From a virus: DNA of 64,000 nucleotides. Location: positions 1 to 64,000 of IMG/VR virus record IMGVR_UViG_3300033146_003479. One strand, given 5' to 3'. The position numbers were made by a program, and so were the translations under genes. Position 1 is the stretch's first letter; every line of letters starts with the position of its first letter. Shown here one piece after another: positions 1 through 64,000 of the stretch. Below the pieces are notes generated by a model. The model saw nothing but the letters and a program-made list of their open reading frames with translations, had not been told where the DNA came from and made no database searches.

Positions 1-2
1 TG

Positions 3-2156
3 ATAAATGAAGCCATGAGTGAGGATGACTTTTATATCAAACGAAACGTGGACAAAGTGATGACGAAGTCGGAATTCAAGAAATTCGTCGAGACGGATCC
101 ATCAAGTAAGAATGGTGAAGTTGGTAAATTGACCATGCAAGCGATTCAATGGTATAAAAAAGACCCAAATAAACATGATTTCATGAATAACCTACATACC
201 ACTTACACCAATTTAGAATGGTTCACTAAAAATTCCAAAAATGGAAAATTTAAACAACACATGAAGTCAAAAGGATTCAATTCAATTCAAGATATTAAAA
301 CGTCAAGTGACTTAAATGATACAATTAATTCATTTAATATTAAGAATTCTAAGGACAAGACTACAAGTGGCATCAAGGAATTGGACAAATTAAGAATTGG
401 AATAGATCATGAAATATTATTTCAAAATGAAGAATGGTTAGTATCGGATATTTTTACCCATAAGGCATCCGTTATATATGGTAGAGAAATTTGTAAAGGT
501 GGACCCTGGTGTACCGCATCAAGAAAATCGTCAAATTTTTTCGAGTCATACCTATCTAAAGGAGACTTAATATTCTTTTTGAATTTAGAGGATTATAAAA
601 AGTCTCACTACTACGCTCCTATGGTAGAGGAGTTCTCCACTTTCCAAAACCAAAATGAAATGAATAAATTAAATTTATTTCAAAGAGAAAATCCAGTCCT
701 GAAACCAGTATTCGATCAAATCCATGCCGAAATGAATAAACAAAAAAATGACCCTAATTATGCAACCGATAAATTGTTTAAACGGTTTAAATTAAGTCCA
801 TCCGTTACATCATTATCCATCTCGATTAAAAAAAATATTAGTCCTGAAAAATTAAAACCATGGTTGAAAATTGCAGTCCAAAATAATTTAGACTTATCTG
901 AATATAAAAATAGTAAACATAATATAACGAAGAAAATTCCATTATTCCAGTACGCACTTCGACATAATGATTCAGAGATATTTAATATGGCTGAAAGGTT
1001 AAATGCAACGATCGAGTTATCGTCATTATATTATATTAATTCAAATACTAATGTAGATTTAATTAATAAAATTCTTGATAAAATGAAGCCATGGGATAAC
1101 TATACATTATCTTATATTTCCAAAAGTAAGAATGTAGATTTAATTAATAAAGTTTTGAATGAAATAGATGTTTGGGATAACTATACATTATCTTCTATTT
1201 CCGAAAGTGAGAATGAAGATTTAATTAATAAAGTTTTGAATAAAATAGATAGTTGGGATATGGACACGCTCCATGATATTTCCAAAAGTGAGAATGCAGA
1301 TTTAATTAATAAAGTTTTGAATAAAATAGATAGTTGGGATATTAACACGCTCCAGGATATTTCCAAAAGTAAGAATGTAGATTTAATTAATAAAGTTCTA
1401 GATAAAATGAAGCCATGGGATAATTACACATTGAATGCTATCATATCAACTAAAAACCCTGATTTAATTAATAAAGTTCTATATGAAATAGACAAATGGG
1501 ATAAGAATACATTGTACGTTGTCACATTAACTAAAAACCCTGATTTAATTAATAAAGTTCTAGATAAAATAGACAAATGGAATAATACCATATTGGATAT
1601 TATCACATCAACTAAAAACTCAGATTTAATCAATAAAGTTATCGATAAAACAGACAACTGGGATGTTATTATGTTGGAAACCATTTTGGACACTAAAAAC
1701 TCAGATTTCATTAATAAAGTTCTAGATAAAATGAAGCCATGGGATAATAAAGTATTATCTACAGTTGCACTATATGAAAATCTAGATTTAATTAATAAAG
1801 TTCTAGATGAAATTGAGCCATGGGATAACAAAACTATAAATGCTTTATCTGATGTACGTGATCCAGATTTAATTAATAAAGTTCTAGATGAAATTGAGCC
1901 ATGGGACGAAACTACCTTGTATTATACTATTCAATCTAAAAATCCTGATTTAATTAATAAAGTTCTAGATAAACTTGAGACGTGTCAGAGTCACACTTTA
2001 ATGGACTTTTATACTTTCAATGATCATGATTTAATTAATAGAGTTCTAGATAAAATAGAGATATGGGATAATATGACACTTATTTACATCGAACGTTTGA
2101 ACCATCCAGATTTAATTAAAAAAGTTCAAGATAGAATTAATAGTCAATCTACCTGA
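3..2156 (+). CDS. WCTA-module protein with 14 tandem 27-residue repeats (5' partial)
   Basis: Function unknown. The N-terminal part (about residues 1-240) resembles the protein at 11396-13069: both have a DP(S/T)SK motif near the start, then a W-C-T-A-S motif (here about residue 163) followed by an F-x-x-Y-x-S/M-x-K-G-D-L stretch. I recall this WCTA module from many uncharacterised phage proteins. The rest, from about residue 345, is a run of fourteen 27-residue repeats (consensus NpDLINKVLDKIdkWDn.TL..Is.sk), predicted helical and solenoid-like. The frame is open to the window edge with no Shine-Dalgarno before the first ATG (position 15), and comparison with the paralog suggests the true start lies upstream. 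It is one of only three plus-strand genes. Its 3' end faces a minus-strand homing-endonuclease cluster. Confidence 0.8.
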   Translation: MNEAMSEDDFYIKRNVDKVMTKSEFKKFVETDPSSKNGEVGKLTMQAIQWYKKDPNKHDFMNNLHTTYTNLEWFTKNSKNGKFKQHMKSKGFNSIQDIKTSSDLNDTINSFNIKNSKDKTTSGIKELDKLRIGIDHEILFQNEEWLVSDIFTHKASVIYGREICKGGPWCTASRKSSNFFESYLSKGDLIFFLNLEDYKKSHYYAPMVEEFSTFQNQNEMNKLNLFQRENPVLKPVFDQIHAEMNKQKNDPNYATDKLFKRFKLSPSVTSLSISIKKNISPEKLKPWLKIAVQNNLDLSEYKNSKHNITKKIPLFQYALRHNDSEIFNMAERLNATIELSSLYYINSNTNVDLINKILDKMKPWDNYTLSYISKSKNVDLINKVLNEIDVWDNYTLSSISESENEDLINKVLNKIDSWDMDTLHDISKSENADLINKVLNKIDSWDINTLQDISKSKNVDLINKVLDKMKPWDNYTLNAIISTKNPDLINKVLYEIDKWDKNTLYVVTLTKNPDLINKVLDKIDKWNNTILDIITSTKNSDLINKVIDKTDNWDVIMLETILDTKNSDFINKVLDKMKPWDNKVLSTVALYENLDLINKVLDEIEPWDNKTINALSDVRDPDLINKVLDEIEPWDETTLYYTIQSKNPDLINKVLDKLETCQSHTLMDFYTFNDHDLINRVLDKIEIWDNMTLIYIERLNHPDLIKKVQDRINSQST
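1050..2153 (+). repeat. 81-bp in-frame tandem repeat array
   Basis: About 14 copies of an 81-bp unit inside the WCTA gene, each with a near-invariant GATTTAATTAATAAAGTT core; core starts at 1056, 1137, 1218 and 1299 are exactly 81 bp apart. The core codes for DLINKV. Sequence between cores is more variable, though some neighbours (around 1218-1380) are almost identical, as expected from recent duplication. The last copy is cut short by the stop codon. Confidence 0.9.
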
Positions 2157-2206
2157 TAAACCCGACTTCGAGAGAATTAAATTCATACTACTTTTGAATA
2201 TCATCA

Positions 2207-2223
2207 TTGAGTTGTTAACTCAA
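2207..2223. other. Weak intergenic hairpin between convergent genes
   Basis: TTGAGTT and AACTCAA form a 7-bp stem with a 3-nt loop in the 108-nt gap between the plus-strand WCTA gene and the minus-strand gene at 2265. Neither side carries a T-run, so it is not a convincing intrinsic terminator. Confidence 0.25.
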
Positions 2224-2264
2224 AATACTCTCTTCGTTGCTCAATAGTAAGTTAGTTTCCAAGT

Positions 2265-2510
2265 TTAGTCATCTCCTCCCGTTAGGAACCAATGACGAAC
2301 TCTTCTCACACTGCAAGGGATGCAACCTCGACCCTCAAGTAATTCAAATGGAGAGCATTTGAAAGTACATTGACATTCAGTGCATACGACATCAATTTCT
2401 GTAAACAATCCATTGTATGGCTCTAATACTTCATATAGATTTCCATGAACTCGATGGAGTTCATTAATGAAGGCTTCGTTATCTTTATTCTTAGATTGAT
2501 GTTTACTCAT
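2265..2510 (-). CDS. Single-module zinc-finger protein, homing-endonuclease DNA-binding fragment
   Basis: 81 residues. It has one copy of the module that repeats in the homing endonucleases at 5397, 6618 and 14969: an F-x-x-E start, Y-x-V-L-x-x-Y, then paired cysteines (C-T-E-C and C-I-P-C) of a treble-clef-like zinc site. The nuclease part is absent. Start ATG at 2510 follows a good GAGGAG site. It is the last gene of a minus-strand run that begins at the promoter near 3602-3630. It may be a decayed endonuclease remnant or a stand-alone DNA-binding protein; activity is not inferable. Confidence 0.7.
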   Translation of the reverse strand: MSKHQSKNKDNEAFINELHRVHGNLYEVLEPYNGLFTEIDVVCTECQCTFKCSPFELLEGRGCIPCSVRRVRHWFLTGGDD

Positions 2511-2566
2511 ATTGAATTCTCCTCAATGTCTTCGGTATACTATTTTTCCGTTTTTATCTCCAATAT

Positions 2567-2869
2567 TCACTTCTTCTCATCGTGATATATTTGAGTCCAT
2601 TCTTCTGCTGTAGGAGTTCTATGTTCGTTGCACATAGAACATTTCATTTTAGTACAACTAATTGGATATGTTTTTGTGGGTTCCCATTCATGTGGACTAC
2701 CATTTAAACAATCGGCTTTATATGTATATGATTCTTTTGTCCAATCTATAGTGAATATAAACATTTTGCCACACGCAGAACATTCATTCTCATAATTATC
2801 ACTAGGATCATCACACTCATCGTCATATATCTCTATTAACTCATCGCAATATGGACAATAATTTTCCAT
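2567..2869 (-). CDS. Small zinc-ribbon protein
   Basis: 100 residues, not recognised beyond its metal site. Three CxxC pairs are visible: C-P-Y-C near the start, C-S-A-C in the middle and C-S-M-C near the end, plus many acidic residues between. ATG at 2869 is preferred over an upstream TTG because AAGGAG lies 9 nt before it. It sits in the accessory run between the 85-residue and 81-residue genes. A nucleic-acid-binding or protein-binding zinc ribbon is likely from the motif alone. Confidence 0.65.
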   Translation of the reverse strand: MENYCPYCDELIEIYDDECDDPSDNYENECSACGKMFIFTIDWTKESYTYKADCLNGSPHEWEPTKTYPISCTKMKCSMCNEHRTPTAEEWTQIYHDEKK

Positions 2870-2932
2870 CAATTCACTCCTTTTTTAATTAAACTCAATA
2901 TTACTTTATACTTCAAAATAATATTCATCATT

Positions 2933-3190
2933 TTAGTTAAATCCAATGTCTTCCCAACGATATCTCATATTCTGAATAGAATTATGCATCTTTCGTCTAC
3001 CGTGCTTACCTCGCAATACAATATGACTATGTTCTATTCGATTAAATGGTTGAATGAAAGTCTTTCTCAGCCAAGAACAATATTTAATCTCTATTGGAGT
3101 AGCAGAATCATTTGAATAGGTATACATGATCTCAGATGGGATATTGAATGCTTCGCACATCTTCGTTTGAAAATATTCTATTTCAGTCAT
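2933..3190 (-). CDS. Small hypothetical protein
   Basis: 85 residues, unrecognised. No membrane segment or cysteine motif; the C-terminal half is rich in Arg, His and Lys, including a G-K-H-G-R-R-K stretch, suggesting nucleic-acid contact. AAGGAG precedes ATG 3190. It lies 13 nt downstream of the nuclease-only gene, so it is probably co-transcribed with it. Confidence 0.6.
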   Translation of the reverse strand: MTEIEYFQTKMCEAFNIPSEIMYTYSNDSATPIEIKYCSWLRKTFIQPFNRIEHSHIVLRGKHGRRKMHNSIQNMRYRWEDIGFN

Positions 3191-3203
3191 AGTTTTCTCC
3201 TTA

Positions 3204-3569
3204 TTATTTAATCAACTTGTCTCTTAAAATATCGTTTATATTTTCTAGTTCCCAATATGGAATACGAATCAACTCAATATTCTTATTCAAACAATAATCA
3301 TTCTTAATACTATCGTGATATTGTATTTTTGTAAATTGCAATTTCATTTTGGTTCTAAAGTCAGGAGTAGTAAAATGTCCGAACCAAAATGGCTTAAAGT
3401 GTTGCTTCCCATCAAACTCGATCAATACATTATGATCTAATAAATAAAAATCAAACGGTAATGGACGTATATTTCTACAATCAGAAAATCTTTTCTCTGA
3501 TTCAAACTCTATATTGTTGGTTTTTAGCCAATTATAAATTGTTCGCTCGCCCATACTTCGTCTAGACAT
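3204..3569 (-). CDS. Nuclease-only homing endonuclease domain (Vsr/EDxHD-like)
   Basis: 121 residues from the ATG at 3569. It consists only of the catalytic domain also found at the C-terminus of the protein at 5397-6506: G-E-R at the start, K-R-F-S-D-C-R, LPFDFYL, then L-I-E-F-D-G-K-Q-H and H-D-S-I-K-N-D-Y-C, ending R-I-P-Y-W. This matches the Vsr-related free-standing phage homing endonucleases of the I-Bth0305I type. No zinc modules precede it. An earlier in-frame ATG at 3611 overlaps the promoter -10 element (3602-3607) and cannot be used from that promoter, so 3569 was chosen. Without its DNA-binding arm it may be inactive or recruited by another protein. Confidence 0.75.
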   Translation of the reverse strand: MSRRSMGERTIYNWLKTNNIEFESEKRFSDCRNIRPLPFDFYLLDHNVLIEFDGKQHFKPFWFGHFTTPDFRTKMKLQFTKIQYHDSIKNDYCLNKNIELIRIPYWELENINDILRDKLIK

Positions 3570-3601
3570 TTTCACATTCTCTTCTATATTAATACTTAAT
3601 G

Positions 3602-3630
3602 AATATATCATAATTAATATACTTTGTCAA
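3602..3630 (-). promoter_or_regulatory. sigma70-like promoter
   Basis: On the minus strand TTGACA (3625-3630), a 17-bp spacer ending ATGA, then TATATT (3602-3607). Close to the bacterial consensus. It would drive the nuclease-only gene and the three small genes after it. Confidence 0.7.
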
Positions 3631-3633
3631 GTT

Positions 3634-5394
3634 TTATGTTTGAGATGTTGTCCAACTAAGAACTTTATTGCCAGCATCATAAATTCTCAAATAATCGTTT
3701 GCGATCATGTTTTCATATTCACTTAATTGATCATCATATATATCTAACAGAGTCTTTAGTTTATGCTTTTGATATTTTATTCTCGAATCTAATAATAATT
3801 CAGTTCGCTTAAAATAAAAATAATTTGGACTACTAATTCCAATTTCTTGAAATTCATTATTAATATATCCTTGTCCATTAAAATATCGCAAATCAATATA
3901 TGTGATAATATTTTCTGGTTCCCAATCTCGTTTGAAATGAGTTAATAATTTTGAAAATCCACCTGCCACATGAAATCCTATTTTTGTGCAAGTTCTAATA
4001 TTTTCCCATTCATATGATTTATTAAACCTAGACTTACTAAAACTCATAAGTTGAACTAATTCACCATTATGATATAATCCCAGTTTAACTTTTGCTCCAA
4101 CGTATCCTTGTATGTGATTGTCCACTAAAAATGATCTATATTCAGAATTCGAAATTGATTTTATTTCACATTTCCTTGCAAATATAGATTGTGATTTCTT
4201 CAATTTCATTTGAATGATAGATTGAACAATGGGCTTTTGATTTATCCATTCAGATTCAAATATTTGAAAAACTTGAATGTTTTTTTCGTGAAAGAAATTC
4301 CATTTTTGTTGGTGAGCAAATTTCGATTTATGTAAATCTGAATGCCAATATAGTCCATGATACTCGATTCCAATATTAAATTCTGGTAACCATACATCCA
4401 ATTCAAAAAACTTCTTACCGTCATAATAAAATCGCTTATTCATTTGAATGTCTAAATCAGGATTCAAAGATAATAGCCATTGATTAATTTCAAATTCTGG
4501 CTTCGATTTGAAGGTATGTCTTGGACAATAGATGTTCTGAGGAATCAAAGATTCCATTGAAATTTCATTATCACATTGTAAACATTTATATGTTTTATGT
4601 CCTTTATCGAAATCAAACGAAATATAATCTTCTTTATTAAATAATGGAGTAATATATTTTAATGATAATAATTTTATAAAAGTATCCCAATAATTTTTAC
4701 GATAAGTGTCTCGCCAACTATCGATCATCTTCGCTCTAATTTCTGGGACCTGTGCAGTAAATTCATATCCATATCTTTCAACACAAGTGGATCTATTCTT
4801 ATCTGAATTGTTGAAGTTTTTATCTCCATATCGTTGAAGTTTTGTGTCTAATCCTTTTTGAAAAATATCTTTCGATTGAATAGCATGTTCTACTCCATAT
4901 CGTTCTAAATTAGTATTCTTTATTTGTTCTTGAACCTCTTTTGATTCCCAAGGATTAGATACTCCGAATTTCTCAATATTAGTATTTGCTCGTTTCTCAG
5001 CAACCTCTTTTTTCTCAATATCACTCTTTAGAGCATTTTTCTTGCCCAGATTAATGTAATAATCATCTCCATATTTTTTAAGAGTAGTCATCTTAGTTTT
5101 CTGAGATACAATAGCATGTGCTTTGGGATTTCGACGACATTTCATAGAACAAAATTGTTTGAGTTTTTGTGTGCTCGAATCGTATTTGATAATGTTTGTG
5201 TTGCAAATAGGACACTTCATGATTTCTGTGTGAGATTCTAAAAAATAAATCTTTCTTAATACTAAACTGGAATTTTTAGGTAAATATGAAGTAGCATCGA
5301 AAAATAAGTCATATTCACCTTCAGTTAAATTTTTGATCCATGATGGATGTGACGTTTTTAATGCCCGTATTTTATTTTGTAATTCAATATACAT
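3634..5394 (-). CDS. Large homing endonuclease with DUF723-type repeats and Vsr-like nuclease
   Basis: 586 residues. An N-terminal zinc site (C-P-I-C near residue 62, then F-C-S-M-K-C near 81) is followed by four or five short repeats of the form T-N-L-E-R-Y-G-V-x-x-x-x-Q-S (about residues 100-215), the DUF723-like segments seen in phage endonucleases. A second zinc site (C-x-x-C about 273) precedes a PD-(D/E)XK/Vsr-like core with F-E-L-D-V-W-L-P and I-G-I-E-Y-H-G-L-Y-W-H (about 330-352). The C-terminal 200 residues look like a conserved accessory domain. Start ATG 5394 has only a weak Shine-Dalgarno and lies 2 nt after the upstream endonuclease stop, suggesting translational coupling. The activity is inferred from family resemblance. 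Confidence 0.8.
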   Translation of the reverse strand: MYIELQNKIRALKTSHPSWIKNLTEGEYDLFFDATSYLPKNSSLVLRKIYFLESHTEIMKCPICNTNIIKYDSSTQKLKQFCSMKCRRNPKAHAIVSQKTKMTTLKKYGDDYYINLGKKNALKSDIEKKEVAEKRANTNIEKFGVSNPWESKEVQEQIKNTNLERYGVEHAIQSKDIFQKGLDTKLQRYGDKNFNNSDKNRSTCVERYGYEFTAQVPEIRAKMIDSWRDTYRKNYWDTFIKLLSLKYITPLFNKEDYISFDFDKGHKTYKCLQCDNEISMESLIPQNIYCPRHTFKSKPEFEINQWLLSLNPDLDIQMNKRFYYDGKKFFELDVWLPEFNIGIEYHGLYWHSDLHKSKFAHQQKWNFFHEKNIQVFQIFESEWINQKPIVQSIIQMKLKKSQSIFARKCEIKSISNSEYRSFLVDNHIQGYVGAKVKLGLYHNGELVQLMSFSKSRFNKSYEWENIRTCTKIGFHVAGGFSKLLTHFKRDWEPENIITYIDLRYFNGQGYINNEFQEIGISSPNYFYFKRTELLLDSRIKYQKHKLKTLLDIYDDQLSEYENMIANDYLRIYDAGNKVLSWTTSQT

Positions 5395-5396
5395 AT

Positions 5397-6506
5397 CTAA
5401 CTGCTAACTTTTTTCAAATGAAATGTTAAAATATCATCTATTTTCTCGAAATCCCAATATGGGATACGAACCAATTCAATGTTCTTCTCTAAACAATAAT
5501 CATTCTTAATAGTATCATGATGCTGAGTTTTTGCAAACTTTAACTCCATTTGACTTCGACTGCTAGCCCCAAAACCGCATGGTTTATAATGTTGCTCTCC
5601 ATCAAATTCAATTAATATATTATGATCAGATAAATAAAAATCAAATGGTAATGGTTGCTCATTCCTACAATCAGAAAATCGCTTCTCAGACTCAAAATTG
5701 ATATCATTACTTTGCAACCACTCTCTAATAGCCCTCTCACCCTTACTACTAGCACATACTGGACATCCTGTATTTGAAAATATACTATGTGGACTAGTTA
5801 GCCAAACATTGTTACACTCATTGCACCTAAACTTAATTTTAGTTTTCGAATTAATGTATTCCTCCAATGGAGTATACCTTTCTTTATACATGCTCTTTAA
5901 TTTTAAAAGAAATTCATCATTTGTTCTCTTATGTGTGCCAAAACATTTAGGACACCTATTTCCCCATAAAAAATCATTCCTCTTAACTGAATACTCGTGT
6001 CCACATACAATATGTTTCATTTCAACCTTATCATATGCTCCTGTATACTTACCAAGCACTTCATAGTCAGTTGATACTAACTCATTAACTTCTCGTTTAA
6101 ATTGCTCTGTCGTAATGGTTTTAACTCCAAAACAATTAGGACATCGAGTTCCTCCATTTAAGAAATTGCCTGGTTGAACCTTCCATTCATGACCACATGA
6201 AATATGTCGCATTAATATAGGAGTACTTTTATTAATATAATCTTCTAATACTACATATTCATCTTCAACTTTAGCAAACACTTCTTTAACAAATTGCTCA
6301 GGAGTCTTCTTTTTAGTTCCACCACATTGTGGACAACGATTGCCTCCTATGAAATATTCTGGACGACCTTGCCATTCATATCCACAAGAATTATGTCTCA
6401 TTAATATTGGAGTTCTTGTGTTAATATACTTTTCTAAAATTGTATATTCGTCTCCAACTAAATTGAAAACTTCTTCTTTAAATTGTTCTGATGTTTTTTT
6501 TCGCAT
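5397..6506 (-). CDS. Intact zinc-module homing endonuclease (I-Bth0305I-like)
   Basis: 369 residues from ATG 6506, which has AAGGAT 9 nt upstream; the longer frame begins with TTG upstream of a likely -10 element and was rejected. Four zinc modules of about 57 residues (T-x-E-Q-F, Y-x-V-L-x-x-Y, M-R-H-x-x-C-G-H-E-W, C-P-x-C) are followed by the nuclease domain with KRFSDCR, LPFDFYL, L-I-E-F-D-G-E-Q-H-Y and H-D-T-I-K-N-D-Y-C. The family cuts DNA in conserved phage genes to spread its own gene. It shares near-identical DNA with the truncated neighbour at 6618-7226, a sign of recent duplication or gene conversion. Confidence 0.85.
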   Translation of the reverse strand: MRKKTSEQFKEEVFNLVGDEYTILEKYINTRTPILMRHNSCGYEWQGRPEYFIGGNRCPQCGGTKKKTPEQFVKEVFAKVEDEYVVLEDYINKSTPILMRHISCGHEWKVQPGNFLNGGTRCPNCFGVKTITTEQFKREVNELVSTDYEVLGKYTGAYDKVEMKHIVCGHEYSVKRNDFLWGNRCPKCFGTHKRTNDEFLLKLKSMYKERYTPLEEYINSKTKIKFRCNECNNVWLTSPHSIFSNTGCPVCASSKGERAIREWLQSNDINFESEKRFSDCRNEQPLPFDFYLSDHNILIEFDGEQHYKPCGFGASSRSQMELKFAKTQHHDTIKNDYCLEKNIELVRIPYWDFEKIDDILTFHLKKVSS

Positions 6507-6538
6507 ACTTACTATCCTTATTATATTATCATTAGTGT

Positions 6539-6544
6539 AATATA
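6539..6544 (-). promoter_or_regulatory. Possible -10 element before the intact homing endonuclease
   Basis: TATATT preceded by TGA on the minus strand, as in the other sigma70-like promoters here, but with no good -35 at 17 bp. A TCTAAATA late-like motif also lies at 6619-6627. Either could drive the gene at 5397-6506. Confidence 0.35.
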
Positions 6545-6617
6545 TCAAAAATGTTGATATTTTAATAATAATTGAATCCTTATTTGGACAACAATTTATA
6601 GGATAAAAATTGTGATG

Positions 6618-7226
6618 TTATTTAGAGATTGATTCTATTGTTGAGCGATTTGTGCCAAAACATTTAGGACACCTATTTCCCCATAAAAAATCATTCCTCT
6701 TAACTGAATATTCATGACCGCATTTAATATGTGTTATTGATACTTTTGTTCGAGCCGTTGTATATGTTCCTGTTACTTCATATTCATCTCCTACTAGAGC
6801 ATTCACTTCTCGTTTGAATTGACTAGTCGTTATAGGTTTTGTTTTATTACAATTAGGACATCGAGTTCCGTTATTTAAGAAATTTCCAGGCTTCACTTTC
6901 CATTCATGATCACATGAAATGTGTCGCATTAATATGGGAGTACTTTTATTAATATAATCTTCTAGTACTACATATTCATCTCCAACTTTAGCAAATACTT
7001 CTTTAACGTATTGTTCAGGAGTCTTCTTTTTAGTTCCGCCACATTGTGGACATCTTGTTCCTGCAACAAAGTTTATTGGCTTCACTTTCCATTCATGCTT
7101 ACATTTTTCATGTCGCATTAATATTGAAGTATTTACTCCAGCATATTCTTCTAATACTGTATATTCACTTCCTACTTTTTTAAATACATCCTCTAAAAAT
7201 TCATCGTGCGTTTTACGTTTTCCCAT
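6618..7226 (-). CDS. Nuclease-less zinc-module protein, truncated homing endonuclease
   Basis: 202 residues with three zinc modules matching those of the protein at 5397-6506 (H-E-x-C-x-H-E-W and C-P-x-C pairs), but it stops 9 residues after the third C-P-K-C, so the fourth module and the catalytic domain are missing. About 60 bp near its 3' end (6657-6715) are almost identical to 5939-5997 in the intact copy. GAGGAATG-type site precedes ATG 7226. It has its own good promoter at 7267-7295, so it is probably expressed and may act as a DNA-binding competitor or regulator, or may simply be decaying. Confidence 0.75.
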   Translation of the reverse strand: MGKRKTHDEFLEDVFKKVGSEYTVLEEYAGVNTSILMRHEKCKHEWKVKPINFVAGTRCPQCGGTKKKTPEQYVKEVFAKVGDEYVVLEDYINKSTPILMRHISCDHEWKVKPGNFLNNGTRCPNCNKTKPITTSQFKREVNALVGDEYEVTGTYTTARTKVSITHIKCGHEYSVKRNDFLWGNRCPKCFGTNRSTIESISK

Positions 7227-7266
7227 TACTCATTCCTCGAATTTATAATTGTTAAATTTACAAAAT

Positions 7267-7295
7267 AATATATCATAATTATGAATAAAATGCAA
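7267..7295 (-). promoter_or_regulatory. sigma70-like promoter
   Basis: TTGCAT (7290-7295), 17-bp spacer ending ATGA, TATATT (7267-7272) on the minus strand. The hexamer and spacer end match the putative ncRNA promoter at 13073-13101. It lies between the capsid terminator and the truncated endonuclease gene. Confidence 0.65.
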
Positions 7296-7346
7296 ATAAA
7301 AAAAAGCCTAATATATGAATGCTTGGTAGACTATATAAAAAACCAA

Positions 7347-7380
7347 AAAAAGCATCATTCCCGAAGAAATGATGCTTTTT
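7347..7380 (-). terminator. Intrinsic terminator after the major capsid gene
   Basis: A 13-bp stem (AAAAAGCATCATT paired with AATGATGCTTTTT) encloses a loop that on the minus strand contains C-TTCG-G, a very stable tetraloop, and is followed by a T-run. It lies 30 nt after the capsid stop codon. The T-rich arms on both strands could make it bidirectional. Confidence 0.88.
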
Positions 7381-7410
7381 GGACAAAAAGTCAGAAACTA
7401 AGTGATTTAA

Positions 7411-8979
7411 TTAAACATTTGAGTACAGTACAGGTGCCGACCCTTCACCGAACGCAAAGTCAAGACCACTAATATCCAAGTATCGGTAATAAAGTTTACT
7501 TCCAAATGGATTCGGTGCAATTCCATATCTAGTTCTGAAGCCGAGTCTTGGTTGGAAATCATTTTCCCCAACTGCTCTTACAAGGCTAAGTGGCACATAT
7601 GGGCAATAGAACATTCCTGCATCCATTTCTGAATCACCTTTGTAACCAATAAGGGCATAATCTCTAGTTGCGAAAAGGTCGACATATACTTTATATCTAC
7701 CAGAAAGAGTTCCTGCATAAGCAACAGCAGAGTTAGCATTAAATGATTTAGTCACATCAGTCCAAAGTTCGTAACCATCAAGGCTCTCAAGGGCGGTCTT
7801 CACGTTCATTGAACAGATTATGAAGTTACCATTTCCTCTACGAGTAGAGATAGCGATTTGGTTAGCAAGTTTATTGATAAGGTTGAAAAGAGTTCTGAAT
7901 CTTTCTTGGCTCCATCTACCATCAACATCAGTATAGTTGTATGAACTTACACCACCAGTGATAGCGGCTAATCTAAGTTGGTCAACAACTTCTCTATTCA
8001 TTTCAGCGAGAATTTCATAAGAAAGAACATTGATCAATTCTGCTTCTGCATCAAGTCCATGATAACTTTTCAAATCTTCAGCAGTTTCGAAAGAGTAACG
8101 AGCCTTAAGGATTCTAGTCATTGCTTCAACGGACACTTTATCGATAGAAATATTCATCTGATTGATTTCAGTTCCCATTCTTTCGGAGTAATCTCTAGGG
8201 ATTCCACCAGCACCTGGCATATTTCCATTTCCAGACCAGCCGTCAGCCATTGATTGACCATAAGCACCAGAATAGTTTTGGAATACAGCATTAAAAAGTG
8301 CTTCATCAGGAAGGTCGAAAACAACAAGTGGAGTTTGAGCGGTCGGAGTAGTTCCGAGTTTATAGAATTGGTCGCCTCTTGTCATTGGTTCAGTAATAGT
8401 TCCGACACCTGCTTCACCAACGATTTTTCCAGTATTATCTGCTCTTGCTATAAGAACGGTAAGTCTACCAAGGTTATCATCTCTTTCAGTATGGATAATT
8501 TTTCCATATTTAGTTGGAGAAGTAAGGTTATCAACACAAATAGTACCCGGAACATAGTCAGTAGCATTATAAGTTTCGAAATCTACAACTTGTAGCATTT
8601 GGAAATTATCTTTCATTGAAGGGTTAGCATTATCATAAGGAAAGGCACCGTTAGCATCATTACCCGCATAATGTGCTCTCATTGCGAAAATGAGTTGTGA
8701 TGGTTTTTCCATTGGTTGAACACCAAGTACATCAAGAGCAATAAGATCTGGAGCAACACGTCTCAAAAGAGGGATAAGGATGGTATCATATCCAGCGATA
8801 TCAGAAGCAGTGTTAAATTGTCCAGCCTCATTGAGCATTTTTGCATCAATAGAGTTCATTTGATTTTCAAGCATCATTGCAACAACTGCCTTTTTACTTT
8901 CCTTGATAGGTGCCGCAGTTTTGTAATTGATAACATCGTTCCACTTATTAAGTAGATTTAAAACTTTCTTTTTTTCCAT
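7411..8979 (-). CDS. 23: Major capsid protein, T4 gp23-like
   Basis: 522 residues, the same size class as T4 gp23 (521). It forms the hexameric capsomers of the head. About 15 residues past an L-N-E/A site (residues 49-52) comes I-x-x-L-x-R-R-V-A-P-x-L-I-A-x-D-V-L-G-V-Q-P-M, the region that follows the gp21 cleavage site in T4 gp23, so the mature chain probably begins at Ala52. Further blocks such as L-E-N-Q near 37 and G-D-x-E-M-D-A-G-M-F-Y-C-P-Y-V-P near 455 fit the family. AAAGGAG precedes ATG 8979. It is the last gene of the 20-21-22-23 order and ends at a strong terminator. Confidence 0.95.
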   Translation of the reverse strand: MEKKKVLNLLNKWNDVINYKTAAPIKESKKAVVAMMLENQMNSIDAKMLNEAGQFNTASDIAGYDTILIPLLRRVAPDLIALDVLGVQPMEKPSQLIFAMRAHYAGNDANGAFPYDNANPSMKDNFQMLQVVDFETYNATDYVPGTICVDNLTSPTKYGKIIHTERDDNLGRLTVLIARADNTGKIVGEAGVGTITEPMTRGDQFYKLGTTPTAQTPLVVFDLPDEALFNAVFQNYSGAYGQSMADGWSGNGNMPGAGGIPRDYSERMGTEINQMNISIDKVSVEAMTRILKARYSFETAEDLKSYHGLDAEAELINVLSYEILAEMNREVVDQLRLAAITGGVSSYNYTDVDGRWSQERFRTLFNLINKLANQIAISTRRGNGNFIICSMNVKTALESLDGYELWTDVTKSFNANSAVAYAGTLSGRYKVYVDLFATRDYALIGYKGDSEMDAGMFYCPYVPLSLVRAVGENDFQPRLGFRTRYGIAPNPFGSKLYYRYLDISGLDFAFGEGSAPVLYSNV

Positions 8980-9018
8980 AGTTAATTTCTCCTTTATAGG
9001 TTAGTCATTATATTTTGG

Positions 9019-10584
9019 TTACATGAAGCGAGCATACTTAGATGCATCGACAACATTTTTACTTTCATTAAGGCTTTTCTTGGAGTTAGCATTCTTAATC
9101 TTACCTTCAGTAATTTTTTCAAATTTCTTAGGAGATTTTTTACTTGGAGTTCCAGTTGTGAAATTTTCCATAATCACTTTAAGTTTTCTTTTGAATTCTT
9201 TAGTGTTACTGAATTTTCCATAATTTTCAATGATAGTTCCTAATCTCTTTTTATCCATATCTGTAAGATCTTTTGTTGCTTCCATGAAAATTACTTTACA
9301 TTGTGTTTGCTCAAGAGCATTGTGTGCTTCAGTTAATTGCTTTTTCAAGTTTGCATTTTCATTTTTTTGAAGACTGATAACATTTTTAAATACTGTCTCG
9401 TCTTTGTATGATTCAGTAAGAGTTTCGGATCCGTAGATTTTTTTGATTGCGTGTGACATTTTTTCATATAGAGCCAGTTTTTTACTTGCTTCTATAGATT
9501 CTTTAATCATTTTACCATTAACTTGAACGAATTCTTTGACAACTTTATTCATGTATTTGTCCATATGGTTAAGCATTGAATTAGCCTTTTTAGTGGCTAT
9601 TGCTTTTGCCTTAGAATTAGCATACATTTCAAACATTACAACGATAGACTCTTTAAGGTCATCGTCCATAATATCGCTATCAATTTTCTCCATCATTTTT
9701 GCGACCTTTTCTTTAATCTCTACGGCTTCTTCTTCATACTCAACCATTTTTGATTTTAACTCATCATCTTCAGATGCGTTCTCACCTTCAGTTTCAAGTT
9801 CATCATCCTCTTCTGATTTTTCTGCTTCAGCAAATGGATTCTCTTCTTTTTCGGCTTCAGTTTCAAGTTCCGCGTCTTCTTCGTCTTTTTCGGCTTCAGC
9901 AAATGGATTCTCACCTTCAGTTTCAAGTTCTGCTTCTTCATCATCGTCTTCGCCTTCAGTGAAATTTGGCATTTCTGATTCTTTCATTTCCGGGTCAAAA
10001 TCTGGAAGTTTTTCGGATTCTTTAACTTCGAGGTCAACATCTTCTGATTCTTCTGATTCTTTAAATGCAGGAACTTCGTCGTCGTCGTCATCATCTTCAC
10101 TCTCATCGAAAGAGATGTCTTCTAAACTAAGTTCGTCGTCCTCATCAAATTCACCTTCAGCATCTTCTTCCTCATCTTCAGCAGTCATCTCTTCAACTGC
10201 TTTTTGGAATGCTGGCTTTTCTTCTTCTTCTTCTTCGTCTTCAGTTTCGAGTTCAGCATCATCTTCTGATTTTTCTGCTTCTGCAAATGGATTTGCTTCT
10301 GCTTCTTTTACTGCTTCGTCGTCTTTTGGCATAATGTCTGCTTCATTAGAAAGCATTTCTTTATCCGCTTCGGCACCTTCAGATAAACCTTTTTCTTTAC
10401 CTAATGCTGAATTGTGATACTTCTTAGTTTTTCCTGCAAGAATATCATCTACAACTTGGTTAATCTTCTTACTGATGCTAGTTCCACCCATATCAGTCTT
10501 CATGATTTGTACAGCAAGTTTTGATGACTCTTCTGGACTTCTACTAAGATTTTTACCCTCGGTTAAAGGTCTCTTTTTTCCCAT
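9019..10584 (-). CDS. 22: Prohead core scaffold protein, gp22-like, hyperacidic
   Basis: 521 residues, about twice T4 gp22 (269). It is expected to form the internal core of the prohead and be cleaved by gp21. Residues 80-290 are dominated by Asp and Glu, with three copies of N-P-F-A-E-A-E-K (at 98, 226 and 249) in a repeated E-L-E-T-E context. Residues 280-450 are Lys/Glu-rich and predicted helical or coiled coil. Several candidate gp21 sites of the form [L/I/F]-x-E before G or S are present (L-T-E-G at 7, L-S-E-G at 67, F-T-E-G at 208, and I-T-E-G and L-N-E-S near the C-terminus). Position between protease and capsid genes supports the call; sequence identity to gp22 itself is not visible. 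Confidence 0.8.
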   Translation of the reverse strand: MGKKRPLTEGKNLSRSPEESSKLAVQIMKTDMGGTSISKKINQVVDDILAGKTKKYHNSALGKEKGLSEGAEADKEMLSNEADIMPKDDEAVKEAEANPFAEAEKSEDDAELETEDEEEEEEKPAFQKAVEEMTAEDEEEDAEGEFDEDDELSLEDISFDESEDDDDDDEVPAFKESEESEDVDLEVKESEKLPDFDPEMKESEMPNFTEGEDDDEEAELETEGENPFAEAEKDEEDAELETEAEKEENPFAEAEKSEEDDELETEGENASEDDELKSKMVEYEEEAVEIKEKVAKMMEKIDSDIMDDDLKESIVVMFEMYANSKAKAIATKKANSMLNHMDKYMNKVVKEFVQVNGKMIKESIEASKKLALYEKMSHAIKKIYGSETLTESYKDETVFKNVISLQKNENANLKKQLTEAHNALEQTQCKVIFMEATKDLTDMDKKRLGTIIENYGKFSNTKEFKRKLKVIMENFTTGTPSKKSPKKFEKITEGKIKNANSKKSLNESKNVVDASKYARFM

Positions 10585-10608
10585 AAGTTATCCTCCTTAT
10601 TTACTGGA

Positions 10609-11289
10609 TTATAAATTCTTTAAGAAATTGTCAAATAGTGATTTGAAAACCATTTGCTTCTCTCTTTTGCTCAAGGTTCTGTCTTTATTTAGTGAATCAC
10701 GAGATTCTTTAATTTTCGTGAAATTATAATTATGTCTAATATTTTTTCTATTTAACCAATTATATTCTAATCCTTCTACAACTTGTTCCATCATAGCCGT
10801 AGATACAGATGGCTCATGAACAATGTCCCAAGTGATTAATTGTAATTCTGTAACTTGACTATTTAAGTCTAATGTTCCTAGCGATCTACTAGATACTCCC
10901 AATTGAACTCCCATATCTAAGATTTGCTTAACAGCATCTCCTTTAGGTCCTCCAATTAATGCTTTTCCATATATCTTATTACCTTCTGTTCTGAGATCAA
11001 TGATTTTATGAGATACACGGTCGAGATTGATACTTGGCTCAGCAGGATGATCTAATTCTCCAATGGCTCTACAAATACTATCTTTTGGATTAACATATTT
11101 ATTATAATATCTTTCAATTTCTGGCATTAAAACGCTAGAACTATATATTCTACCATTTTGATTTCTAACTCCAGCCTCTTGAAAAATACCTTTAATGTAA
11201 TATTGCTTTTGATGGTCTTTATTTTCAATTAAAGTTTCACAATTGTGAAAATTATCATTTTCGTTTAAAAGAATAATTTTATTTGACAT
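10609..11289 (-). CDS. 21: Prohead core protease, T4 gp21-like
   Basis: 226 residues (T4 gp21 is 212). Serine protease that matures the capsid and scaffold inside the prohead. Visible family features: N-G-R-I-Y-S near residue 45, the catalytic-His motif G-E-L-D-H-P near 81, and G-V-S-S-R-S-L-G near 128 carrying the catalytic Ser. ATG 11289 is chosen because GGAG lies 8 nt upstream, overlapping an earlier ATG at 11304. It is followed by the scaffold gene after 24 nt. The expected upstream gene 20 is displaced by a plus-strand insertion. Confidence 0.92.
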   Translation of the reverse strand: MSNKIILLNENDNFHNCETLIENKDHQKQYYIKGIFQEAGVRNQNGRIYSSSVLMPEIERYYNKYVNPKDSICRAIGELDHPAEPSINLDRVSHKIIDLRTEGNKIYGKALIGGPKGDAVKQILDMGVQLGVSSRSLGTLDLNSQVTELQLITWDIVHEPSVSTAMMEQVVEGLEYNWLNRKNIRHNYNFTKIKESRDSLNKDRTLSKREKQMVFKSLFDNFLKNL

Positions 11290-11352
11290 TGTATAGTTCT
11301 CCATGGTTAACTTTTTAATATTTAGTTTTTTATTTTTTATATTTTATTAAAT

Positions 11353-11360
11353 TATAAATA
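11353..11360 (+). promoter_or_regulatory. T4-late-like promoter TATAAATA
   Basis: Perfect match to the T4 late -10 consensus on the plus strand, 35 nt before ATG 11396, with AGGAG in between. It serves the plus-strand WCTA gene. Confidence 0.65.
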
Positions 11361-11395
11361 TTACTAAACCATGTTATTTTCAGGAGTAAAATCTA

Positions 11396-13069
11396 ATGCT
11401 AAGATTTAAATTATCATATATTCAAGAAGCCGATGAAAATCAATTTAGAAATCAATTCCAAAATATAGATGCCCAAACATATAAAACTATTTTACGAAAT
11501 GATCCAACATCAAAACTAGATAATGGATTCGTATCTAGAGTGGGTCCATTAGGAAAATACGCAATGATGTTATATAAGAAGCGACCTTTTGAATTAAATA
11601 AACTTGCTGATATTTATGCTGACTTAGAAACATTTAAGCGGAAATCATCATTGATTAATAAATCTATTCAGGACATTAGAGATGTTTCTGAATTAAATCG
11701 ACTAGTTTCGAGAGTGAAAAACAAAGAAACGTCAAATCAGAAAAAAAAGAACATTAAAGATGGCGAAAAAGATATAGTTCTTTATGAATCAATTGATGAG
11801 TGGCAAATTATAATTCCATTAACAAAAGAAGCATCTATTAAATGGGGAATGAAGTGTAATTCTAAATGGTGTACAGCAAGTAATAGCAAGTCTAATATGT
11901 TTGAGATATATATGTCGAAAGGAGATCTATATATCTTCCATAATACGACAGATCCTTCATTATCATTGCAATTTCATATGGATGTGAATGAAATGAGTTT
12001 TATGAATAATCAAGATAAGCCTGTCACTGTATCTGAAATCAAACAAAAATACCCAAATCTTTCGTCAGTTTTAGATAATATAATTAAAGATGAAAAAGAG
12101 AAGCAAATTAACGTGAAAAGTGCATGTAAAATTGATTTAGAACGAACTCGTCAGTTTAATGACACGATTTACTTAAATAAATGGTTATTCCATAGAGATG
12201 TTTCTCCTCTTATTGATTTAGCCGCCGATTTATTAAAAAAAGACTCATTTCAAAATCGGAGAAAAAATAGATCAATTGGAGTTATCGAGTATATGGGAAA
12301 ATACATCAAAGCATTTGAATATAAATTGGACTCAAAACTAGTAATCAATAATGTTCATAAGATTTTTGAACTTTTAGGAAAAGTTAATTTGTTACCTTTT
12401 GGAAAAGCATTTAGTTCTCAATATGAGATTGCATTTAGTGAAGGAAATCTTCGATTGTTAGATGTAACATTTTTAAGTGAAATAAAATCTCTAAATGATG
12501 AACAACTTAATGAGACTCTAAATGCAATAGATGAAATAAAAATTAAAGATGATGTGAGTGTTCGAAAAGCATTTGAATATATAGAGCCCAACAACAAATG
12601 GTTAATTACCATGTCTAAAATTATGAAAAAAATAAAAGGAAACATATCACTTCAATTATTTTATGATTCCACATCGGAGTTATTAGAAACTCTATCCAGT
12701 AAGCAAGTGGAATCAATATTCCATCACGATTTTATATATATAAAATCATTAACGGATAGAAAAAGTATTCGATTTTTAACTATAGTTGAGTCGCAAAGTT
12801 CAGTTGAACAATTATCAATTTGTGTAAAACAATTATCCAAAACTCAAATAGACTCTTTAATTCATCCAGTATATGTTAAGAGATATTTAAAACAACCAAA
12901 CACTCTTAATATTTATGCTCACATCTTTGCTAATTTTATTGATCAAGTTAGTGATAATGTAAAATTTATATCCGCAATTCATTCATATAGTAATGAGTCT
13001 GAATTAATTAAATCTACTTTTTCTAAAAATAAAGACTTATTATCAAAATTGGATATCAAATCAAAATAA
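11396..13069 (+). CDS. WCTA-module protein inserted between genes 21 and 20
   Basis: 557 residues, function unknown. Residues 1-230 parallel the gene at the left window edge: N-D-P-T-S-K near 35, a Lys-rich linker, E-W-Q-I-I-I-P-L-T-K-E-A-S near 140, then K-W-C-T-A-S near 160 and M-S-K-G-D-L-Y-I-F near 178. The rest is Leu/Ile/Ser-rich, predicted helical, without the 27-residue repeats of its paralog. It has its own TATAAATA promoter and CAGGAG site, runs against all neighbours, and splits the T4 order of genes 20 and 21, so it was probably gained as a unit. Expression late in infection is inferred from the promoter. Confidence 0.85.
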   Translation: MLRFKLSYIQEADENQFRNQFQNIDAQTYKTILRNDPTSKLDNGFVSRVGPLGKYAMMLYKKRPFELNKLADIYADLETFKRKSSLINKSIQDIRDVSELNRLVSRVKNKETSNQKKKNIKDGEKDIVLYESIDEWQIIIPLTKEASIKWGMKCNSKWCTASNSKSNMFEIYMSKGDLYIFHNTTDPSLSLQFHMDVNEMSFMNNQDKPVTVSEIKQKYPNLSSVLDNIIKDEKEKQINVKSACKIDLERTRQFNDTIYLNKWLFHRDVSPLIDLAADLLKKDSFQNRRKNRSIGVIEYMGKYIKAFEYKLDSKLVINNVHKIFELLGKVNLLPFGKAFSSQYEIAFSEGNLRLLDVTFLSEIKSLNDEQLNETLNAIDEIKIKDDVSVRKAFEYIEPNNKWLITMSKIMKKIKGNISLQLFYDSTSELLETLSSKQVESIFHHDFIYIKSLTDRKSIRFLTIVESQSSVEQLSICVKQLSKTQIDSLIHPVYVKRYLKQPNTLNIYAHIFANFIDQVSDNVKFISAIHSYSNESELIKSTFSKNKDLLSKLDIKSK

Positions 13070-13072
13070 AAC

Positions 13073-13101
13073 TTGCATTAATTAGTTATTTATGATATAC
13101 T
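13073..13101 (+). promoter_or_regulatory. sigma70-like promoter of a putative ncRNA
   Basis: TTGCAT (13073-13078), 17-bp spacer ending ATGA, TATACT (13096-13101), beginning 3 nt after the WCTA stop codon. Predicted transcription start near G13108. No gene lies downstream on this strand before a terminator at 13187-13226. Confidence 0.65.
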
Positions 13102-13107
13102 ATATAT

Positions 13108-13226
13108 GTTTAAGGGCTCGATTGATTTATAGTTGCGATTACTAACTTAGTTTAGTTTGCAGTGTATATGACAAAATCGACATTTAGAGATGACTTCGAG
13201 ATGCTCCGAAGAAGTCATCTCTTTTA
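13108..13226 (+). ncRNA. Putative small RNA of about 119 nt
   Basis: Defined by the promoter at 13073-13101 and an intrinsic terminator ending at 13226. No credible reading frame with a Shine-Dalgarno occurs. TCGATT (about 13119) can pair with AATCGA (about 13175), which would enclose an A/T-rich internal region above the 3' terminator hairpin. It is not a tRNA: no cloverleaf or T-loop signature. It ends next to the portal stop codon, antisense to the portal mRNA's 3' flank, so it could act on that transcript or in trans on host or phage mRNAs. Function is unknown. Confidence 0.5.
13187..13226 (+). terminator. Intrinsic terminator of the putative ncRNA
   Basis: GAGATGACTTC (13187-13197) pairs perfectly with GAAGTCATCTC (13211-13221) around a 13-nt loop and is followed by TTTTATTAT on the plus strand. 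On the minus strand the hairpin lies just past the portal stop but lacks a T-run. Confidence 0.75.
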
Positions 13227-14957
13227 TTATCCTTGCTCTATGTCTCCAGGTGAATCGGGCGAATCGGGCGAATCGGGAGCGTCTTCGGACTCGACATCTT
13301 CTTCAGGAGGAGTAGTACTTGCATTTTCTCCATCTCCTGGGATTATTGAACCGACTCCCATAAAATTTCCTTGTTCTTCTTGATTCATTCTTTCAACTTC
13401 AACTGCAATTTGCTCATCGCTAAAGTTAAAAACTTCTCTCCATATGTATCCTTTTGATACATATTTTCCCTCATATGAATCTATCGCATTAACAACATCT
13501 AATTTTGCACTCATAACTTCTAAACGAAGAAATTCAGAAAAATAATTATCATTCGAATAGACATATCTAATTTTTGACATAACGTCGTTGATTTCGTGAC
13601 TACTAACAATTCGCTTAGTTATTAATTGAGTGGCTAATAAATCCTCAAACACTTTTGAGAATTGTCGTCTGAGTTTAATGATAAATTTATAAAATTTCAA
13701 CTCTTCTAGTGATAATTCTCGTCCTGAATTATATGAGACTCCTGAATTCTCTTTATCTGCTCTTCTTGCATATGGAACAGATAATGCTCTCCAAATTTTC
13801 CTTGCAAAATACTCTAAATCGGCTACTTGATCTAAATTTTGACCGCCCGCTAAAGTTGTTACTTCTGTTGATGCTGTACCATTTCTTCTAGGTAACCAGA
13901 AGTCTTCAGTCATGGCTAATACTGCATTTTTATCTTTAATTGTTCCACTATTAACATCATAAACCTTTTCCTGTCTATAATCTCTCATCAATTCTTGAAT
14001 ATGAGATTCGGCAGCATTTGGTGGCAGATTACCAACTTCGATATAAAACACACGTCTCTCAGGGGCTCTCGTGATACGATAAATTAACAGTGCATCTTCT
14101 AATAGAGTCAACTGATTAGCAACCTTCAATGCTTTATGTAAGTATGATAATGGATACTCTCTTGATGGATGATATAGTCCGGAGTCCACATATGTAATCA
14201 ATTCTTTAGGGATCTTTAATTCCTCAAAAGTCTCAGAATCAGTTGTGCCAGATGGAAACGAATACATACCTTCTGAACGATAATATCTATTTGAAAATTT
14301 AGGCTTTCTCACAACAAAGAATTCATCAGTCAGACGACGAATTTCATTGGGATTCCCAACTTCTTCTTTTTCATCAGCAAATACCGTGAATGCAGATACG
14401 AACCTTGAATCCAACATATTTAATTTTTGAATACCATCTCTGATATTATCAACATCAAAAACTTTTTCAAAAAATATTGTTCCATCAACATAAAAATGAC
14501 GAAAAATATAATGACCTTGTCCTCTAAAGTCCAATAGTTCATCTCTAATGAATGAGAATTCATCAATTATCTGCTCTCTTATTTCTGGTGGAATATCATT
14601 ATTAGTGAAGGATAAATTGACTACATTATCCTCATTCTCACTCTGAACAATACTCTCATTAACTATCTCCTCAATAGCATCCTCACATTCAGGCAACATC
14701 GATATGAATCTGTACTTTTCAATTGCTTGTTTACGCTCCAATTCATATAAATCAGTAGACATATATCTTGTAGAGTCAGCAATAAACTCATCGACCTTTA
14801 TTGTCCCTTTTTTTCCAAAGTATTCGCCAAATTCAGACGATGGGCCAGGCGCCTTCATTGCAGAGGTGTTTTTGAAATTCAAGCCTTGCTGATCGATTCT
14901 TTGGATCTTATCTGCGGCTTTGCGATGTGAACTTAATTTATTTAAAAAATTAAACAT
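13227..14957 (-). CDS. 20: Portal vertex protein, T4 gp20-like
   Basis: 576 residues (T4 gp20 524). It forms the dodecameric ring through which DNA is packaged. The central region carries family-typical blocks such as L-T-L-L-E-D-A-L-L-I-Y-R-I-T-R-A-P-E-R-R-V-F-Y, split here by positions near 280-300, then D-Y-R-Q-E-K-V-Y-D near 320 and E-D-F-W-L-P-R-R near 360. The extreme C-terminus is an acidic Asp-Ser-Pro repeat tail. GGAG precedes ATG 14957. Its late-type promoter (14986-14994) lies inside the 3' end of the upstream homing endonuclease gene. Confidence 0.94.
   Translation of the reverse strand: MFNFLNKLSSHRKAADKIQRIDQQGLNFKNTSAMKAPGPSSEFGEYFGKKGTIKVDEFIADSTRYMSTDLYELERKQAIEKYRFISMLPECEDAIEEIVNESIVQSENEDNVVNLSFTNNDIPPEIREQIIDEFSFIRDELLDFRGQGHYIFRHFYVDGTIFFEKVFDVDNIRDGIQKLNMLDSRFVSAFTVFADEKEEVGNPNEIRRLTDEFFVVRKPKFSNRYYRSEGMYSFPSGTTDSETFEELKIPKELITYVDSGLYHPSREYPLSYLHKALKVANQLTLLEDALLIYRITRAPERRVFYIEVGNLPPNAAESHIQELMRDYRQEKVYDVNSGTIKDKNAVLAMTEDFWLPRRNGTASTEVTTLAGGQNLDQVADLEYFARKIWRALSVPYARRADKENSGVSYNSGRELSLEELKFYKFIIKLRRQFSKVFEDLLATQLITKRIVSSHEINDVMSKIRYVYSNDNYFSEFLRLEVMSAKLDVVNAIDSYEGKYVSKGYIWREVFNFSDEQIAVEVERMNQEEQGNFMGVGSIIPGDGENASTTPPEEDVESEDAPDSPDSPDSPGDIEQG
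13252..13278 (-). repeat. Three 9-bp tandem repeats in the portal tail
   Basis: GAATCGGGC on the plus strand repeats in frame (third copy ends in A), coding D-S-P repeats at the portal C-terminus. Slippage-prone, so length may vary among relatives. Confidence 0.8.
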
Positions 14958-14968
14958 GTTTTCTCCGT

Positions 14969-15901
14969 TTACAAATTTATACTATTATTTAGAGTTTCCG
15001 CAATATCATTGATTTGCCAATAAGGGATTCTTAAAAGGGCAACGTTGTTGATTTCACAGAATGCATCTTTAATGTTATCCTTAATCATTCTATCGATTAA
15101 ATTTGTAATACGTGTTAAATTCGACTCATTAGACTTAAATGATGTAGGCAAATAATGTTGTTGTCCATCATATTCAATTAATAAATTATTCACAGGAAGA
15201 TAAAAATCAAAAGGTAAAGTATGTTTATCTTTGCAATTAGTAAATCGTTTTTGAATTTCATACTGAATATCATTATCATCTAAAAATTTACTTATTAGTG
15301 TCTCACCAGCACTTCGATGACATTTTGGACATCTATTCTTCCAAAGAAACGCTGAAGGCTTAATATCCCATTGATGTCCACACACATTATGTCGCATTAA
15401 CACATGTTCTTTGGATACAACATATTTTGTTAGGACTGAGTACTCATCTCCAACTAAATCAAAAACTTCTTTGATGAACATATCATGTGTTTTTTTATTT
15501 GAACAATTTGGGCAATGAGAGTTCTTTTGAAGTATCGAGTTGGCTTGAGGATTCCATATATGACCACAAACGTTGTGTCGAAGTCTAATAGTATCTCTAG
15601 AGGTAGTATATGTATTAATGATTGAATATTCAGAACCATATAATTCATAAACATCTAAAACAAACTGTTCATGTGATTTAGTCCGATTACGATATCGTGC
15701 TTTTTTCGCACATTCAGGACAGCGAACATTATCGTTGATAAAACTGCTCGCTCGAACATAATATTCGTGTTCACATATGTGATGTTTGATTTTAACCTTA
15801 GTTGACATATTAATGAATGCTCCTATTACGGAGTATTCATTGTTAGTTTTTTCGGACACTTCCGACACAAATTCGCTGTGAGTTCGTTTTAATGATTTCA
15901 T
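14969..15901 (-). CDS. Zinc-module homing endonuclease beside the portal gene
   Basis: 310 residues. Three zinc modules (F-V-x-x-V, Y-S-V-I/L, H-x-x-C-x-H, C-P-x-C) are followed by the same nuclease domain as the protein at 5397: K-R-F-T-N-C-K, L-P-F-D-F-Y-L, L-I-E-Y-D-G-Q-Q-H-Y, ending R-I-P-Y-W. The H-D pair of the paralogs is replaced around M-I-K-D-N-I-K-D-A-F-C, so one catalytic position may differ. No Shine-Dalgarno precedes ATG 15901; instead a 9-bp inverted repeat ends 2 nt upstream. Its 3' end overlaps the portal's promoter, a neat fit for intronless homing next to gene 20. Confidence 0.85.
   Translation of the reverse strand: MKSLKRTHSEFVSEVSEKTNNEYSVIGAFINMSTKVKIKHHICEHEYYVRASSFINDNVRCPECAKKARYRNRTKSHEQFVLDVYELYGSEYSIINTYTTSRDTIRLRHNVCGHIWNPQANSILQKNSHCPNCSNKKTHDMFIKEVFDLVGDEYSVLTKYVVSKEHVLMRHNVCGHQWDIKPSAFLWKNRCPKCHRSAGETLISKFLDDNDIQYEIQKRFTNCKDKHTLPFDFYLPVNNLLIEYDGQQHYLPTSFKSNESNLTRITNLIDRMIKDNIKDAFCEINNVALLRIPYWQINDIAETLNNSINL
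14986..14994 (-). promoter_or_regulatory. Late-like promoter CTCTAAATA for the portal gene
   Basis: CTCTAAATA on the minus strand ending 28 nt before ATG 14957. The same nonamer with the same AA 5' flank occurs at 39212-39220. It lies inside the final codons of the homing endonuclease gene. Confidence 0.5.
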
Positions 15902-15903
15902 AA

Positions 15904-15928
15904 TGATATTTAGAAAATTTAAATATCA
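15904..15928. repeat. 9-bp perfect inverted repeat upstream of the homing endonuclease start
   Basis: TGATATTTA (15904-15912) and TAAATATCA (15920-15928) with a 7-nt spacer, ending immediately before ATG 15901. Candidate operator, or an RNA hairpin covering the translation start. Confidence 0.55.
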
Positions 15929-15961
15929 TTGATTAAATGCTTCGTAATGAACTTAGATTGA

Positions 15962-16462
15962 TTACTTCGTTGAGATTCTATTATTCCATAAATCGATGAG
16001 TTCTCGTTTACAGTCGAATGTCCAGCCTGCACCATGCTCTAAATAGCATCCTTTTCGAGAGCAGTTCATATCATATGTCATATAATTGGGACGAGAGATT
16101 GACTGAGTTTCGACTTCATGCTCAAATATTTCAACCTTCGATTGACAAAATGGACAAGGTTTTATTATCGGATCTGGATATTTGAATTTTTTACCAATGG
16201 ATACTAGCAAAGGACGTTCTATATCGGTGATATCATCATCTTTAATGAAACATATTCCTTCCTTTGGGAATAACGTAATGAACTCCATAACTATTCGATC
16301 TTCTTCATTCATATATTGTTCAGTAAAATACATTTTTTCAGGCGACACTTTGATTGTATGTGAATCGTCAAACTCATCAAATTCGTATTCGCAATACAGT
16401 TCGGGAATTAATTCAGTTAAGTTCATTATTTGATACATTAGATGCTCAATAGATGTTCTCAT
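15962..16462 (-). CDS. Lar-like zinc-ribbon protein
   Basis: 166 residues. The C-terminal third matches the Lar (restriction alleviation) family pattern: K-P-C-P-F-C near residue 103, then C-S-R-K-G-C near 138 and a final W-N-N-R. In E. coli prophage Rac, Lar dampens type I restriction; most phage members are only assigned by this motif. The N-terminal 95 residues are acidic and unrecognised, longer than typical Lar. The start codon overlaps the stop of the upstream 141-residue gene (ATGA), so the two are coupled. Confidence 0.65.
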   Translation of the reverse strand: MRTSIEHLMYQIMNLTELIPELYCEYEFDEFDDSHTIKVSPEKMYFTEQYMNEEDRIVMEFITLFPKEGICFIKDDDITDIERPLLVSIGKKFKYPDPIIKPCPFCQSKVEIFEHEVETQSISRPNYMTYDMNCSRKGCYLEHGAGWTFDCKRELIDLWNNRISTK

Positions 16463-16884
16463 GATGTTTCCTTCAGAATCTTTTCTAACTCATGTGTTTT
16501 TTTACCCATAAAGTACTTTCGTTGTAATGCTGTATAATCAGTCTCTAATCTTCGAATCAAACTCACTCGATCAAGTCTATGCCAAGAATTATTATCATCA
16601 TTCTGAATGTATTCTGGAGACAAATATCGAATTATTTCTTCTCCATCTGTGTTAATAAATGGCTTAACATGTGCTAACAGTCGAGATGATGTATCCGTTC
16701 TAAATACTAATTGAATTTGAGGACATTTATCTTCAGAAAGAATAATTTTAAATCCTTGATTCTCAATTAATTTTAATATTTCTACATGAAAGGTCTCGCT
16801 TTGCAACTCAAGATCGGCTATATCTTTTCTTTTTTTAATGATTCGTTCGATCTCAGTTTTATTAATTTCTTCTCTATTGATCAT
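16459..16884 (-). CDS. Hypothetical protein
   Basis: 141 residues, unrecognised. Charged helical N-terminus (Lys/Glu-rich, about residues 1-50) and a C-terminal basic segment; no membrane or metal site. AGGAG lies 8 nt before ATG 16884. It is coupled to the Lar-like gene by an ATGA overlap and driven by the promoter at 17001-17029 through a leader of about 110 nt. Confidence 0.7.
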   Translation of the reverse strand: MINREEINKTEIERIIKKRKDIADLELQSETFHVEILKLIENQGFKIILSEDKCPQIQLVFRTDTSSRLLAHVKPFINTDGEEIIRYLSPEYIQNDDNNSWHRLDRVSLIRRLETDYTALQRKYFMGKKTHELEKILKETS

Positions 16885-17000
16885 TATCTTCTCCTATTGT
16901 TATCATATAATTCCGTTCTCGGAACAGCACGAATGGCTCTAAAAGCATTTTATTCATCTTTAATTAAACTTTTCCAATCAAATATACTCATCATCTAAGC

Positions 17001-17029
17001 AATATAACACATTGATAGTTCTAAGTCAA
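17001..17029 (-). promoter_or_regulatory. sigma70-like promoter
   Basis: TTGACT (17024-17029), 17-bp spacer, TATATT (17001-17006) on the minus strand. It overlaps the stop of the 59-residue gene and leads into the 141-residue and Lar-like genes. Confidence 0.65.
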
Positions 17030-17205
17030 ATTTTATTTTTTTCGATCTCATCCATCAATTCTGCAACAGCATCTTTCATTTCACGATGAGACTCTTCGAA
17101 TATATCATTAATAGCAGAATCAACTTCTACTCCACATGATTTCCAACTATATAGTGATAATAGTTCATATTGAGTTAAGTGTGAAATCTTAAAATCATCT
17201 GTCAT
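17026..17205 (-). CDS. Small hypothetical acidic protein
   Basis: 59 residues from ATG 17205 (GGAG 7 nt upstream; the longer frame starts at TTG). Unrecognised, Glu/Asp-rich and helical, ending E-I-E-K-N-K-I. Its start overlaps the stop of the membrane-protein gene by the ATGA arrangement. Confidence 0.6.
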   Translation of the reverse strand: MTDDFKISHLTQYELLSLYSWKSCGVEVDSAINDIFEESHREMKDAVAELMDEIEKNKI

Positions 17206-17522
17206 TTGTTTCTCCAATGTATATTATGAAATAAAATCGCGGTTCTAATTTTATCAAATTTAAATTTGGATTCAAACATCAATTGAGGTATATTCAGATA
17301 AGTCAAATATGATAACAAGCCTAACTCAAGAATTAATGATAGTGTGTTTGTTGTATAAATTCCATTTAATATGATAATAATACGTTGAAAAAATAACGAT
17401 CTAATAAAATAGAAAAATTTTTCCAAAAAATCGTCGGATGATTTTAAAAATCGATGAAGATTAATGGTTAAAACGATAGTTGATGCGAACATCAACACAA
17501 TGAAAATGCTTGACAAGATCAT
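17202..17522 (-). CDS. Small membrane protein
   Basis: 106 residues. An N-terminal hydrophobic helix (about residues 3-22) is followed by a Phe-rich amphipathic region (about 35-52) and a second hydrophobic stretch (about 60-78). Likely an inner-membrane protein; function unknown. AGGAA precedes ATG 17522, and a sigma70-like promoter lies 34 nt upstream. Confidence 0.65.
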   Translation of the reverse strand: MILSSIFIVLMFASTIVLTINLHRFLKSSDDFLEKFFYFIRSLFFQRIIIILNGIYTTNTLSLILELGLLSYLTYLNIPQLMFESKFKFDKIRTAILFHNIHWRNK

Positions 17523-17555
17523 AATTTAAGTTCCTCGCTCAAAAGTTTATATTAT

Positions 17556-17584
17556 AATATATCTCATATAATGATTTTTAGCAA
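17556..17584 (-). promoter_or_regulatory. sigma70-like promoter
   Basis: TTGCTA (17579-17584), 17-bp spacer, TATATT (17556-17561), minus strand; an alternative TATAAT lies 5 nt further on. Drives the small membrane protein. Confidence 0.5.
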
Positions 17585-17600
17585 AGAAAAATTTACCTGT

Positions 17601-17789
17601 TTACTTTTTTTGGAATTGGCAAATGAATGGTTTTTTTATATAACGCAGAATCATTAGGTAGAGTGATTTCTGAATAGATGGTTGAGCATTTCTTTTTTTA
17701 CATCGAGAACATATCACTTGGAATTTATGCTTTTTTACTGTAGTATTCATCGGATGACCACATTGCGTACACGGAACTCGTATTCCCAT
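17601..17789 (-). CDS. Small zinc-ribbon protein with basic tail
   Basis: 62 residues from ATG 17789, which overlaps the stop of the upstream gene (TGATG). Two knuckles, C-T-Q-C near residue 7 and C-S-R-C near 32, form a zinc ribbon; the rest is Lys/Arg-rich with a hydrophobic patch. Probable nucleic-acid binding, function unknown. Confidence 0.6.
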   Translation of the reverse strand: MGIRVPCTQCGHPMNTTVKKHKFQVICSRCKKRNAQPSIQKSLYLMILRYIKKPFICQFQKK

Positions 17790-18292
17790 CACACACTCTC
17801 CTTTAAATTATGAATAGATATAATATCTAATAGTTTTGAATCAATGATTTCTTCACTGTTTAAATTAAATGATGTCATAGCACTCATTAAATTATTTTGT
17901 TGCAAATAGAGTAAGAGGGCTTCTGTAATCGACTGTTTCAGTTTTAGATTGGAATGTCGCTTCTTAGTGATAGTTTCAATCAATGCTTCTTTAATTTTAG
18001 GATCAATATAATCTAAATCAACTATAATTGCCATATCAACTTTTTTTGAAATTGCATAGTAGTTATTTAATTCAAGAAGAATAACGGAAAGATAATGTCC
18101 ATCATTACAGAAGATTTGAGATTCTAATTCGCTTTTCGAAACTTTGAGAGTTTTCTTAATTCCTTTAGCACTTTTAACTTTCCTTGTTTTTTCAAGTTCA
18201 GCATTTTGTTTTTTCACTTGAATATGTTCTGCGGTTAATTTAAGATTTTTTAGATTCTTAAATATATCTCGTTTCATTTTAAAATCGTTCAT
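17789..18292 (-). CDS. Hypothetical protein following gene 4
   Basis: 167 residues, unrecognised. The first 60 residues are strongly basic and helical; the C-terminal 100 are Leu/Ile-rich helices. Start ATG 18292 overlaps the stop of the gp4-like gene (ATGA), so it is co-translated with a head gene. A virion or assembly role is possible from context only. Confidence 0.7.
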   Translation of the reverse strand: MNDFKMKRDIFKNLKNLKLTAEHIQVKKQNAELEKTRKVKSAKGIKKTLKVSKSELESQIFCNDGHYLSVILLELNNYYAISKKVDMAIIVDLDYIDPKIKEALIETITKKRHSNLKLKQSITEALLLYLQQNNLMSAMTSFNLNSEEIIDSKLLDIISIHNLKESV

Positions 18293-18741
18293 CGTAATGC
18301 ATTTAAATGTTTTTCAGTCATAATAATGAATTTCATATCATGCTTTTTTGCAAATTGTTCTGCGGCTTGCCATTTTGCTTGATTGATGATGAACGCTTTC
18401 ACTTTAGTTTTATATGACTTGGACGTTCTTTTCTTAGGCGGTTTAGGGGGAACAGTTTGATCTGAAGGCTTTATCTCAATTAGAGCATTTTTGATTTGAC
18501 CATGTTTATCTTTATATTTTATTAATAAGTCCATGTAGTACTTGTGAATGCGATTATCTAATGGAGATAAATATGGAATAATAACTTCCTCTGAACACCA
18601 ATATAGAATGTCTGGATTCATATCTACCCATTTAAATGCTAATAATTCATAACTACTTCTATAAACTATTGCTTGAGCGTTTCCAATATACTTTTCTGTA
18701 TTTTTGGGATAATATTCTCCCTGTTGCCATTTACCTTTCAT
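18289..18741 (-). CDS. 4: Head completion protein, T4 gp4-like
   Basis: 150 residues, equal to T4 gp4 (150). The family adds to DNA-filled heads before tail joining and has a TnsA/PD-(D/E)XK-like fold. Visible signature: G-x-Y-x-P-K-N-x-x-K-Y-I-G near residue 8, Y-R-S-S-Y-E-L near 28, F-K-W-V-D near 37, Y-W-x-S-E-E-V-I-I-P-Y near 48, Y-Y-M-D-L near 69, I-E-I-K-P near 86 and A-K-W-A-A-A-x-x-F-A near 120. It sits downstream of the hub and spike genes, as gene 4 lies near 53 and 5 in T4. Confidence 0.92.
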   Translation of the reverse strand: MKGKWQQGEYYPKNTEKYIGNAQAIVYRSSYELLAFKWVDMNPDILYWCSEEVIIPYLSPLDNRIHKYYMDLLIKYKDKHGQIKNALIEIKPSDQTVPPKPPKKRTSKSYKTKVKAFIINQAKWQAAEQFAKKHDMKFIIMTEKHLNALR

Positions 18742-18742
18742 T

Positions 18743-19213
18743 TTATTTACCTTTTGTTAAATATGATTGTGCAATAAATGTAGAGATTGCGGCACTGAAT
18801 TCTGGGACAACTTCTTTTATTGCTGATTGAATGCTGGATGTCCAAGTAGGACATATAAACGGAGGAGTAGAACCTATTGGATTTCCACCAGGAGTTGGCA
18901 CATTATATTGAGTCATCGCTAAAGTCTGACTAGTTGTGAATAAATTCTCAATAGTCAATATCAATACTCCAAAATTATCGGTTAATGATTGTTGTATTTG
19001 TTTTTGTTCTTCTGTAGTTAATGTATTTGCCCAATTACTAATGAACATTTTTATTTTACCTGCATATGGAGCATTTGGAGACATATGAATTGCTCCAGTT
19101 GGAATTGATATTTGAGCAACTTCTTGATTCAAATATTCTGAAATTTTATCTATACTTTTACGTCCAAGAGTTTGAATAGTTGTGGATCTCATAAAATCAG
19201 TAATTTTCTTCAT
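18743..19213 (-). CDS. Hypothetical protein between spike and gp4 genes
   Basis: 156 residues, unrecognised. It has an Ala/Ser/Thr-rich composition with a central P-T-P-G-G-N-P-I-G loop and two cysteine-free hydrophobic helices; the N-terminal P-T-G-A-I-H-M-S pattern resembles small structural proteins. Start ATG 19213 overlaps the gp5-like stop (TAATG). Likely virion or assembly protein by position. Confidence 0.65.
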   Translation of the reverse strand: MKKITDFMRSTTIQTLGRKSIDKISEYLNQEVAQISIPTGAIHMSPNAPYAGKIKMFISNWANTLTTEEQKQIQQSLTDNFGVLILTIENLFTTSQTLAMTQYNVPTPGGNPIGSTPPFICPTWTSSIQSAIKEVVPEFSAAISTFIAQSYLTKGK

Positions 19214-19971
19214 TATTGATCCATATTATCTGGAATTTGTAATTTTGGAGATTCTGTTTGTGGTCGTAATATGGCAGAAATTGATGATATAGTTGGAGCA
19301 ATCCCTGGACCAGTCGGATAACCTAAATTACCATTATGAACATGAGTTTCTATTGCTTTCTCAATACTTTCCATCCATTTACTCAAAAAATTAAAATTCA
19401 CCGCAGATGAGAGTGCTGAGTTTCCCACCTTAACTGTCCCTCCTGCATCAGAAAATATCGTAATATTACCATCAGACTCTAATTTGATATTAACTTTTGC
19501 TGAACCATTAGTTAGTTGAACTGTATCACGATTTAACTCCACTTTATTTTGCCATGTGTCCGTTTTCTCATAATGATCATTATCAACAATAGTTACATTA
19601 TCCCATCTATCTTTAATGACTTTATTTCTTATAACTTTATCGTTCGCTAAACTTTCTGTAATACTATTGGGTTGTTTAAATGTTGAATTTTTATCTTTCT
19701 CAGTTCTAATTATAGCAAAGTAATGTGGTAATTGTTTCAAGGCATCTTCAAAGAATATCCAAACCCAATTGCCAATACTAGGAGTGTCCATATATCCTTT
19801 ATCTCCGCCAACATCTCCAACAGTTATCGGAATACATGGTTCAGCCCATGGTAAACAATTAATTGGAAGTTCGTCAATTTCTTGAGAATGAACTCCTAAA
19901 ATTCGCACTCTTAATCGCTGAAGTTTTTTTGGGTCAGCATCATCTTCAACATACGCTCTATAAAATTCCAT
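19213..19971 (-). CDS. 5: Baseplate spike protein, gp5/gpV-like without lysozyme
   Basis: 252 residues. The N-terminal OB-fold domain (about residues 1-95) has D-P-x-x-L-x-R-L-R-V-R-I-L-G-V-H and L-P-W-A-E-P; then Y-M-D-T-P-x-x-G-N-W-V-W-I-F-F-E. A C-terminal repetitive beta segment (about 115-190) would form the spike prism or helix. T4 gp5 has a lysozyme domain between these parts; here there is none, as in many other myoviruses. The call rests on the OB-fold pattern and on the adjacent hub and gp53 genes. Confidence 0.85.
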   Translation of the reverse strand: MEFYRAYVEDDADPKKLQRLRVRILGVHSQEIDELPINCLPWAEPCIPITVGDVGGDKGYMDTPSIGNWVWIFFEDALKQLPHYFAIIRTEKDKNSTFKQPNSITESLANDKVIRNKVIKDRWDNVTIVDNDHYEKTDTWQNKVELNRDTVQLTNGSAKVNIKLESDGNITIFSDAGGTVKVGNSALSSAVNFNFLSKWMESIEKAIETHVHNGNLGYPTGPGIAPTISSISAILRPQTESPKLQIPDNMDQ

Positions 19972-21294
19972 CTAATTCTCCGTTAAAACATTTATGTTTT
20001 TTTTAGTCTTTAATAATGATTCTTTATTAAAGGTATCATTCATGAAAGATTCATATGAAGTTTTGACTACCTTATATTCACACACACAAGATGTTACTCC
20101 CATCTGTTTAGTTTCACTAGTAGCAGACCAACGAAAGTCAATTTCCATAACAGACCAATTTCCAGTAAGAGCATTGTTATATTCTTCTCCATTCAATTGA
20201 ATCGGCATAAAAAATACATCTCCAACATCTAACATTAAATTTCCTGCCATTGTAAATTCAAAAATATTATTCTTAAACATATTACTATATATATCATATC
20301 GAAATTCATTGACCAAATCTGGGCTATAAGATATGATATCATAAAACGAATTTGGAGCATCTTTTAATATGAGTTCAGTATTATATATTCCATATTTTCC
20401 AGTTGTATATACACTATCTAGTCGTTTCTTATCCAATTTAGTTTCAAACTTCTTCATCTTTTTTGATTTACGATCGAAATATGCATGAGTTGACCCTAAT
20501 TCTCCTGACTTTAAACTTCTAAGAACATCTATTCCAGTTAAACTATCCTCTTTTTCAATCTTCGTCAAGAAAACATCCGATTTTTGTCCACCTTTACTTC
20601 GTTCAATTGCTATAACTGGTTCTTGTTTCATAATTTCCGAAAAAGGAATGAATGAATATCCCTTTCTATTTTGAAAAAACACATAAAAATCACTTAATTC
20701 ACCTTCACTTTCTTTTTTTAATTCATCAATCAACTCTTTTGGATGTAAATTTGGTGAGATGAAATTTTCTCTCTTACTTTTAGTTGGAATAATTGTTATT
20801 TTTTTAGGATCTATTCCTAATTCAGTTTTCATTATATCTTCGACTATATCAGATTGTCTTTTATTACCTAACCATCCTCTTCTAATAGTAGTTTGATTGC
20901 TCTTTAACTGGGCTGGCGAACAAAAGTATATTTCAAATCTATTCTTATTTGCATCCAGTTTAATATCTTTTTTATCTATTATTTTATATCCATAAAAAAC
21001 AAATTCATCCTTATATGTTTCTTCAATTCCATCCTTTGTGTTTTTTGTACTCATACTTATACTTATGAATTCTCCTCCACTTAAAATGAATTTATTGAAA
21101 AATGAACCATCAATATCATTCCACAAAAATGAACCATATGCTAACTTATTTAGCGTGAATGTGAGATGAAAGTTTATCATTTCAGGAGTAAACCTAAAAT
21201 ATTCCTTTCGACTATCATCAAAGAAAACTACCACATCAATAGTAAAACGTTGCTTTAATGATTGCTCTTTAATGTTTGTAAGATTACGTTTCAT
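19972..21294 (-). CDS. 27: Baseplate hub protein, gp27/gpD-like
   Basis: 440 residues (T4 gp27 391). Predicted trimeric hub that joins the tube to the spike. N-terminal beta-rich domain with F-x-L-x-K-L-A-Y-G-S-F-L-W near residue 48, a middle helical domain with S-D-I-V-E-D-I-M near 150, and a C-terminal domain with L-M-L-D-V-G-D-V-F-F near 365, as in the late-control-D fold. Its position between gp53 and gp5 genes is the main support. It abuts the spike gene directly. Confidence 0.75.
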   Translation of the reverse strand: MKRNLTNIKEQSLKQRFTIDVVVFFDDSRKEYFRFTPEMINFHLTFTLNKLAYGSFLWNDIDGSFFNKFILSGGEFISISMSTKNTKDGIEETYKDEFVFYGYKIIDKKDIKLDANKNRFEIYFCSPAQLKSNQTTIRRGWLGNKRQSDIVEDIMKTELGIDPKKITIIPTKSKRENFISPNLHPKELIDELKKESEGELSDFYVFFQNRKGYSFIPFSEIMKQEPVIAIERSKGGQKSDVFLTKIEKEDSLTGIDVLRSLKSGELGSTHAYFDRKSKKMKKFETKLDKKRLDSVYTTGKYGIYNTELILKDAPNSFYDIISYSPDLVNEFRYDIYSNMFKNNIFEFTMAGNLMLDVGDVFFMPIQLNGEEYNNALTGNWSVMEIDFRWSATSETKQMGVTSCVCEYKVVKTSYESFMNDTFNKESLLKTKKNINVLTEN

Positions 21295-21296
21295 TA

Positions 21297-21806
21297 TTAT
21301 TCTCTTTCAAATTCAGATGTTATATTTAAAAATCCACTATGCATTTTACCAATTATCTTTTTTGGAGGTAAATAAATTCGACGTTTAGCATCATTCTCAA
21401 TTTCCAATTGAGTAAATACTCTACCTATCATCCCATCTACAATTGGATCCAACATATCTTTAGGATCATCAGGAGTATACTCTGTCTGCTCTTGTATTTC
21501 CCAGTAATCTTCTGTAACATACTTGATTGCAAAGTTTAATATCTCTTCGTTTGTAATTGGCCAATCATAAAATGGATCCTCTCTGGAATTTAGCATCAGT
21601 ATTAGATACCAATAATCATATGAATCATAGAAATAAAACGACACATCTTCTGGAGTATCACCATCCTTAATGATATATGATTCATACACATTCAAGTTTT
21701 GACGATAGGTTTGAAAATAAAAACTTGTCTTATGATATAAATCTCTAATCATTATAGGATTCTTGCTATCAATATCATACACAAACGTTGGATAATTCTT
21801 AAACAT
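21297..21806 (-). CDS. 53: Baseplate wedge protein, T4 gp53-like
   Basis: 169 residues (T4 196). It joins wedges around the hub. Signature: I-x-x-G-D-T-P-E-x-V-S-x-x-F-Y-x-S near residue 48, Y-W-Y-L-I-L-M-L-N near 65 and D-P-F-Y-D-W-P near 77, matching T4's Y-W-V-L-L-M-C-N and D-P-Y-Y-G-W. The C-terminal part is shorter. Located between gp48/54-like and hub genes. Confidence 0.9.
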   Translation of the reverse strand: MFKNYPTFVYDIDSKNPIMIRDLYHKTSFYFQTYRQNLNVYESYIIKDGDTPEDVSFYFYDSYDYWYLILMLNSREDPFYDWPITNEEILNFAIKYVTEDYWEIQEQTEYTPDDPKDMLDPIVDGMIGRVFTQLEIENDAKRRIYLPPKKIIGKMHSGFLNITSEFERE

Positions 21807-21817
21807 AATGTCTCCTA

Positions 21818-23251
21818 TTACACATATGGATTTTCAAATAAACTTTTTCCTGTTTCCAATTCATTTTTCATCATAGTGATTTCCAATGTTGCTCCTATTG
21901 GAACTCCATCTTCATTTAACATAACTGAGTCTTCATTGAAATCATATTTAACATTAAATTCCATTAAATAATACTCTCGCAAAGGCATTATTTCAGTTGT
22001 ATCATATGTTATTTTTGATTCGGCAGTGTTCATAAATGAACTCATCGCTCTCATTGTAATAATTGGAGGCATATGAAAAAATAAATCTTTATCTTCAAAT
22101 GTTGGCACAGAAAGTGATGAGAAAAATGAAATTATATAAGTTATGTGTCGATGCTCTTCAGGCGTTCTTGGAATAAGTGTCCATTGAAGAGTTTTAGTCT
22201 CTAGATCTGGACTCTTCAATCTAGGCTTTTTGAATTCTCGCATCGTTTGACCTGAAGCCTTCTTATATGTATCCATTGCTGTGCCGACCATACCTTTCAT
22301 CTTAAATGCATCTTCTGAAAATCCTTTCATGAGATTTGTAAATATATTCGTTGTAACGTTTGCTGTATTTTGAATTCCTGAATTTCTTTTAATTTCCAAT
22401 CTATTCATTGGCAAATAAATATTAGCCGTTAACCCGGCTTGACCGTCAAATTGACTTTGAGGATTAATACTTGCAACTTTTTTCAATGCATCTCCAACTA
22501 AAGTTAAAATATCTTCCAAAATAACCTTTGCTGATTGTTGAGTTATTTTTGAACTTGTAGCCTTTTTCATTATCTTTTTCTGAGTTTCAGTAAACGATTC
22601 ACCCAAACTGCCTAATTTAGCAGAAACATTCTTAACTACGTTATTAAATAAATTTTTATATCCATCTTTTGCTATATCTTCAGTTAATTCTTTTAGTCCT
22701 TGATGAATGATATTTATGATAGTATTTTTAAATTGAGGATAATACTTGATCTGAAACACATATGCTCCATATTTTTCAAGATCAGATAATTGATGTACGC
22801 TATGAACTCCTTCTCTCTCACTCATCTTATCGAAAGTGTGGGGATACCATAAATGTAATTCTTTATCTGAATTTGCCGTCGAGTAATTAAAGTACCACTC
22901 TCTATTGGTGCTATTTATATCAGCATTAGAACTTAATTTATTTTCTGAATCTCGTAAATTATTCAAAATATTCGAATATGAAAACTCATTTTGTTTAATA
23001 TCATAACTGATTTCCATTCCCTTGAGTATTTCTGAACTTCTAGTAATATCTTCTCCTGCAATGGAAGCCTTATATTTAGTGTTCATCATCTCTTGATTTG
23101 TCATAAAAGTATTATAATCCTTTACTTCAGAACTACTACTAGCCCGCTCTAAGGCTCGTTCATCTGCTTCTTTTTTTATATCAACTCGCTTCTTTTGAAT
23201 TTCTTTTTGCATTTCTTTTTGGTTAGCAAATGCACTTTTCTCTTCGCTCAT
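21818..23251 (-). CDS. Baseplate tube cap / tube initiator, gp48/gp54-like
   Basis: 477 residues (T4 gp48 364, gp54 320). Residues 1-60 are charged coiled coil. The C-terminal third has W-T-L-I-P-R-T-P-E-E near 365, H-M-P-P-I-I near 400, M-R-E-F- and M-P-L-R-E-Y-Y-L near 435, and a last beta strand pair, the pattern of gp48/gp54, which share the tail-tube fold. It should sit between hub and tube. Which of the two T4 proteins it replaces cannot be told. Confidence 0.7.
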   Translation of the reverse strand: MSEEKSAFANQKEMQKEIQKKRVDIKKEADERALERASSSSEVKDYNTFMTNQEMMNTKYKASIAGEDITRSSEILKGMEISYDIKQNEFSYSNILNNLRDSENKLSSNADINSTNREWYFNYSTANSDKELHLWYPHTFDKMSEREGVHSVHQLSDLEKYGAYVFQIKYYPQFKNTIINIIHQGLKELTEDIAKDGYKNLFNNVVKNVSAKLGSLGESFTETQKKIMKKATSSKITQQSAKVILEDILTLVGDALKKVASINPQSQFDGQAGLTANIYLPMNRLEIKRNSGIQNTANVTTNIFTNLMKGFSEDAFKMKGMVGTAMDTYKKASGQTMREFKKPRLKSPDLETKTLQWTLIPRTPEEHRHITYIISFFSSLSVPTFEDKDLFFHMPPIITMRAMSSFMNTAESKITYDTTEIMPLREYYLMEFNVKYDFNEDSVMLNEDGVPIGATLEITMMKNELETGKSLFENPYV

Positions 23252-23266
23252 GTTTTTTGACTCCTC

Positions 23267-24016
23267 TTATACTAAATAGTAATCATATTGAGCGATATTT
23301 TTAATATCATCTTCAATATGTTGTCCGATAGAATTAATTAAATTCACACGATCAATAATTTCAATTTCTTCGATTTCAGCATCATCAGTTTCAACTTCCT
23401 CGAAATGCCCATGAATCACTAAAATTAAATTATCAGAACGTCTCTCAAATCGCAAAATTGAAGTTTCAAATGGATGAATTGTTACTCCATTTAATGAAAT
23501 TAATCCTTTATTTGCTATCGGAAATTCAGGATCAGTTTTATCTAACATTGTTGCTTGATAAAGATATTGCTCATCTTCGGCAAAATACCCTAAATATTTT
23601 ACAGCATCGACTCCTTCGGAATAAATTGAGTTCCCATTTATATCATGGAAATGTAAAATATCAAATTTAAAATCATCTTCATCAGGATCAGGATTCAACA
23701 AAACTAACTCCGTGGTGACAATAAAGTACTTGTGAAGATGTTTCTCTAATAATTCTATTTTCTTAAACATCGTTGGGAAAATGAAATCTCTAGTTATGGG
23801 GTTAAAAACTCCATAACTAGATCCCTGTCGAACTAAAATATAAGGTCGACGTTGAAAAACACTTCCTCCTAACCCGATGAGTTCCACTGAATCATAAATA
23901 AATCCTGATGTAAATTCTTGCTCTCCTTCGTCATTAAATAATTTAATGCAATATAACTCATCTTTACACAAGAAACGAATATTTTTCTTTACATTTCCAA
24001 TATTGTTAAAATTCAT
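23267..24016 (-). CDS. WG-repeat-like beta protein of the baseplate region
   Basis: 249 residues. It shows short repeats resembling WG repeats (for example Y-G-V-F-N-P near residue 67 followed by F-I-F-P-x-M-F), predicted all-beta. No known T4 counterpart. Located between the giant structural gene and the tube-cap gene, so a virion protein is likely. Acidic C-terminus (E-E-V-E-T-D-D-A-E-I-E-E-I-E). Confidence 0.65.
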   Translation of the reverse strand: MNFNNIGNVKKNIRFLCKDELYCIKLFNDEGEQEFTSGFIYDSVELIGLGGSVFQRRPYILVRQGSSYGVFNPITRDFIFPTMFKKIELLEKHLHKYFIVTTELVLLNPDPDEDDFKFDILHFHDINGNSIYSEGVDAVKYLGYFAEDEQYLYQATMLDKTDPEFPIANKGLISLNGVTIHPFETSILRFERRSDNLILVIHGHFEEVETDDAEIEEIEIIDRVNLINSIGQHIEDDIKNIAQYDYYLV

Positions 24017-24024
24017 AATTACTC

Positions 24025-27000
24025 CTAAAATGAAAAGTCAACAAATTGCATTGATGTGCTATTAAATTTAGACATGGAACTTGTAACATTGGACGTTAAA
24101 AAATTCGTTTTTCCAAAATTTAAACCACCAACAACATTAATTGTTTGTTTAGCAAATGAAAAATTGTAAATAAATGGATTTATAAATTTAAATAAATTCA
24201 AAGTTCCAAACACTGGAATATAAAGAAGGTTACTTACTACTTTTTCTTGATTATCAACTAACATATCTGAAGATAAGGATATATTTTTTATCGATATTGT
24301 CTTATGTTTATTTTGTTCACCCTCAATCACTGGCAATTTAATATCTGCTATAATACTTTTATGTTTTTCGAAATCTTTTCCGCAAAACTCAAAAACTTGA
24401 CGATACATATTGTCACCTATCTTTTGCACATAATATATCTGACCAAATAAGTTCATTTGAGTTTCTGAATTCTTTCCATAACTCATTCTATCACCAAACC
24501 ACAATGAACCATCAGCATTGCAAATCAATTGTTCTCCTAAGAAGATTGGTAAAGTAATAGGTCTTAATATTGGAAATAATGCAAATGTTGGTAATGTAAA
24601 TAATCCTCCTGAAGTCTGTTTTGCTACTGTTTTTGGGGTTTCATATTTTTGTTCAGTGGTAGTATATTTGATATATTTATCTATAATATTACCATCATCA
24701 CCATCTCTAAATATAACTGGAATACCTTTAAAATCATTAATATTATACTCATAAGTATTTAAATTAGGTAAATAATAGTCTATTGCAATTCTATATAATT
24801 GAGAAAAAGAACTCATGTCCTTTTGAATAACTGAGTCCGTCATGACTAAATCAGAATATGACATTTTATGTTTGATATTGCTAATTTTCAATTTTGCACT
24901 ATATGTTTTCATATCATGAGTTTCTCCTAACCACGAAAATGTCTCAGTCTTACTCTGAAATGTTTTAAAATGCAGGTTAGAAACACTTCTAATGATAGGA
25001 GATAAATTCACATCATTAGTTTTAATAACACTTTTAAATACTATTTGTTCTTGAGTTTCGTCAAACGAAATTTCATCATTAAGGAAACATTCAAACCACA
25101 ATTTAGTTTCACTAGTGACATCTTTCTTATCTATACTATAAAAATATTGAACTGAGCAACCTGCCACAGCATAATCTTCACCAACAATCATAATTCTATC
25201 AAATGGCTCTTTGAATGATGATGAATTTGGATCACTATGATATGCCCAATGTGGAGAATATATCTCAACGCTCTCTTTATATAATTCTGAATAGTTATCT
25301 ACAGACAAATCAATCTTCAATATTCTATTATTATAAGTAGTATCATTAACTATTAATTTACTATCAAAATTTGATGGATAAGAAACTTGAGTTTGAGTTG
25401 CTGATATATCATATGATCCATTCTCAATGAAATACAATTCTACTTCTGCACTATCTGAAATTACACTTCGTTCTTTTAATAATCCTATGAAAAATTGTGA
25501 GCCTTTTGGGATATGAATAGGAGTTTCCAACTCAATGTGAACATTTTCATTATTAATCATTACTACACTATCACTATCATCATTCTTAAATCGAACTAGT
25601 TCGGTATGAACAATGCTATTTTTTGTCATTTTACCATCAATTAAGAAACCCAAATAAAAAGCAATTCTACCTTCATAATGTCTTAAACTATCATATGTGA
25701 ATTTCATTCCAACATCAAATGATCTCAACATATGAGATTCATTAAATTGATAAACTTGATATATGTTTGGTAAATAGGTCTTCCAATATTCATCTTTCAA
25801 TATATCCAAAAACTCATATTCATTTAATTCATTTTGAGGATCTCTTAATTTCTCATAATGAAGTGTCGCTACTGATTTAAGTGAATTGGGCACAGAAGGT
25901 CCCAATTCACTTGATAAAAATGGAATATCATATGTCTGAAAAAGTAATGGACGATTTATTTGTTTAAAAATAAAATCATATTCGTCATTAAATGATCCAA
26001 AAGATGATGCATTTTTTACTTTTGTTAAGCATCTATCTATTTGCCAGCCCATTGCATTTGTAGTATCGTGATCTATGAAGGAATTATCTTCATTTAATGA
26101 TACATTTCGTCCATTCATCATTCCAACGGAATAAATTCCATCAATTAAATATAAACAAGAATCAGTAAATTTATTAATCATTGGCATATACTGATCTTGA
26201 TCGCCAATATGATGACTATACAATTTCATTGGAGAAAAATGAAAATTATCAATACTCAATGCTGTAAAATTATCATAAGATGAATTATTGTAAAAATTCG
26301 GAATAGATAACTCTTCATTTTGAATTTGATGAAACGCTTTTATATTAGATTGATTTTCTGATTGATCAATTATTTTATTTATTGGACAAACTCTTGGAGT
26401 CAAAAATAATCGATTGTAATTGAACAATTTTAAATTAGTCTGAATAGGAGACACTTTGCTATTAAATAGATAATTAAATTCGTCTCCTTTTTGATAAATA
26501 TTCTTTGAAGATATTGAAAACAATTCTTCATCTATAAAATGACTATCTTTCAACGATATTTTATGATTAACCGAGTTATCTAATTCCATAACATCATATA
26601 ACAACACAGTATTAATATCTTTCTTATTAACTGCATCTGAATTGAACTGTAAATCAAATTCATTCAACATCAATGTCTTATTACTAATAGTATTATAATT
26701 GAAATCAAAACTTCCAGTCTTAAACTTCAATGTCTCAACTATCTTTGTGGATGATGATGTCGGTTTCAATGTAAAAAACACATCATCAGCATCGCTTTGG
26801 AAATTATCATTAATTAGCCACGTAAGACGTTTTGTTTCAATTGTCTTCGCTTTTGGGGAAAAGTCATTATTATGCAAATTAATTGTTGGGATACTATTCT
26901 CTCCCAAACTAGAATCATATTGCCACATCATGGAAGACATTTCATCATTGTCATCACCAAATGTAAATTCACTATCCTCAATATACTGATTAGTTAATAA

Positions 27001-30000
27001 CGAATCATATACATTATATGTCTTTGGATTCATAAATGTTTGAGTTCTCTTATAGTGTTCATGTTCAACAACTACAGGCATCATTACATAAAATCGATTC
27101 ATTTCAGTTTCACTTAAAAACACATTCACACTATCTGATAATAATAAAGTATTAGAGTCTAGTATACTAGATATCATATATGACCAATATGTTTCAGTGT
27201 CATCATCATACACTTTGATGATATTGCCACTTTTTAATTCAGAATAAACATCTACGTCAGTAACCGTCACTGTTTTATTAAATGTCGCTGGTTGTCCCCA
27301 TGAATCTATCTTTGGGAAAAACGCAATTCCAAAATTATCAGGGTTATCAATTGTCATTTGAGAAACATTCCTTGAAAAATCCACTGTCCAAGTCTGATAT
27401 TGAGGACTCGCACCTATCGAAGGAATAGTCTCGATATCTATTAATTCTCCATATATCGTTGTGCTACTCCCTAGATTCCAAACACTTATTATCATATTAT
27501 TCTTAAATTTATCAAATGTTTGTCCCGATGAACAAATTAAAATATCATCAATATAATAATCATAAGATGTATATGGAAAATCAAAAGCACCACCGGTCTG
27601 AGATGCCTTAATATCAAATGAGAACGTGTTATTAGTTTTCATAATCTGTAAATTAGACAGGCTTATAAAACATTCATAATTACTGGAACTCAATTGCGTA
27701 AACATTTTAGATTCAATCGTTCCCTTCTCTATGTATTGATAATCACCAACCACTTTATCGTTATTTGAAGTAATATGTCCATCTCTACGATTATATTCAT
27801 GAATTCGCATCAAATCTGTCATTTGCTTATTACTATCAATCTTTTTATTCATTTGATAATTTTCAATTTTCTCAAACACATCTTCATTGAAATTCTTAAA
27901 GTATTTTGATAATCCTATGAAATTTAATGACTTTCCATATACTGAATCATCATAAACTGGAGGATTAATAATTGAACCTAAATATAACTTTTCATTATCA
28001 AAAATTGGAGCAAAATCAGACACAAATGTGTGATGTCCGGTTAGTGTCTCGATGTCTCCATCATCATTGAGATATATGTTCACCATTTCGGGCAACAATA
28101 TATCATACAAGAACGTTTGATATCCTTTAATCTCTATAGATTGATTTTCTATTTCTGATGAATCAACATATATGATCGCTTTATGAGAATAATCGCAAAC
28201 TTTTCCCTCGGTCTCTGTGATCCAAGTGTTAGTTCCATCTTCTATTAACCTATTATGTTGTTCGAATCGCTCTTTAACTATAATAAACGGCTTATGAAAC
28301 TCACTATTCAAACTTTTTGCTTGAAAATATTGATTTTCCGAATCAATATTTGCATGTGAATTGCTAGGATTATTAAACGGAGCACTTATTATAACATCAT
28401 TTTTACTTTCAATCTCTTTATATACGGACAATTTAATCGCATCTCCTGTCGATAAAGAGATAATCGTATCTGAATCATATAACTTTTTAGTTTCTGGATT
28501 TATATTATTCTCATATTTTTGCCAAAATTGTCCACCATCTTGATATGCATATAGTTGTTGTTTTATTAATTGATGCTCAATATAATCATCGGAATTCCCA
28601 AACATTAAATTGTTATATTTATATTCTGAAGATGGTTCAGAATATGTATTGAAAAAATAATTAAAAGATGCCTGCTCATTCACTAACGGATAACATGTCC
28701 AAATACAATGATTATCCACATATTGTTCTCCAGGGCGTTTTCCCCAAACTTCAGGATAAAATCCATTGATAGTTGTTTGTCCCGATGTGGTTACAATATA
28801 TTTCACAGGGGCTTCAGCCTTCGGATGATGAACTGGAATATATGTGGTCCCTTTAGAAGCATGAACTCCTGGATTATATTTAGTAATAAATGAATCATTC
28901 TTTGATGATGTTCTAAGCCATACGTCCCCTCCGAGAGGATCTATAAAATCATTAAATGAACAATCCTCAAATAATGGTCTATCAGGAGTGTCACCATCAA
29001 CAGTTTTAATAAAACACTCTTGGTAATGATTACGAAAACATCTCCAGTAATTATATACGGAGTCATGACTCGAATTAGCAATGGGACTTTGAGAATTATT
29101 ATCCACTGTGCTCATATAACAATTCACATCATCGTCTGACATTGTAACTATTGAGCCTTTATCGTAAGATGTACCTGATAAATACTTTTCTTCGCAATTA
29201 ACATAAATAATAGATTGTGTAGGCAACTCATTTACAGCGTTCCAATCATTGGCACCATTTGTTACCAAATACACATCGTCTTCGTCGATCACTTGGCATG
29301 TCCAAATTATTTCTCCATCAACGATTGAATCTCCAGGATTATCATTAATTGGATCAAAAGGAGTATTCGCTCCACTCGTACCTCCGTTATTTTGAGTATA
29401 TTGTTTAAAATTTTCAGGAGAATAAAATATAATATTCTGTTGATATTCATGGTCTGCCATCCAAGCATTCATATTATTAACATAAGTGGATTTCAAATAA
29501 TTCCGTTCTTGATTTAACACACTATTAAATTGAAGAGCCATACTCATTTTTGGAGTCCAATGATAAAATTGGACTCCTAGTCCTTGCTGTAATTGAATAG
29601 GAGTCGAACTAACAGACTTATCGTAAATAGACAATAATTTAGATCCTGCTACTGACCCAATATTTGATTCCGAAATACACGCTCCTATTCCTGTACTAAC
29701 TATAGGAAATTGACACTGAGAAACATATTCTTCTGAATTATATTGTAATGCCATTCCCGTTTTTATCTTATAATTATCCTTTGAATTATCTAAAATTGAA
29801 TGATTATGTTCTATGAAAAATGCTTCTTTTGATTTAATAGCCCAATCTACTGTTAAATCAGTAGCAGTTAAGTCTGACGTATTTAATATCAATTGAAATG
29901 ATTGAAATACATCGTCTATATTATAGTCCACATTATTCAATGATAACACTGAATTCGGCATATAATTTTTATGAGAAAGAACTTCATTTTTTGGAGAATA

Positions 30001-33000
30001 AATATCAAACATCGCTCTTTCAAAAAAGACTTGTCGTCTTTTATCTAATGCAATCCAATTAAAATCATCAATAGAATCATCCAATGTTGTCCATCTACAA
30101 ATATCATAATCCAATTGAATATTATAATTATCTAATTCATGAAGAATGTGTTTTGGGAAATTTGTGATACTCGGCACAAGGTCATCAAACTCATCATCCT
30201 TTAAAATTAAAATTCCCTTATCTGATGAATGAGATGTGATGAAATAAAATGGATTATCATAAATAGAAGAAGGTTGCCAGTCGATGCTACATTTTGGGTC
30301 TTTACCTGTTATATACATAAAATATGGATTCCCTGCATACCAAAATGTAAAGTAATCTCCTGGGAAAATCGAAGTGGATCCTTGTGGATTAGTGGTAGAT
30401 TGAAACCAGTTTTCATTCTCTGGAGGACGCAAATAATATCCCTCATTAGACACATAATGGATGGTACATAATAATTCACTATTTGATGGATTAGCATTCA
30501 TATCTGAAACTTTACTTCTTCTGGGCCCTGCAATTACAATACTATTTGATACCTCGGTTGTATTATTTTGCAGTTGAAAACTTCTAATCTCAATATTTTC
30601 CTTCGAAGAATCATGAGAAAAATGTTTATAATTAAATGCTTCGTTATCCGAAGGAGTTCCTAAAATCTCATCATCACTTCTTTCCTTTAATTTATTACCA
30701 TATACAGAAACAACTCCTTTAACTTTATCTCCTGTTATCGTTGTGTCGAACCGAATTGCTCCCCAATTCGGTATACCTGCGATAGGTTGAATTGTTAAAG
30801 TATCATCATACTCTACAATTGTGGTGATAGTTTTATTCAATATTTTTCGCACAAATGGAATAGGCAATCTAGAATATTCATGAAACATTGTATTGTTTTC
30901 TAAATCATATTTTGTATCCGAAGTTCTTCTGATTTTAATTCCTTTTTCGACAAACATATCTTGCTCAAACAAACTATCTTCTGTTTCACTAGTATTATCA
31001 ATAACAATTCTAGTTGATTTAGAAACATTGTCATCATGATAATTCACAAATGGCTCTAAATCAGTGTAATCTTTACCATTCAAAAATTCAATATTATGAA
31101 AAAATATCTTAGAGTATAGAGAATTAGTATAACTATAATAACAAACATTCGGTTGCAAAAAACTTCCAGTATTACCCGCATCAAATGGAGTATCAACTCT
31201 AACATGGGGTTCATATGTGAATTTAAATCGAAACATGGACTTTGTTTGTAATGAAAATACATGCTTTTGATAATCACTCATAATAAATGAAAATTCAAAT
31301 TTTGAATATGTAGTTGCGGATTGATAAAAAAATGAACCATATAATGCTACTGCGTTCGAAGATGCAGTTTCGATTCTCAATTTCTTTAATAGACGATTCA
31401 TATCTCCATTCATAGCACCTAAATGAAGTTCATTTTGATTGCCGTCTGGAGCAACATGCTTATCTTTTAATACAAAATCACCAGTAACTCTTCTCACTTC
31501 AATATCATCTTCAACATCGATTCTAGTGATGGAAAATGAATTTCCCTTTGTAATTTTATTAAATTTATCAATAGATAATGATTCAAAGTCGGACATAGTT
31601 AAAATCAATGAGGATTCCACTGAACGAACTTTTTTAACTTGGTTACCGATTTTAATGTAACATGGATAATCAACATAATTTCCTTGAATAATTTCATCTG
31701 GAATACCTTTGAATTTGACAAGTTCTCCACCTGGCATTTCAGATGTGAAATCAACATACGCTCTATGTTTAGTTTGAATCCAGTCATAATCATCTTCTTT
31801 ATGTGGAGCGGCATCTTGAGAACATATATTTGCCTTCGCTATATCTATCCATTCTGGTGAAGATGAGTTGTGATTAAATTTTTGGATTTTTATTTTTCTA
31901 CCAGGCAATAAAAATTGATATATATTCATTGGATCAGTTAAATGATGAACTCGTTCCTCTATTGGAACTCCCTTTAATGCAAAATCAGTTAATTCATATG
32001 GTAATTTGAAATAAATTCCGGATTCAGCATTACTTTCATTCTTATGATAAGTTAATTTATTAAAATTTCGAGGAAAACTATTACTTGTACCTGAAATTTC
32101 ATATTTAGGCTTATCTAATTTTAAAATCTTATTTTCAGTGATAGGAATGTTAGTATTATTTATTTGTCCGACTCCTTTTTTGACAATCACATAATTCACA
32201 TTATCATCTTTTATCTTAGCATTATCATTTGTTAGATTTTTTTCGATTGAGCCATATTTCAGATTCTCAGTAATAGTCCATAAATTAAACTCTATTATTG
32301 ATGTAAATGATGTAATAAATGGTATAAATTGATATCCCACAAACACCGCTGAGAATATTGGCAAAAACGCCCAAGGAACATGAGGTATATCTGGAGCACT
32401 ATCACTTAATGCAGGAATATTATAAAATAAATTTGCAATATCTAAAGATTGCGTACTTAATAATGCTGTCTCATCACCATCTGTAGTAAGAGATTCCATA
32501 GACTTATAATCTCTGTTAGACATCTTCATATCAGTCAAAGAATTAACGTGAATGGATAATCCATCTATTATTTCATTATTATATGAAACATTTTCATCTA
32601 AAATATCACTTATTTTATGTTGACGATTAAAATATTGAACATTTTCAATTTCTACTTTACCAATCGGAGGTTCAATGAGATTGGATTGAATCACATCTAT
32701 CTTAGCGAAGTCGAAATACTGAATTATTGTAGTATTAGAAGAAGTCATCTGACTCATTGCAAATTCCTTTTCTATAAACTCAAATTCAACTAATAGTCTA
32801 TCTGCTCCAATGAGACCCTCATCTAAATGATATTTAACTGCTGGATCCTTTAAATTCTCATCATCCTCTGCATCAACAATAAAATATTTAACTTGTAATC
32901 CTAATTCGAAGGATAATTTTCCATCCTGAAGAGTTGGAATTTGAGATGAAGTTAGTTTATAATCTAACGAATTAATTTTCCAAACAGTTCCATCATAATA

Positions 33001-33306
33001 CACTAATCCAGACTCAGCAATTATAAACCACGAATCGGCATTACCATCATTCGAAGTGTCTCGTTTTTCTATCGATAAACTCATCCCTTGAACAATACTT
33101 CCATTCCTAAAGAATATATCTAAGAAATCTTTACCTTTCTCATTCAAAATGGTTTGCATTTGAGTGAGTTCTCTAGTTTGTAGCGGACGTCCAGGTTTGA
33201 ATAAAATTTGTCGATAATCTTTTGAGTTTGAATCTGATGAAAAATAGTCATCAAAATAATCGGCTTCTCTTAAATTATTTCTATTTACAATTGGTTTTTT
33301 GGCCAT
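24025..33306 (-). CDS. Giant virion structural protein with DUF4815-like N-terminus
   Basis: 3093 residues from a single open frame. The N-terminus has the pattern Y-R-Q-I-L-F-K-P-G-R-P-L-Q-T-R-E-L near residue 31 and M-Q-T-I-L-N-E-K-G-K near 48, as in DUF4815 proteins of cyanophage and T4-like phage baseplates. The remainder is Asn/Ser/Thr/Tyr-rich, mostly beta, with many W-x-C-Y/W-x-C motifs around residues 1260-1550 that suggest repeated carbohydrate-binding-like beta units. AGAGGT precedes ATG 33306 and a GATAAATA late-like promoter lies 37 nt upstream. Probable peripheral baseplate or fibre protein; sequence gives no receptor information. Confidence 0.8.
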   Translation of the reverse strand: MAKKPIVNRNNLREADYFDDYFSSDSNSKDYRQILFKPGRPLQTRELTQMQTILNEKGKDFLDIFFRNGSIVQGMSLSIEKRDTSNDGNADSWFIIAESGLVYYDGTVWKINSLDYKLTSSQIPTLQDGKLSFELGLQVKYFIVDAEDDENLKDPAVKYHLDEGLIGADRLLVEFEFIEKEFAMSQMTSSNTTIIQYFDFAKIDVIQSNLIEPPIGKVEIENVQYFNRQHKISDILDENVSYNNEIIDGLSIHVNSLTDMKMSNRDYKSMESLTTDGDETALLSTQSLDIANLFYNIPALSDSAPDIPHVPWAFLPIFSAVFVGYQFIPFITSFTSIIEFNLWTITENLKYGSIEKNLTNDNAKIKDDNVNYVIVKKGVGQINNTNIPITENKILKLDKPKYEISGTSNSFPRNFNKLTYHKNESNAESGIYFKLPYELTDFALKGVPIEERVHHLTDPMNIYQFLLPGRKIKIQKFNHNSSSPEWIDIAKANICSQDAAPHKEDDYDWIQTKHRAYVDFTSEMPGGELVKFKGIPDEIIQGNYVDYPCYIKIGNQVKKVRSVESSLILTMSDFESLSIDKFNKITKGNSFSITRIDVEDDIEVRRVTGDFVLKDKHVAPDGNQNELHLGAMNGDMNRLLKKLRIETASSNAVALYGSFFYQSATTYSKFEFSFIMSDYQKHVFSLQTKSMFRFKFTYEPHVRVDTPFDAGNTGSFLQPNVCYYSYTNSLYSKIFFHNIEFLNGKDYTDLEPFVNYHDDNVSKSTRIVIDNTSETEDSLFEQDMFVEKGIKIRRTSDTKYDLENNTMFHEYSRLPIPFVRKILNKTITTIVEYDDTLTIQPIAGIPNWGAIRFDTTITGDKVKGVVSVYGNKLKERSDDEILGTPSDNEAFNYKHFSHDSSKENIEIRSFQLQNNTTEVSNSIVIAGPRRSKVSDMNANPSNSELLCTIHYVSNEGYYLRPPENENWFQSTTNPQGSTSIFPGDYFTFWYAGNPYFMYITGKDPKCSIDWQPSSIYDNPFYFITSHSSDKGILILKDDEFDDLVPSITNFPKHILHELDNYNIQLDYDICRWTTLDDSIDDFNWIALDKRRQVFFERAMFDIYSPKNEVLSHKNYMPNSVLSLNNVDYNIDDVFQSFQLILNTSDLTATDLTVDWAIKSKEAFFIEHNHSILDNSKDNYKIKTGMALQYNSEEYVSQCQFPIVSTGIGACISESNIGSVAGSKLLSIYDKSVSSTPIQLQQGLGVQFYHWTPKMSMALQFNSVLNQERNYLKSTYVNNMNAWMADHEYQQNIIFYSPENFKQYTQNNGGTSGANTPFDPINDNPGDSIVDGEIIWTCQVIDEDDVYLVTNGANDWNAVNELPTQSIIYVNCEEKYLSGTSYDKGSIVTMSDDDVNCYMSTVDNNSQSPIANSSHDSVYNYWRCFRNHYQECFIKTVDGDTPDRPLFEDCSFNDFIDPLGGDVWLRTSSKNDSFITKYNPGVHASKGTTYIPVHHPKAEAPVKYIVTTSGQTTINGFYPEVWGKRPGEQYVDNHCIWTCYPLVNEQASFNYFFNTYSEPSSEYKYNNLMFGNSDDYIEHQLIKQQLYAYQDGGQFWQKYENNINPETKKLYDSDTIISLSTGDAIKLSVYKEIESKNDVIISAPFNNPSNSHANIDSENQYFQAKSLNSEFHKPFIIVKERFEQHNRLIEDGTNTWITETEGKVCDYSHKAIIYVDSSEIENQSIEIKGYQTFLYDILLPEMVNIYLNDDGDIETLTGHHTFVSDFAPIFDNEKLYLGSIINPPVYDDSVYGKSLNFIGLSKYFKNFNEDVFEKIENYQMNKKIDSNKQMTDLMRIHEYNRRDGHITSNNDKVVGDYQYIEKGTIESKMFTQLSSSNYECFISLSNLQIMKTNNTFSFDIKASQTGGAFDFPYTSYDYYIDDILICSSGQTFDKFKNNMIISVWNLGSSTTIYGELIDIETIPSIGASPQYQTWTVDFSRNVSQMTIDNPDNFGIAFFPKIDSWGQPATFNKTVTVTDVDVYSELKSGNIIKVYDDDTETYWSYMISSILDSNTLLLSDSVNVFLSETEMNRFYVMMPVVVEHEHYKRTQTFMNPKTYNVYDSLLTNQYIEDSEFTFGDDNDEMSSMMWQYDSSLGENSIPTINLHNNDFSPKAKTIETKRLTWLINDNFQSDADDVFFTLKPTSSSTKIVETLKFKTGSFDFNYNTISNKTLMLNEFDLQFNSDAVNKKDINTVLLYDVMELDNSVNHKISLKDSHFIDEELFSISSKNIYQKGDEFNYLFNSKVSPIQTNLKLFNYNRLFLTPRVCPINKIIDQSENQSNIKAFHQIQNEELSIPNFYNNSSYDNFTALSIDNFHFSPMKLYSHHIGDQDQYMPMINKFTDSCLYLIDGIYSVGMMNGRNVSLNEDNSFIDHDTTNAMGWQIDRCLTKVKNASSFGSFNDEYDFIFKQINRPLLFQTYDIPFLSSELGPSVPNSLKSVATLHYEKLRDPQNELNEYEFLDILKDEYWKTYLPNIYQVYQFNESHMLRSFDVGMKFTYDSLRHYEGRIAFYLGFLIDGKMTKNSIVHTELVRFKNDDSDSVVMINNENVHIELETPIHIPKGSQFFIGLLKERSVISDSAEVELYFIENGSYDISATQTQVSYPSNFDSKLIVNDTTYNNRILKIDLSVDNYSELYKESVEIYSPHWAYHSDPNSSSFKEPFDRIMIVGEDYAVAGCSVQYFYSIDKKDVTSETKLWFECFLNDEISFDETQEQIVFKSVIKTNDVNLSPIIRSVSNLHFKTFQSKTETFSWLGETHDMKTYSAKLKISNIKHKMSYSDLVMTDSVIQKDMSSFSQLYRIAIDYYLPNLNTYEYNINDFKGIPVIFRDGDDGNIIDKYIKYTTTEQKYETPKTVAKQTSGGLFTLPTFALFPILRPITLPIFLGEQLICNADGSLWFGDRMSYGKNSETQMNLFGQIYYVQKIGDNMYRQVFEFCGKDFEKHKSIIADIKLPVIEGEQNKHKTISIKNISLSSDMLVDNQEKVVSNLLYIPVFGTLNLFKFINPFIYNFSFAKQTINVVGGLNFGKTNFLTSNVTSSMSKFNSTSMQFVDFSF

Positions 33307-33343
33307 AATTTACCTCTAAAATATATTAATTCGAATTACTTTT

Positions 33344-33351
33344 TATTTATC
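33344..33351 (-). promoter_or_regulatory. Late-like promoter GATAAATA
   Basis: Minus-strand GATAAATA (7 of 8 to the T4 late consensus) 37 nt before the giant gene's ATG. Confidence 0.5.
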
Positions 33352-33381
33352 GTTTTGTTGGATCAATCGACCAAGAGTAAT

Positions 33382-34755
33382 TTATGGAATATTAATGGTT
33401 CTGAAATTAAATGTATAATCAGTAGATAGCGGAATTCCTAATGGGAATTCTGTTGATGTTCTTATCGATGACGTTGACTTATCTATAGAAACATGAAAAT
33501 TTTCCATATTAGATAAACTAGAATCAGGCATAAATTTATAAGATGTGAGTCCATAATTCATATCACAAATTATCCATCCATCAACATGTCTATCAAATCC
33601 ATAATATAAATCATTTAGAATGGAATCCCAGTAGAATTCTCCTTTCTTTGATGGAACAATGCTTCCTATAGGACTATCTATACCGATTATAGAATTAATT
33701 GGTATGATTTGTCCGGGAACAACAATAGAATTATCATTCATCACGCTAATGGATATGGAATTATGATTCATCATCTCATTGAATGTTATTATTATCGATG
33801 AATTAACATTTACAGATACTTGATCGTCAAATGGAGAAGTAGATATCACAAAAGGACGAACTTCTTTGCCGGTGGAAAATGACCACTCATACGATTCTCT
33901 CAGGGATTCATCATGTTTCCCTGTAGTATTTTGTTTATGAACAACTACTCGATATGAGGAATCATCAACCAATACTTTATTTGGCTTAAAATAATATAAT
34001 TTATTGTTAACTGTATCTATTTCACCTTGACCTGCTATTTTTTCTCCATGCTGATCGTATACTGAAATCTCCGCTGACTCGATGACTCGATCAAACTCAA
34101 CGGAAAATGAATCTCCTCTATATGAAGAATCATAAGATTTACCACTAAGCATATATGTAGAAGTTTGATTTAAAAAAGTCAATCTAATCTTTCGGATGAA
34201 ATTTCCCACACTCTTTGGAGCAAATCTACACGATACAGTTTGTTCTGAAAGTGGAGGAACAACTAAATCAACTATATGAGACAAAAATGCACCATCTTGA
34301 ATCTTAAATTTAAATGATTTTGTGGTTTCAGTAACGTATATATACTTAATGACTAATTCATAATTCGAATCATTACTAATAACAAATGATAAGTGGTTAG
34401 TTGTGTTTATTTCTGTATCCGAGAATAATAATGGCAAACTCACCCCAACTTCAACTCCTATCGCACTAGAGTTAAAGTTGCCAACTGAAGATGTATCATC
34501 AAAAAACTCAAAATCACAAGTAATTGCAGAATCAATAGTTGGAATCACAGAAACATTCATCGTAATTGTTTCTCCTATTGAAATCTCTTGATTAGTATTT
34601 TCAATGACAAAATTCACATCATCACTCATACTGATATTTGTTATAGTTACTGTCTCATCTCCAGAATTAGTTAATTCTAACGGAATTGACTGAATATCAT
34701 TAACATTTACATTACCAAAATTAAAAGATGTAGGGAAACAAGTTATGAGTTTCAT
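33382..34755 (-). CDS. Baseplate-region protein with ASH and Ig-like (Big_5) domains
   Basis: 457 residues. Residues 1-100 look like an ASH/choice-of-anchor-D unit (F-N-F-G-N-V-N-V-N-D, then L-T-N-S-G-D-E-T-V-T-I), with a second related unit near 105-205. Residues 215-300 form an Ig-like domain and 300-380 another Big_5-like one (P-F-D-D-Q-V-S-V-N-V, then I-T-F-N-E-M-M). All beta, no signal peptide, so an intracellularly assembled virion protein. Located between the giant protein and the wedge genes. Confidence 0.7.
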   Translation of the reverse strand: MKLITCFPTSFNFGNVNVNDIQSIPLELTNSGDETVTITNISMSDDVNFVIENTNQEISIGETITMNVSVIPTIDSAITCDFEFFDDTSSVGNFNSSAIGVEVGVSLPLLFSDTEINTTNHLSFVISNDSNYELVIKYIYVTETTKSFKFKIQDGAFLSHIVDLVVPPLSEQTVSCRFAPKSVGNFIRKIRLTFLNQTSTYMLSGKSYDSSYRGDSFSVEFDRVIESAEISVYDQHGEKIAGQGEIDTVNNKLYYFKPNKVLVDDSSYRVVVHKQNTTGKHDESLRESYEWSFSTGKEVRPFVISTSPFDDQVSVNVNSSIIITFNEMMNHNSISISVMNDNSIVVPGQIIPINSIIGIDSPIGSIVPSKKGEFYWDSILNDLYYGFDRHVDGWIICDMNYGLTSYKFMPDSSLSNMENFHVSIDKSTSSIRTSTEFPLGIPLSTDYTFNFRTINIP

Positions 34756-34756
34756 T

Positions 34757-36097
34757 TTATTCTCCTGTTGATATTTCAGTTGAATTATTCAAAGGATAAG
34801 TTGTCATCACATTCAGAGCATTTGATTCAGACACTATTGGTTGAAAGAACGTCTTAGGTTTTTGATCCCAAGTAATATGCATTCCCGCAGGATGCACAAT
34901 TTGGCACACTATATCTTTATAAACGTCCTCTTTTAAGTCTGTAACTAAAGTATATGCATAATATGTATACCACCAATCATGGTTTATTTGAGATTCATCA
35001 ATATACATTGGATTTGGGTCTATACCGTGTAAATGATCAAAACGATTAGTGTGAGGATTTCTACCACTAGCAACAGTATATCTCCAAACAGGACTATTAT
35101 CTTTAGACCAAACTGCTCTATAATTCTCAATAAATCCTTGCTCATATAATGTTTGTCCCAATAGTGTAGGGTTAATTCCAATAGGTAAAGTATATTTATA
35201 ATTCGGAACATCTATTGGAGCCGCAGGATAATTACTTTCCTCATGTAAATTATTAATAGCAACTATCGACTCTCGTTCTTCTGAACTTATATCGGATTTA
35301 AATCTAATGAATAAAATACCCTGTCTAGTATCAGTCACATTTATATCAACAGGAGCACTAGCACATATAATATCATCTGCATTTCTATAAATCTGCAAAT
35401 TGCCACGAAACATTCTAAATAATGCATAAAATGAATTAACACTACCCTTTGATTTATGAAACTCCCTACTCCAACGTAAAAAATTTCGAATATTATCATA
35501 ATTTAATAATAAATTATGATGTTCATCATATTGATAAATCTCATCCATTTGATTCGGATCAAATACAAAATCGGATTTATATAGTTTCCATGAATTAAAT
35601 TCCTTAATATATAAGCCATTCTCTATTATATTTTGATATTTCCATTTTAATTCATGAGTAACGCTATCTATTTGTTGAATTCCATCAGAATCTAAGTGTG
35701 GAAACCTCATTCTACCTGTTTTAGTAGCAATATATTTGCTACCTTGAATGGATCCCAGAGGTTCTCCCAATAATAAATCAACATGCTCTGGCATTCTAAC
35801 AAAATATGGAATAAATGAAATATTGTCTGAAAACTCTTGAGCAAACACATCAATCATCATCTTTAATGATAAATCAGGAACTCGTTCTATATCCACAAAT
35901 GAATCCAACTGACTCAATACTCTCCAAAAACCATATCGTCTTTTCCCAGTGGAATCAATATACATACTCTCAGATTGCTCAAGCCAAAGTTGTATGAATT
36001 TTGTAAAATTGGGATATTCTTCTAATTCCTCATTGGTGAAAAATCTACTAGTTAATACCGATAGATATTTCTTACTTATTTTTAATTTACTACTCAT
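34757..36097 (-). CDS. Baseplate wedge protein, gp7/Tail_P2_I-like
   Basis: 446 residues. The distinctive segment is N-I-R-N-F-L-R-W-S-R-E-F-H-K-S-K-G-S, split here near residue 205-222, followed by F-Y-A-L-F-R-M-F-R-G; the pattern of helix, x-K-G-S/T-x-x-S-F and aromatic helix is shared by P2 gpI-like and T4-superfamily wedge proteins. Start overlaps the gp6 stop by one base (TAATG). It is much smaller than T4 gp7 (1032), so the homology is to the core only. Confidence 0.6.
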   Translation of the reverse strand: MSSKLKISKKYLSVLTSRFFTNEELEEYPNFTKFIQLWLEQSESMYIDSTGKRRYGFWRVLSQLDSFVDIERVPDLSLKMMIDVFAQEFSDNISFIPYFVRMPEHVDLLLGEPLGSIQGSKYIATKTGRMRFPHLDSDGIQQIDSVTHELKWKYQNIIENGLYIKEFNSWKLYKSDFVFDPNQMDEIYQYDEHHNLLLNYDNIRNFLRWSREFHKSKGSVNSFYALFRMFRGNLQIYRNADDIICASAPVDINVTDTRQGILFIRFKSDISSEERESIVAINNLHEESNYPAAPIDVPNYKYTLPIGINPTLLGQTLYEQGFIENYRAVWSKDNSPVWRYTVASGRNPHTNRFDHLHGIDPNPMYIDESQINHDWWYTYYAYTLVTDLKEDVYKDIVCQIVHPAGMHITWDQKPKTFFQPIVSESNALNVMTTYPLNNSTEISTGE

Positions 36098-38667
36098 TAT
36101 ACACTCATCTCGGCTTTCATTGCTATTTTCGACTGTCCTTTCATAATAATCACATTACCAACACTTTCAAAATCATTTGTTGATGTTTGAAATGCAAATT
36201 GCAAAGGAAACGTATCTTTCATGTGATTGTTCCCATTAATCCACATTGACGACTTACCATCCACATTATAGTAAACTTCTCCTCTATCTATTTCCACAAA
36301 TGATGATAATTCATCATCATACCGAATCGGCAATTGAGAAATTTCATCGAAATAATAGTCATATAAGAATAAATCTTCAATGTTTTTATATGCGAGTCTT
36401 GAATTCTCACTATCCACATAAAAATATTCAACTTCAATGTCATCAACATCAGCATAATATTGAACATCCAATGTTAATCGTTCAATTTCCTTTTGAAGAC
36501 GATCAACTTCATTTTGAAGCACATTTCTTCTCCATATGTCCCAAAATCCACGTAAATTATCAATTTTCTCTTGTAGCATTATCTTTTTTATTTTTAGATT
36601 ATTTTGCGATAATGCTAATTTTTCATTCGTTTTATTAATCTCTTCTCGTCTTGTTTCTAATCCCAACAATAAATTCTTTTGATTATCATTCATAAACATC
36701 CAAAATGAATTTCTAGTGTATAGTTGAATCAATCCAGTCGCATATGTGATTTTTCCAAACTCTTTCACTTTTCCTGTATGTTGCCACGTAGGTATAAATC
36801 GAAGACGACTTTGATCTTCTGAATATTTCTCTGAGACAAAAGAAACAGCATAATATTCATTTAAATATATAGTACCTGTACCATCATTATTGGGAATATC
36901 ACTAATTTCATATTTAAACATCTTATGAACTTTTGTTCTAGTATTATTCATATGGTTCAATTCACTTACCATTTGATTATCAGTATCTCTGAAAGTTGGT
37001 ACTCCATTTTCATTATAAATATCATAATAAGTGCTTCGATTAAAAACTTTCAAAAACGTTTTTGAAAGTTCGATCTTATCTATTTGTCCAACGGAAAGCG
37101 GATTATTTAAATTCAAATAAATATCACTCATGATGTCTTTTTTACTCACTAACTTGTAAAAATTCATAGTAAATGACGTATTATTATGATTTATTTCAGG
37201 AGCATTATCTAATGCTTGAATTACATTGGAATGTTTAAAGTATTGATCAAACCCTCTAATGTCATTAAATGCTTTAGCGATCACATTTTCTATTTCTAAA
37301 TCAACTAACTGGGGCTGATAACGTCTAGAATCAAAATAAACTGTGCTATTCACATTAACACTAACAAACTCAGGATCAATAAAAATTGGAGCAATAGATG
37401 TGATACTTTTTGATTTTATTATATTTGATAAAATCATTTGCTCTTCATCTGTGAGAATTAAATGACTTCGTTTAAAATCCAATAAATCTATACTCTTAGT
37501 TGCACAAATCCCAACTGCTCCCATTCGAATCGGTCGCAATTCTTCTCCACTCATACACTTAATATCATCAAGAGGTATACTCTGTTGATGAGACAAAAAC
37601 AATTCATAATCACGAGTTGTTACCATTCTATTTTGGGCAGACCAAAATGACGGAGCAAATTTCTTTATTGACTCCACATCTTCAACATCAGAACCCCCGG
37701 CTGAAACCTCTAATCTCTCTGTTAAAACAAACATCTCATTTAAATTATATGTCGCTAATGTTCCATTTTGCTTATAATATTCTATATCTCCTCGCAAAAT
37801 AAAATCTTTTTTACCATTACCCTCAATACCATCAGTTATGAAATAGTAAATGTTTAAAATGTTTTCTGGAATTTTACCTAAAACTCCATCTCCAAACTTT
37901 AATGATATGCCAGATTCATCATTATTAACAAAAAACATATTTGCGGCTTTTAATGAAAGTAAAAAATCATCCCAATTGTTAGTCCCTTGGGTTTTATCCA
38001 TATCAAAATCATCTAATGTGTCAAAATTATTCCACATATCATTTGTTATAGCATCTTGAACTACTAATGATCCCACTGCGTTATCAATATCAACATCATC
38101 TAATCTTATAGTTTGATTTGGAATATTATCTTCAGGGACAAAGGTGAGTTGTTGCCATTCTCCTTGTTGTGCTTCAACATACATCGGAGCATCATTAGTT
38201 GAAATAATTCCATTATCGATTCGAGTCCATGCTCCTTCGTACCAAATGAATTCCACATTTTCCATCAAACTAAACTTTGTTCCATCATCCGAAATGAGTA
38301 TTTTATATTTCGGAATCTTTAAAACATTAGTTCGATAATAATCAGTATTAGCATCAGTTAAATTATTTATTTTCAATAAAACTTTAATTCGTGCGGCTTT
38401 TTTTCGAGCAGGTTGATACCCCAATGTTCTACCTAAAGCATATATATTCTTTTTTAATTGAGCGTATGGTAAATATAATTCATTTATACTAGTTGTCATA
38501 TAATAATTGTTATAGAAGGTAATATATGCTAATTTTTCAATTAAATATGTTAATGCACTTCCTTCAAAATCATAATCTTTAAATGGAGAATTAGGATCAA
38601 ACTGGAATTTATTCTTTAATGATTGTTTTATTTCATCAAATTCTAAAGAAATTAAATCTACATTCAT
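36097..38667 (-). CDS. 6: Baseplate wedge protein, T4 gp6-like (J family)
   Basis: 856 residues (T4 660). Forms the inner wedge ring. N-terminal signature: F-D-E-I-K-Q-S-L, K-D-Y-D-F-E-G-S-A-L near residue 28, L-A-Y-I-T-F-Y-N near 46 and L-G-Y-Q-P-A-R-K-K-A-A-R near 85, closely following T4 gp6. A central S-A-G-G-S-D-V-E-D-V-E-S-I-K-K block near 325 is the baseplate-J core. Residues about 650-730 form a long Lys/Glu coiled coil that T4 gp6 lacks. It has the TAATG overlap with the next wedge gene. Confidence 0.92.
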   Translation of the reverse strand: MNVDLISLEFDEIKQSLKNKFQFDPNSPFKDYDFEGSALTYLIEKLAYITFYNNYYMTTSINELYLPYAQLKKNIYALGRTLGYQPARKKAARIKVLLKINNLTDANTDYYRTNVLKIPKYKILISDDGTKFSLMENVEFIWYEGAWTRIDNGIISTNDAPMYVEAQQGEWQQLTFVPEDNIPNQTIRLDDVDIDNAVGSLVVQDAITNDMWNNFDTLDDFDMDKTQGTNNWDDFLLSLKAANMFFVNNDESGISLKFGDGVLGKIPENILNIYYFITDGIEGNGKKDFILRGDIEYYKQNGTLATYNLNEMFVLTERLEVSAGGSDVEDVESIKKFAPSFWSAQNRMVTTRDYELFLSHQQSIPLDDIKCMSGEELRPIRMGAVGICATKSIDLLDFKRSHLILTDEEQMILSNIIKSKSITSIAPIFIDPEFVSVNVNSTVYFDSRRYQPQLVDLEIENVIAKAFNDIRGFDQYFKHSNVIQALDNAPEINHNNTSFTMNFYKLVSKKDIMSDIYLNLNNPLSVGQIDKIELSKTFLKVFNRSTYYDIYNENGVPTFRDTDNQMVSELNHMNNTRTKVHKMFKYEISDIPNNDGTGTIYLNEYYAVSFVSEKYSEDQSRLRFIPTWQHTGKVKEFGKITYATGLIQLYTRNSFWMFMNDNQKNLLLGLETRREEINKTNEKLALSQNNLKIKKIMLQEKIDNLRGFWDIWRRNVLQNEVDRLQKEIERLTLDVQYYADVDDIEVEYFYVDSENSRLAYKNIEDLFLYDYYFDEISQLPIRYDDELSSFVEIDRGEVYYNVDGKSSMWINGNNHMKDTFPLQFAFQTSTNDFESVGNVIIMKGQSKIAMKAEMSV

Positions 38668-38668
38668 T

Positions 38669-39181
38669 CTACTCTCCCATTTTATTCACATGCTTCTTCA
38701 ATTCTTTTTTGATTTCAGAAGATGATCTCTGAACATAATCAGATAGTCCGTTTTTTAATGCTAGAGAGAAATCTGTACCATCTTCATCTAATTCATTTTT
38801 TTCATCACATTCTTGGAGAAATAATTGCTTATAGAATGACATAATATCAATAGACTCATATTTTTTTTTCTTCTTGCTCATTGATAATGGAGTCTGAGCA
38901 TACGCTATATCCGAAACTGAATTCATAATTGCACTTGAATCAGTTCCTACTCCATCTCCTCCCATTCCACCACCATCTCCACCGGCTCCATCTTCAGGTA
39001 AAGGTCGTCTAAATAAATTAGGATTTTCATCAAGCATTTGATCGAATATTTTTTGAATTTCACTCTGTTTAGTTTTACCATTAGATTCGGCGATTTTAAT
39101 TGCTTCTTGCCAACGATTAGTCAAATCGGCTCTTGAATATTTACCGTTCCGAACTAAAGTCTCAATATATTTTATATTCAT
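38669..39181 (-). CDS. Small structural-region protein with Gly-rich linker
   Basis: 170 residues, unrecognised. N-terminal helical domain, a Gly/Asp linker (G-A-G-G-D-G-G-G-M-G-G-D-G-V-G near residue 66), then K-K-K-K-K-Y-E and a charged C-terminal helix. First gene of the wedge operon, 1 nt before gp6, behind a CTCTAAATA promoter. Likely virion or assembly protein. Confidence 0.7.
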   Translation of the reverse strand: MNIKYIETLVRNGKYSRADLTNRWQEAIKIAESNGKTKQSEIQKIFDQMLDENPNLFRRPLPEDGAGGDGGGMGGDGVGTDSSAIMNSVSDIAYAQTPLSMSKKKKKYESIDIMSFYKQLFLQECDEKNELDEDGTDFSLALKNGLSDYVQRSSSEIKKELKKHVNKMGE

Positions 39182-39211
39182 AAGACACTCCTATATAATT
39201 ATTATATATTA

Positions 39212-39220
39212 TATTTAGAG
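39212..39220 (-). promoter_or_regulatory. Late-like promoter CTCTAAATA of the baseplate operon
   Basis: Same nonamer as at 14986-14994, also after AA, 30 nt before ATG 39181. It could drive the long minus-strand baseplate run to about 17.6 kb. Confidence 0.5.
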
Positions 39221-39230
39221 TTTCTATAGG

Positions 39231-40217
39231 CTATACAAGAATATCCATAATATTAGATCCAACAATAGGGTCTTTTCGATTCAACCTAAACTTTTGCTTA
39301 TATGCATCATCATTACCATGAAAAAATCTCTCATATTCTCCCATACGATTCATGAGATTTTTCATTTGGTGTGCAATGAAAAAATTAAATAATTTGTTTT
39401 CACTTTTTTCACTTAATCGTTCCTTCTCAGCATTATACTCACGTATTATTGAACGCTTAATGTCTTCAGGACAACATGTTAAATCAATAAGCATTTGATT
39501 CCTCTTGAAATTACTCTTTAATTCATCACTACATAATAATGACGACATAACTGTATTATTTTCAATATGTTCCCAAACCTTAGTTGATTGCCACATTCTC
39601 ACAGTTTTACCTTCAGGCATAAATGCATTTGCTGGAGATTTCACATTGGGAATCCCATCGGCTCTATCTCCCGATAAAATTAACCACATTAATTCGTTAG
39701 TGGGATTCACACATTGAATTCGCTTCATATTTCTCGGAGAATATTGAATTACATTTCTATATTTCTGTAACTGAACAAAATCCTTATCTGATGATATTAT
39801 AATGAACTCTTCATCGATATTTCCCTTTAATTCTCCTAAAGTTCCTATAACATCATCTCCTTCGGCTCCATATACCGACACAATTATGAATGGGAAATAA
39901 TCTTTCAATTCTTGTTGAAATTCTTTCATACTTTTCCAAAAAGTTTCCCAATCAAAATCATCATCTTCTCTCTTACTATGTCTAGATGCTTTATAATAAG
40001 TTTTACCATCTTCAGATTGAAATGCCTTTTTCCTCCAAGATGAAAAATCTGATGCTAATACAACTTCACACTCTCGTTTAAACTCACTCGATATAGATAA
40101 AATCTGATTCAATATCAAATGTTTTAGGAAATGCATAGACTCATGAACATCTTTTTTATCCTTCTTTATGACAAACAGACTATTAAATACTAATTGTGAA
40201 AAATCTATTACTATCAT
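39231..40217 (-). CDS. rnh: RNase H / 5'-3' flap nuclease, T4 rnh-like
   Basis: 328 residues (T4 RNase H 305). Removes RNA primers and flaps from lagging strands. FEN-1 family metal ligands visible: D5 (V-I-D-F), D57 (A-S-D-F), E119 with D121 and D122 (A-E-G-D-D-V-I-G), D144 and D146 (S-S-D-K-D-F), D184 and D187 (L-S-G-D-R-A-D-G-I-P-N). The helix-3-turn-helix region follows. Start 40217 lies 3 nt after the sigma gene with a G-rich site upstream, so both are co-expressed. Confidence 0.93.
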   Translation of the reverse strand: MIVIDFSQLVFNSLFVIKKDKKDVHESMHFLKHLILNQILSISSEFKRECEVVLASDFSSWRKKAFQSEDGKTYYKASRHSKREDDDFDWETFWKSMKEFQQELKDYFPFIIVSVYGAEGDDVIGTLGELKGNIDEEFIIISSDKDFVQLQKYRNVIQYSPRNMKRIQCVNPTNELMWLILSGDRADGIPNVKSPANAFMPEGKTVRMWQSTKVWEHIENNTVMSSLLCSDELKSNFKRNQMLIDLTCCPEDIKRSIIREYNAEKERLSEKSENKLFNFFIAHQMKNLMNRMGEYERFFHGNDDAYKQKFRLNRKDPIVGSNIMDILV

Positions 40218-40220
40218 AAC

Positions 40221-40946
40221 TTACCCCAAATCTCTTTTAAATCTTTCATTTAATCTCTGCATCCCTGTAATATACGTGCTAGCAACATCAACATCTGGCA
40301 TCTCTAATGAAATATCCTCTAATGTTTTACCGCCGTAGAATTTTTTCTTTATAATCACTCGCTCATTATTAGGCAAAGTATTAATGTTTCTATTATATTT
40401 CGCAAAGGTCTTCATCTTCTTATTCAATTGATCCAAGAGCATTCTATGTTTACTATAAGTAGATTTCATTTCAAGTTCTCGACTCACATCATTAATAAAT
40501 CTACCATTCCTATAGACCTCTGTAATAAAATATTTCCCATCTTCTCCGAGATTTGAAACACATTCCCAAAGATATTGATCTCGTGTGTTAATAAAATCCT
40601 CTTCATAATCAAGATCTAAATTATCATTTACAGAAATATCCCAGGTATAAGTAAATCCATCATCTGAATCAGAACTCTCATCATATCGAACTTCTGAAAA
40701 ATTATTTTTTAATATAGTTCTATGATAATAATTCACAACATCTGCTAACACAAAATTATATAAAAAATTATAAAATTCAAATTTATCATCATACTCTTCG
40801 ATTTTATCACACAATCGCTCAAATGCCTTCGAATATAACTCATCCATAACATGCTTTCTTGATTTTTCATGCTTAAATTTTCGATTAATCATACTATAAA
40901 CCAACTTAATATTCTTACTAATCAAATCTCTGTGCTCTCTTTTCAT
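40221..40946 (-). CDS. 55: Late sigma factor, gp55-like
   Basis: 241 residues (T4 gp55 185). It would direct host RNA polymerase to late promoters. N-terminal sigma region 2 features: L-I-S-K-N-I-K-L-V near residue 6, D-E-L-Y-S-K-A-F-E-R near 35, Y-D-D-K-F-E-F-Y-N-F near 52 and V-N-Y-Y-H-R near 70. C-terminal region-4-like helix-turn-helix: L-P-N-N-E-R near 193, then T-L-E-D-I-S and Y-I-T-G-M-Q-R-L. T4 gp55 lacks a full region 4, so this one is more complete. ATG 40946 is chosen because AAGGAG touches the earlier ATG at 40952. The TAAATA-core promoters of this window are its likely targets. Confidence 0.8.
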   Translation of the reverse strand: MKREHRDLISKNIKLVYSMINRKFKHEKSRKHVMDELYSKAFERLCDKIEEYDDKFEFYNFLYNFVLADVVNYYHRTILKNNFSEVRYDESSDSDDGFTYTWDISVNDNLDLDYEEDFINTRDQYLWECVSNLGEDGKYFITEVYRNGRFINDVSRELEMKSTYSKHRMLLDQLNKKMKTFAKYNRNINTLPNNERVIIKKKFYGGKTLEDISLEMPDVDVASTYITGMQRLNERFKRDLG

Positions 40947-40968
40947 ATACATCTCCTTATATAAAAAA

Positions 40969-41268
40969 TTATTTATTATTCTCTTGAACCTCTAATTGAC
41001 GATACTCCATAAACATTTTAGGATATTTTTTTGCGAAATGACAAACCTGAGTTGATATGTCGTTTTCTTTTTGAAGATATTCAGAAAGAGTCTTCATCTC
41101 TTCTTCAGTGCCAGTCAATATTTTGGAGTATTTACCATCACTACTTCGCAATAACGAATATGTCCAAACTCCAAAAAAAAACTCTTTTTTATCGATATGA
41201 CGAAGAACCAACTTAATTTCATCAATATCTTTGTATGGTTGCACTAACACGAATTGTTTCATCTTCAC
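40969..41268 (-). CDS. Small hypothetical protein ahead of the sigma gene
   Basis: 99 residues, unrecognised. Lys/Glu-rich, mixed alpha/beta, no metal or membrane motif. CAGGAG lies before ATG 41268. Two possible promoters lie upstream (41297-41325 and 41370-41397), so it is probably the first gene of the sigma-RNase H unit. Confidence 0.65.
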   Translation of the reverse strand: MKMKQFVLVQPYKDIDEIKLVLRHIDKKEFFFGVWTYSLLRSSDGKYSKILTGTEEEMKTLSEYLQKENDISTQVCHFAKKYPKMFMEYRQLEVQENNK

Positions 41269-41296
41269 TCCTGGATTTCAATAAATTAATAACATT

Positions 41297-41325
41297 ATAA
41301 TATATCATAAAAATAAAAATTTCAA
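41297..41325 (-). promoter_or_regulatory. Probable sigma70-like promoter for the sigma/RNase H unit
   Basis: TTGAAA (41320-41325), 17-bp spacer, TATTAT (41297-41302), minus strand; overlapping ATGA-TATATT at 41299-41304 is like the other promoters here. Confidence 0.5.
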
Positions 41326-41369
41326 TTGTTTTTATAACCGAAATTATATTTTACAATTTATTCATACTA

Positions 41370-41397
41370 TATATATACTGATTTTTTACAGATGCAA
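41370..41397 (-). promoter_or_regulatory. Possible second sigma70-like promoter
   Basis: TTGCAT (41392-41397), 16-bp spacer, TATATA (41370-41375), minus strand, just past the stop of the 69-residue gene. Confidence 0.35.
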
Positions 41398-41402
41398 GTG
41401 TA

Positions 41403-41612
41403 TTAATAAGAAAACTCGATATTTATTTTAGAAATGATTTCGGATTTCATTTTCTCTTTTAAATCTGAAACGACATGATTTAAAAATGACTCCGCGGTAG
41501 CAAAATTAGATTCATCATCTTTTGGATCTATTCCAGGCTCTTCTTGACAATCAGGACAATTCCCTTTTGTAAATTTTATATCGTCTAATATGAACCTCTT
41601 AAATGATTCCAT
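41403..41612 (-). CDS. Small hypothetical protein with CxxC
   Basis: 69 residues, unrecognised. One C-P-D-C near residue 19, acidic centre (D-P-K-D-D-E) and helical C-terminus. AAGGAG before ATG 41612 and a perfect TATAAATA 34 nt upstream, so late expression is likely. Divergent from the RuvC-like gene. Confidence 0.6.
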   Translation of the reverse strand: MESFKRFILDDIKFTKGNCPDCQEEPGIDPKDDESNFATAESFLNHVVSDLKEKMKSEIISKINIEFSY

Positions 41613-41629
41613 GATGTCTCCTTTAATTA

Positions 41630-41637
41630 TATAAATA
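41630..41637 (+). promoter_or_regulatory. Late-like promoter TATAAATA for the RuvC-like gene
   Basis: Perfect consensus, plus strand, 33 nt before ATG 41671. Confidence 0.6.
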
Positions 41638-41646
41638 TATACATAT

Positions 41647-41654
41647 TATTTATA
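41647..41654 (-). promoter_or_regulatory. Late-like promoter TATAAATA for the 69-residue gene
   Basis: Perfect consensus on the minus strand, 34 nt before ATG 41612. It sits 9 nt beyond the plus-strand TATAAATA, so the two transcripts would overlap at their 5' ends. Confidence 0.6.
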
Positions 41655-41670
41655 ACTTTAGAGGATAAAA

Positions 41671-42261
41671 ATGCAAGTTAAACATTTAGTAGGAATAGAT
41701 ATGAGTATTTCATCACCAGGAGTTAGCATATTCGATGTCGCCAAAAATACATATCAGATTTTCGCATACTCCAATAAACAAAAGTCAAAAATAGACTTGA
41801 CAGTTGATAATTTCCATCTAATTGTTGAACCACAAATGCAATGGAAAAAAATGAACATTTCGGATTTCGATAGATATCTTTTAATCGCCGAAAGAGCATT
41901 CAAATTCGTTCAGGATTTAGTGGACGTTAAGGGTACAATTGTTTATTTTGAAGGATACGCATTTGCGGCTAAAGGTAAAGTTTTTAATATCGCTGAAGTA
42001 ACTGGGATGGTAAAATATCTCATTCGCAAATACGGATGGAACTTTGAAGTGTTGGCACCTGCTGAATGGAAAAAAGAAATTATAGGTAAAGGAAATGCAA
42101 AAAAAGAAGAGATATATAATAAACTATATCTAGATAGTCCATTTCAAAGCGTTCTGAAGGAGTTAGAATCTAGAGGATTCCCATATAAAAAAGGGAAATT
42201 CGTTGAAGATATTTGTGATAGTTATTCAATCCTTCAATGGATCGTACAAAAATCAATTTAA
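41671..42261 (+). CDS. RuvC-like Holliday junction resolvase
   Basis: 196 residues. RNase H-fold nuclease with the four expected acidic ligands: D10 (G-I-D-M-S), E94 (Y-F-E-G-Y-A-F), D180 and D183 (F-V-E-D-I-C-D-S), plus the basic G-K-G-N-A-K-K-E near 139. It would resolve branched DNA before packaging, a task done by the unrelated gp49 in T4. Only plus-strand gene in the replication block, driven by its own TATAAATA. AGAGGAT precedes ATG 41671. Its stop overlaps the regA stop by 4 nt on the other strand. Confidence 0.88.
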   Translation: MQVKHLVGIDMSISSPGVSIFDVAKNTYQIFAYSNKQKSKIDLTVDNFHLIVEPQMQWKKMNISDFDRYLLIAERAFKFVQDLVDVKGTIVYFEGYAFAAKGKVFNIAEVTGMVKYLIRKYGWNFEVLAPAEWKKEIIGKGNAKKEEIYNKLYLDSPFQSVLKELESRGFPYKKGKFVEDICDSYSILQWIVQKSI

Positions 42262-42686
42262 ATATCATATTTTTTCTGAAATTGATAAAACTTCTTGTCT
42301 TTTGACGGAATAACATCAACAAACACTTGAGACAACTCTTCAAATGAAATATCTAGCGATTCAACATCTCTCAATAAAACTAAATTCCATTTAACTAGTA
42401 AACTCATAACCTTTTTCAACATTAGAATATTCAAGTCTGTGGTAATCACAGACTTTCCATCTAATTCAAAAAATTGATTGAAGTGTCCAATATAATATCT
42501 ATCTTTTTTATGTAGTATGTGACAAGATTGACATAGAACATTCTCAGTTAATACGCCAATTCGTCCCAACGTCTCTCTTACAACTGAAAATGGTTGAAGT
42601 AATTCTATTTCAATAAAATTCGACAATATAGTTTCGATTTTATCCGGCGATAAACTAATCCAAGTCTTATTCTTTTGATTTATCAT
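42258..42686 (-). CDS. regA: RegA translational repressor
   Basis: 142 residues (T4 RegA 122). Binds the start regions of several early phage mRNAs and blocks translation. Match to T4: L-x-Q-P-F-S-V-V-R-E-T-L-G-R-I-G near residue 30, V-L-C-Q-S-C-H-I-L-H-K near 50, Y-Y-I-G-H-F near 64 and L-D-G-K-S-V near 75. About 20 extra N-terminal residues. Order 44-62-regA is the same as in T4, and a short 2-nt gap follows the gp62 stop. Confidence 0.92.
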   Translation of the reverse strand: MINQKNKTWISLSPDKIETILSNFIEIELLQPFSVVRETLGRIGVLTENVLCQSCHILHKKDRYYIGHFNQFFELDGKSVITTDLNILMLKKVMSLLVKWNLVLLRDVESLDISFEELSQVFVDVIPSKDKKFYQFQKKYDI

Positions 42687-42688
42687 TT

Positions 42689-43126
42689 TTACCTCGATTT
42701 TCCACGTTTAATGTCATTTTGCTTAGCATTCAACATTTCAGTTATTTTCATTTCTTTCTTTATCTTCTTTAACGTCTCAGGACTTAATTTTTTAATATAT
42801 CTACTAATTAAAGTCTCATTTATTCCAAACCAAAGTGCCATTTTTTTAATTTTTGCATCAGATTTACTGTTTTTTAAAACTTTATTGTATCGTTTCTTCT
42901 TTGGCACACACTTTTGCATCAATTTATAATGTATTTCCTTTGGGATATTCGAAGAATATCTATTAAGATCTATAATATATTTATCCAACAATACAATATC
43001 CGCTTGAAAACTTCGATTGATCAGAAACGGGTCATAAATTTTCTCAATGTCTTCCCAATCTAATTCACCAACATTAGAACTTATATGATTTATAACTTGC
43101 CAAACTGTATATCCTTTCTTAATCAT
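42689..43126 (-). CDS. 62: Clamp loader small subunit, gp62-like
   Basis: 145 residues (T4 187). Partner of gp44 in loading the sliding clamp. Features shared with cyanophage and T4 gp62: Y-D-P-F-L-I-N-R-S near residue 31, K-L-M-Q-K-C-V-P-K-K-K-R-Y near 70, then a helix-turn-helix-like end L-S-P-E-T-L-K-K-I. Position directly after gp44 is decisive. Lys-rich C-terminus. Confidence 0.85.
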   Translation of the reverse strand: MIKKGYTVWQVINHISSNVGELDWEDIEKIYDPFLINRSFQADIVLLDKYIIDLNRYSSNIPKEIHYKLMQKCVPKKKRYNKVLKNSKSDAKIKKMALWFGINETLISRYIKKLSPETLKKIKKEMKITEMLNAKQNDIKRGKSR

Positions 43127-43128
43127 AA

Positions 43129-44079
43129 TTATTCCTCACTAAGATATATATCTGCTACACATCCTACAAAATTTAACAGTTTATCTGCGGCTCTTGATGA
43201 TTTTTCTTGATATATTGCTAAATTCATTGCTACATTATTTATCTCAAAGTCAACATTATCAATTCTTTTAAATAAATAACCATAAATAGTTGTAAAATTA
43301 ATATCAGATAATTCCTGTAAAGTTTCTCTAACTTTCATTAAATTTTTAGTATTAATTGATTCAACTAAACGATCGATACTACCTCGACTAGTCACATTCA
43401 CTTGTGTAATTTCTCCAAATGTGTCATAAATATCCTCAAAGACCTCCCAGCAATCTCTATAATCAGGAAAATGATTAAATACGACCTTTGCTATAACTTC
43501 CGAACTATATTTAATATTCTCGGCTTCCAATACATCTTGAACTCTCTTCGAAAACGCTTGCATCATTTGTCCTTGCTCATCTTTCTGCAACTCAAACTCA
43601 AGAACCCTAAGTCGAGAACACAATGGCTCTATAAAATTACCATAATAATTTCCAGTAAGTATGAATCTCACCGAATCAGCATGCTCTTCAAGAAACATTC
43701 GCATCGCCTCTTGAGTCTGAGGAGTAAGACCATCAGCCTCATCAATAAAAACAATTTTTTGCTTTCCAAAAATAGAAACATTTTTAGCAAACGAGGTTAT
43801 CTTTGTTCGTAATGTATCGATGTTTCCATTTTGAGATCCATTAATCATTAACACATCTGCATCTAATGCTTCAATTATTATTTTCGCAATAGTTGTTTTC
43901 CCTGTCCCTGGATTTGGTGAAACTAATAACATATGTGGAATTTGTTTTGTGTCTATCCACTTCCGAACCTTTTTCTTGAGTCGTTCGGGTAAAATAACAT
44001 CATCTAATGTTTTTGGACGATATTTTAGTGCCCAAATACTCATCAATAACTCTTCTCTCTTCATTTTCATCTTACTCAT
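43129..44079 (-). CDS. 44: Clamp loader ATPase, gp44-like
   Basis: 316 residues (T4 319). AAA+ ATPase that opens and closes the sliding clamp. Motifs: L-K-Y-R-P-K-T-L near residue 18, Walker A G-T-G-K-T near 58, Walker B F-I-D-E-A-D-G-L near 112, sensor 1 L-T-G-N-Y near 139 and S-R-L-R (arginine finger) near 154. ATG 44079 is chosen since GGAG lies 6 nt before it; ATG 44091 is also possible. The sliding clamp (gp45) gene is not in this window. Confidence 0.95.
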   Translation of the reverse strand: MSKMKMKREELLMSIWALKYRPKTLDDVILPERLKKKVRKWIDTKQIPHMLLVSPNPGTGKTTIAKIIIEALDADVLMINGSQNGNIDTLRTKITSFAKNVSIFGKQKIVFIDEADGLTPQTQEAMRMFLEEHADSVRFILTGNYYGNFIEPLCSRLRVLEFELQKDEQGQMMQAFSKRVQDVLEAENIKYSSEVIAKVVFNHFPDYRDCWEVFEDIYDTFGEITQVNVTSRGSIDRLVESINTKNLMKVRETLQELSDINFTTIYGYLFKRIDNVDFEINNVAMNLAIYQEKSSRAADKLLNFVGCVADIYLSEE

Positions 44080-44128
44080 AATGTTCTCCATAATAATCTA
44101 CACATAATATAAAATAAATCAATAATAT

Positions 44129-44177
44129 AATATATCATTCAATTAAAAAATAATAAAACTTTATTGAATGATATATT
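44129..44177. repeat. 15-bp perfect inverted repeat upstream of gene 44
   Basis: AATATATCATTCAAT (44129-44143) and ATTGAATGATATATT (44163-44177) with a 19-nt spacer. Each arm contains TGATATATT, matching the -10 region of the sigma70-like promoters. Could be a promoter pair, an operator, or a weak terminator of the 105-residue gene. Confidence 0.6.
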
Positions 44178-44190
44178 AACCTCTCAACTT

Positions 44191-44508
44191 CTACTGAATA
44201 ATAGAACTTGTCTTTTTAACTCCACTTCTCTCAACTAAATACTGATCTTTAATCTCTGATCCTAGTTTCAATGATTCTAACTCCAGAACAAATAAAAACT
44301 TAGTCACTGGAATATTAACCTTAGTGACTTTATCTGTGATTTTATTTTTCATAATGTCAGGAAACAATAGTGGCATTACCATCATAGTATTCTCTTGCAT
44401 ATTTAAAAATAAAGAGTACGCTTGTTCTAAACTATCAGTTTCAGCATTATACTCTCCAATAATCATCGCTCCAGAATAACTCCCTAAATAAAATTCTCCA
44501 TTCTTCAT
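44191..44508 (-). CDS. Small beta-rich protein, possibly Sm-like
   Basis: 105 residues. A barrel-like pattern of short strands with G-A-M-I-I-G-E-Y near residue 13, a proline-containing loop and V-P-V-T-K-F near 70 resembles the Sm/Lsm-like proteins of T4-like cyanophages, though this is only a visual impression. Lies between the lysis block and the clamp-loader genes. Confidence 0.55.
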   Translation of the reverse strand: MKNGEFYLGSYSGAMIIGEYNAETDSLEQAYSLFLNMQENTMMVMPLLFPDIMKNKITDKVTKVNIPVTKFLFVLELESLKLGSEIKDQYLVERSGVKKTSSIIQ

Positions 44509-44519
44509 CTTTTTTCTCC

Positions 44520-44993
44520 TTAATTTAATAATTTTCGCATATCTATACTTCGAACTACACTTTTAACTCGGTTTATATATGTCGGATCTTCAGCATATCC
44601 CTTTAACTGTAAATCCATGTAAAATCCTTCTGGGGTTGTTCGATACTTATTTCTCGTGAAGTATCTTAACATATACTCATTAGCATCATCAATCGTATTA
44701 AAATGTCTCATACAAGATATTGGTCGACACACTTGATGAGCATTAGTCTTTGAAATTTGAGTACAGCACTGAGCATTTCTAAAATCTTTAATGCTAAAAT
44801 AATTATTTCGGATTCGATGAGAACGGTTTCTATACCATCCTGATTCTTGAATAGTCATTGCTGTAATTATTTTTGCAACAGCATTATATTTCGAATTAAT
44901 AAAAAACGAATAAATAATATTACTCTTTTTAATGATATCTGGTGATGAATATAGCACACTACTTAGAAATATCAATATTATTAATTTCATCAT
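44520..44993 (-). CDS. Secreted endolysin, glucosaminidase/FlgJ-like
   Basis: 157 residues. N-terminal signal peptide or signal anchor (residues 1-17, hydrophobic, then S-S). The lytic domain shows A-M-T-I-Q-E-S-G-W near residue 47 with the likely catalytic Glu, and G-Y-A-E-D-P-T-Y-I-N-R-V near 132, as in FlgJ/Bax-type beta-N-acetylglucosaminidases. Four cysteines (C-C at 75-76, C near 87 and 92) may be redox-active after export. Export through the host Sec system is inferred. ATGA overlap with the upstream 97-residue gene. Confidence 0.82.
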   Translation of the reverse strand: MMKLIILIFLSSVLYSSPDIIKKSNIIYSFFINSKYNAVAKIITAMTIQESGWYRNRSHRIRNNYFSIKDFRNAQCCTQISKTNAHQVCRPISCMRHFNTIDDANEYMLRYFTRNKYRTTPEGFYMDLQLKGYAEDPTYINRVKSVVRSIDMRKLLN

Positions 44994-45283
44994 GCTGTAC
45001 CTATTATTCGTTTCATTTCAAGTTTTAATTGAATCATTTCAAATTGAATCTGAGTTTCGTTAAATGCTTTATTAAATATAATTTCAATGAAATGAAACAT
45101 ATCTCGATCATAAGTTGAAAATGCTGAACTACTATCTAAATCACTTTGATAGTATCGAACTCTAGAACTCATAAACTGATAAACAGGGTCTTCATATTTT
45201 TTTTCGTCTTTAGTTTCATGTTGAGCATAAATAAATAATAATAATCGATCATTCACAAAACTATACGATGCTTGAACTAACAT
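44990..45283 (-). CDS. Small hypothetical protein coupled to the endolysin
   Basis: 97 residues, unrecognised. Aromatic-rich, hydrophobic patch near the start and helical C-terminus (about residues 60-92). GAGGAA before ATG 45283, and its stop overlaps the endolysin start, so the two are translated together. No clear membrane span, so not an obvious holin. Confidence 0.6.
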   Translation of the reverse strand: MLVQASYSFVNDRLLLFIYAQHETKDEKKYEDPVYQFMSSRVRYYQSDLDSSSAFSTYDRDMFHFIEIIFNKAFNETQIQFEMIQLKLEMKRIIGTA

Positions 45284-45347
45284 ATTTTCCTCTAACTTAA
45301 TTATTCTAAGTTAGTATATCAGTATTTGAACTTTTTAAATATTTTTT

Positions 45348-45962
45348 TTAGTCCCAATCATAACCTTGGGTTTCATTATAAACTTTCAGTACAGCATCTA
45401 AATGACCATTTAGATCTTTAATTGTTTTTTCAGCATCTAATATAGTCAATGCTAATCCCACACTTAAACAATCCATAATTGCCGACACTTTTGCTGAATA
45501 TGAATTATATAATTGAGAATATGAAATCGAACGTATAAGTCCTTCCATTGCTATCACTCGATTCTCATGCCAATAATCAAACTTATCAATTGCTTCTTTT
45601 GGAATATCTCTCTCTCTCCATCTCATAAAAATTATCTCATTCGTTTTCGTAAAAAACTCCATCATATATAAATAGAAATCCTCATTATTTTGAAAATTCA
45701 TTAACGAAAATGAATGAATATTTTTTTTAGAAAATTCAGAATATGATTGAAATTTTATTATCAACATATCTTTATATACTATCTTTCTGGCAGGTAAAAC
45801 TAGATTTGGAATAATATATTTCACATATTCGTCAATTCTACGAAAAATCAAATGTCGCTTGAGTACATTATAATCTTTTTTTTTACCAAAAAGAGTTCTC
45901 GCTTCCGGGATCAGTTTTATTAACCTAACCAAATACAACACTGTTGTGACTAAAATTTTCAT
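45348..45962 (-). CDS. Hypothetical protein of the lysis region, N-terminal membrane-like segment
   Basis: 204 residues. Residues 1-20 are hydrophobic and basic; the rest is helical with many aromatic residues. It parallels the following 189-residue gene in layout (N-terminal hydrophobic segment, then long soluble helical part), so the pair may be related. CGGAGAG precedes ATG 45962. A holin, antiholin or membrane-linked regulator is possible, but no family is recognised. Confidence 0.6.
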   Translation of the reverse strand: MKILVTTVLYLVRLIKLIPEARTLFGKKKDYNVLKRHLIFRRIDEYVKYIIPNLVLPARKIVYKDMLIIKFQSYSEFSKKNIHSFSLMNFQNNEDFYLYMMEFFTKTNEIIFMRWRERDIPKEAIDKFDYWHENRVIAMEGLIRSISYSQLYNSYSAKVSAIMDCLSVGLALTILDAEKTIKDLNGHLDAVLKVYNETQGYDWD

Positions 45963-45976
45963 TCATCTCTCCGATT

Positions 45977-46546
45977 TTATATTTTATTTACAAACATTAA
46001 AGTTACTGTCATCACAACATCTAATAATACAGGCATCTTTGCATCGTTACTTTTATATATATCAGAGTGACAAATGTTATTAATTTCATTTTTCATTACA
46101 TCGCCAATATCATCCAAACATCGTGTAGCCATCTCAAATTCACTTTTACTCTTTCCTAAATCCAAAAGTCTATGCTCTAAATCCTTACTCACTTTATAGA
46201 AAAAAGAGGAAAACAATTCATCTAAATCCTCTTTTCTATTCATCTTCAATCTATAATAGCGTTGAATAATCTCATTAACTCGATCGGATGTAATATTTAA
46301 ATAATTTCGCATTATAACTTTCCGTTTAGGATCCAAATTTTCACTTTGATTAATCCTCAAATGATATTCAGTAAAAATATCATAAATATCATGATTTTTC
46401 AAATTCTTCATTTTATGCTTAAATAATTTCTTAATCAATTTAATTATAGAAATTGCAACAAATGATATAACAAATATCAACTGAACCCAAGTATTTATAA
46501 AATTCGCATCTAGCCAAGCATTTAACGACATTATCAAGTCTATCAT
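45977..46546 (-). CDS. Membrane protein of the lysis region
   Basis: 189 residues. A single transmembrane helix at about residues 21-38 is followed by a Lys-rich cytoplasmic anchor and about 140 soluble helical residues, with a short hydrophobic C-terminus. GGAG before ATG 46546 and GATAAATA 29 nt upstream. Candidate holin or inner-membrane regulator; the topology is unlike classical short holins. Confidence 0.6.
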   Translation of the reverse strand: MIDLIMSLNAWLDANFINTWVQLIFVISFVAISIIKLIKKLFKHKMKNLKNHDIYDIFTEYHLRINQSENLDPKRKVIMRNYLNITSDRVNEIIQRYYRLKMNRKEDLDELFSSFFYKVSKDLEHRLLDLGKSKSEFEMATRCLDDIGDVMKNEINNICHSDIYKSNDAKMPVLLDVVMTVTLMFVNKI

Positions 46547-46575
46547 ATCTCATCTCCTATATCAAAATCAAAGAT

Positions 46576-46583
46576 TATTTATC
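46576..46583 (-). promoter_or_regulatory. Late-like promoter GATAAATA for the lysis region
   Basis: Minus strand, 29 nt before ATG 46546 and just past the terminator at 46596-46620. Confidence 0.5.
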
Positions 46584-46595
46584 ATTTTTAACCGA

Positions 46596-46620
46596 AAATG
46601 GGTATCCTATGAGGATACCC
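46596..46620 (-). terminator. Intrinsic terminator of the fibre/decoration operon
   Basis: GGGTATCCT and AGGATACCC, 9-bp perfect stem, 3-nt loop, followed on the minus strand by ATTTTC. 27 nt after the stop of the 483-residue gene. Confidence 0.75.
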
Positions 46621-46647
46621 ATCGTAACTAATGCAATTAAGATTAAA

Positions 46648-48099
46648 TTATGAAAACTGTTTCCAACCCGCAGAAGTATGAATTAATAAACTTCCACCAG
46701 TTAATGTCAATGACTCAAGAGGAGCGAAGGTTTCAATTGTATAACTCGATACTGCTAGTGCTGACCCATCAAGTAATAAATTTATATCATCTTCTTGATT
46801 CAATTTTGTAGCAAGAACTATGGTATCATCATCTGTAATAGAAGCAACTATTCCCTTCAATGTCCAATTAATCCCATTAGCATCTTTAACATCTATTGAA
46901 ACTTTATCTCCAACATGAACTTGAGAAACACCCACAGTATTCCACCCAGCAAATGCTCCCAAAGTATTTTCTAAAGTTACGGCTGTAGTAGACGCATCAG
47001 TTAAAAATATTTTAGGTTCTCTTTTACTTGTAAGTCCTTCAACTGCTTCCAATTCTTCATCGAACAATGCAATTACTTGACCATTAGTACTTATTGCTTC
47101 TTCAAGAACAAATGTTTGATCATCAACCACAGATGCTATAATACCTCTGAGCCAATGAGTAACTGGCTTAGTAGGATCTGTAGCATCAGAAACTTCCATG
47201 AAGACTTCGTCTCCAGCAACTAACTGAAATGAACCAACTGTATTAAATTTACTAGTCGCTTCTACTGCTTTAAGTGTTTTGGCTGTTGAATCTGTAGCAA
47301 TATCAACATAAATACTTAATGGTCTTGTTACAGTAAAAGTTGCAACTGCTGATGCCGCATCAGGTAATGCTGAAATAATAGCAGAACTCCAAGCATCAGT
47401 CATAACAAGAACAGTATCGCTTGTAATTGAACTAACTATATTCGATTGAACTACATTTCCTGCTGTAATAGTAACTATATCGCCAACTAAAATCTGTCCA
47501 TCACCAACGCTATTAAATAATGATGTTCCAGCATTTGTTAAATCTGTATTTGCTGTTCCTGTATCTACCCAAACTCTCTCATCGAGTGCTGACTTTGGAA
47601 TATCACTAGTATACACATTTGATTTCTGTGGCACAATCACACTCTCAGTTCTAAATACTTTAAATGCTTTTCCATTTCCCGCAGTTAAACTTTGGATTTC
47701 ATCACTCAAAGTCTCAACAGTAGTAATCTGAGTCGCATTAATGATAGATGATATTTCAAATGGTCCGTCCAATTCCTCGTCAATTTTACCAAATCCTCTC
47801 CAAGAACCACTCTCTTCTTGAATTGATACAATATAAATTAAGTCTCCTACTCTAAAATGCTCTCTGATATCTGCAATTCCCTCAATGTCCAATGTTGTTG
47901 CGGCTGAACCAAAACAAGTTCCACCTGCAAACACATTATGACAAAGTCCCATATCATGTTTCGCAGTATGATCAACTGGAACATAATATACTTGTCCATT
48001 CTTTCTCTCACTTAACTTTGGTAAATCAAGTGCATTTAGAATTTCTCCTTTCCACTTCATTGTCTGATTAATTTTACTTCCTCTTAATACTGTAGCCAT
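46648..48099 (-). CDS. Beta-repeat virion protein (decoration or fibre)
   Basis: 483 residues, Thr/Val/Ala-rich, all beta. Three related units of about 90-100 residues are visible from residue 180, each with F/W-N-T/S-V-G, G-D-x-V, then a G-I-I/V-A-S-V/I-x-D-D-x-T-x-V-L pattern (best in units two and three). Composition suggests a surface-exposed head or tail protein. AGGAG-type site before ATG 48099, ACTAAATA promoter 57 nt upstream, terminator downstream: a single-gene unit, consistent with high expression. Confidence 0.75.
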   Translation of the reverse strand: MATVLRGSKINQTMKWKGEILNALDLPKLSERKNGQVYYVPVDHTAKHDMGLCHNVFAGGTCFGSAATTLDIEGIADIREHFRVGDLIYIVSIQEESGSWRGFGKIDEELDGPFEISSIINATQITTVETLSDEIQSLTAGNGKAFKVFRTESVIVPQKSNVYTSDIPKSALDERVWVDTGTANTDLTNAGTSLFNSVGDGQILVGDIVTITAGNVVQSNIVSSITSDTVLVMTDAWSSAIISALPDAASAVATFTVTRPLSIYVDIATDSTAKTLKAVEATSKFNTVGSFQLVAGDEVFMEVSDATDPTKPVTHWLRGIIASVVDDQTFVLEEAISTNGQVIALFDEELEAVEGLTSKREPKIFLTDASTTAVTLENTLGAFAGWNTVGVSQVHVGDKVSIDVKDANGINWTLKGIVASITDDDTIVLATKLNQEDDINLLLDGSALAVSSYTIETFAPLESLTLTGGSLLIHTSAGWKQFS

Positions 48100-48156
48100 A
48101 ATTATCTCCTTGATAATATTATTAATAAAAAACTCATCGTAAATATATGATAATTT

Positions 48157-48165
48157 TATTTAGTG
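48157..48165 (-). promoter_or_regulatory. Late-like promoter CACTAAATA
   Basis: Minus strand, 57 nt before ATG 48099; same nonamer as at 53761-53769 and 58888-58896. Confidence 0.5.
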
Positions 48166-48205
48166 TTTTGGCAATATCAATATAAAAACTAACAATTAAT
48201 ATAAC

Positions 48206-50197
48206 TTATATGTTGAGAAATCCAATGGCTTGAAATCCATCATTAGAATAATCGATGGATTGTGGATTAATCAACATAGTAGTGGGACTGACTGCTATTC
48301 CTATACAAAAAGGCAACGCTTCTTGGATGGAAATGGAAGATATTAATTCTCCCGATACATCCGAAACCATATGTGGCATATTTGTAGTCCAACTCATTCC
48401 AGAAACTTCGCAATGCCCCGCTATTCCAACTTCAACATTTGATCCAGATTCTTCGGAAGTTTTAGCAATACCAATAATAGTTGAATATCGACAATAATCA
48501 ATATTATCAACCACTCTAAAAAATTTAGTTTCCCCCGTCGAAAAGAATACAATTGAACGATTTGAATTTGGAATTATTATTCCTCCTATCGATGATGACT
48601 CCACATTTGGGAAGTTATATATTGTATGCCACCCAATATGATCATTCTTTATATGAAGATCTAATGATATCCCAAACATTTCATCACTTTGCAAATCTTT
48701 AAGAATGATTGATGGAGTTATATTAGTAAAAAACGTATCTTTAAGAATACTAACTTCAACAAACGAAACTGAATGTGTGAAATTATTCATAGGGAATTTC
48801 ATTGAATTAGAAACAATAGGCATATTATTAATTAATTTAAATATCACCATTCTGATATTATCTACATATAAAAATCGATCATCATCAATTTTAGCCAAAT
48901 CCACGCTTGAAGAATCAGTCTCTGGAATTATAGCGAAATCTGGAGTTAGAGATGTGGATGGAGTTTGAATGTCTCTAACAGACAACATTCTCAGTTTCAA
49001 TGCCCCTTGGGAATAACTAATTATATGAGTTAGTTCGAAATTAATAACTCGAATATTAGAATGAATTTCTGAAGCAAGTTCGATATTATCAAACTCCAAA
49101 GATGGAGAAGATAAATTATTATAATTAATTCCACTCCAATATAATCGATTCTCTGATGAGGTATTTTGCCAAATAGCAGTCACAATTAAAATGTCATTAT
49201 GTGTAGTTAAAACTATCTCTTGTGCCTCTGATGAGGCAATCGACACATCAAATGTTGAAATTTCATCTATATTTTCTGTATCAAAAGTGTAAGTATAAAT
49301 CTTAGTTCGAATATTGGTTAGATAGTTAAATGATAATGCTATAGTGCAAGTAGTCGAATCATTTCTAATAATTATCATATCGTGAACATTAAGTGCTCCA
49401 GCGAAAGTCATACTACTACTACTTGAAATGGAGTTATCTACATTAATTCTCATCGTTTCAAATTGAAACGAGGTTTCTCCGATTCGAATTGCCAAAAAAA
49501 TATCATCATTTATGTGCAACATAGGAGACTTATTATTATTATAAGTATCGGTGGAAAATTCAAAATCCTCTCCGAAATTAATATTAGCGAAATCGTCAAC
49601 AACACCATCTAGCAATCTAACGGCATGTCCTGCTGTAACTCCTCGATCTCCCACCTCAAAAATCGAACTTAATCCCGAAGAACTTCCTCCTGCTCCTCCC
49701 ACAATCTCAATATTCAATCTATTTTGACTAGGATCATCAGTAACAAGAACATCTCCTGTAAAGTTCAAATTTGGTCGATCGGGCTGTGATGTAGCGTTCA
49801 ATTGAATACCATGACGACTCAGAATCGGTTGCCAAATTGCAGATCCACTATCAGTATTCTTAGCAATATATATTGTAAATATACTTTCAGGATCCTCAAC
49901 TATTATAATATCACCTGGACGAAATCCAGTTGTACATTCATTGCCATTATCATCTATAAAATCCTCAACATCCACATCATACGATGCATCTGGAACTTGA
50001 GTTGTCCAAGAATTAGATCCTTCAACCTCAACCATATATATATAAACATTGGATGATATATAATTCTCCAAATCCATCCAATATGTTTCTCCAGTATCAT
50101 CTAATGCTGCCAACACTCTATTTGTAATATCGGAAGTTAATCCTCGCTTACTCTTAACCTTTAATTGATTAACAATTAATTTTGAAATACTTTCCAT
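48206..50197 (-). CDS. Tail fibre-like structural protein
   Basis: 663 residues. After a short helical N-terminus, residues 35-175 form a beta domain with F-R-P-G-D-I-I-I-V near 92 and a closing G-G-A-G-G-S-S-S-G hinge near 170; the rest is repetitive beta (Asn/Ser/Ile-rich). The hinge after L-N-I-E-I-V is typical of phage fibre or adaptor proteins. GGAG before ATG 50197; 19 nt after the 846-residue gene. Confidence 0.65.
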   Translation of the reverse strand: MESISKLIVNQLKVKSKRGLTSDITNRVLAALDDTGETYWMDLENYISSNVYIYMVEVEGSNSWTTQVPDASYDVDVEDFIDDNGNECTTGFRPGDIIIVEDPESIFTIYIAKNTDSGSAIWQPILSRHGIQLNATSQPDRPNLNFTGDVLVTDDPSQNRLNIEIVGGAGGSSSGLSSIFEVGDRGVTAGHAVRLLDGVVDDFANINFGEDFEFSTDTYNNNKSPMLHINDDIFLAIRIGETSFQFETMRINVDNSISSSSSMTFAGALNVHDMIIIRNDSTTCTIALSFNYLTNIRTKIYTYTFDTENIDEISTFDVSIASSEAQEIVLTTHNDILIVTAIWQNTSSENRLYWSGINYNNLSSPSLEFDNIELASEIHSNIRVINFELTHIISYSQGALKLRMLSVRDIQTPSTSLTPDFAIIPETDSSSVDLAKIDDDRFLYVDNIRMVIFKLINNMPIVSNSMKFPMNNFTHSVSFVEVSILKDTFFTNITPSIILKDLQSDEMFGISLDLHIKNDHIGWHTIYNFPNVESSSIGGIIIPNSNRSIVFFSTGETKFFRVVDNIDYCRYSTIIGIAKTSEESGSNVEVGIAGHCEVSGMSWTTNMPHMVSDVSGELISSISIQEALPFCIGIAVSPTTMLINPQSIDYSNDGFQAIGFLNI

Positions 50198-50216
50198 TCT
50201 TAATCTCCTTCATTAA

Positions 50217-52757
50217 TTACCCATATCCACCATATGCTGGTCCAGACATATTAAATGATGCATATGGAGTCGCACTCGAACTTGTTATTATCCACGTCCA
50301 TTTAGTTACATATTCACCTGTCGCATCATCAAAATATATAAATTGACTTCCTTTTGTTATAGTCACTGAAGATGATGATCTTATGTAAATAGCATCAGTC
50401 ACGAAATCGTCTAAATTGGTGGAATATGTCCAACTAGATTCTCCAGTCTCTGAGTCCTCAGTAAATGATCCATGCAATGCTAATAAACATATAGTTTCGG
50501 GACCATTAGTTTTTATTCGCAAAGGCCAATATGTACGCATTCGAGTATCAGTACAAACTATTCGCAAATTGGATATAATAAATGATTCTCCTTCATGACA
50601 CATATTAATATTTGGCAACACTACTTCTCTAAAAGGAGTAGGATTAGGCACTCTATTAATAGAACTATTGGCTAAAATAATATCCATATTCGTACTTATT
50701 TGAAATGAAATATTTTCGTCATCTGACATATCAAACTCTGCAACAACTGGTAAAGTTGATCCTCCACTTAATCCTGACACATAATTAACTATTGCTTGAG
50801 TGGTTGCCCAATGGTTATGTGTAATATCTTCACTCACTGTTAAATCAGTTACTCTTTCTCTCCAAGTAGTCACATTATAATAATTGCCACTTGGGAGTTT
50901 CCACCGCAAATTATGATTTCGAGGTTGATTAATTACTGATAATGTGGATGTAGAGGGTATAGGAGTACTATTAAAAGTTATAGTGTTAACTTGAACATTC
51001 GTCGCATGAACTTCATTGAATATTCCCAATTCTCCCACAAAATTTAGAGATTGACACCATTTAACTAAACTATCGGCTGGAGTCACACTAAGTTCTGAGT
51101 TATATGTATCGTAAGTCCAAAGTCCTGCTCCGTCACCCCAAATCAATGAAGTTGCTGTTGAATCTATTTTAGGGATTTGACCTGGAGTCCCAAAAGTGTC
51201 TGGAGTATCTAATAGTGACAAAAATGATTTAGCATTACCTACTAGATTAGATGCTATTAATATTTTTCCTGGGAATTCTTCTCCATCTGGAACTTGAATC
51301 ATCACCTCATTATCATTAATCTGACGAATTTTATCAACCAATAATCTCTCTTCTTCAGGTTCAGTTTTATCCCATAATTGAATGAATATGTTGGAAGTGT
51401 TAAAGTTATGCTTAAAATTACGTCTTCGATAATTTATACCATCGTCCGTAAATAAATACCAACTCGAATAAGTAAACGTTGGAGAAGTCGAACCGTCGAA
51501 ATCGGTTGCCCAAAATAACCCATTAGGTGAAGTATTCGAAACTTCTTGTAAATTAATAATATTTATTCTACCTTTGAAGTCGCAAGTGTCCAATTCATTA
51601 CTAGGATTAGGGTCAAGTTCTGTTATTCGAAGAGTCATATTATTTCGATCATTTTTGACTATTTCATCAATATCAACTCGTCTCCAATCGTCAACTGATT
51701 GATCATTTGGCTCTTTCCACACTTCGACGACTAAATTATTAGAATCTAACTCATGTAAAAATTCTATTTCCCAAACAGTAACGTTGGGATAAATATCATC
51801 TGGAGCCCATCTAACATCTCCTATGCCATCGTGACGATCAAACTCTAAAGAAAACGTTGAATTGAAAAGATCTTCAGGATAATTCAAATAAATCATATTC
51901 TCTAGTGATATTACATTATATCCCGAATTATTAATGCTGGGATCTTCAGTTATATACTTTCCCCAATACTTATGATTTGGAGCAAAATTATCAGTAACAG
52001 TTTTACTATCAGTTATAAAATAAAAATTTCCACCAGTTGATCCCAATGATGATAATGGCATTGGCATAGAAACTTCTACATTATATTGTCCCAGATACGC
52101 AACATGATAATATACCTTACTCGGATTTCCATCATATTGTAATTTTGTATATTTTCCTATAATTATTCCCACCAACGCATTACTTTGAGTTGATTCAAAA
52201 GCAGTTTCGATTTCCCAAACATGACCTGCGGGATTTATATCATCAATGAAACTAGTTTCTTTAGTTACAACAGTCTCACCAAGATTTAATGGGGATTGAT
52301 GTGAATCATACACTCCAATTAAACTTCTATTTCCTTCATTTTCAGATAAATGTTGAATTGTCTGTTCGATTTTTCGTAAAAAGCCATCATCAGTATCTAT
52401 CTCAGTAGTTTCTTCTGGGAAAGGAGCAGTTGTGTCATCCTTTAAAGCATTTGCTTGAATAGCAATTACAAAATAATTAGTTATTCCATCAACAACCTCT
52501 TCAACTTCAATTTTATATGAACCACTCATATCCAAAGTTATATAATCAGTCTGTTGCTCACTAATATCTAATCCACTCTCGAATACATATTCTCTTGCTG
52601 GATTACCTATACTAAATGGAGTTTTTATTAATTTCCATTTTATTGACCATATAGTGCTAACTGGTTGATAATGTAACTTTATTCTAGTTTGCTGTTGGAA
52701 TGTTAATCCTGTAACTTCATGCAAAATAGTATATAAATCATTTACTATGACTGCCAT
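50217..52757 (-). CDS. Large tail fibre-like structural protein
   Basis: 846 residues, mostly beta, Trp/Tyr/Asn-rich. Short conserved pieces such as F-K-H-N-F-N-T-S-N-I-F-I-Q-L-W near residue 445 (also a partial copy near 325: F-L-H-E-L-D-S-N-N-L-V-V-E-V-W) are like the H-x-L-x-T-x-x-V-x-V-x-V/L-W modules of phage fibres. GGAG before ATG 52757 and a perfect TATAAATA 28 nt upstream. First gene of a fibre operon. Confidence 0.7.
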   Translation of the reverse strand: MAVIVNDLYTILHEVTGLTFQQQTRIKLHYQPVSTIWSIKWKLIKTPFSIGNPAREYVFESGLDISEQQTDYITLDMSGSYKIEVEEVVDGITNYFVIAIQANALKDDTTAPFPEETTEIDTDDGFLRKIEQTIQHLSENEGNRSLIGVYDSHQSPLNLGETVVTKETSFIDDINPAGHVWEIETAFESTQSNALVGIIIGKYTKLQYDGNPSKVYYHVAYLGQYNVEVSMPMPLSSLGSTGGNFYFITDSKTVTDNFAPNHKYWGKYITEDPSINNSGYNVISLENMIYLNYPEDLFNSTFSLEFDRHDGIGDVRWAPDDIYPNVTVWEIEFLHELDSNNLVVEVWKEPNDQSVDDWRRVDIDEIVKNDRNNMTLRITELDPNPSNELDTCDFKGRINIINLQEVSNTSPNGLFWATDFDGSTSPTFTYSSWYLFTDDGINYRRRNFKHNFNTSNIFIQLWDKTEPEEERLLVDKIRQINDNEVMIQVPDGEEFPGKILIASNLVGNAKSFLSLLDTPDTFGTPGQIPKIDSTATSLIWGDGAGLWTYDTYNSELSVTPADSLVKWCQSLNFVGELGIFNEVHATNVQVNTITFNSTPIPSTSTLSVINQPRNHNLRWKLPSGNYYNVTTWRERVTDLTVSEDITHNHWATTQAIVNYVSGLSGGSTLPVVAEFDMSDDENISFQISTNMDIILANSSINRVPNPTPFREVVLPNINMCHEGESFIISNLRIVCTDTRMRTYWPLRIKTNGPETICLLALHGSFTEDSETGESSWTYSTNLDDFVTDAIYIRSSSSVTITKGSQFIYFDDATGEYVTKWTWIITSSSATPYASFNMSGPAYGGYG

Positions 52758-52785
52758 AGATATCTCCTATTAAATATTTACATTA

Positions 52786-52793
52786 TATTTATA
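52786..52793 (-). promoter_or_regulatory. Late-like promoter TATAAATA of the fibre operon
   Basis: Perfect T4 late consensus, minus strand, 28 nt before ATG 52757. Confidence 0.65.
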
Positions 52794-52803
52794 ATTTTTT
52801 GAA

Positions 52804-53037
52804 CTATTGAAATTGACTCATTTGCTGTTCCATTCGCTCTCTCTCTTGTTTTTTCTTCTCAGTAAGCATACGAAGAAACATATCTCTCTCAAACGGATAC
52901 ATTCTCATAATCTCATCAAATAACCATTTCTCTCGCAACTCCAATAAACTATCATATAATGATTCTAATTTGTGAGCAAAAATTAAACTAATGAAAAAAA
53001 AAATTGTTGAATTGCTACCTCTTGTTCGAATCCACAC
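52804..53037 (-). CDS. 51: gp51-like tail assembly protein, probably made by -1 frameshift from gp26
   Basis: The frame holds I-F-A-H-K-L-E then W-L-F-D-E-I-M-R-M-Y-P-F-E-R near the middle, a pattern I associate with small gp51-type hub assembly proteins of T4-like phages, and a charged coiled-coil end (E-K-K-K-Q-E-R-E-R-M-E-Q). The only start near its upstream end is GTG 53037, with a poor ribosome site; the ATGs come late. It overlaps the end of the gp26-like frame by 55 nt in the -1 phase across a run of ten T. A fused product of about 307 residues is therefore more likely than independent initiation. Confidence 0.65.
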   Translation of the reverse strand: MWIRTRGSNSTIFFFISLIFAHKLESLYDSLLELREKWLFDEIMRMYPFERDMFLRMLTEKKKQERERMEQQMSQFQ

Positions 53038-53726
53038 TCTTTATCTTCACAAGTCAATGTCTTTGAATAAATTAATTTTGGACTATTTCTAATGAAATCT
53101 TCAACGTCGACTACAAATTTTGCAGGCAAAGATAATATAAATTCTCTCAATTCATCTCGGTCAAAATCAGTCTTAGTTTCATCGCCAATTGTAACACTAT
53201 CAATTGAATTTAAAACATTTTCTATCATAGATTCCTCAGATAACTCTTTAACGCCTAAAATAATATCCTTATTAACCATAAACGAAGTCACTTTAATGGA
53301 AATAATAATGTCCTTTTCTGCACCCTCTCTAGATGGAATAGTGATATTTCGTTTAAAATTCTCATAGTTTTCAACATGAATATCATTAATTAAAATATTC
53401 TTCGAATATTCTAATCCACAATTCTCACACTTAACTACAACTGGAATACTCTCAGAATCACTATTTAATTTGAGTTTCGCAAGAAGATATTGAATGTCTA
53501 CCAATGTGATATCAGACGCTTGCTTTGGAGTTAAAGCGTACTTTTCAACAACCATATTATATAATACATCCATTAAAATAGCATACTCTTGATTCATTTG
53601 GGCTTGAGATATTGTGAATTGATCCTTCACTGTATATGGAGTCCCTCGAACATCTTCATTTGTTGATAGTATTTTCTCACTAAAGAAAAAGGTATTCATC
53701 GCTTTAGATTCTTTTCTTAAATCCAT
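52983..53726 (-). CDS. 26: Tail/baseplate assembly chaperone, gp26-like
   Basis: 247 residues (T4 gp26 208). T4_baseplate family, needed for hub or tail assembly. Features: a central zinc ribbon split between C-E-N-C near residue 100 and C-E-D-K-E-C near 230, I-T-I-P-S-R near 124 and a helical C-terminal half. AGGAG before ATG 53726, ACTAAATA promoter upstream. Ends in F-F-F-S-L-V across a T10 run that may shift to the gp51-like frame. Confidence 0.8.
   Translation of the reverse strand: MDLRKESKAMNTFFFSEKILSTNEDVRGTPYTVKDQFTISQAQMNQEYAILMDVLYNMVVEKYALTPKQASDITLVDIQYLLAKLKLNSDSESIPVVVKCENCGLEYSKNILINDIHVENYENFKRNITIPSREGAEKDIIISIKVTSFMVNKDIILGVKELSEESMIENVLNSIDSVTIGDETKTDFDRDELREFILSLPAKFVVDVEDFIRNSPKLIYSKTLTCEDKECGFEQEVAIQQFFFSLV
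52994..53003 (-). promoter_or_regulatory. T10 slippery site for -1 frameshifting
   Basis: On the coding strand CAA-CAA is followed by ten T then CATTAG. Zero frame reads Q-Q-F-F-F-S-L-V-stop; a -1 slip on the last TTT enters the gp51-like frame at F-I-S-L-I-F. A stop in the -1 frame at 53041-53043 limits entry to this short stretch. Confidence 0.55.
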
Positions 53727-53760
53727 TATTTTCTCCTAATTAAATTAACATCACAACTAT

Positions 53761-53769
53761 TATTTAGTG
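53761..53769 (-). promoter_or_regulatory. Late-like promoter CACTAAATA for genes 26/51
   Basis: Minus strand, 34 nt before ATG 53726. Confidence 0.5.
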
Positions 53770-53773
53770 AATT

Positions 53774-56158
53774 CTAATTTTCTTCAAAATAAGTAAATGA
53801 AAAATTAACCTCGAATTTAGTTAAATCATCAGTTGAATCAAAACCAAATTCACTATATGTAACTTTTGTAGGATGCATATTATAAAATGTGAACTCTTTT
53901 ACTGGAGTTTGAGCGACCATATCATCCCCTAACTTAATTTGACTCGTGAATCGACTTTGACTGTTAGTTAATTGTGTACTATTAGATGGATTTATAAAAT
54001 CAACAAACGACTTGTGGAAAATTCGGTCATCAGTGTTCTCGTCAGCAAACCAGGTATCATGCGGTTTTCCCATTGCCATTAAGTAATTAAAAAAGAATTC
54101 TGGATAGGAAGGGACTAATGATGATGTAGGTAAACTTGATAGAGTTATCATATCATTCCATAACATATCTATTCCCACATTCGGATCCAAATTCCTAGCA
54201 ACATTTTCACTAATAAGCATTTTTTTAAAATCAACTAATGAGAACGTAAAGGTATATGCAGATAACGCTAAGGCTAATATCTGTAACACTTTCACACTCA
54301 CTCCTTTAACCTTATTTACAGTATCATTCACTTTTGAAAATCCTTTTTTGCCGTGAGGAAAAGTGTTACCTCGACTCTCTTTAACTAATTCACCATTTTT
54401 AACCACTAAAACATCATCGTCCAAATCGAAACTAAATGGATTGGCAATATTATTGAATGCATTTTGCTGTTCTCTATAAAATGTCTGCTCCAATTGTTTC
54501 TTCAAGCCTGCCATTCTAGTTTTCCCATAGCCGGTACTACCAGTCATAGAGCCTATCGGAATTAAATTCTCATCAAAAAAATAGCCATTCGTTAACGACT
54601 CATTCGCAGCAATTTGTTTCAAAATATATTCAATTTTTTCTTTCATATCCTTATTTGTATATTTTTTACTTTTTTTAAATGCCATCAGTCTATCTTTAAA
54701 TGTACTTTTAAGATTCTCATATTTTTTTTGTCCAACCTCATATTTATCTGATGATTTTCGAAGTCCCTTTTGAATCTCATTAAATGTATCTTTCAATGAA
54801 TCAAAATAATTTTCTTTAGATCCATTTTTCTGCAAAACTCCATATTCAATTCCCATATCAATATGAGTTTGCTCTATAATACTTTTTATTTCTGGATTTT
54901 CTAATAATTCATCCCAAGATTCTCGATATTTTTCATCAGAAAGTTGTTCAATTAACGCATCTAACTCCTCTTCAACTGATATTCTCTCATATTCAGCATC
55001 CGGTTTTCCCAAAGTTAAATTTTTTATGCGAGTTAAATCCGAGTCAGAGACAGAATCATCCTTATTTGCTGTTTCGGCGATAGCATTTAAAATATCATTG
55101 TTCTTAATATTTTCAATTAAGTCTGGGCTTGCATATTGAATAAAATATTCCATCATTTTTTGACTTTGATTTGTCAAGGTCTCCGTTGCAAAATCTCCAT
55201 CAGAATGTTCATTATCTAATATTCCAACTCCAAAAGCGGCTAACTCTGATGCCCATTCAATTCCGGCTGAAGCATAAACAAAAGTTATTTTAAATGTTTT
55301 CTGCAGAGTTTTCAAGAAAGTTGTGTTATAATACCACTCTCCATCTTTAACATTTTCCATCTCATTAACTACATTTCGCCACGATGTATGAAAATCGTTA
55401 AAATGCTTCTCATAATAAGTCTGATCGGTTGAGACTGCTCCTATAGATTCCTTCATATCATACTTTAGAGTATCCTCTTCGTGTAATTGACCTGGAGTCG
55501 TAATATCTTGTGATCCAACTACTGGGAAATATTGATATACTTTAACTTTTGGACAAACATAATCTCTAAAATATCGCATTCTCGTAGTAATAGGTTTTCC
55601 CTCATTATCGAGAATATACATATTATCCATCCAAATCTTGAAAAACTCACTTAAATTAAAGTACTTTAAAATTTTACCACTAGTGTTATATTGATAAACT
55701 TTATCATAAAAACTCACACTAATATCATCAAAATCAGTCCCTTTAGGTAAAGTCCACTCACGATTCAATATCTTCACTTGTCGAGTATTATTAGTTTGAT
55801 TTAATCCTGTAACTTTATGAGCCAAAACTTTTAAGTGAGCATTAGACTGATCATCTGGTAAAAAAACATCTAGAAATAAATCAATAAACTCATTAGTCTT
55901 TGTATTACGAAATGATTTAAAAATCTCTCTGGTTCGAGCATCGATAATCAATTCAAATTCAAACCAACAATTCTTCGGTACCTGAGAAACTAAATTTTTC
56001 ACATGAACATTATTAACTTCTCCAAAAGATATTGAATTAAATGTGTCTATTTTATCAAGTTTCTCTCCCGTATATATATTAGATCTATCAGATCTAATTG
56101 GACGACTCTCTCCTCTAGAATCCTTTAATGGAGGAGAACTTGAAATTTTACCGGGCAT
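53774..56158 (-). CDS. Tail-tube-like protein with a large internal insertion
   Basis: 794 residues. Residues about 60-215 have the gp19-like tube pattern: N-R-E-W-T-L-P-K-G near 129, D-D-I-S-V-S-F-Y-D near 142 and F-F-K-I-W-M-D-N-M near 166. The last 60 residues match the end of tube proteins: E-F-T-F-Y-N-M-H-P-T near 750, then F-E-V-N-F-S-F-T-Y-F. Between them lie about 480 residues, mostly charged helix, with one hydrophobic stretch (about 640-660) that could span a membrane. GAGGT before ATG 56158. Probably a tube, tube-adaptor or injected virion protein; T4 has no such protein. Confidence 0.6.
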   Translation of the reverse strand: MPGKISSSPPLKDSRGESRPIRSDRSNIYTGEKLDKIDTFNSISFGEVNNVHVKNLVSQVPKNCWFEFELIIDARTREIFKSFRNTKTNEFIDLFLDVFLPDDQSNAHLKVLAHKVTGLNQTNNTRQVKILNREWTLPKGTDFDDISVSFYDKVYQYNTSGKILKYFNLSEFFKIWMDNMYILDNEGKPITTRMRYFRDYVCPKVKVYQYFPVVGSQDITTPGQLHEEDTLKYDMKESIGAVSTDQTYYEKHFNDFHTSWRNVVNEMENVKDGEWYYNTTFLKTLQKTFKITFVYASAGIEWASELAAFGVGILDNEHSDGDFATETLTNQSQKMMEYFIQYASPDLIENIKNNDILNAIAETANKDDSVSDSDLTRIKNLTLGKPDAEYERISVEEELDALIEQLSDEKYRESWDELLENPEIKSIIEQTHIDMGIEYGVLQKNGSKENYFDSLKDTFNEIQKGLRKSSDKYEVGQKKYENLKSTFKDRLMAFKKSKKYTNKDMKEKIEYILKQIAANESLTNGYFFDENLIPIGSMTGSTGYGKTRMAGLKKQLEQTFYREQQNAFNNIANPFSFDLDDDVLVVKNGELVKESRGNTFPHGKKGFSKVNDTVNKVKGVSVKVLQILALALSAYTFTFSLVDFKKMLISENVARNLDPNVGIDMLWNDMITLSSLPTSSLVPSYPEFFFNYLMAMGKPHDTWFADENTDDRIFHKSFVDFINPSNSTQLTNSQSRFTSQIKLGDDMVAQTPVKEFTFYNMHPTKVTYSEFGFDSTDDLTKFEVNFSFTYFEEN

Positions 56159-56173
56159 ATTATAACCTCTCTA

Positions 56174-57277
56174 TTACCAATAACTAAATTTTGCTTTTGC
56201 CATTACGTCAAAAAACGTATTTTGTTGTATAATATTTAGCAGTTTATTTTTTCCCATAGAAAGAACATACTCATTTACATCCTTCCCTTCAAGACGAATA
56301 TCATCAGGCAACAATGTAATTCCTATTTTAATTCTATCCTTCAACTCTAAACTAAAATCAATCGCTTTGCCAACTATTTTTCGGATTTCACGATTATATG
56401 GCTCATTATCAAATACAATAACTACCTCTTTAACGCCAATAGCCATCAATTTCTCCATATGACGTTTATAATTCGAACTATTTAATGATATTGCGTTCGG
56501 TAGGAACAAACTATCTAAATACCCCTCAGTAGCATAAACTCGATTGTGAATATTAATATTTTCTAAATTACCAATCATAACATCATCAGTTAATTGAACC
56601 GATAAGTATCTAACTCCACCAGTCAGCAACGATCTACCTTGAATTGCTATAACTTCGTTAGTTCTATTCTTAATGAACCAAAAAACTCTAGGATCCTCTT
56701 TGAATTGTCTATTTGATGCAATAGAAGTATTCATAAACGCTTTTAATGGTTTATAAACATATTCATAAAAATTATCAGTATAAAACATATTCGAATTCAA
56801 TGGAATTGCTCTATTTAATATATATGTCTTAGGGATAGACGAATCTCTCATATCAGTAAGCCTCTTTACGAAACCGCTATTCATCATATCATCTAAGAAC
56901 TCATTCAATTCATCATTCGAAACTGATTCATCAAATAAAGATGACTCTTGAGTTTTTCGCTGTTGTTCATCTGTCATATTTCGCAAAATCATTTTATCTT
57001 GATATTGCTTAAACATTATTTCCTTATATCGTTCCGGATGATTATTTTTCAAAAACCAAATTAATGCTCCAGTTGACTCATGACAATTGTGACAAAAGAA
57101 AATATATTCATAATCTCCTTTTTTATTCGGCTTCCATAAAAAATAACCACGTTTACTATTAGACTTTTCTCCATCTCCACAAATTGGACATTGAAATCTA
57201 GCATTATCTCCTTCCCATCTAAATAATTTTAATCCTAATGACTCTATAATTTGTTTTGATTCCACTTTAGATAACAT
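56174..57277 (-). CDS. 61: DNA primase, gp61-like
   Basis: 367 residues (T4 342). Makes RNA primers with the gp41 helicase (not in window). N-terminal zinc finger C-P-I-C near residue 36 and F-F-C-H-N-C-H near 62, then a TOPRIM-type core with Y-A-T-E-G-Y-L-D near 246 and V-I-V-F-D-N-E-P near 290. ATG 57277 is chosen over an upstream GTG (57289), with GTGAG 10 nt before it. Located next to uvsW. Confidence 0.93.
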   Translation of the reverse strand: MLSKVESKQIIESLGLKLFRWEGDNARFQCPICGDGEKSNSKRGYFLWKPNKKGDYEYIFFCHNCHESTGALIWFLKNNHPERYKEIMFKQYQDKMILRNMTDEQQRKTQESSLFDESVSNDELNEFLDDMMNSGFVKRLTDMRDSSIPKTYILNRAIPLNSNMFYTDNFYEYVYKPLKAFMNTSIASNRQFKEDPRVFWFIKNRTNEVIAIQGRSLLTGGVRYLSVQLTDDVMIGNLENINIHNRVYATEGYLDSLFLPNAISLNSSNYKRHMEKLMAIGVKEVVIVFDNEPYNREIRKIVGKAIDFSLELKDRIKIGITLLPDDIRLEGKDVNEYVLSMGKNKLLNIIQQNTFFDVMAKAKFSYW

Positions 57278-57341
57278 TTTAATTCTCACATACTAATCAA
57301 TAATATAATAATATATCAATTATTATATTTTTTAACGAAAA

Positions 57342-58862
57342 TTATGCAACCTGCATTTCAATTTGATAAGTGTTATGTTTATATCCTTCTCTGCGATAAA
57401 CATCTTCCTTGACCTGAAGCCATTTGAAAATATTATTATGCTGTTTACCTTTAATGGGAATTTTATCAAAGAAATCATAAATCGTAGCCATTTTTTTACC
57501 CGAATAAAGTCTAATGGCTCTACCTATCATTTGAATGGCTAATATATCAGCGGACTTAAACGGAGTAGCAACTACAATCTGAAACACATTTGGTATATTA
57601 ATTCCTGTTCCCAAAATGCTCAAATTCGCAACTAGAATTCCTCCACATTTCTTTATTTTCTCTAATATAACTTGTCTATCTTTTTCTTTAATTTCACCAT
57701 AAATCAAATAAACATTATCATACTTCTCTTTCAGTTTCGCATACATATCCTTCAAATAATCAATTCGATTACCTAAAACTAGAAATGTTCCAACTGGCTC
57801 ATTATTATAAACATTTTGGATGAAATTCACGATCAAATCTCGTCTCTCCGGACACTTTAATACTGCCGAATACTCCTCATCAAACGTACTCAACTCTAAT
57901 TTCTCCTTCGTTTTCCATTTCAAAACAGTATTCTTCACTAAAAATTCAGACAAATGTCCTTCACTAACTAATTCAACAGTCGTCTTCGTTCTAAATGGAG
58001 TTCCTAAATGAGACGTTACTTGATATCTCTCCAAAAGATCACTTTGCAAAGTTCCTGTTGTTCCCAATCTAAATTCAGCATTAATGCAATTCTCACTAAC
58101 ATATCGTAGTTTATTGGCTTTTGCTCCATGACACTCATCAATAATAATTCCTCTAAATTGCTCGAAGAACTCATATTCATATTTATAAAGTGATTGCCAT
58201 GTAGATATAATAATTTGGCTTGAAAAATTCTTTTCTTGTCCATGATAAATCTTTTCAATATTATTGACACGTTTATATCCGTATCCTATGAAATCCTTAG
58301 CCATCTGCTCAACTAAAGTTGTATTTGGAACTACTAATAATAAACGATCATTTTCCTCAAACTCATGATCTAATATCCATCTAATATATCCATATAGAAT
58401 TAATGATTTACCTGAGCCTGTTGGAGAAATCAAGGTTGCTTTCTGAATCTTCAATGCTTGCTTGATTGCCTTTCGTTGATAATCTCTCAATTCCATTTTA
58501 CCTGGTAACGATGGATTTAAAACTTTATCGAAATATATATCTATCTTATCAAAATGCTTCAATTCTCTAATACCAATATCTCCATTCTCAAATATCAACT
58601 CAATTTGACGACTGGAGCAAAACTCCATAATAGGTCTCAATAATCCCACAGGGGCTAATGCTTTATCGCGATTTGAATCCAAGTAGTTAATGAAGCGGAC
58701 TTCTCCGTCCCAACTCCCATTCTTATATGCTGGCATAAATTTAGCATTCGGATGCATATATTGAAAATTTAGATATAGTTCTTGAATGTCAATAATGTCT
58801 GATGAAGTTATACCTTCAACTAAAAAATAGACTTCGTTGATTTTCGTAAATTTTAATCCCAT
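57342..58862 (-). CDS. uvsW: Recombination helicase UvsW
   Basis: 506 residues (T4 503). SF2 RNA-DNA and branched-DNA helicase that stops origin-dependent replication and drives recombination. Walker A S-P-T-G-S-G-K-S at 146-153, Walker B I-I-D-E-C-H at 240-245, G-T-T-G-T-L near 267, and motif VI Q-M-I-G-R-A-I-R near 455. The N-terminal double-beta DNA-binding region has Y-K-N-G-S-W-D-G near 46. AGGAG before ATG 58862, with CACTAAATA upstream, in line with late UvsW expression in T4. Confidence 0.96.
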   Translation of the reverse strand: MGLKFTKINEVYFLVEGITSSDIIDIQELYLNFQYMHPNAKFMPAYKNGSWDGEVRFINYLDSNRDKALAPVGLLRPIMEFCSSRQIELIFENGDIGIRELKHFDKIDIYFDKVLNPSLPGKMELRDYQRKAIKQALKIQKATLISPTGSGKSLILYGYIRWILDHEFEENDRLLLVVPNTTLVEQMAKDFIGYGYKRVNNIEKIYHGQEKNFSSQIIISTWQSLYKYEYEFFEQFRGIIIDECHGAKANKLRYVSENCINAEFRLGTTGTLQSDLLERYQVTSHLGTPFRTKTTVELVSEGHLSEFLVKNTVLKWKTKEKLELSTFDEEYSAVLKCPERRDLIVNFIQNVYNNEPVGTFLVLGNRIDYLKDMYAKLKEKYDNVYLIYGEIKEKDRQVILEKIKKCGGILVANLSILGTGINIPNVFQIVVATPFKSADILAIQMIGRAIRLYSGKKMATIYDFFDKIPIKGKQHNNIFKWLQVKEDVYRREGYKHNTYQIEMQVA

Positions 58863-58887
58863 TTTATTCTCCTAAATATAGTAATTA

Positions 58888-58896
58888 TATTTAGTG
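58888..58896 (-). promoter_or_regulatory. Late-like promoter CACTAAATA of uvsW
   Basis: Minus strand, 25 nt before ATG 58862. In T4 uvsW is also transcribed from a late promoter. Confidence 0.55.
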
Positions 58897-58899
58897 ATA

Positions 58900-59298
58900 T
58901 TATGGATTAATCAATATTTCAATTGTGATGGACAAACTTCCCTTAGAACTGATAAATTTAAAAACATTTTCGCTTGGAGAATTAAACGTTAATTGCTTAA
59001 CATTCACTTCTATAGATTCATCAGTAGAAGATAAAATTTCTATTTCTCCTGTACCTTTTTTATATCCATCCAACGAATGCTCTGAATATTCAAATTGACC
59101 TTCCACATTTAATTGTGAATTACTAACTTCATACTTGATGATACAACGCTCACTATCATCGCAAGATTTAAGTTTCTGTATGAATTCATTCAAATTATCA
59201 GTACTCTCTGTAATAGTTCTACCTAACTTAGACAAAGCATCGTAGTTAATGGACTCATCCATTCCTCTCATAACATCCTTCATTGTAAATTCTTTCAT
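58900..59298 (-). CDS. Hypothetical protein upstream of uvsW
   Basis: 132 residues, unrecognised. Acidic, beta-rich C-terminal half; the N-terminal M-K-D-V-M-R-G-M is echoed in the next upstream protein (M-E-D-M-M-S-G-F), so the two may share an N-terminal binding motif. GAGGTT before ATG 59298. Member of a three-gene conserved-looking run. Confidence 0.65.
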   Translation of the reverse strand: MKEFTMKDVMRGMDESINYDALSKLGRTITESTDNLNEFIQKLKSCDDSERCIIKYEVSNSQLNVEGQFEYSEHSLDGYKKGTGEIEILSSTDESIEVNVKQLTFNSPSENVFKFISSKGSLSITIEILINP

Positions 59299-59302
59299 TT
59301 TT

Positions 59303-59797
59303 TTAACCTCGTATCATCACATCAGACATATTTTCATAACCACGTATGAGATATGCTATTTTTGTCTTAACTTTACCTAATTGAATACTCTTAAACTTAC
59401 TCTTATTAATATAAATCTTACCTCCACAATTCAACATTATCATCAGGGAATCAGCACTCATTGAAACTTTCTTTAATATATCTTTATGGAAAAGTGTCAC
59501 TAAATTTTCAGTTTTCTTCCCGAATGATATAATTATCTCTTTTCCTACTCGTTCATCCAAAAACTCCTTGACGTTATCTAATGTCAAAGTATCATCTGCT
59601 TTAATAACTTCATCTTTGGGTTGGTTGTCGCTCTCATTAAACGGATTCATTACGGATTCTAAAATTTGATTCTGCTGATTCATCATCGAAATGCTATTTG
59701 TAGTTGGAACGTTTTTAGATTGCTGACCTAAAAGTCGATTCATATTAGCACTAAAACCGCTCATCATATCTTCCATAGAAACTTTTCTGGGGCTCAT
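59303..59797 (-). CDS. Hypothetical protein with Gln/Asn-rich N-terminus
   Basis: 164 residues, unrecognised. Residues 8-18 (M-E-D-M-M-S-G-F) resemble the start of the 132-residue neighbour; a Gln/Asn/Met-rich linker (25-50) precedes a beta-rich C-terminal domain. Its start is 1 nt after the 149-residue gene, so they are coupled. Confidence 0.65.
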   Translation of the reverse strand: MSPRKVSMEDMMSGFSANMNRLLGQQSKNVPTTNSISMMNQQNQILESVMNPFNESDNQPKDEVIKADDTLTLDNVKEFLDERVGKEIIISFGKKTENLVTLFHKDILKKVSMSADSLMIMLNCGGKIYINKSKFKSIQLGKVKTKIAYLIRGYENMSDVMIRG

Positions 59798-60247
59798 TTA
59801 TTTCTCCTTCTTATCGGTTATTATATAAATCTCTGTACTTTGTTTCATAAATTGAATATTCAATGAAACTCCATCTCCTTCAAATATCACCTTATCAACT
59901 TCAGTTAGAAATAAATTAATCATTGCATCCTTATATGTTAAGTTCAAGGTCAACATACTTCTATCTATAGTTATACCTTCTAATTCTCCATACACTCTAC
60001 TTTCAACTTTATCTCCACCAAGTTGCTTTTTGATTATCTGAAGTTCTCTATGATTACTTTTAAAATCATCCAGATACTCCGATAATCTCGGAATGGCTTT
60101 CTCTAGTGGCAATTCATCACGGAATTCATTAGATGAATTTGATTCATCACTAGAATCATTTTGTCCAATTTCACTCAATGTCTTCTCATCTTCAGTAAAA
60201 TAACTTTTATTATATTTAGCCATCGCCGATAATACACTGTTTTTCAT
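59798..60247 (-). CDS. Hypothetical protein
   Basis: 149 residues, unrecognised. Ser/Glu-rich N-terminus (about 25-45) and an alpha/beta C-terminal region with an M-K-Q-S-T-E-I-Y-I-I ending. Together with the two genes after it, it has a similar plan of a flexible N-terminus and a beta-rich end, which may reflect duplication. Overlaps the upstream gene by ATGA. Confidence 0.65.
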   Translation of the reverse strand: MKNSVLSAMAKYNKSYFTEDEKTLSEIGQNDSSDESNSSNEFRDELPLEKAIPRLSEYLDDFKSNHRELQIIKKQLGGDKVESRVYGELEGITIDRSMLTLNLTYKDAMINLFLTEVDKVIFEGDGVSLNIQFMKQSTEIYIITDKKEK

Positions 60248-62172
60248 TTTTGTTTCTCCTCACTTAAAAAGTTCATTATTTTTTTACATATCTCATTTCG
60301 ATGAAATCCTGGAGCGATATTACCATCTTTAATTTGTTGAATCCAATGATCGGATCGATCACGATAATTTGAAAAATTCTTCAGTACATATTTAGCCAAT
60401 TCAAAATCATCATTGATAACTATGATATCTAACACAATATCATCTATATGATCAATTCCCCTAAATAATTCAACTGAATCGTTTTTCAAAATAGCATCAA
60501 TCAATAGTTTATAGTTTGCTCGATATTTAAAATTAATCAATGGACTAGAATATTCAATACTCATAGATCTCACTTGGTACATTAAAGACTCAATAATTGA
60601 ATATGAAGCATATTCATGAAAATAGGTTTCACCAAGAAGCATCTTAACCGCTCGCAAATCGTGTCCAGTTCGAATGAATTCAAAAATTTCATCAAATTTC
60701 ATACTCTTCGACTTCAATCTATCACGAACTTCATCATACGACAATTTCGATATTTCAGATGTCTCATTATTCTCTTCAAAGTTCAATGGAACATCATCAT
60801 TAGGATTAGTTCTTTCTATTAATTCAACACACTTTGTGATAAATATATCATCATACATATTAGTGTAATTACGAATCAATTTAATCCAATTATTACCATT
60901 CATATAAAATCCATCAAATCGATCAAATATTAATTTTACTATTTCAATATCTCTCGACTCCATCGCCATTTCAAATAGAATCATATATAACTTCATCTCA
61001 CGCATAACAATCGTCTCATTTTTCAATATTGCATCCAAAACGAGACCAGTTCGCTTCACACCATTGAACGATGAAGGATTATAATTTAATATACTCACAA
61101 TCATTAATTTACCATTCTTCATCTTAGCATTCAATAAAAATTCAACAACATCATATCGTTCACTCCCTCGAACCAACTTAACTATATGCTCCATTCGCAA
61201 TAAATTAAAATTCTTTTTAATCGTCTTCAATGGAAAGTTCAATAACTTAGAACTATCCATCATAGCATTACTAGAAGCGTCATTTTTACTTCGAATATTA
61301 GGTAATGTTTTAATATTTTGGATAATGGACGTTTTAAAAATGATAGTTTGGACTTTTTCAGTGGGATAAATAATACCATGAATATCATCAATTCCATCAT
61401 ATCCTAATTTTTGAAATATTAAATTGAATTTAAAAATATTATTTCTTGTTGCAAACGTCGGTTCATTATTCATAACGTTCATAATTCTATCTCTATGTTT
61501 TTTATCCGTAGATAAATATAAACATAAAATATACATATTTAAAAATATAGGAGTATCATGATCTAGAGATTCTATTTCGTCTTCGTATTTCTTCATCATA
61601 TCTTCCAATTCTTCTATCTCAGCCTCAATTCGTTCTCTTTCTGAATCATCCATAGCATCTTGATTCTCAAGATATTCTATATCGGAATAAATATCATCAA
61701 TTTCATTAGCATTCACATTCTTGTTAAATTCATCTCTAGTATGAGTATATGGATGAAATCGTTGGTTGGAGAGGGACGTACTAGAATGGTTTCGGATAAG
61801 GATTTCATCTTTAGGATACAAACGTTTTAATTTTTCGAGGTCTTTTTTGAAGTCTACTTCGGAGTACTTATCTGTGACAAGGATTTTATTTGAATTGGAC
61901 AATGTAAATATCGATGCATACTTTGCGTTGCCTGCGAATGGGAAGTCAAAATTATATTCACGTTTCGACTCTTTAATGTTATATGCATAGACACCTGCAG
62001 GTGTCACGTATGGAGACTTCGGATTCACTCCCTTTTTGATGACGTTGATGAAAGTAACGTAAGTGTTCTCCGTTGATGAATACTTATTCAATAGGTCATT
62101 CACGTACTCCTTTGGGTTATTCTCAGGATTACGCCTCTTCTCGTTTAAATATGACCAACTAAATTTATCCAT
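60244..62172 (-). CDS. Large protein with ankyrin-like repeats and a phage-specific N-terminal module
   Basis: 642 residues, function unknown. Residues 40-150 show a module with K-G-V-N-P-K-S-x-Y-x-T-P-A-G-V-Y-A-Y near 52 and F-P-F-A-G-N-A-K-Y near 77, which I recall from other uncharacterised phage proteins. Residues 150-205 are acidic coiled coil. The rest (about 300-630) contains irregular helical repeats such as Y-D-V-V-E-F-L-L near 345 and R-D-I-E-I-V-K-L-I-F near 425, ankyrin-like. In its module plus solenoid layout it resembles the WCTA proteins. GGAG before ATG 62172. Confidence 0.7.
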   Translation of the reverse strand: MDKFSWSYLNEKRRNPENNPKEYVNDLLNKYSSTENTYVTFINVIKKGVNPKSPYVTPAGVYAYNIKESKREYNFDFPFAGNAKYASIFTLSNSNKILVTDKYSEVDFKKDLEKLKRLYPKDEILIRNHSSTSLSNQRFHPYTHTRDEFNKNVNANEIDDIYSDIEYLENQDAMDDSERERIEAEIEELEDMMKKYEDEIESLDHDTPIFLNMYILCLYLSTDKKHRDRIMNVMNNEPTFATRNNIFKFNLIFQKLGYDGIDDIHGIIYPTEKVQTIIFKTSIIQNIKTLPNIRSKNDASSNAMMDSSKLLNFPLKTIKKNFNLLRMEHIVKLVRGSERYDVVEFLLNAKMKNGKLMIVSILNYNPSSFNGVKRTGLVLDAILKNETIVMREMKLYMILFEMAMESRDIEIVKLIFDRFDGFYMNGNNWIKLIRNYTNMYDDIFITKCVELIERTNPNDDVPLNFEENNETSEISKLSYDEVRDRLKSKSMKFDEIFEFIRTGHDLRAVKMLLGETYFHEYASYSIIESLMYQVRSMSIEYSSPLINFKYRANYKLLIDAILKNDSVELFRGIDHIDDIVLDIIVINDDFELAKYVLKNFSNYRDRSDHWIQQIKDGNIAPGFHRNEICKKIMNFLSEEKQK

Positions 62173-62182
62173 ATGTTATCTC

Positions 62183-63622
62183 CTATCCTAACTTTAAATA
62201 CACACAAGATAACTCATTTATCTTCAATGCTCCTTTATAAAATTCACCTAAAGTTTCAGATAATAAATCATTTTCATATAAAATAGCAAAGTCATAAAAA
62301 TATTTCAATCCTTCTATCTTCGAAATGATATAATTATCTAAAATCATTCTTTCTTGAATATTTATACTTTTCTTTGATTTATCTAATTCTAATAAAAAAT
62401 TCACAAAATCAGTATCATCTCGAAAGTTACTAATAAATTTCTCCTTAAATGCTCTTTGACAAACAGAAAACATTTCTCTCCATATATGAGGATATCGCAA
62501 TATCTCATCCTTTCGTTTTAATCGACCAACGGATAACGATTCGAATTGTTTAAAATGAGAATCTATAATCTTCGTTGGGATTTTACCATATCTAGCAATG
62601 GCCTTTTTACTTTTTCCTTCAATTTGAATGTTCCCGCTCATCCATGGATACTGCTTTAATTGACAATATAAATCTTTCTCCTCATCATTCACTTTACCTG
62701 TAGCATAGAATGTAGTATCTCTAGATTGCAATGTTCTATGTGAGGTATCACTCCATCGCATAAAAAATCGAATTTCTGATAAATCCCAATCGTTCACTCG
62801 AATTCGATCTAAATTAAAAGTCTCACATTTATTATTATCAGCATTAATTTTCTTTAATGAAATGGGAATCAATATTTTACTTAAAAAACAAGACTCAATA
62901 TACTCATTGATATGATGAATGTTTCCATTTTCATAATTTACAATCTCCGATAATTCATCTAGAATTACTCTCTCACTTTGAATATCAACAAGCCAAATGT
63001 CCGCAGGATTCCAAGTTGATATTTTAGTAAATCGAGAAATTAAAGCATAAAATTCATCAATAAACTTCGATTTTCTATACACCTCGTATTCTTTTTTATC
63101 AGAATTTGACAAAAAAAATTGGATAAGTTTTGCCTGATACTCAAATGATTTTCTCCAATCTAGAGTAATTTGAGGATAGATATTCATAATATCCGATTCA
63201 TCAGGAAATACACCATCATTAATAATACTTTTAATATATAAACTAGAACACAACTCCTGTTGCTTCGTGAACATTGAGCCTTGAGAATTACTCGTACTAT
63301 TAATCCCTTTAAATTTATTTATTTTGGCTACATCATTTAATTTTATTTGAGTGAAAGTGTCATCATCATTCTTAACTACTATTGCTGGTATATATCGAGA
63401 ATTCATCTTAAACGTATCCAATATATCTCCCGTTTGAGGAGACACATTTTCTCGCAGAAGTTGTATTAAGTGTCTATTAAACTTGGATTCTATAATTTTC
63501 TTATTCCCATTCACTAATTCAATTTCAGAATCAAATTCTAAGATATCGGCTAAAATTTCTTGTCTAGTTTTTTTTAAATCATTATTGATTTTATAAAGAT
63601 CTTCTATTTTCAATCCTTGCAT
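62183..63622 (-). CDS. Hypothetical protein downstream of uvsY
   Basis: 479 residues, unrecognised. Mostly alpha/beta with a charged helical N-terminus (1-60) and a central region containing F-F-M-R-W-S-D-T-S-H-R near residue 274. No nuclease, ATPase or zinc motif seen. Start ATG 63622 overlaps the UvsY-like stop by one base, so the two are expressed together and a role in recombination or replication is possible. Confidence 0.65.
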   Translation of the reverse strand: MQGLKIEDLYKINNDLKKTRQEILADILEFDSEIELVNGNKKIIESKFNRHLIQLLRENVSPQTGDILDTFKMNSRYIPAIVVKNDDDTFTQIKLNDVAKINKFKGINSTSNSQGSMFTKQQELCSSLYIKSIINDGVFPDESDIMNIYPQITLDWRKSFEYQAKLIQFFLSNSDKKEYEVYRKSKFIDEFYALISRFTKISTWNPADIWLVDIQSERVILDELSEIVNYENGNIHHINEYIESCFLSKILIPISLKKINADNNKCETFNLDRIRVNDWDLSEIRFFMRWSDTSHRTLQSRDTTFYATGKVNDEEKDLYCQLKQYPWMSGNIQIEGKSKKAIARYGKIPTKIIDSHFKQFESLSVGRLKRKDEILRYPHIWREMFSVCQRAFKEKFISNFRDDTDFVNFLLELDKSKKSINIQERMILDNYIISKIEGLKYFYDFAILYENDLLSETLGEFYKGALKINELSCVYLKLG

Positions 63623-64000
63623 TATCTATCACCATTTGTGAAACGGTCATACTTCAAAGCGAAATCTAAAGCATATGACTTTTGAGTTAATAAATTCTTA
63701 ATGTCAGTCAAAAATTCCAATTTAGTATTAATATGTTGAACATCTTGTTGAATTTGATTCCATTCTAAATCTGCCTCTATAGCAATTCTCATATCAGTTT
63801 TATTTGAAAATTTCACTTTCGAATTCATTCTTAAATCCAAATAAATCTCATATTCTTTTTTTCGCATTTTCTCTTCAAGATTATTATTCATCATTCGACA
63901 TTGAGCCATTAATCGAACTACCTTATGCATATGTGAAGGTAAATCCAACATTTCCTCTCTCATATTACTTCGATCAACTTCTACCATGCGTTGAAATTCA
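63622..64000 (-). CDS. uvsY: Recombination mediator UvsY-like (5' partial)
   Basis: At least 126 residues; the frame stays open to the window edge and ATG 63987 has no ribosome site, so the start lies beyond the window. UvsY helps load the UvsX recombinase onto ssDNA. Supporting features: small size, all-helical, a Lys-rich central helix, an acidic turn (I-E-A-D-L-E near residue 70 of the ATG form) and the ending K-Y-D-R-F-T-N-G, like the conserved F-x-x-G end of T4 and cyanophage UvsY. Closeness to uvsW supports the call. Confidence 0.65.
   Translation of the reverse strand, partial: EFQRMVEVDRSNMREEMLDLPSHMHKVVRLMAQCRMMNNNLEEKMRKKEYEIYLDLRMNSKVKFSNKTDMRIAIEADLEWNQIQQDVQHINTKLEFLTDIKNLLTQKSYALDFALKYDRFTNGDR

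Follow-up and report, generated by a model that had tools for sequence, protein, structure and literature searches.

The window analysed here, a 64-kb stretch of DNA (64,000 nucleotides) taken from a virus record of 134,396 bases, very probably contains the genes for the tail-assembly chaperones of a divergent T4-like phage, where −1 slippage joins a gp26-like and a gp51-like reading frame. Two overlapping frames are present, both parts have recognizable homologues, and the slip site is conserved across the family. We infer that slippage occurs, at a rate that would leave most ribosomes terminating in the gp26 frame, that the slipping machinery is the ribosome and not RNA polymerase, and that the two products act as chaperones.

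The phage itself is T4-like, as its portal protein is approximately 37% identical to cyanophage portals and profiles in the window include a T4-type major head protein and a baseplate wedge. Three homing/HNH endonuclease genes lie near the head and portal genes (3634-5394, 5397-6548, and 14969-15901, minus strand), and a 3093-aa protein (24025-33306, minus strand) resembles phrog_877 at its N terminus only. Directly upstream of the gp26-like gene is a gene for 794 aa (53774-56158, minus strand), with similarity to tail-tube families in two short stretches only (phrog_4542 at residues 105-155 and phrog_45 at 750-792). In some related phages its place is taken by a gene of about 170-200 aa that encodes a tail tube or tube-initiator protein, and the 794-aa gene may hold a large insertion.

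The short chaperone form (TAC-N) is encoded by the gp26-like gene at 52983..53726 on the minus strand (247 aa), preceded by a probable Shine-Dalgarno ribosome-binding site, AGGAG, at 53733..53737 on the same strand. Its product belongs to the Pfam family PF12322 (T4_baseplate; E 8.5e-22, residues 10-241), is also matched by phrog_150 (E 3.5e-20), and gives an AlphaFold2 model with a pLDDT of 90.1 and a pTM of 0.84. No match to this model was found in a PDB fold search at E <= 0.001, and a sequence search against solved structures returned chance-level matches only. As the initial annotation had described, the protein ends in QQFFFSLV-stop (CAA CAA TTT TTT TTT TCA TTA GTT TAA) over a run of ten T, located at 52994..53003 on the minus strand. 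The gp51-like C-terminal extension (TAC-C) lies in the −1 frame at 52804..53040, minus strand, which a stop at 53041-53043 closes upstream; residues 14-75 of its 77-aa ORF match phrog_634 (baseplate hub assembly catalyst; E 5.1e-9). The gp51 homology thus sits directly downstream of the gp26-like short form, as in other T4-like gp26/gp51 chaperones. This frame has no usable start before its conserved part: the sole start-like codon ahead of it is a GTG at 53037-53035, which lies within gp26.

The last slippery heptamer available in the gp26 frame is T_TTT_TTT at 52995..53001 (minus strand), and it aligns with the corresponding site of relatives (..FF-R/F-I-A/S-L..). The locus therefore has the arrangement of the chaperone family, with a poly-T heptamer in the overlap and an extension in the −1 frame. 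A slip on this heptamer in silico (53001-52995) produces a fusion of exactly 307 aa, where about 307 had been proposed, with the junction QQFFFFISLIFAHK. The fused sequence matches phrog_150 at 15-281 in one stretch that runs through the junction, with a score of 89.0 bits compared with 73.6 bits for gp26 alone, a gain of 15 bits. Profile searches were required for this comparison, since a direct BLASTP comparison with T4 gp51 gave no alignment through the junction.

To place the locus among its relatives, we examined ten named phages with annotation (cyanophages, Rhizobium phages, C48C1, and a Vibrio phage) and 80 further loci from viral contigs. The contigs were collected by a pattern on the N-terminal gp26 motif and were consequently unselected for a slip site. 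T_TTT_TTN, usually coding for Phe-Phe, was present at the 3′ end of gp26, with gp51 in the −1 frame, in all 80 contigs and in nine of the ten named phages (89/90), and the −1 frame continued as ..IALSH..L..YY.TNF.LMQHHKYSLTE.ENM.PWEREIY... When the window is included (n = 90), the heptamers are T_TTT_TTC in 58 loci, T_TTT_TTT in 28, T_TTT_TTA in three, and T_TTT_TTG in one. The codon ahead of the last two slip codons ended in T at 90 of 90 loci, where 54 would be expected from the codon usage of the same genes, and the first slip codon was TTT in 90 of 90, where 65 would be expected; this expectation is naive in that it ignores relatedness and the constraint of the −1 frame, though the proteins are widely different. 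In a cultured relative with six T followed by C (T6C), such as P-SSM4, the predicted junction peptide is ...LASFFRIALMHADLR. Together, the conserved slippery run, the synonymous constraint, and the phrog_150 gain through the junction strongly support the proposed −1 frameshift and its likeness to the G/GT chaperones of long-tailed phages.

The only named phage without T_TTT_TTN is the Vibrio phage D506 (1986-2186), whose gp26 ends SLFK-stop over TCA CTT TTC AAG TAA and whose −1 frame is weakly gp51-like. The window protein is itself distant, approximately 18-27% identical to the relatives with which it was aligned. No close relatives of its gp26 or of the downstream neighbour were found in the viral_contigs collection, and gp26 was not found in the contigs with the nearest portal genes, which are fragments.

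At ten T, the run at the window junction exceeds every other A/T homopolymer of the window, which has a GC content of 30.7% and, in a census of all 64 kb, contains three runs of nine A/T and no second run of ten. Its placement exceeds chance, given that it is the longest such run and that 89 of 90 relatives carry the heptamer at the corresponding position. Across the sampled junctions (n = 90), the run is six, seven, or eight T long, save in the window. A directed search for at least nine T at the junction spacing returned 50 loci, every one with exactly T9, which were mostly true gp26/gp51 junctions and of which 29 were distinct. These IMG/VR loci (L111-L160) place an exact T9 at the gp26/gp51 junction of many contigs, mostly with a gp26 ending D-F-F-L-stop. 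We consequently tabulated 119 junctions (the 90 sampled, comprising 89 with 6-8 T and the window, plus the 29 distinct T9 loci), and the T10 of the window compares with 6-9 T in the other 118. A search of the viral contigs for a T10 junction pattern gave no other match, although the window's own record may lie outside the contigs searched. Apart from this long T-run, nothing about the locus is unusual.

Ribosomal frameshifting in bacteria is classically stimulated by Shine-Dalgarno-like elements and by structures downstream. In the relatives, pairing of the anti-Shine-Dalgarno sequence with the 24 nt ahead of the slip codons has an energy of −6.6 kcal/mol, compared with −5.2 for synonymous-codon shuffles, and such an element most often lies 10 or 8 nt from the heptamer. 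Predicted RNA structure peaks directly after the heptamer (mean z −1.33, with a third of loci below −2) over an upstream baseline of −0.44 to +0.12, and a second, weaker dip occurs 200-240 nt downstream. In the window, no structure was predicted directly after the heptamer (z 0.13), and the candidate Shine-Dalgarno-like stimulator, GAGG at 53018..53021 (minus strand), is 16 nt upstream of the heptamer rather than the usual 8-10. The usual ribosomal stimulators therefore look weak in this phage. A trade-off of T-run length against downstream structure was also considered and was unsupported, as the T6 and T9-10 groups did not differ in downstream structure (p = 0.26).

The weak stimulators, the length of the T-run, and the absence of the heptamer from D506 all count against our explanation, and the first two bear on which enzyme slips. 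RNA polymerase may add one U, or drop two, on T10, after which normal translation would give the fusion, alone or besides ribosomal slippage; we regard this as possible, though on balance unlikely. Bacterial RNA polymerase slips efficiently in vivo at nine A or T (PMC5009743), a length that T10, the longest of the tabulated junctions and one without a second match in the viral contigs searched, exceeds. Cassettes for transcriptional slippage have at least nine A or T at a frame junction, as the window does, and there are precedents in Thermus dnaX and Citrobacter tssM (11 A; PMC4256274). The Shine-Dalgarno-like elements of the T9-T10 group are also weaker than those of the T6 group (p = 8e-4, without correction for AT content or relatedness). 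However, downstream structure showed no clear difference between the two groups, and the commonest heptamer, T_TTT_TTC, offers the polymerase a run too short for efficient slippage, so the ancestral mechanism was most likely ribosomal. Because T10 is longer than the nine A or T at which slippage is efficient, part or all of the slippage in the window phage may be transcriptional; ribosomal and transcriptional slippage at T10 look the same in sequence.

It is far less probable that no slippage is involved. In one such case, gp51 would be a separate protein, made from its own start (the GTG at 53037) or by re-initiation past the gp26 stop. Public records, including five of those we examined (L003, L005, L006, L010, and L011), do list gp51 as a separate short gene, often with an internal start, and in around half of the relatives a start codon of some kind occurs among the nine codons that follow the slip site. 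Yet the GTG of the window falls within the gp26 gene, ahead of the slip site, and lacks a conserved counterpart. At 37 of 90 loci, no start codon occurs before the conserved domain or close to where it begins, and in many relatives the distance from the opening of the −1 frame to the gp26 stop is only 10-25 nt, too short to fit a start codon before that domain. A separate gp51 would also leave the synonymous conservation of T_TTT_TTN unexplained, and we consider it very unlikely. The annotated internal starts in these five records and others remove the conserved N-terminal part of gp51, and such genes look like mis-annotated frameshift products. Equally improbable, or slightly more so, is a homopolymer error, whereby the real run would be T8 or T11 and gp26-gp51 a single in-frame gene. 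The record is a contig of an uncultivated virus, long homopolymers are error-prone, and in-frame fusions exist, such as T4 gp51. Nevertheless, the sampled relatives have two separate frames together with the slip site, and in one of them (L019), which is arranged like the window but with T8, gp26 ends DFFSLV-stop.

Under −1 slippage, the reading we favor, most ribosomes on the gp26-like gene would stop at TAA and release the 247-aa short form, while a slip on T_TTT_TTT would yield the 307-aa long form with its gp51-like extension. By analogy with gpG/gpGT of phage lambda, the short form would probably coat the tape-measure protein, whereas tail-tube subunits would probably be recruited by the C-terminal portion of the long form. 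It is tempting, if rather speculative, to see one chaperone family with three routes to a pair of short and long proteins: ribosomal −1 slippage (T6C), RNA-polymerase slippage (T9-T10, including the window), and gene duplication (T4). If true, this would parallel the known switch between ribosomal and transcriptional slippage in dnaX. The T9-T10 members offer a testable case of such a possible switch, for which the T9 contigs are a good set. Many gp51 genes annotated as stand-alone are probably the final part of a protein made by frameshifting.

T4 has no frameshift at this locus. Its genes 26 and 51, whose products are listed as hub assembly chaperones (PMC3004832), are on opposite strands and do not overlap. 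Both proteins belong to PF12322, with weak mutual similarity (E 2e-6, a single comparison), and the gp51-type family is matched by T4 gp51 only, not by T4 gp26. Profile coverage reaches position 235 for gp26 and position 280, the end of the fused profile, for gp51; together with the shared family, this indicates that the short (26) and long (51) forms are separate genes in T4. By sequence, the two genes are paralogues and gp51 is a natural in-frame long form, and near-full-length genes of this in-frame type are found in more than 1,300 phage records of the T4 group. The initial annotation had named separate, non-overlapping genes without a T-run in a related phage as evidence against a frameshift. 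T4 is such a phage, but it does not refute the frameshift, since T4 gp51 has a gp26-like domain of its own.

Beyond T4, the locus can be compared with other short and long chaperone pairs. P2 gpE/gpE+E′ also belongs to a contractile tail, with a −1 frameshift annotated at T_TTT_TTG, and lambda gpG/gpGT shares the overlapping frames, the −1 frameshifted long form, and the same proposed logic, although its short protein has 140 aa rather than 247. The gp26 profile had no similarity to either P2 E or lambda G (hhalign probability <1% in each case, against a single sequence). The closest counterpart is the TAC-N/TAC-NC system of T4-like phages. The abstract of the study by Vladimirov and colleagues on these genes reportedly mentions genes 26 and 51 of T4 and describes frameshifting as conserved in several T4-like groups. 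While the initial annotation was not aware of a frameshift being established for T4-type gp26/gp51, it is in print, as judged from the papers that cite that work (Vladimirov, Gautam & Davidson 2022, Virology 566:9-15, as cited in PMC10885494 and PMC12846349). PMC12846349 refers to it for TAC-N genes with poly-T signals for −1 frameshifting, and these citing papers also refer to it for separate short and long genes in some members. The window differs from those systems in its T10, compared with T6-T9, in its low identity, and in having no detected downstream structure; it shares with them the gp26/gp51 pair, the poly-T at the end of TAC-N, the −1 phase, and the predicted fused long form. The mechanism is thus already known, and the window represents a further, very divergent member, which would extend the gp26/gp51 frameshift to a T4-like lineage that is only about 25% identical to its relatives.
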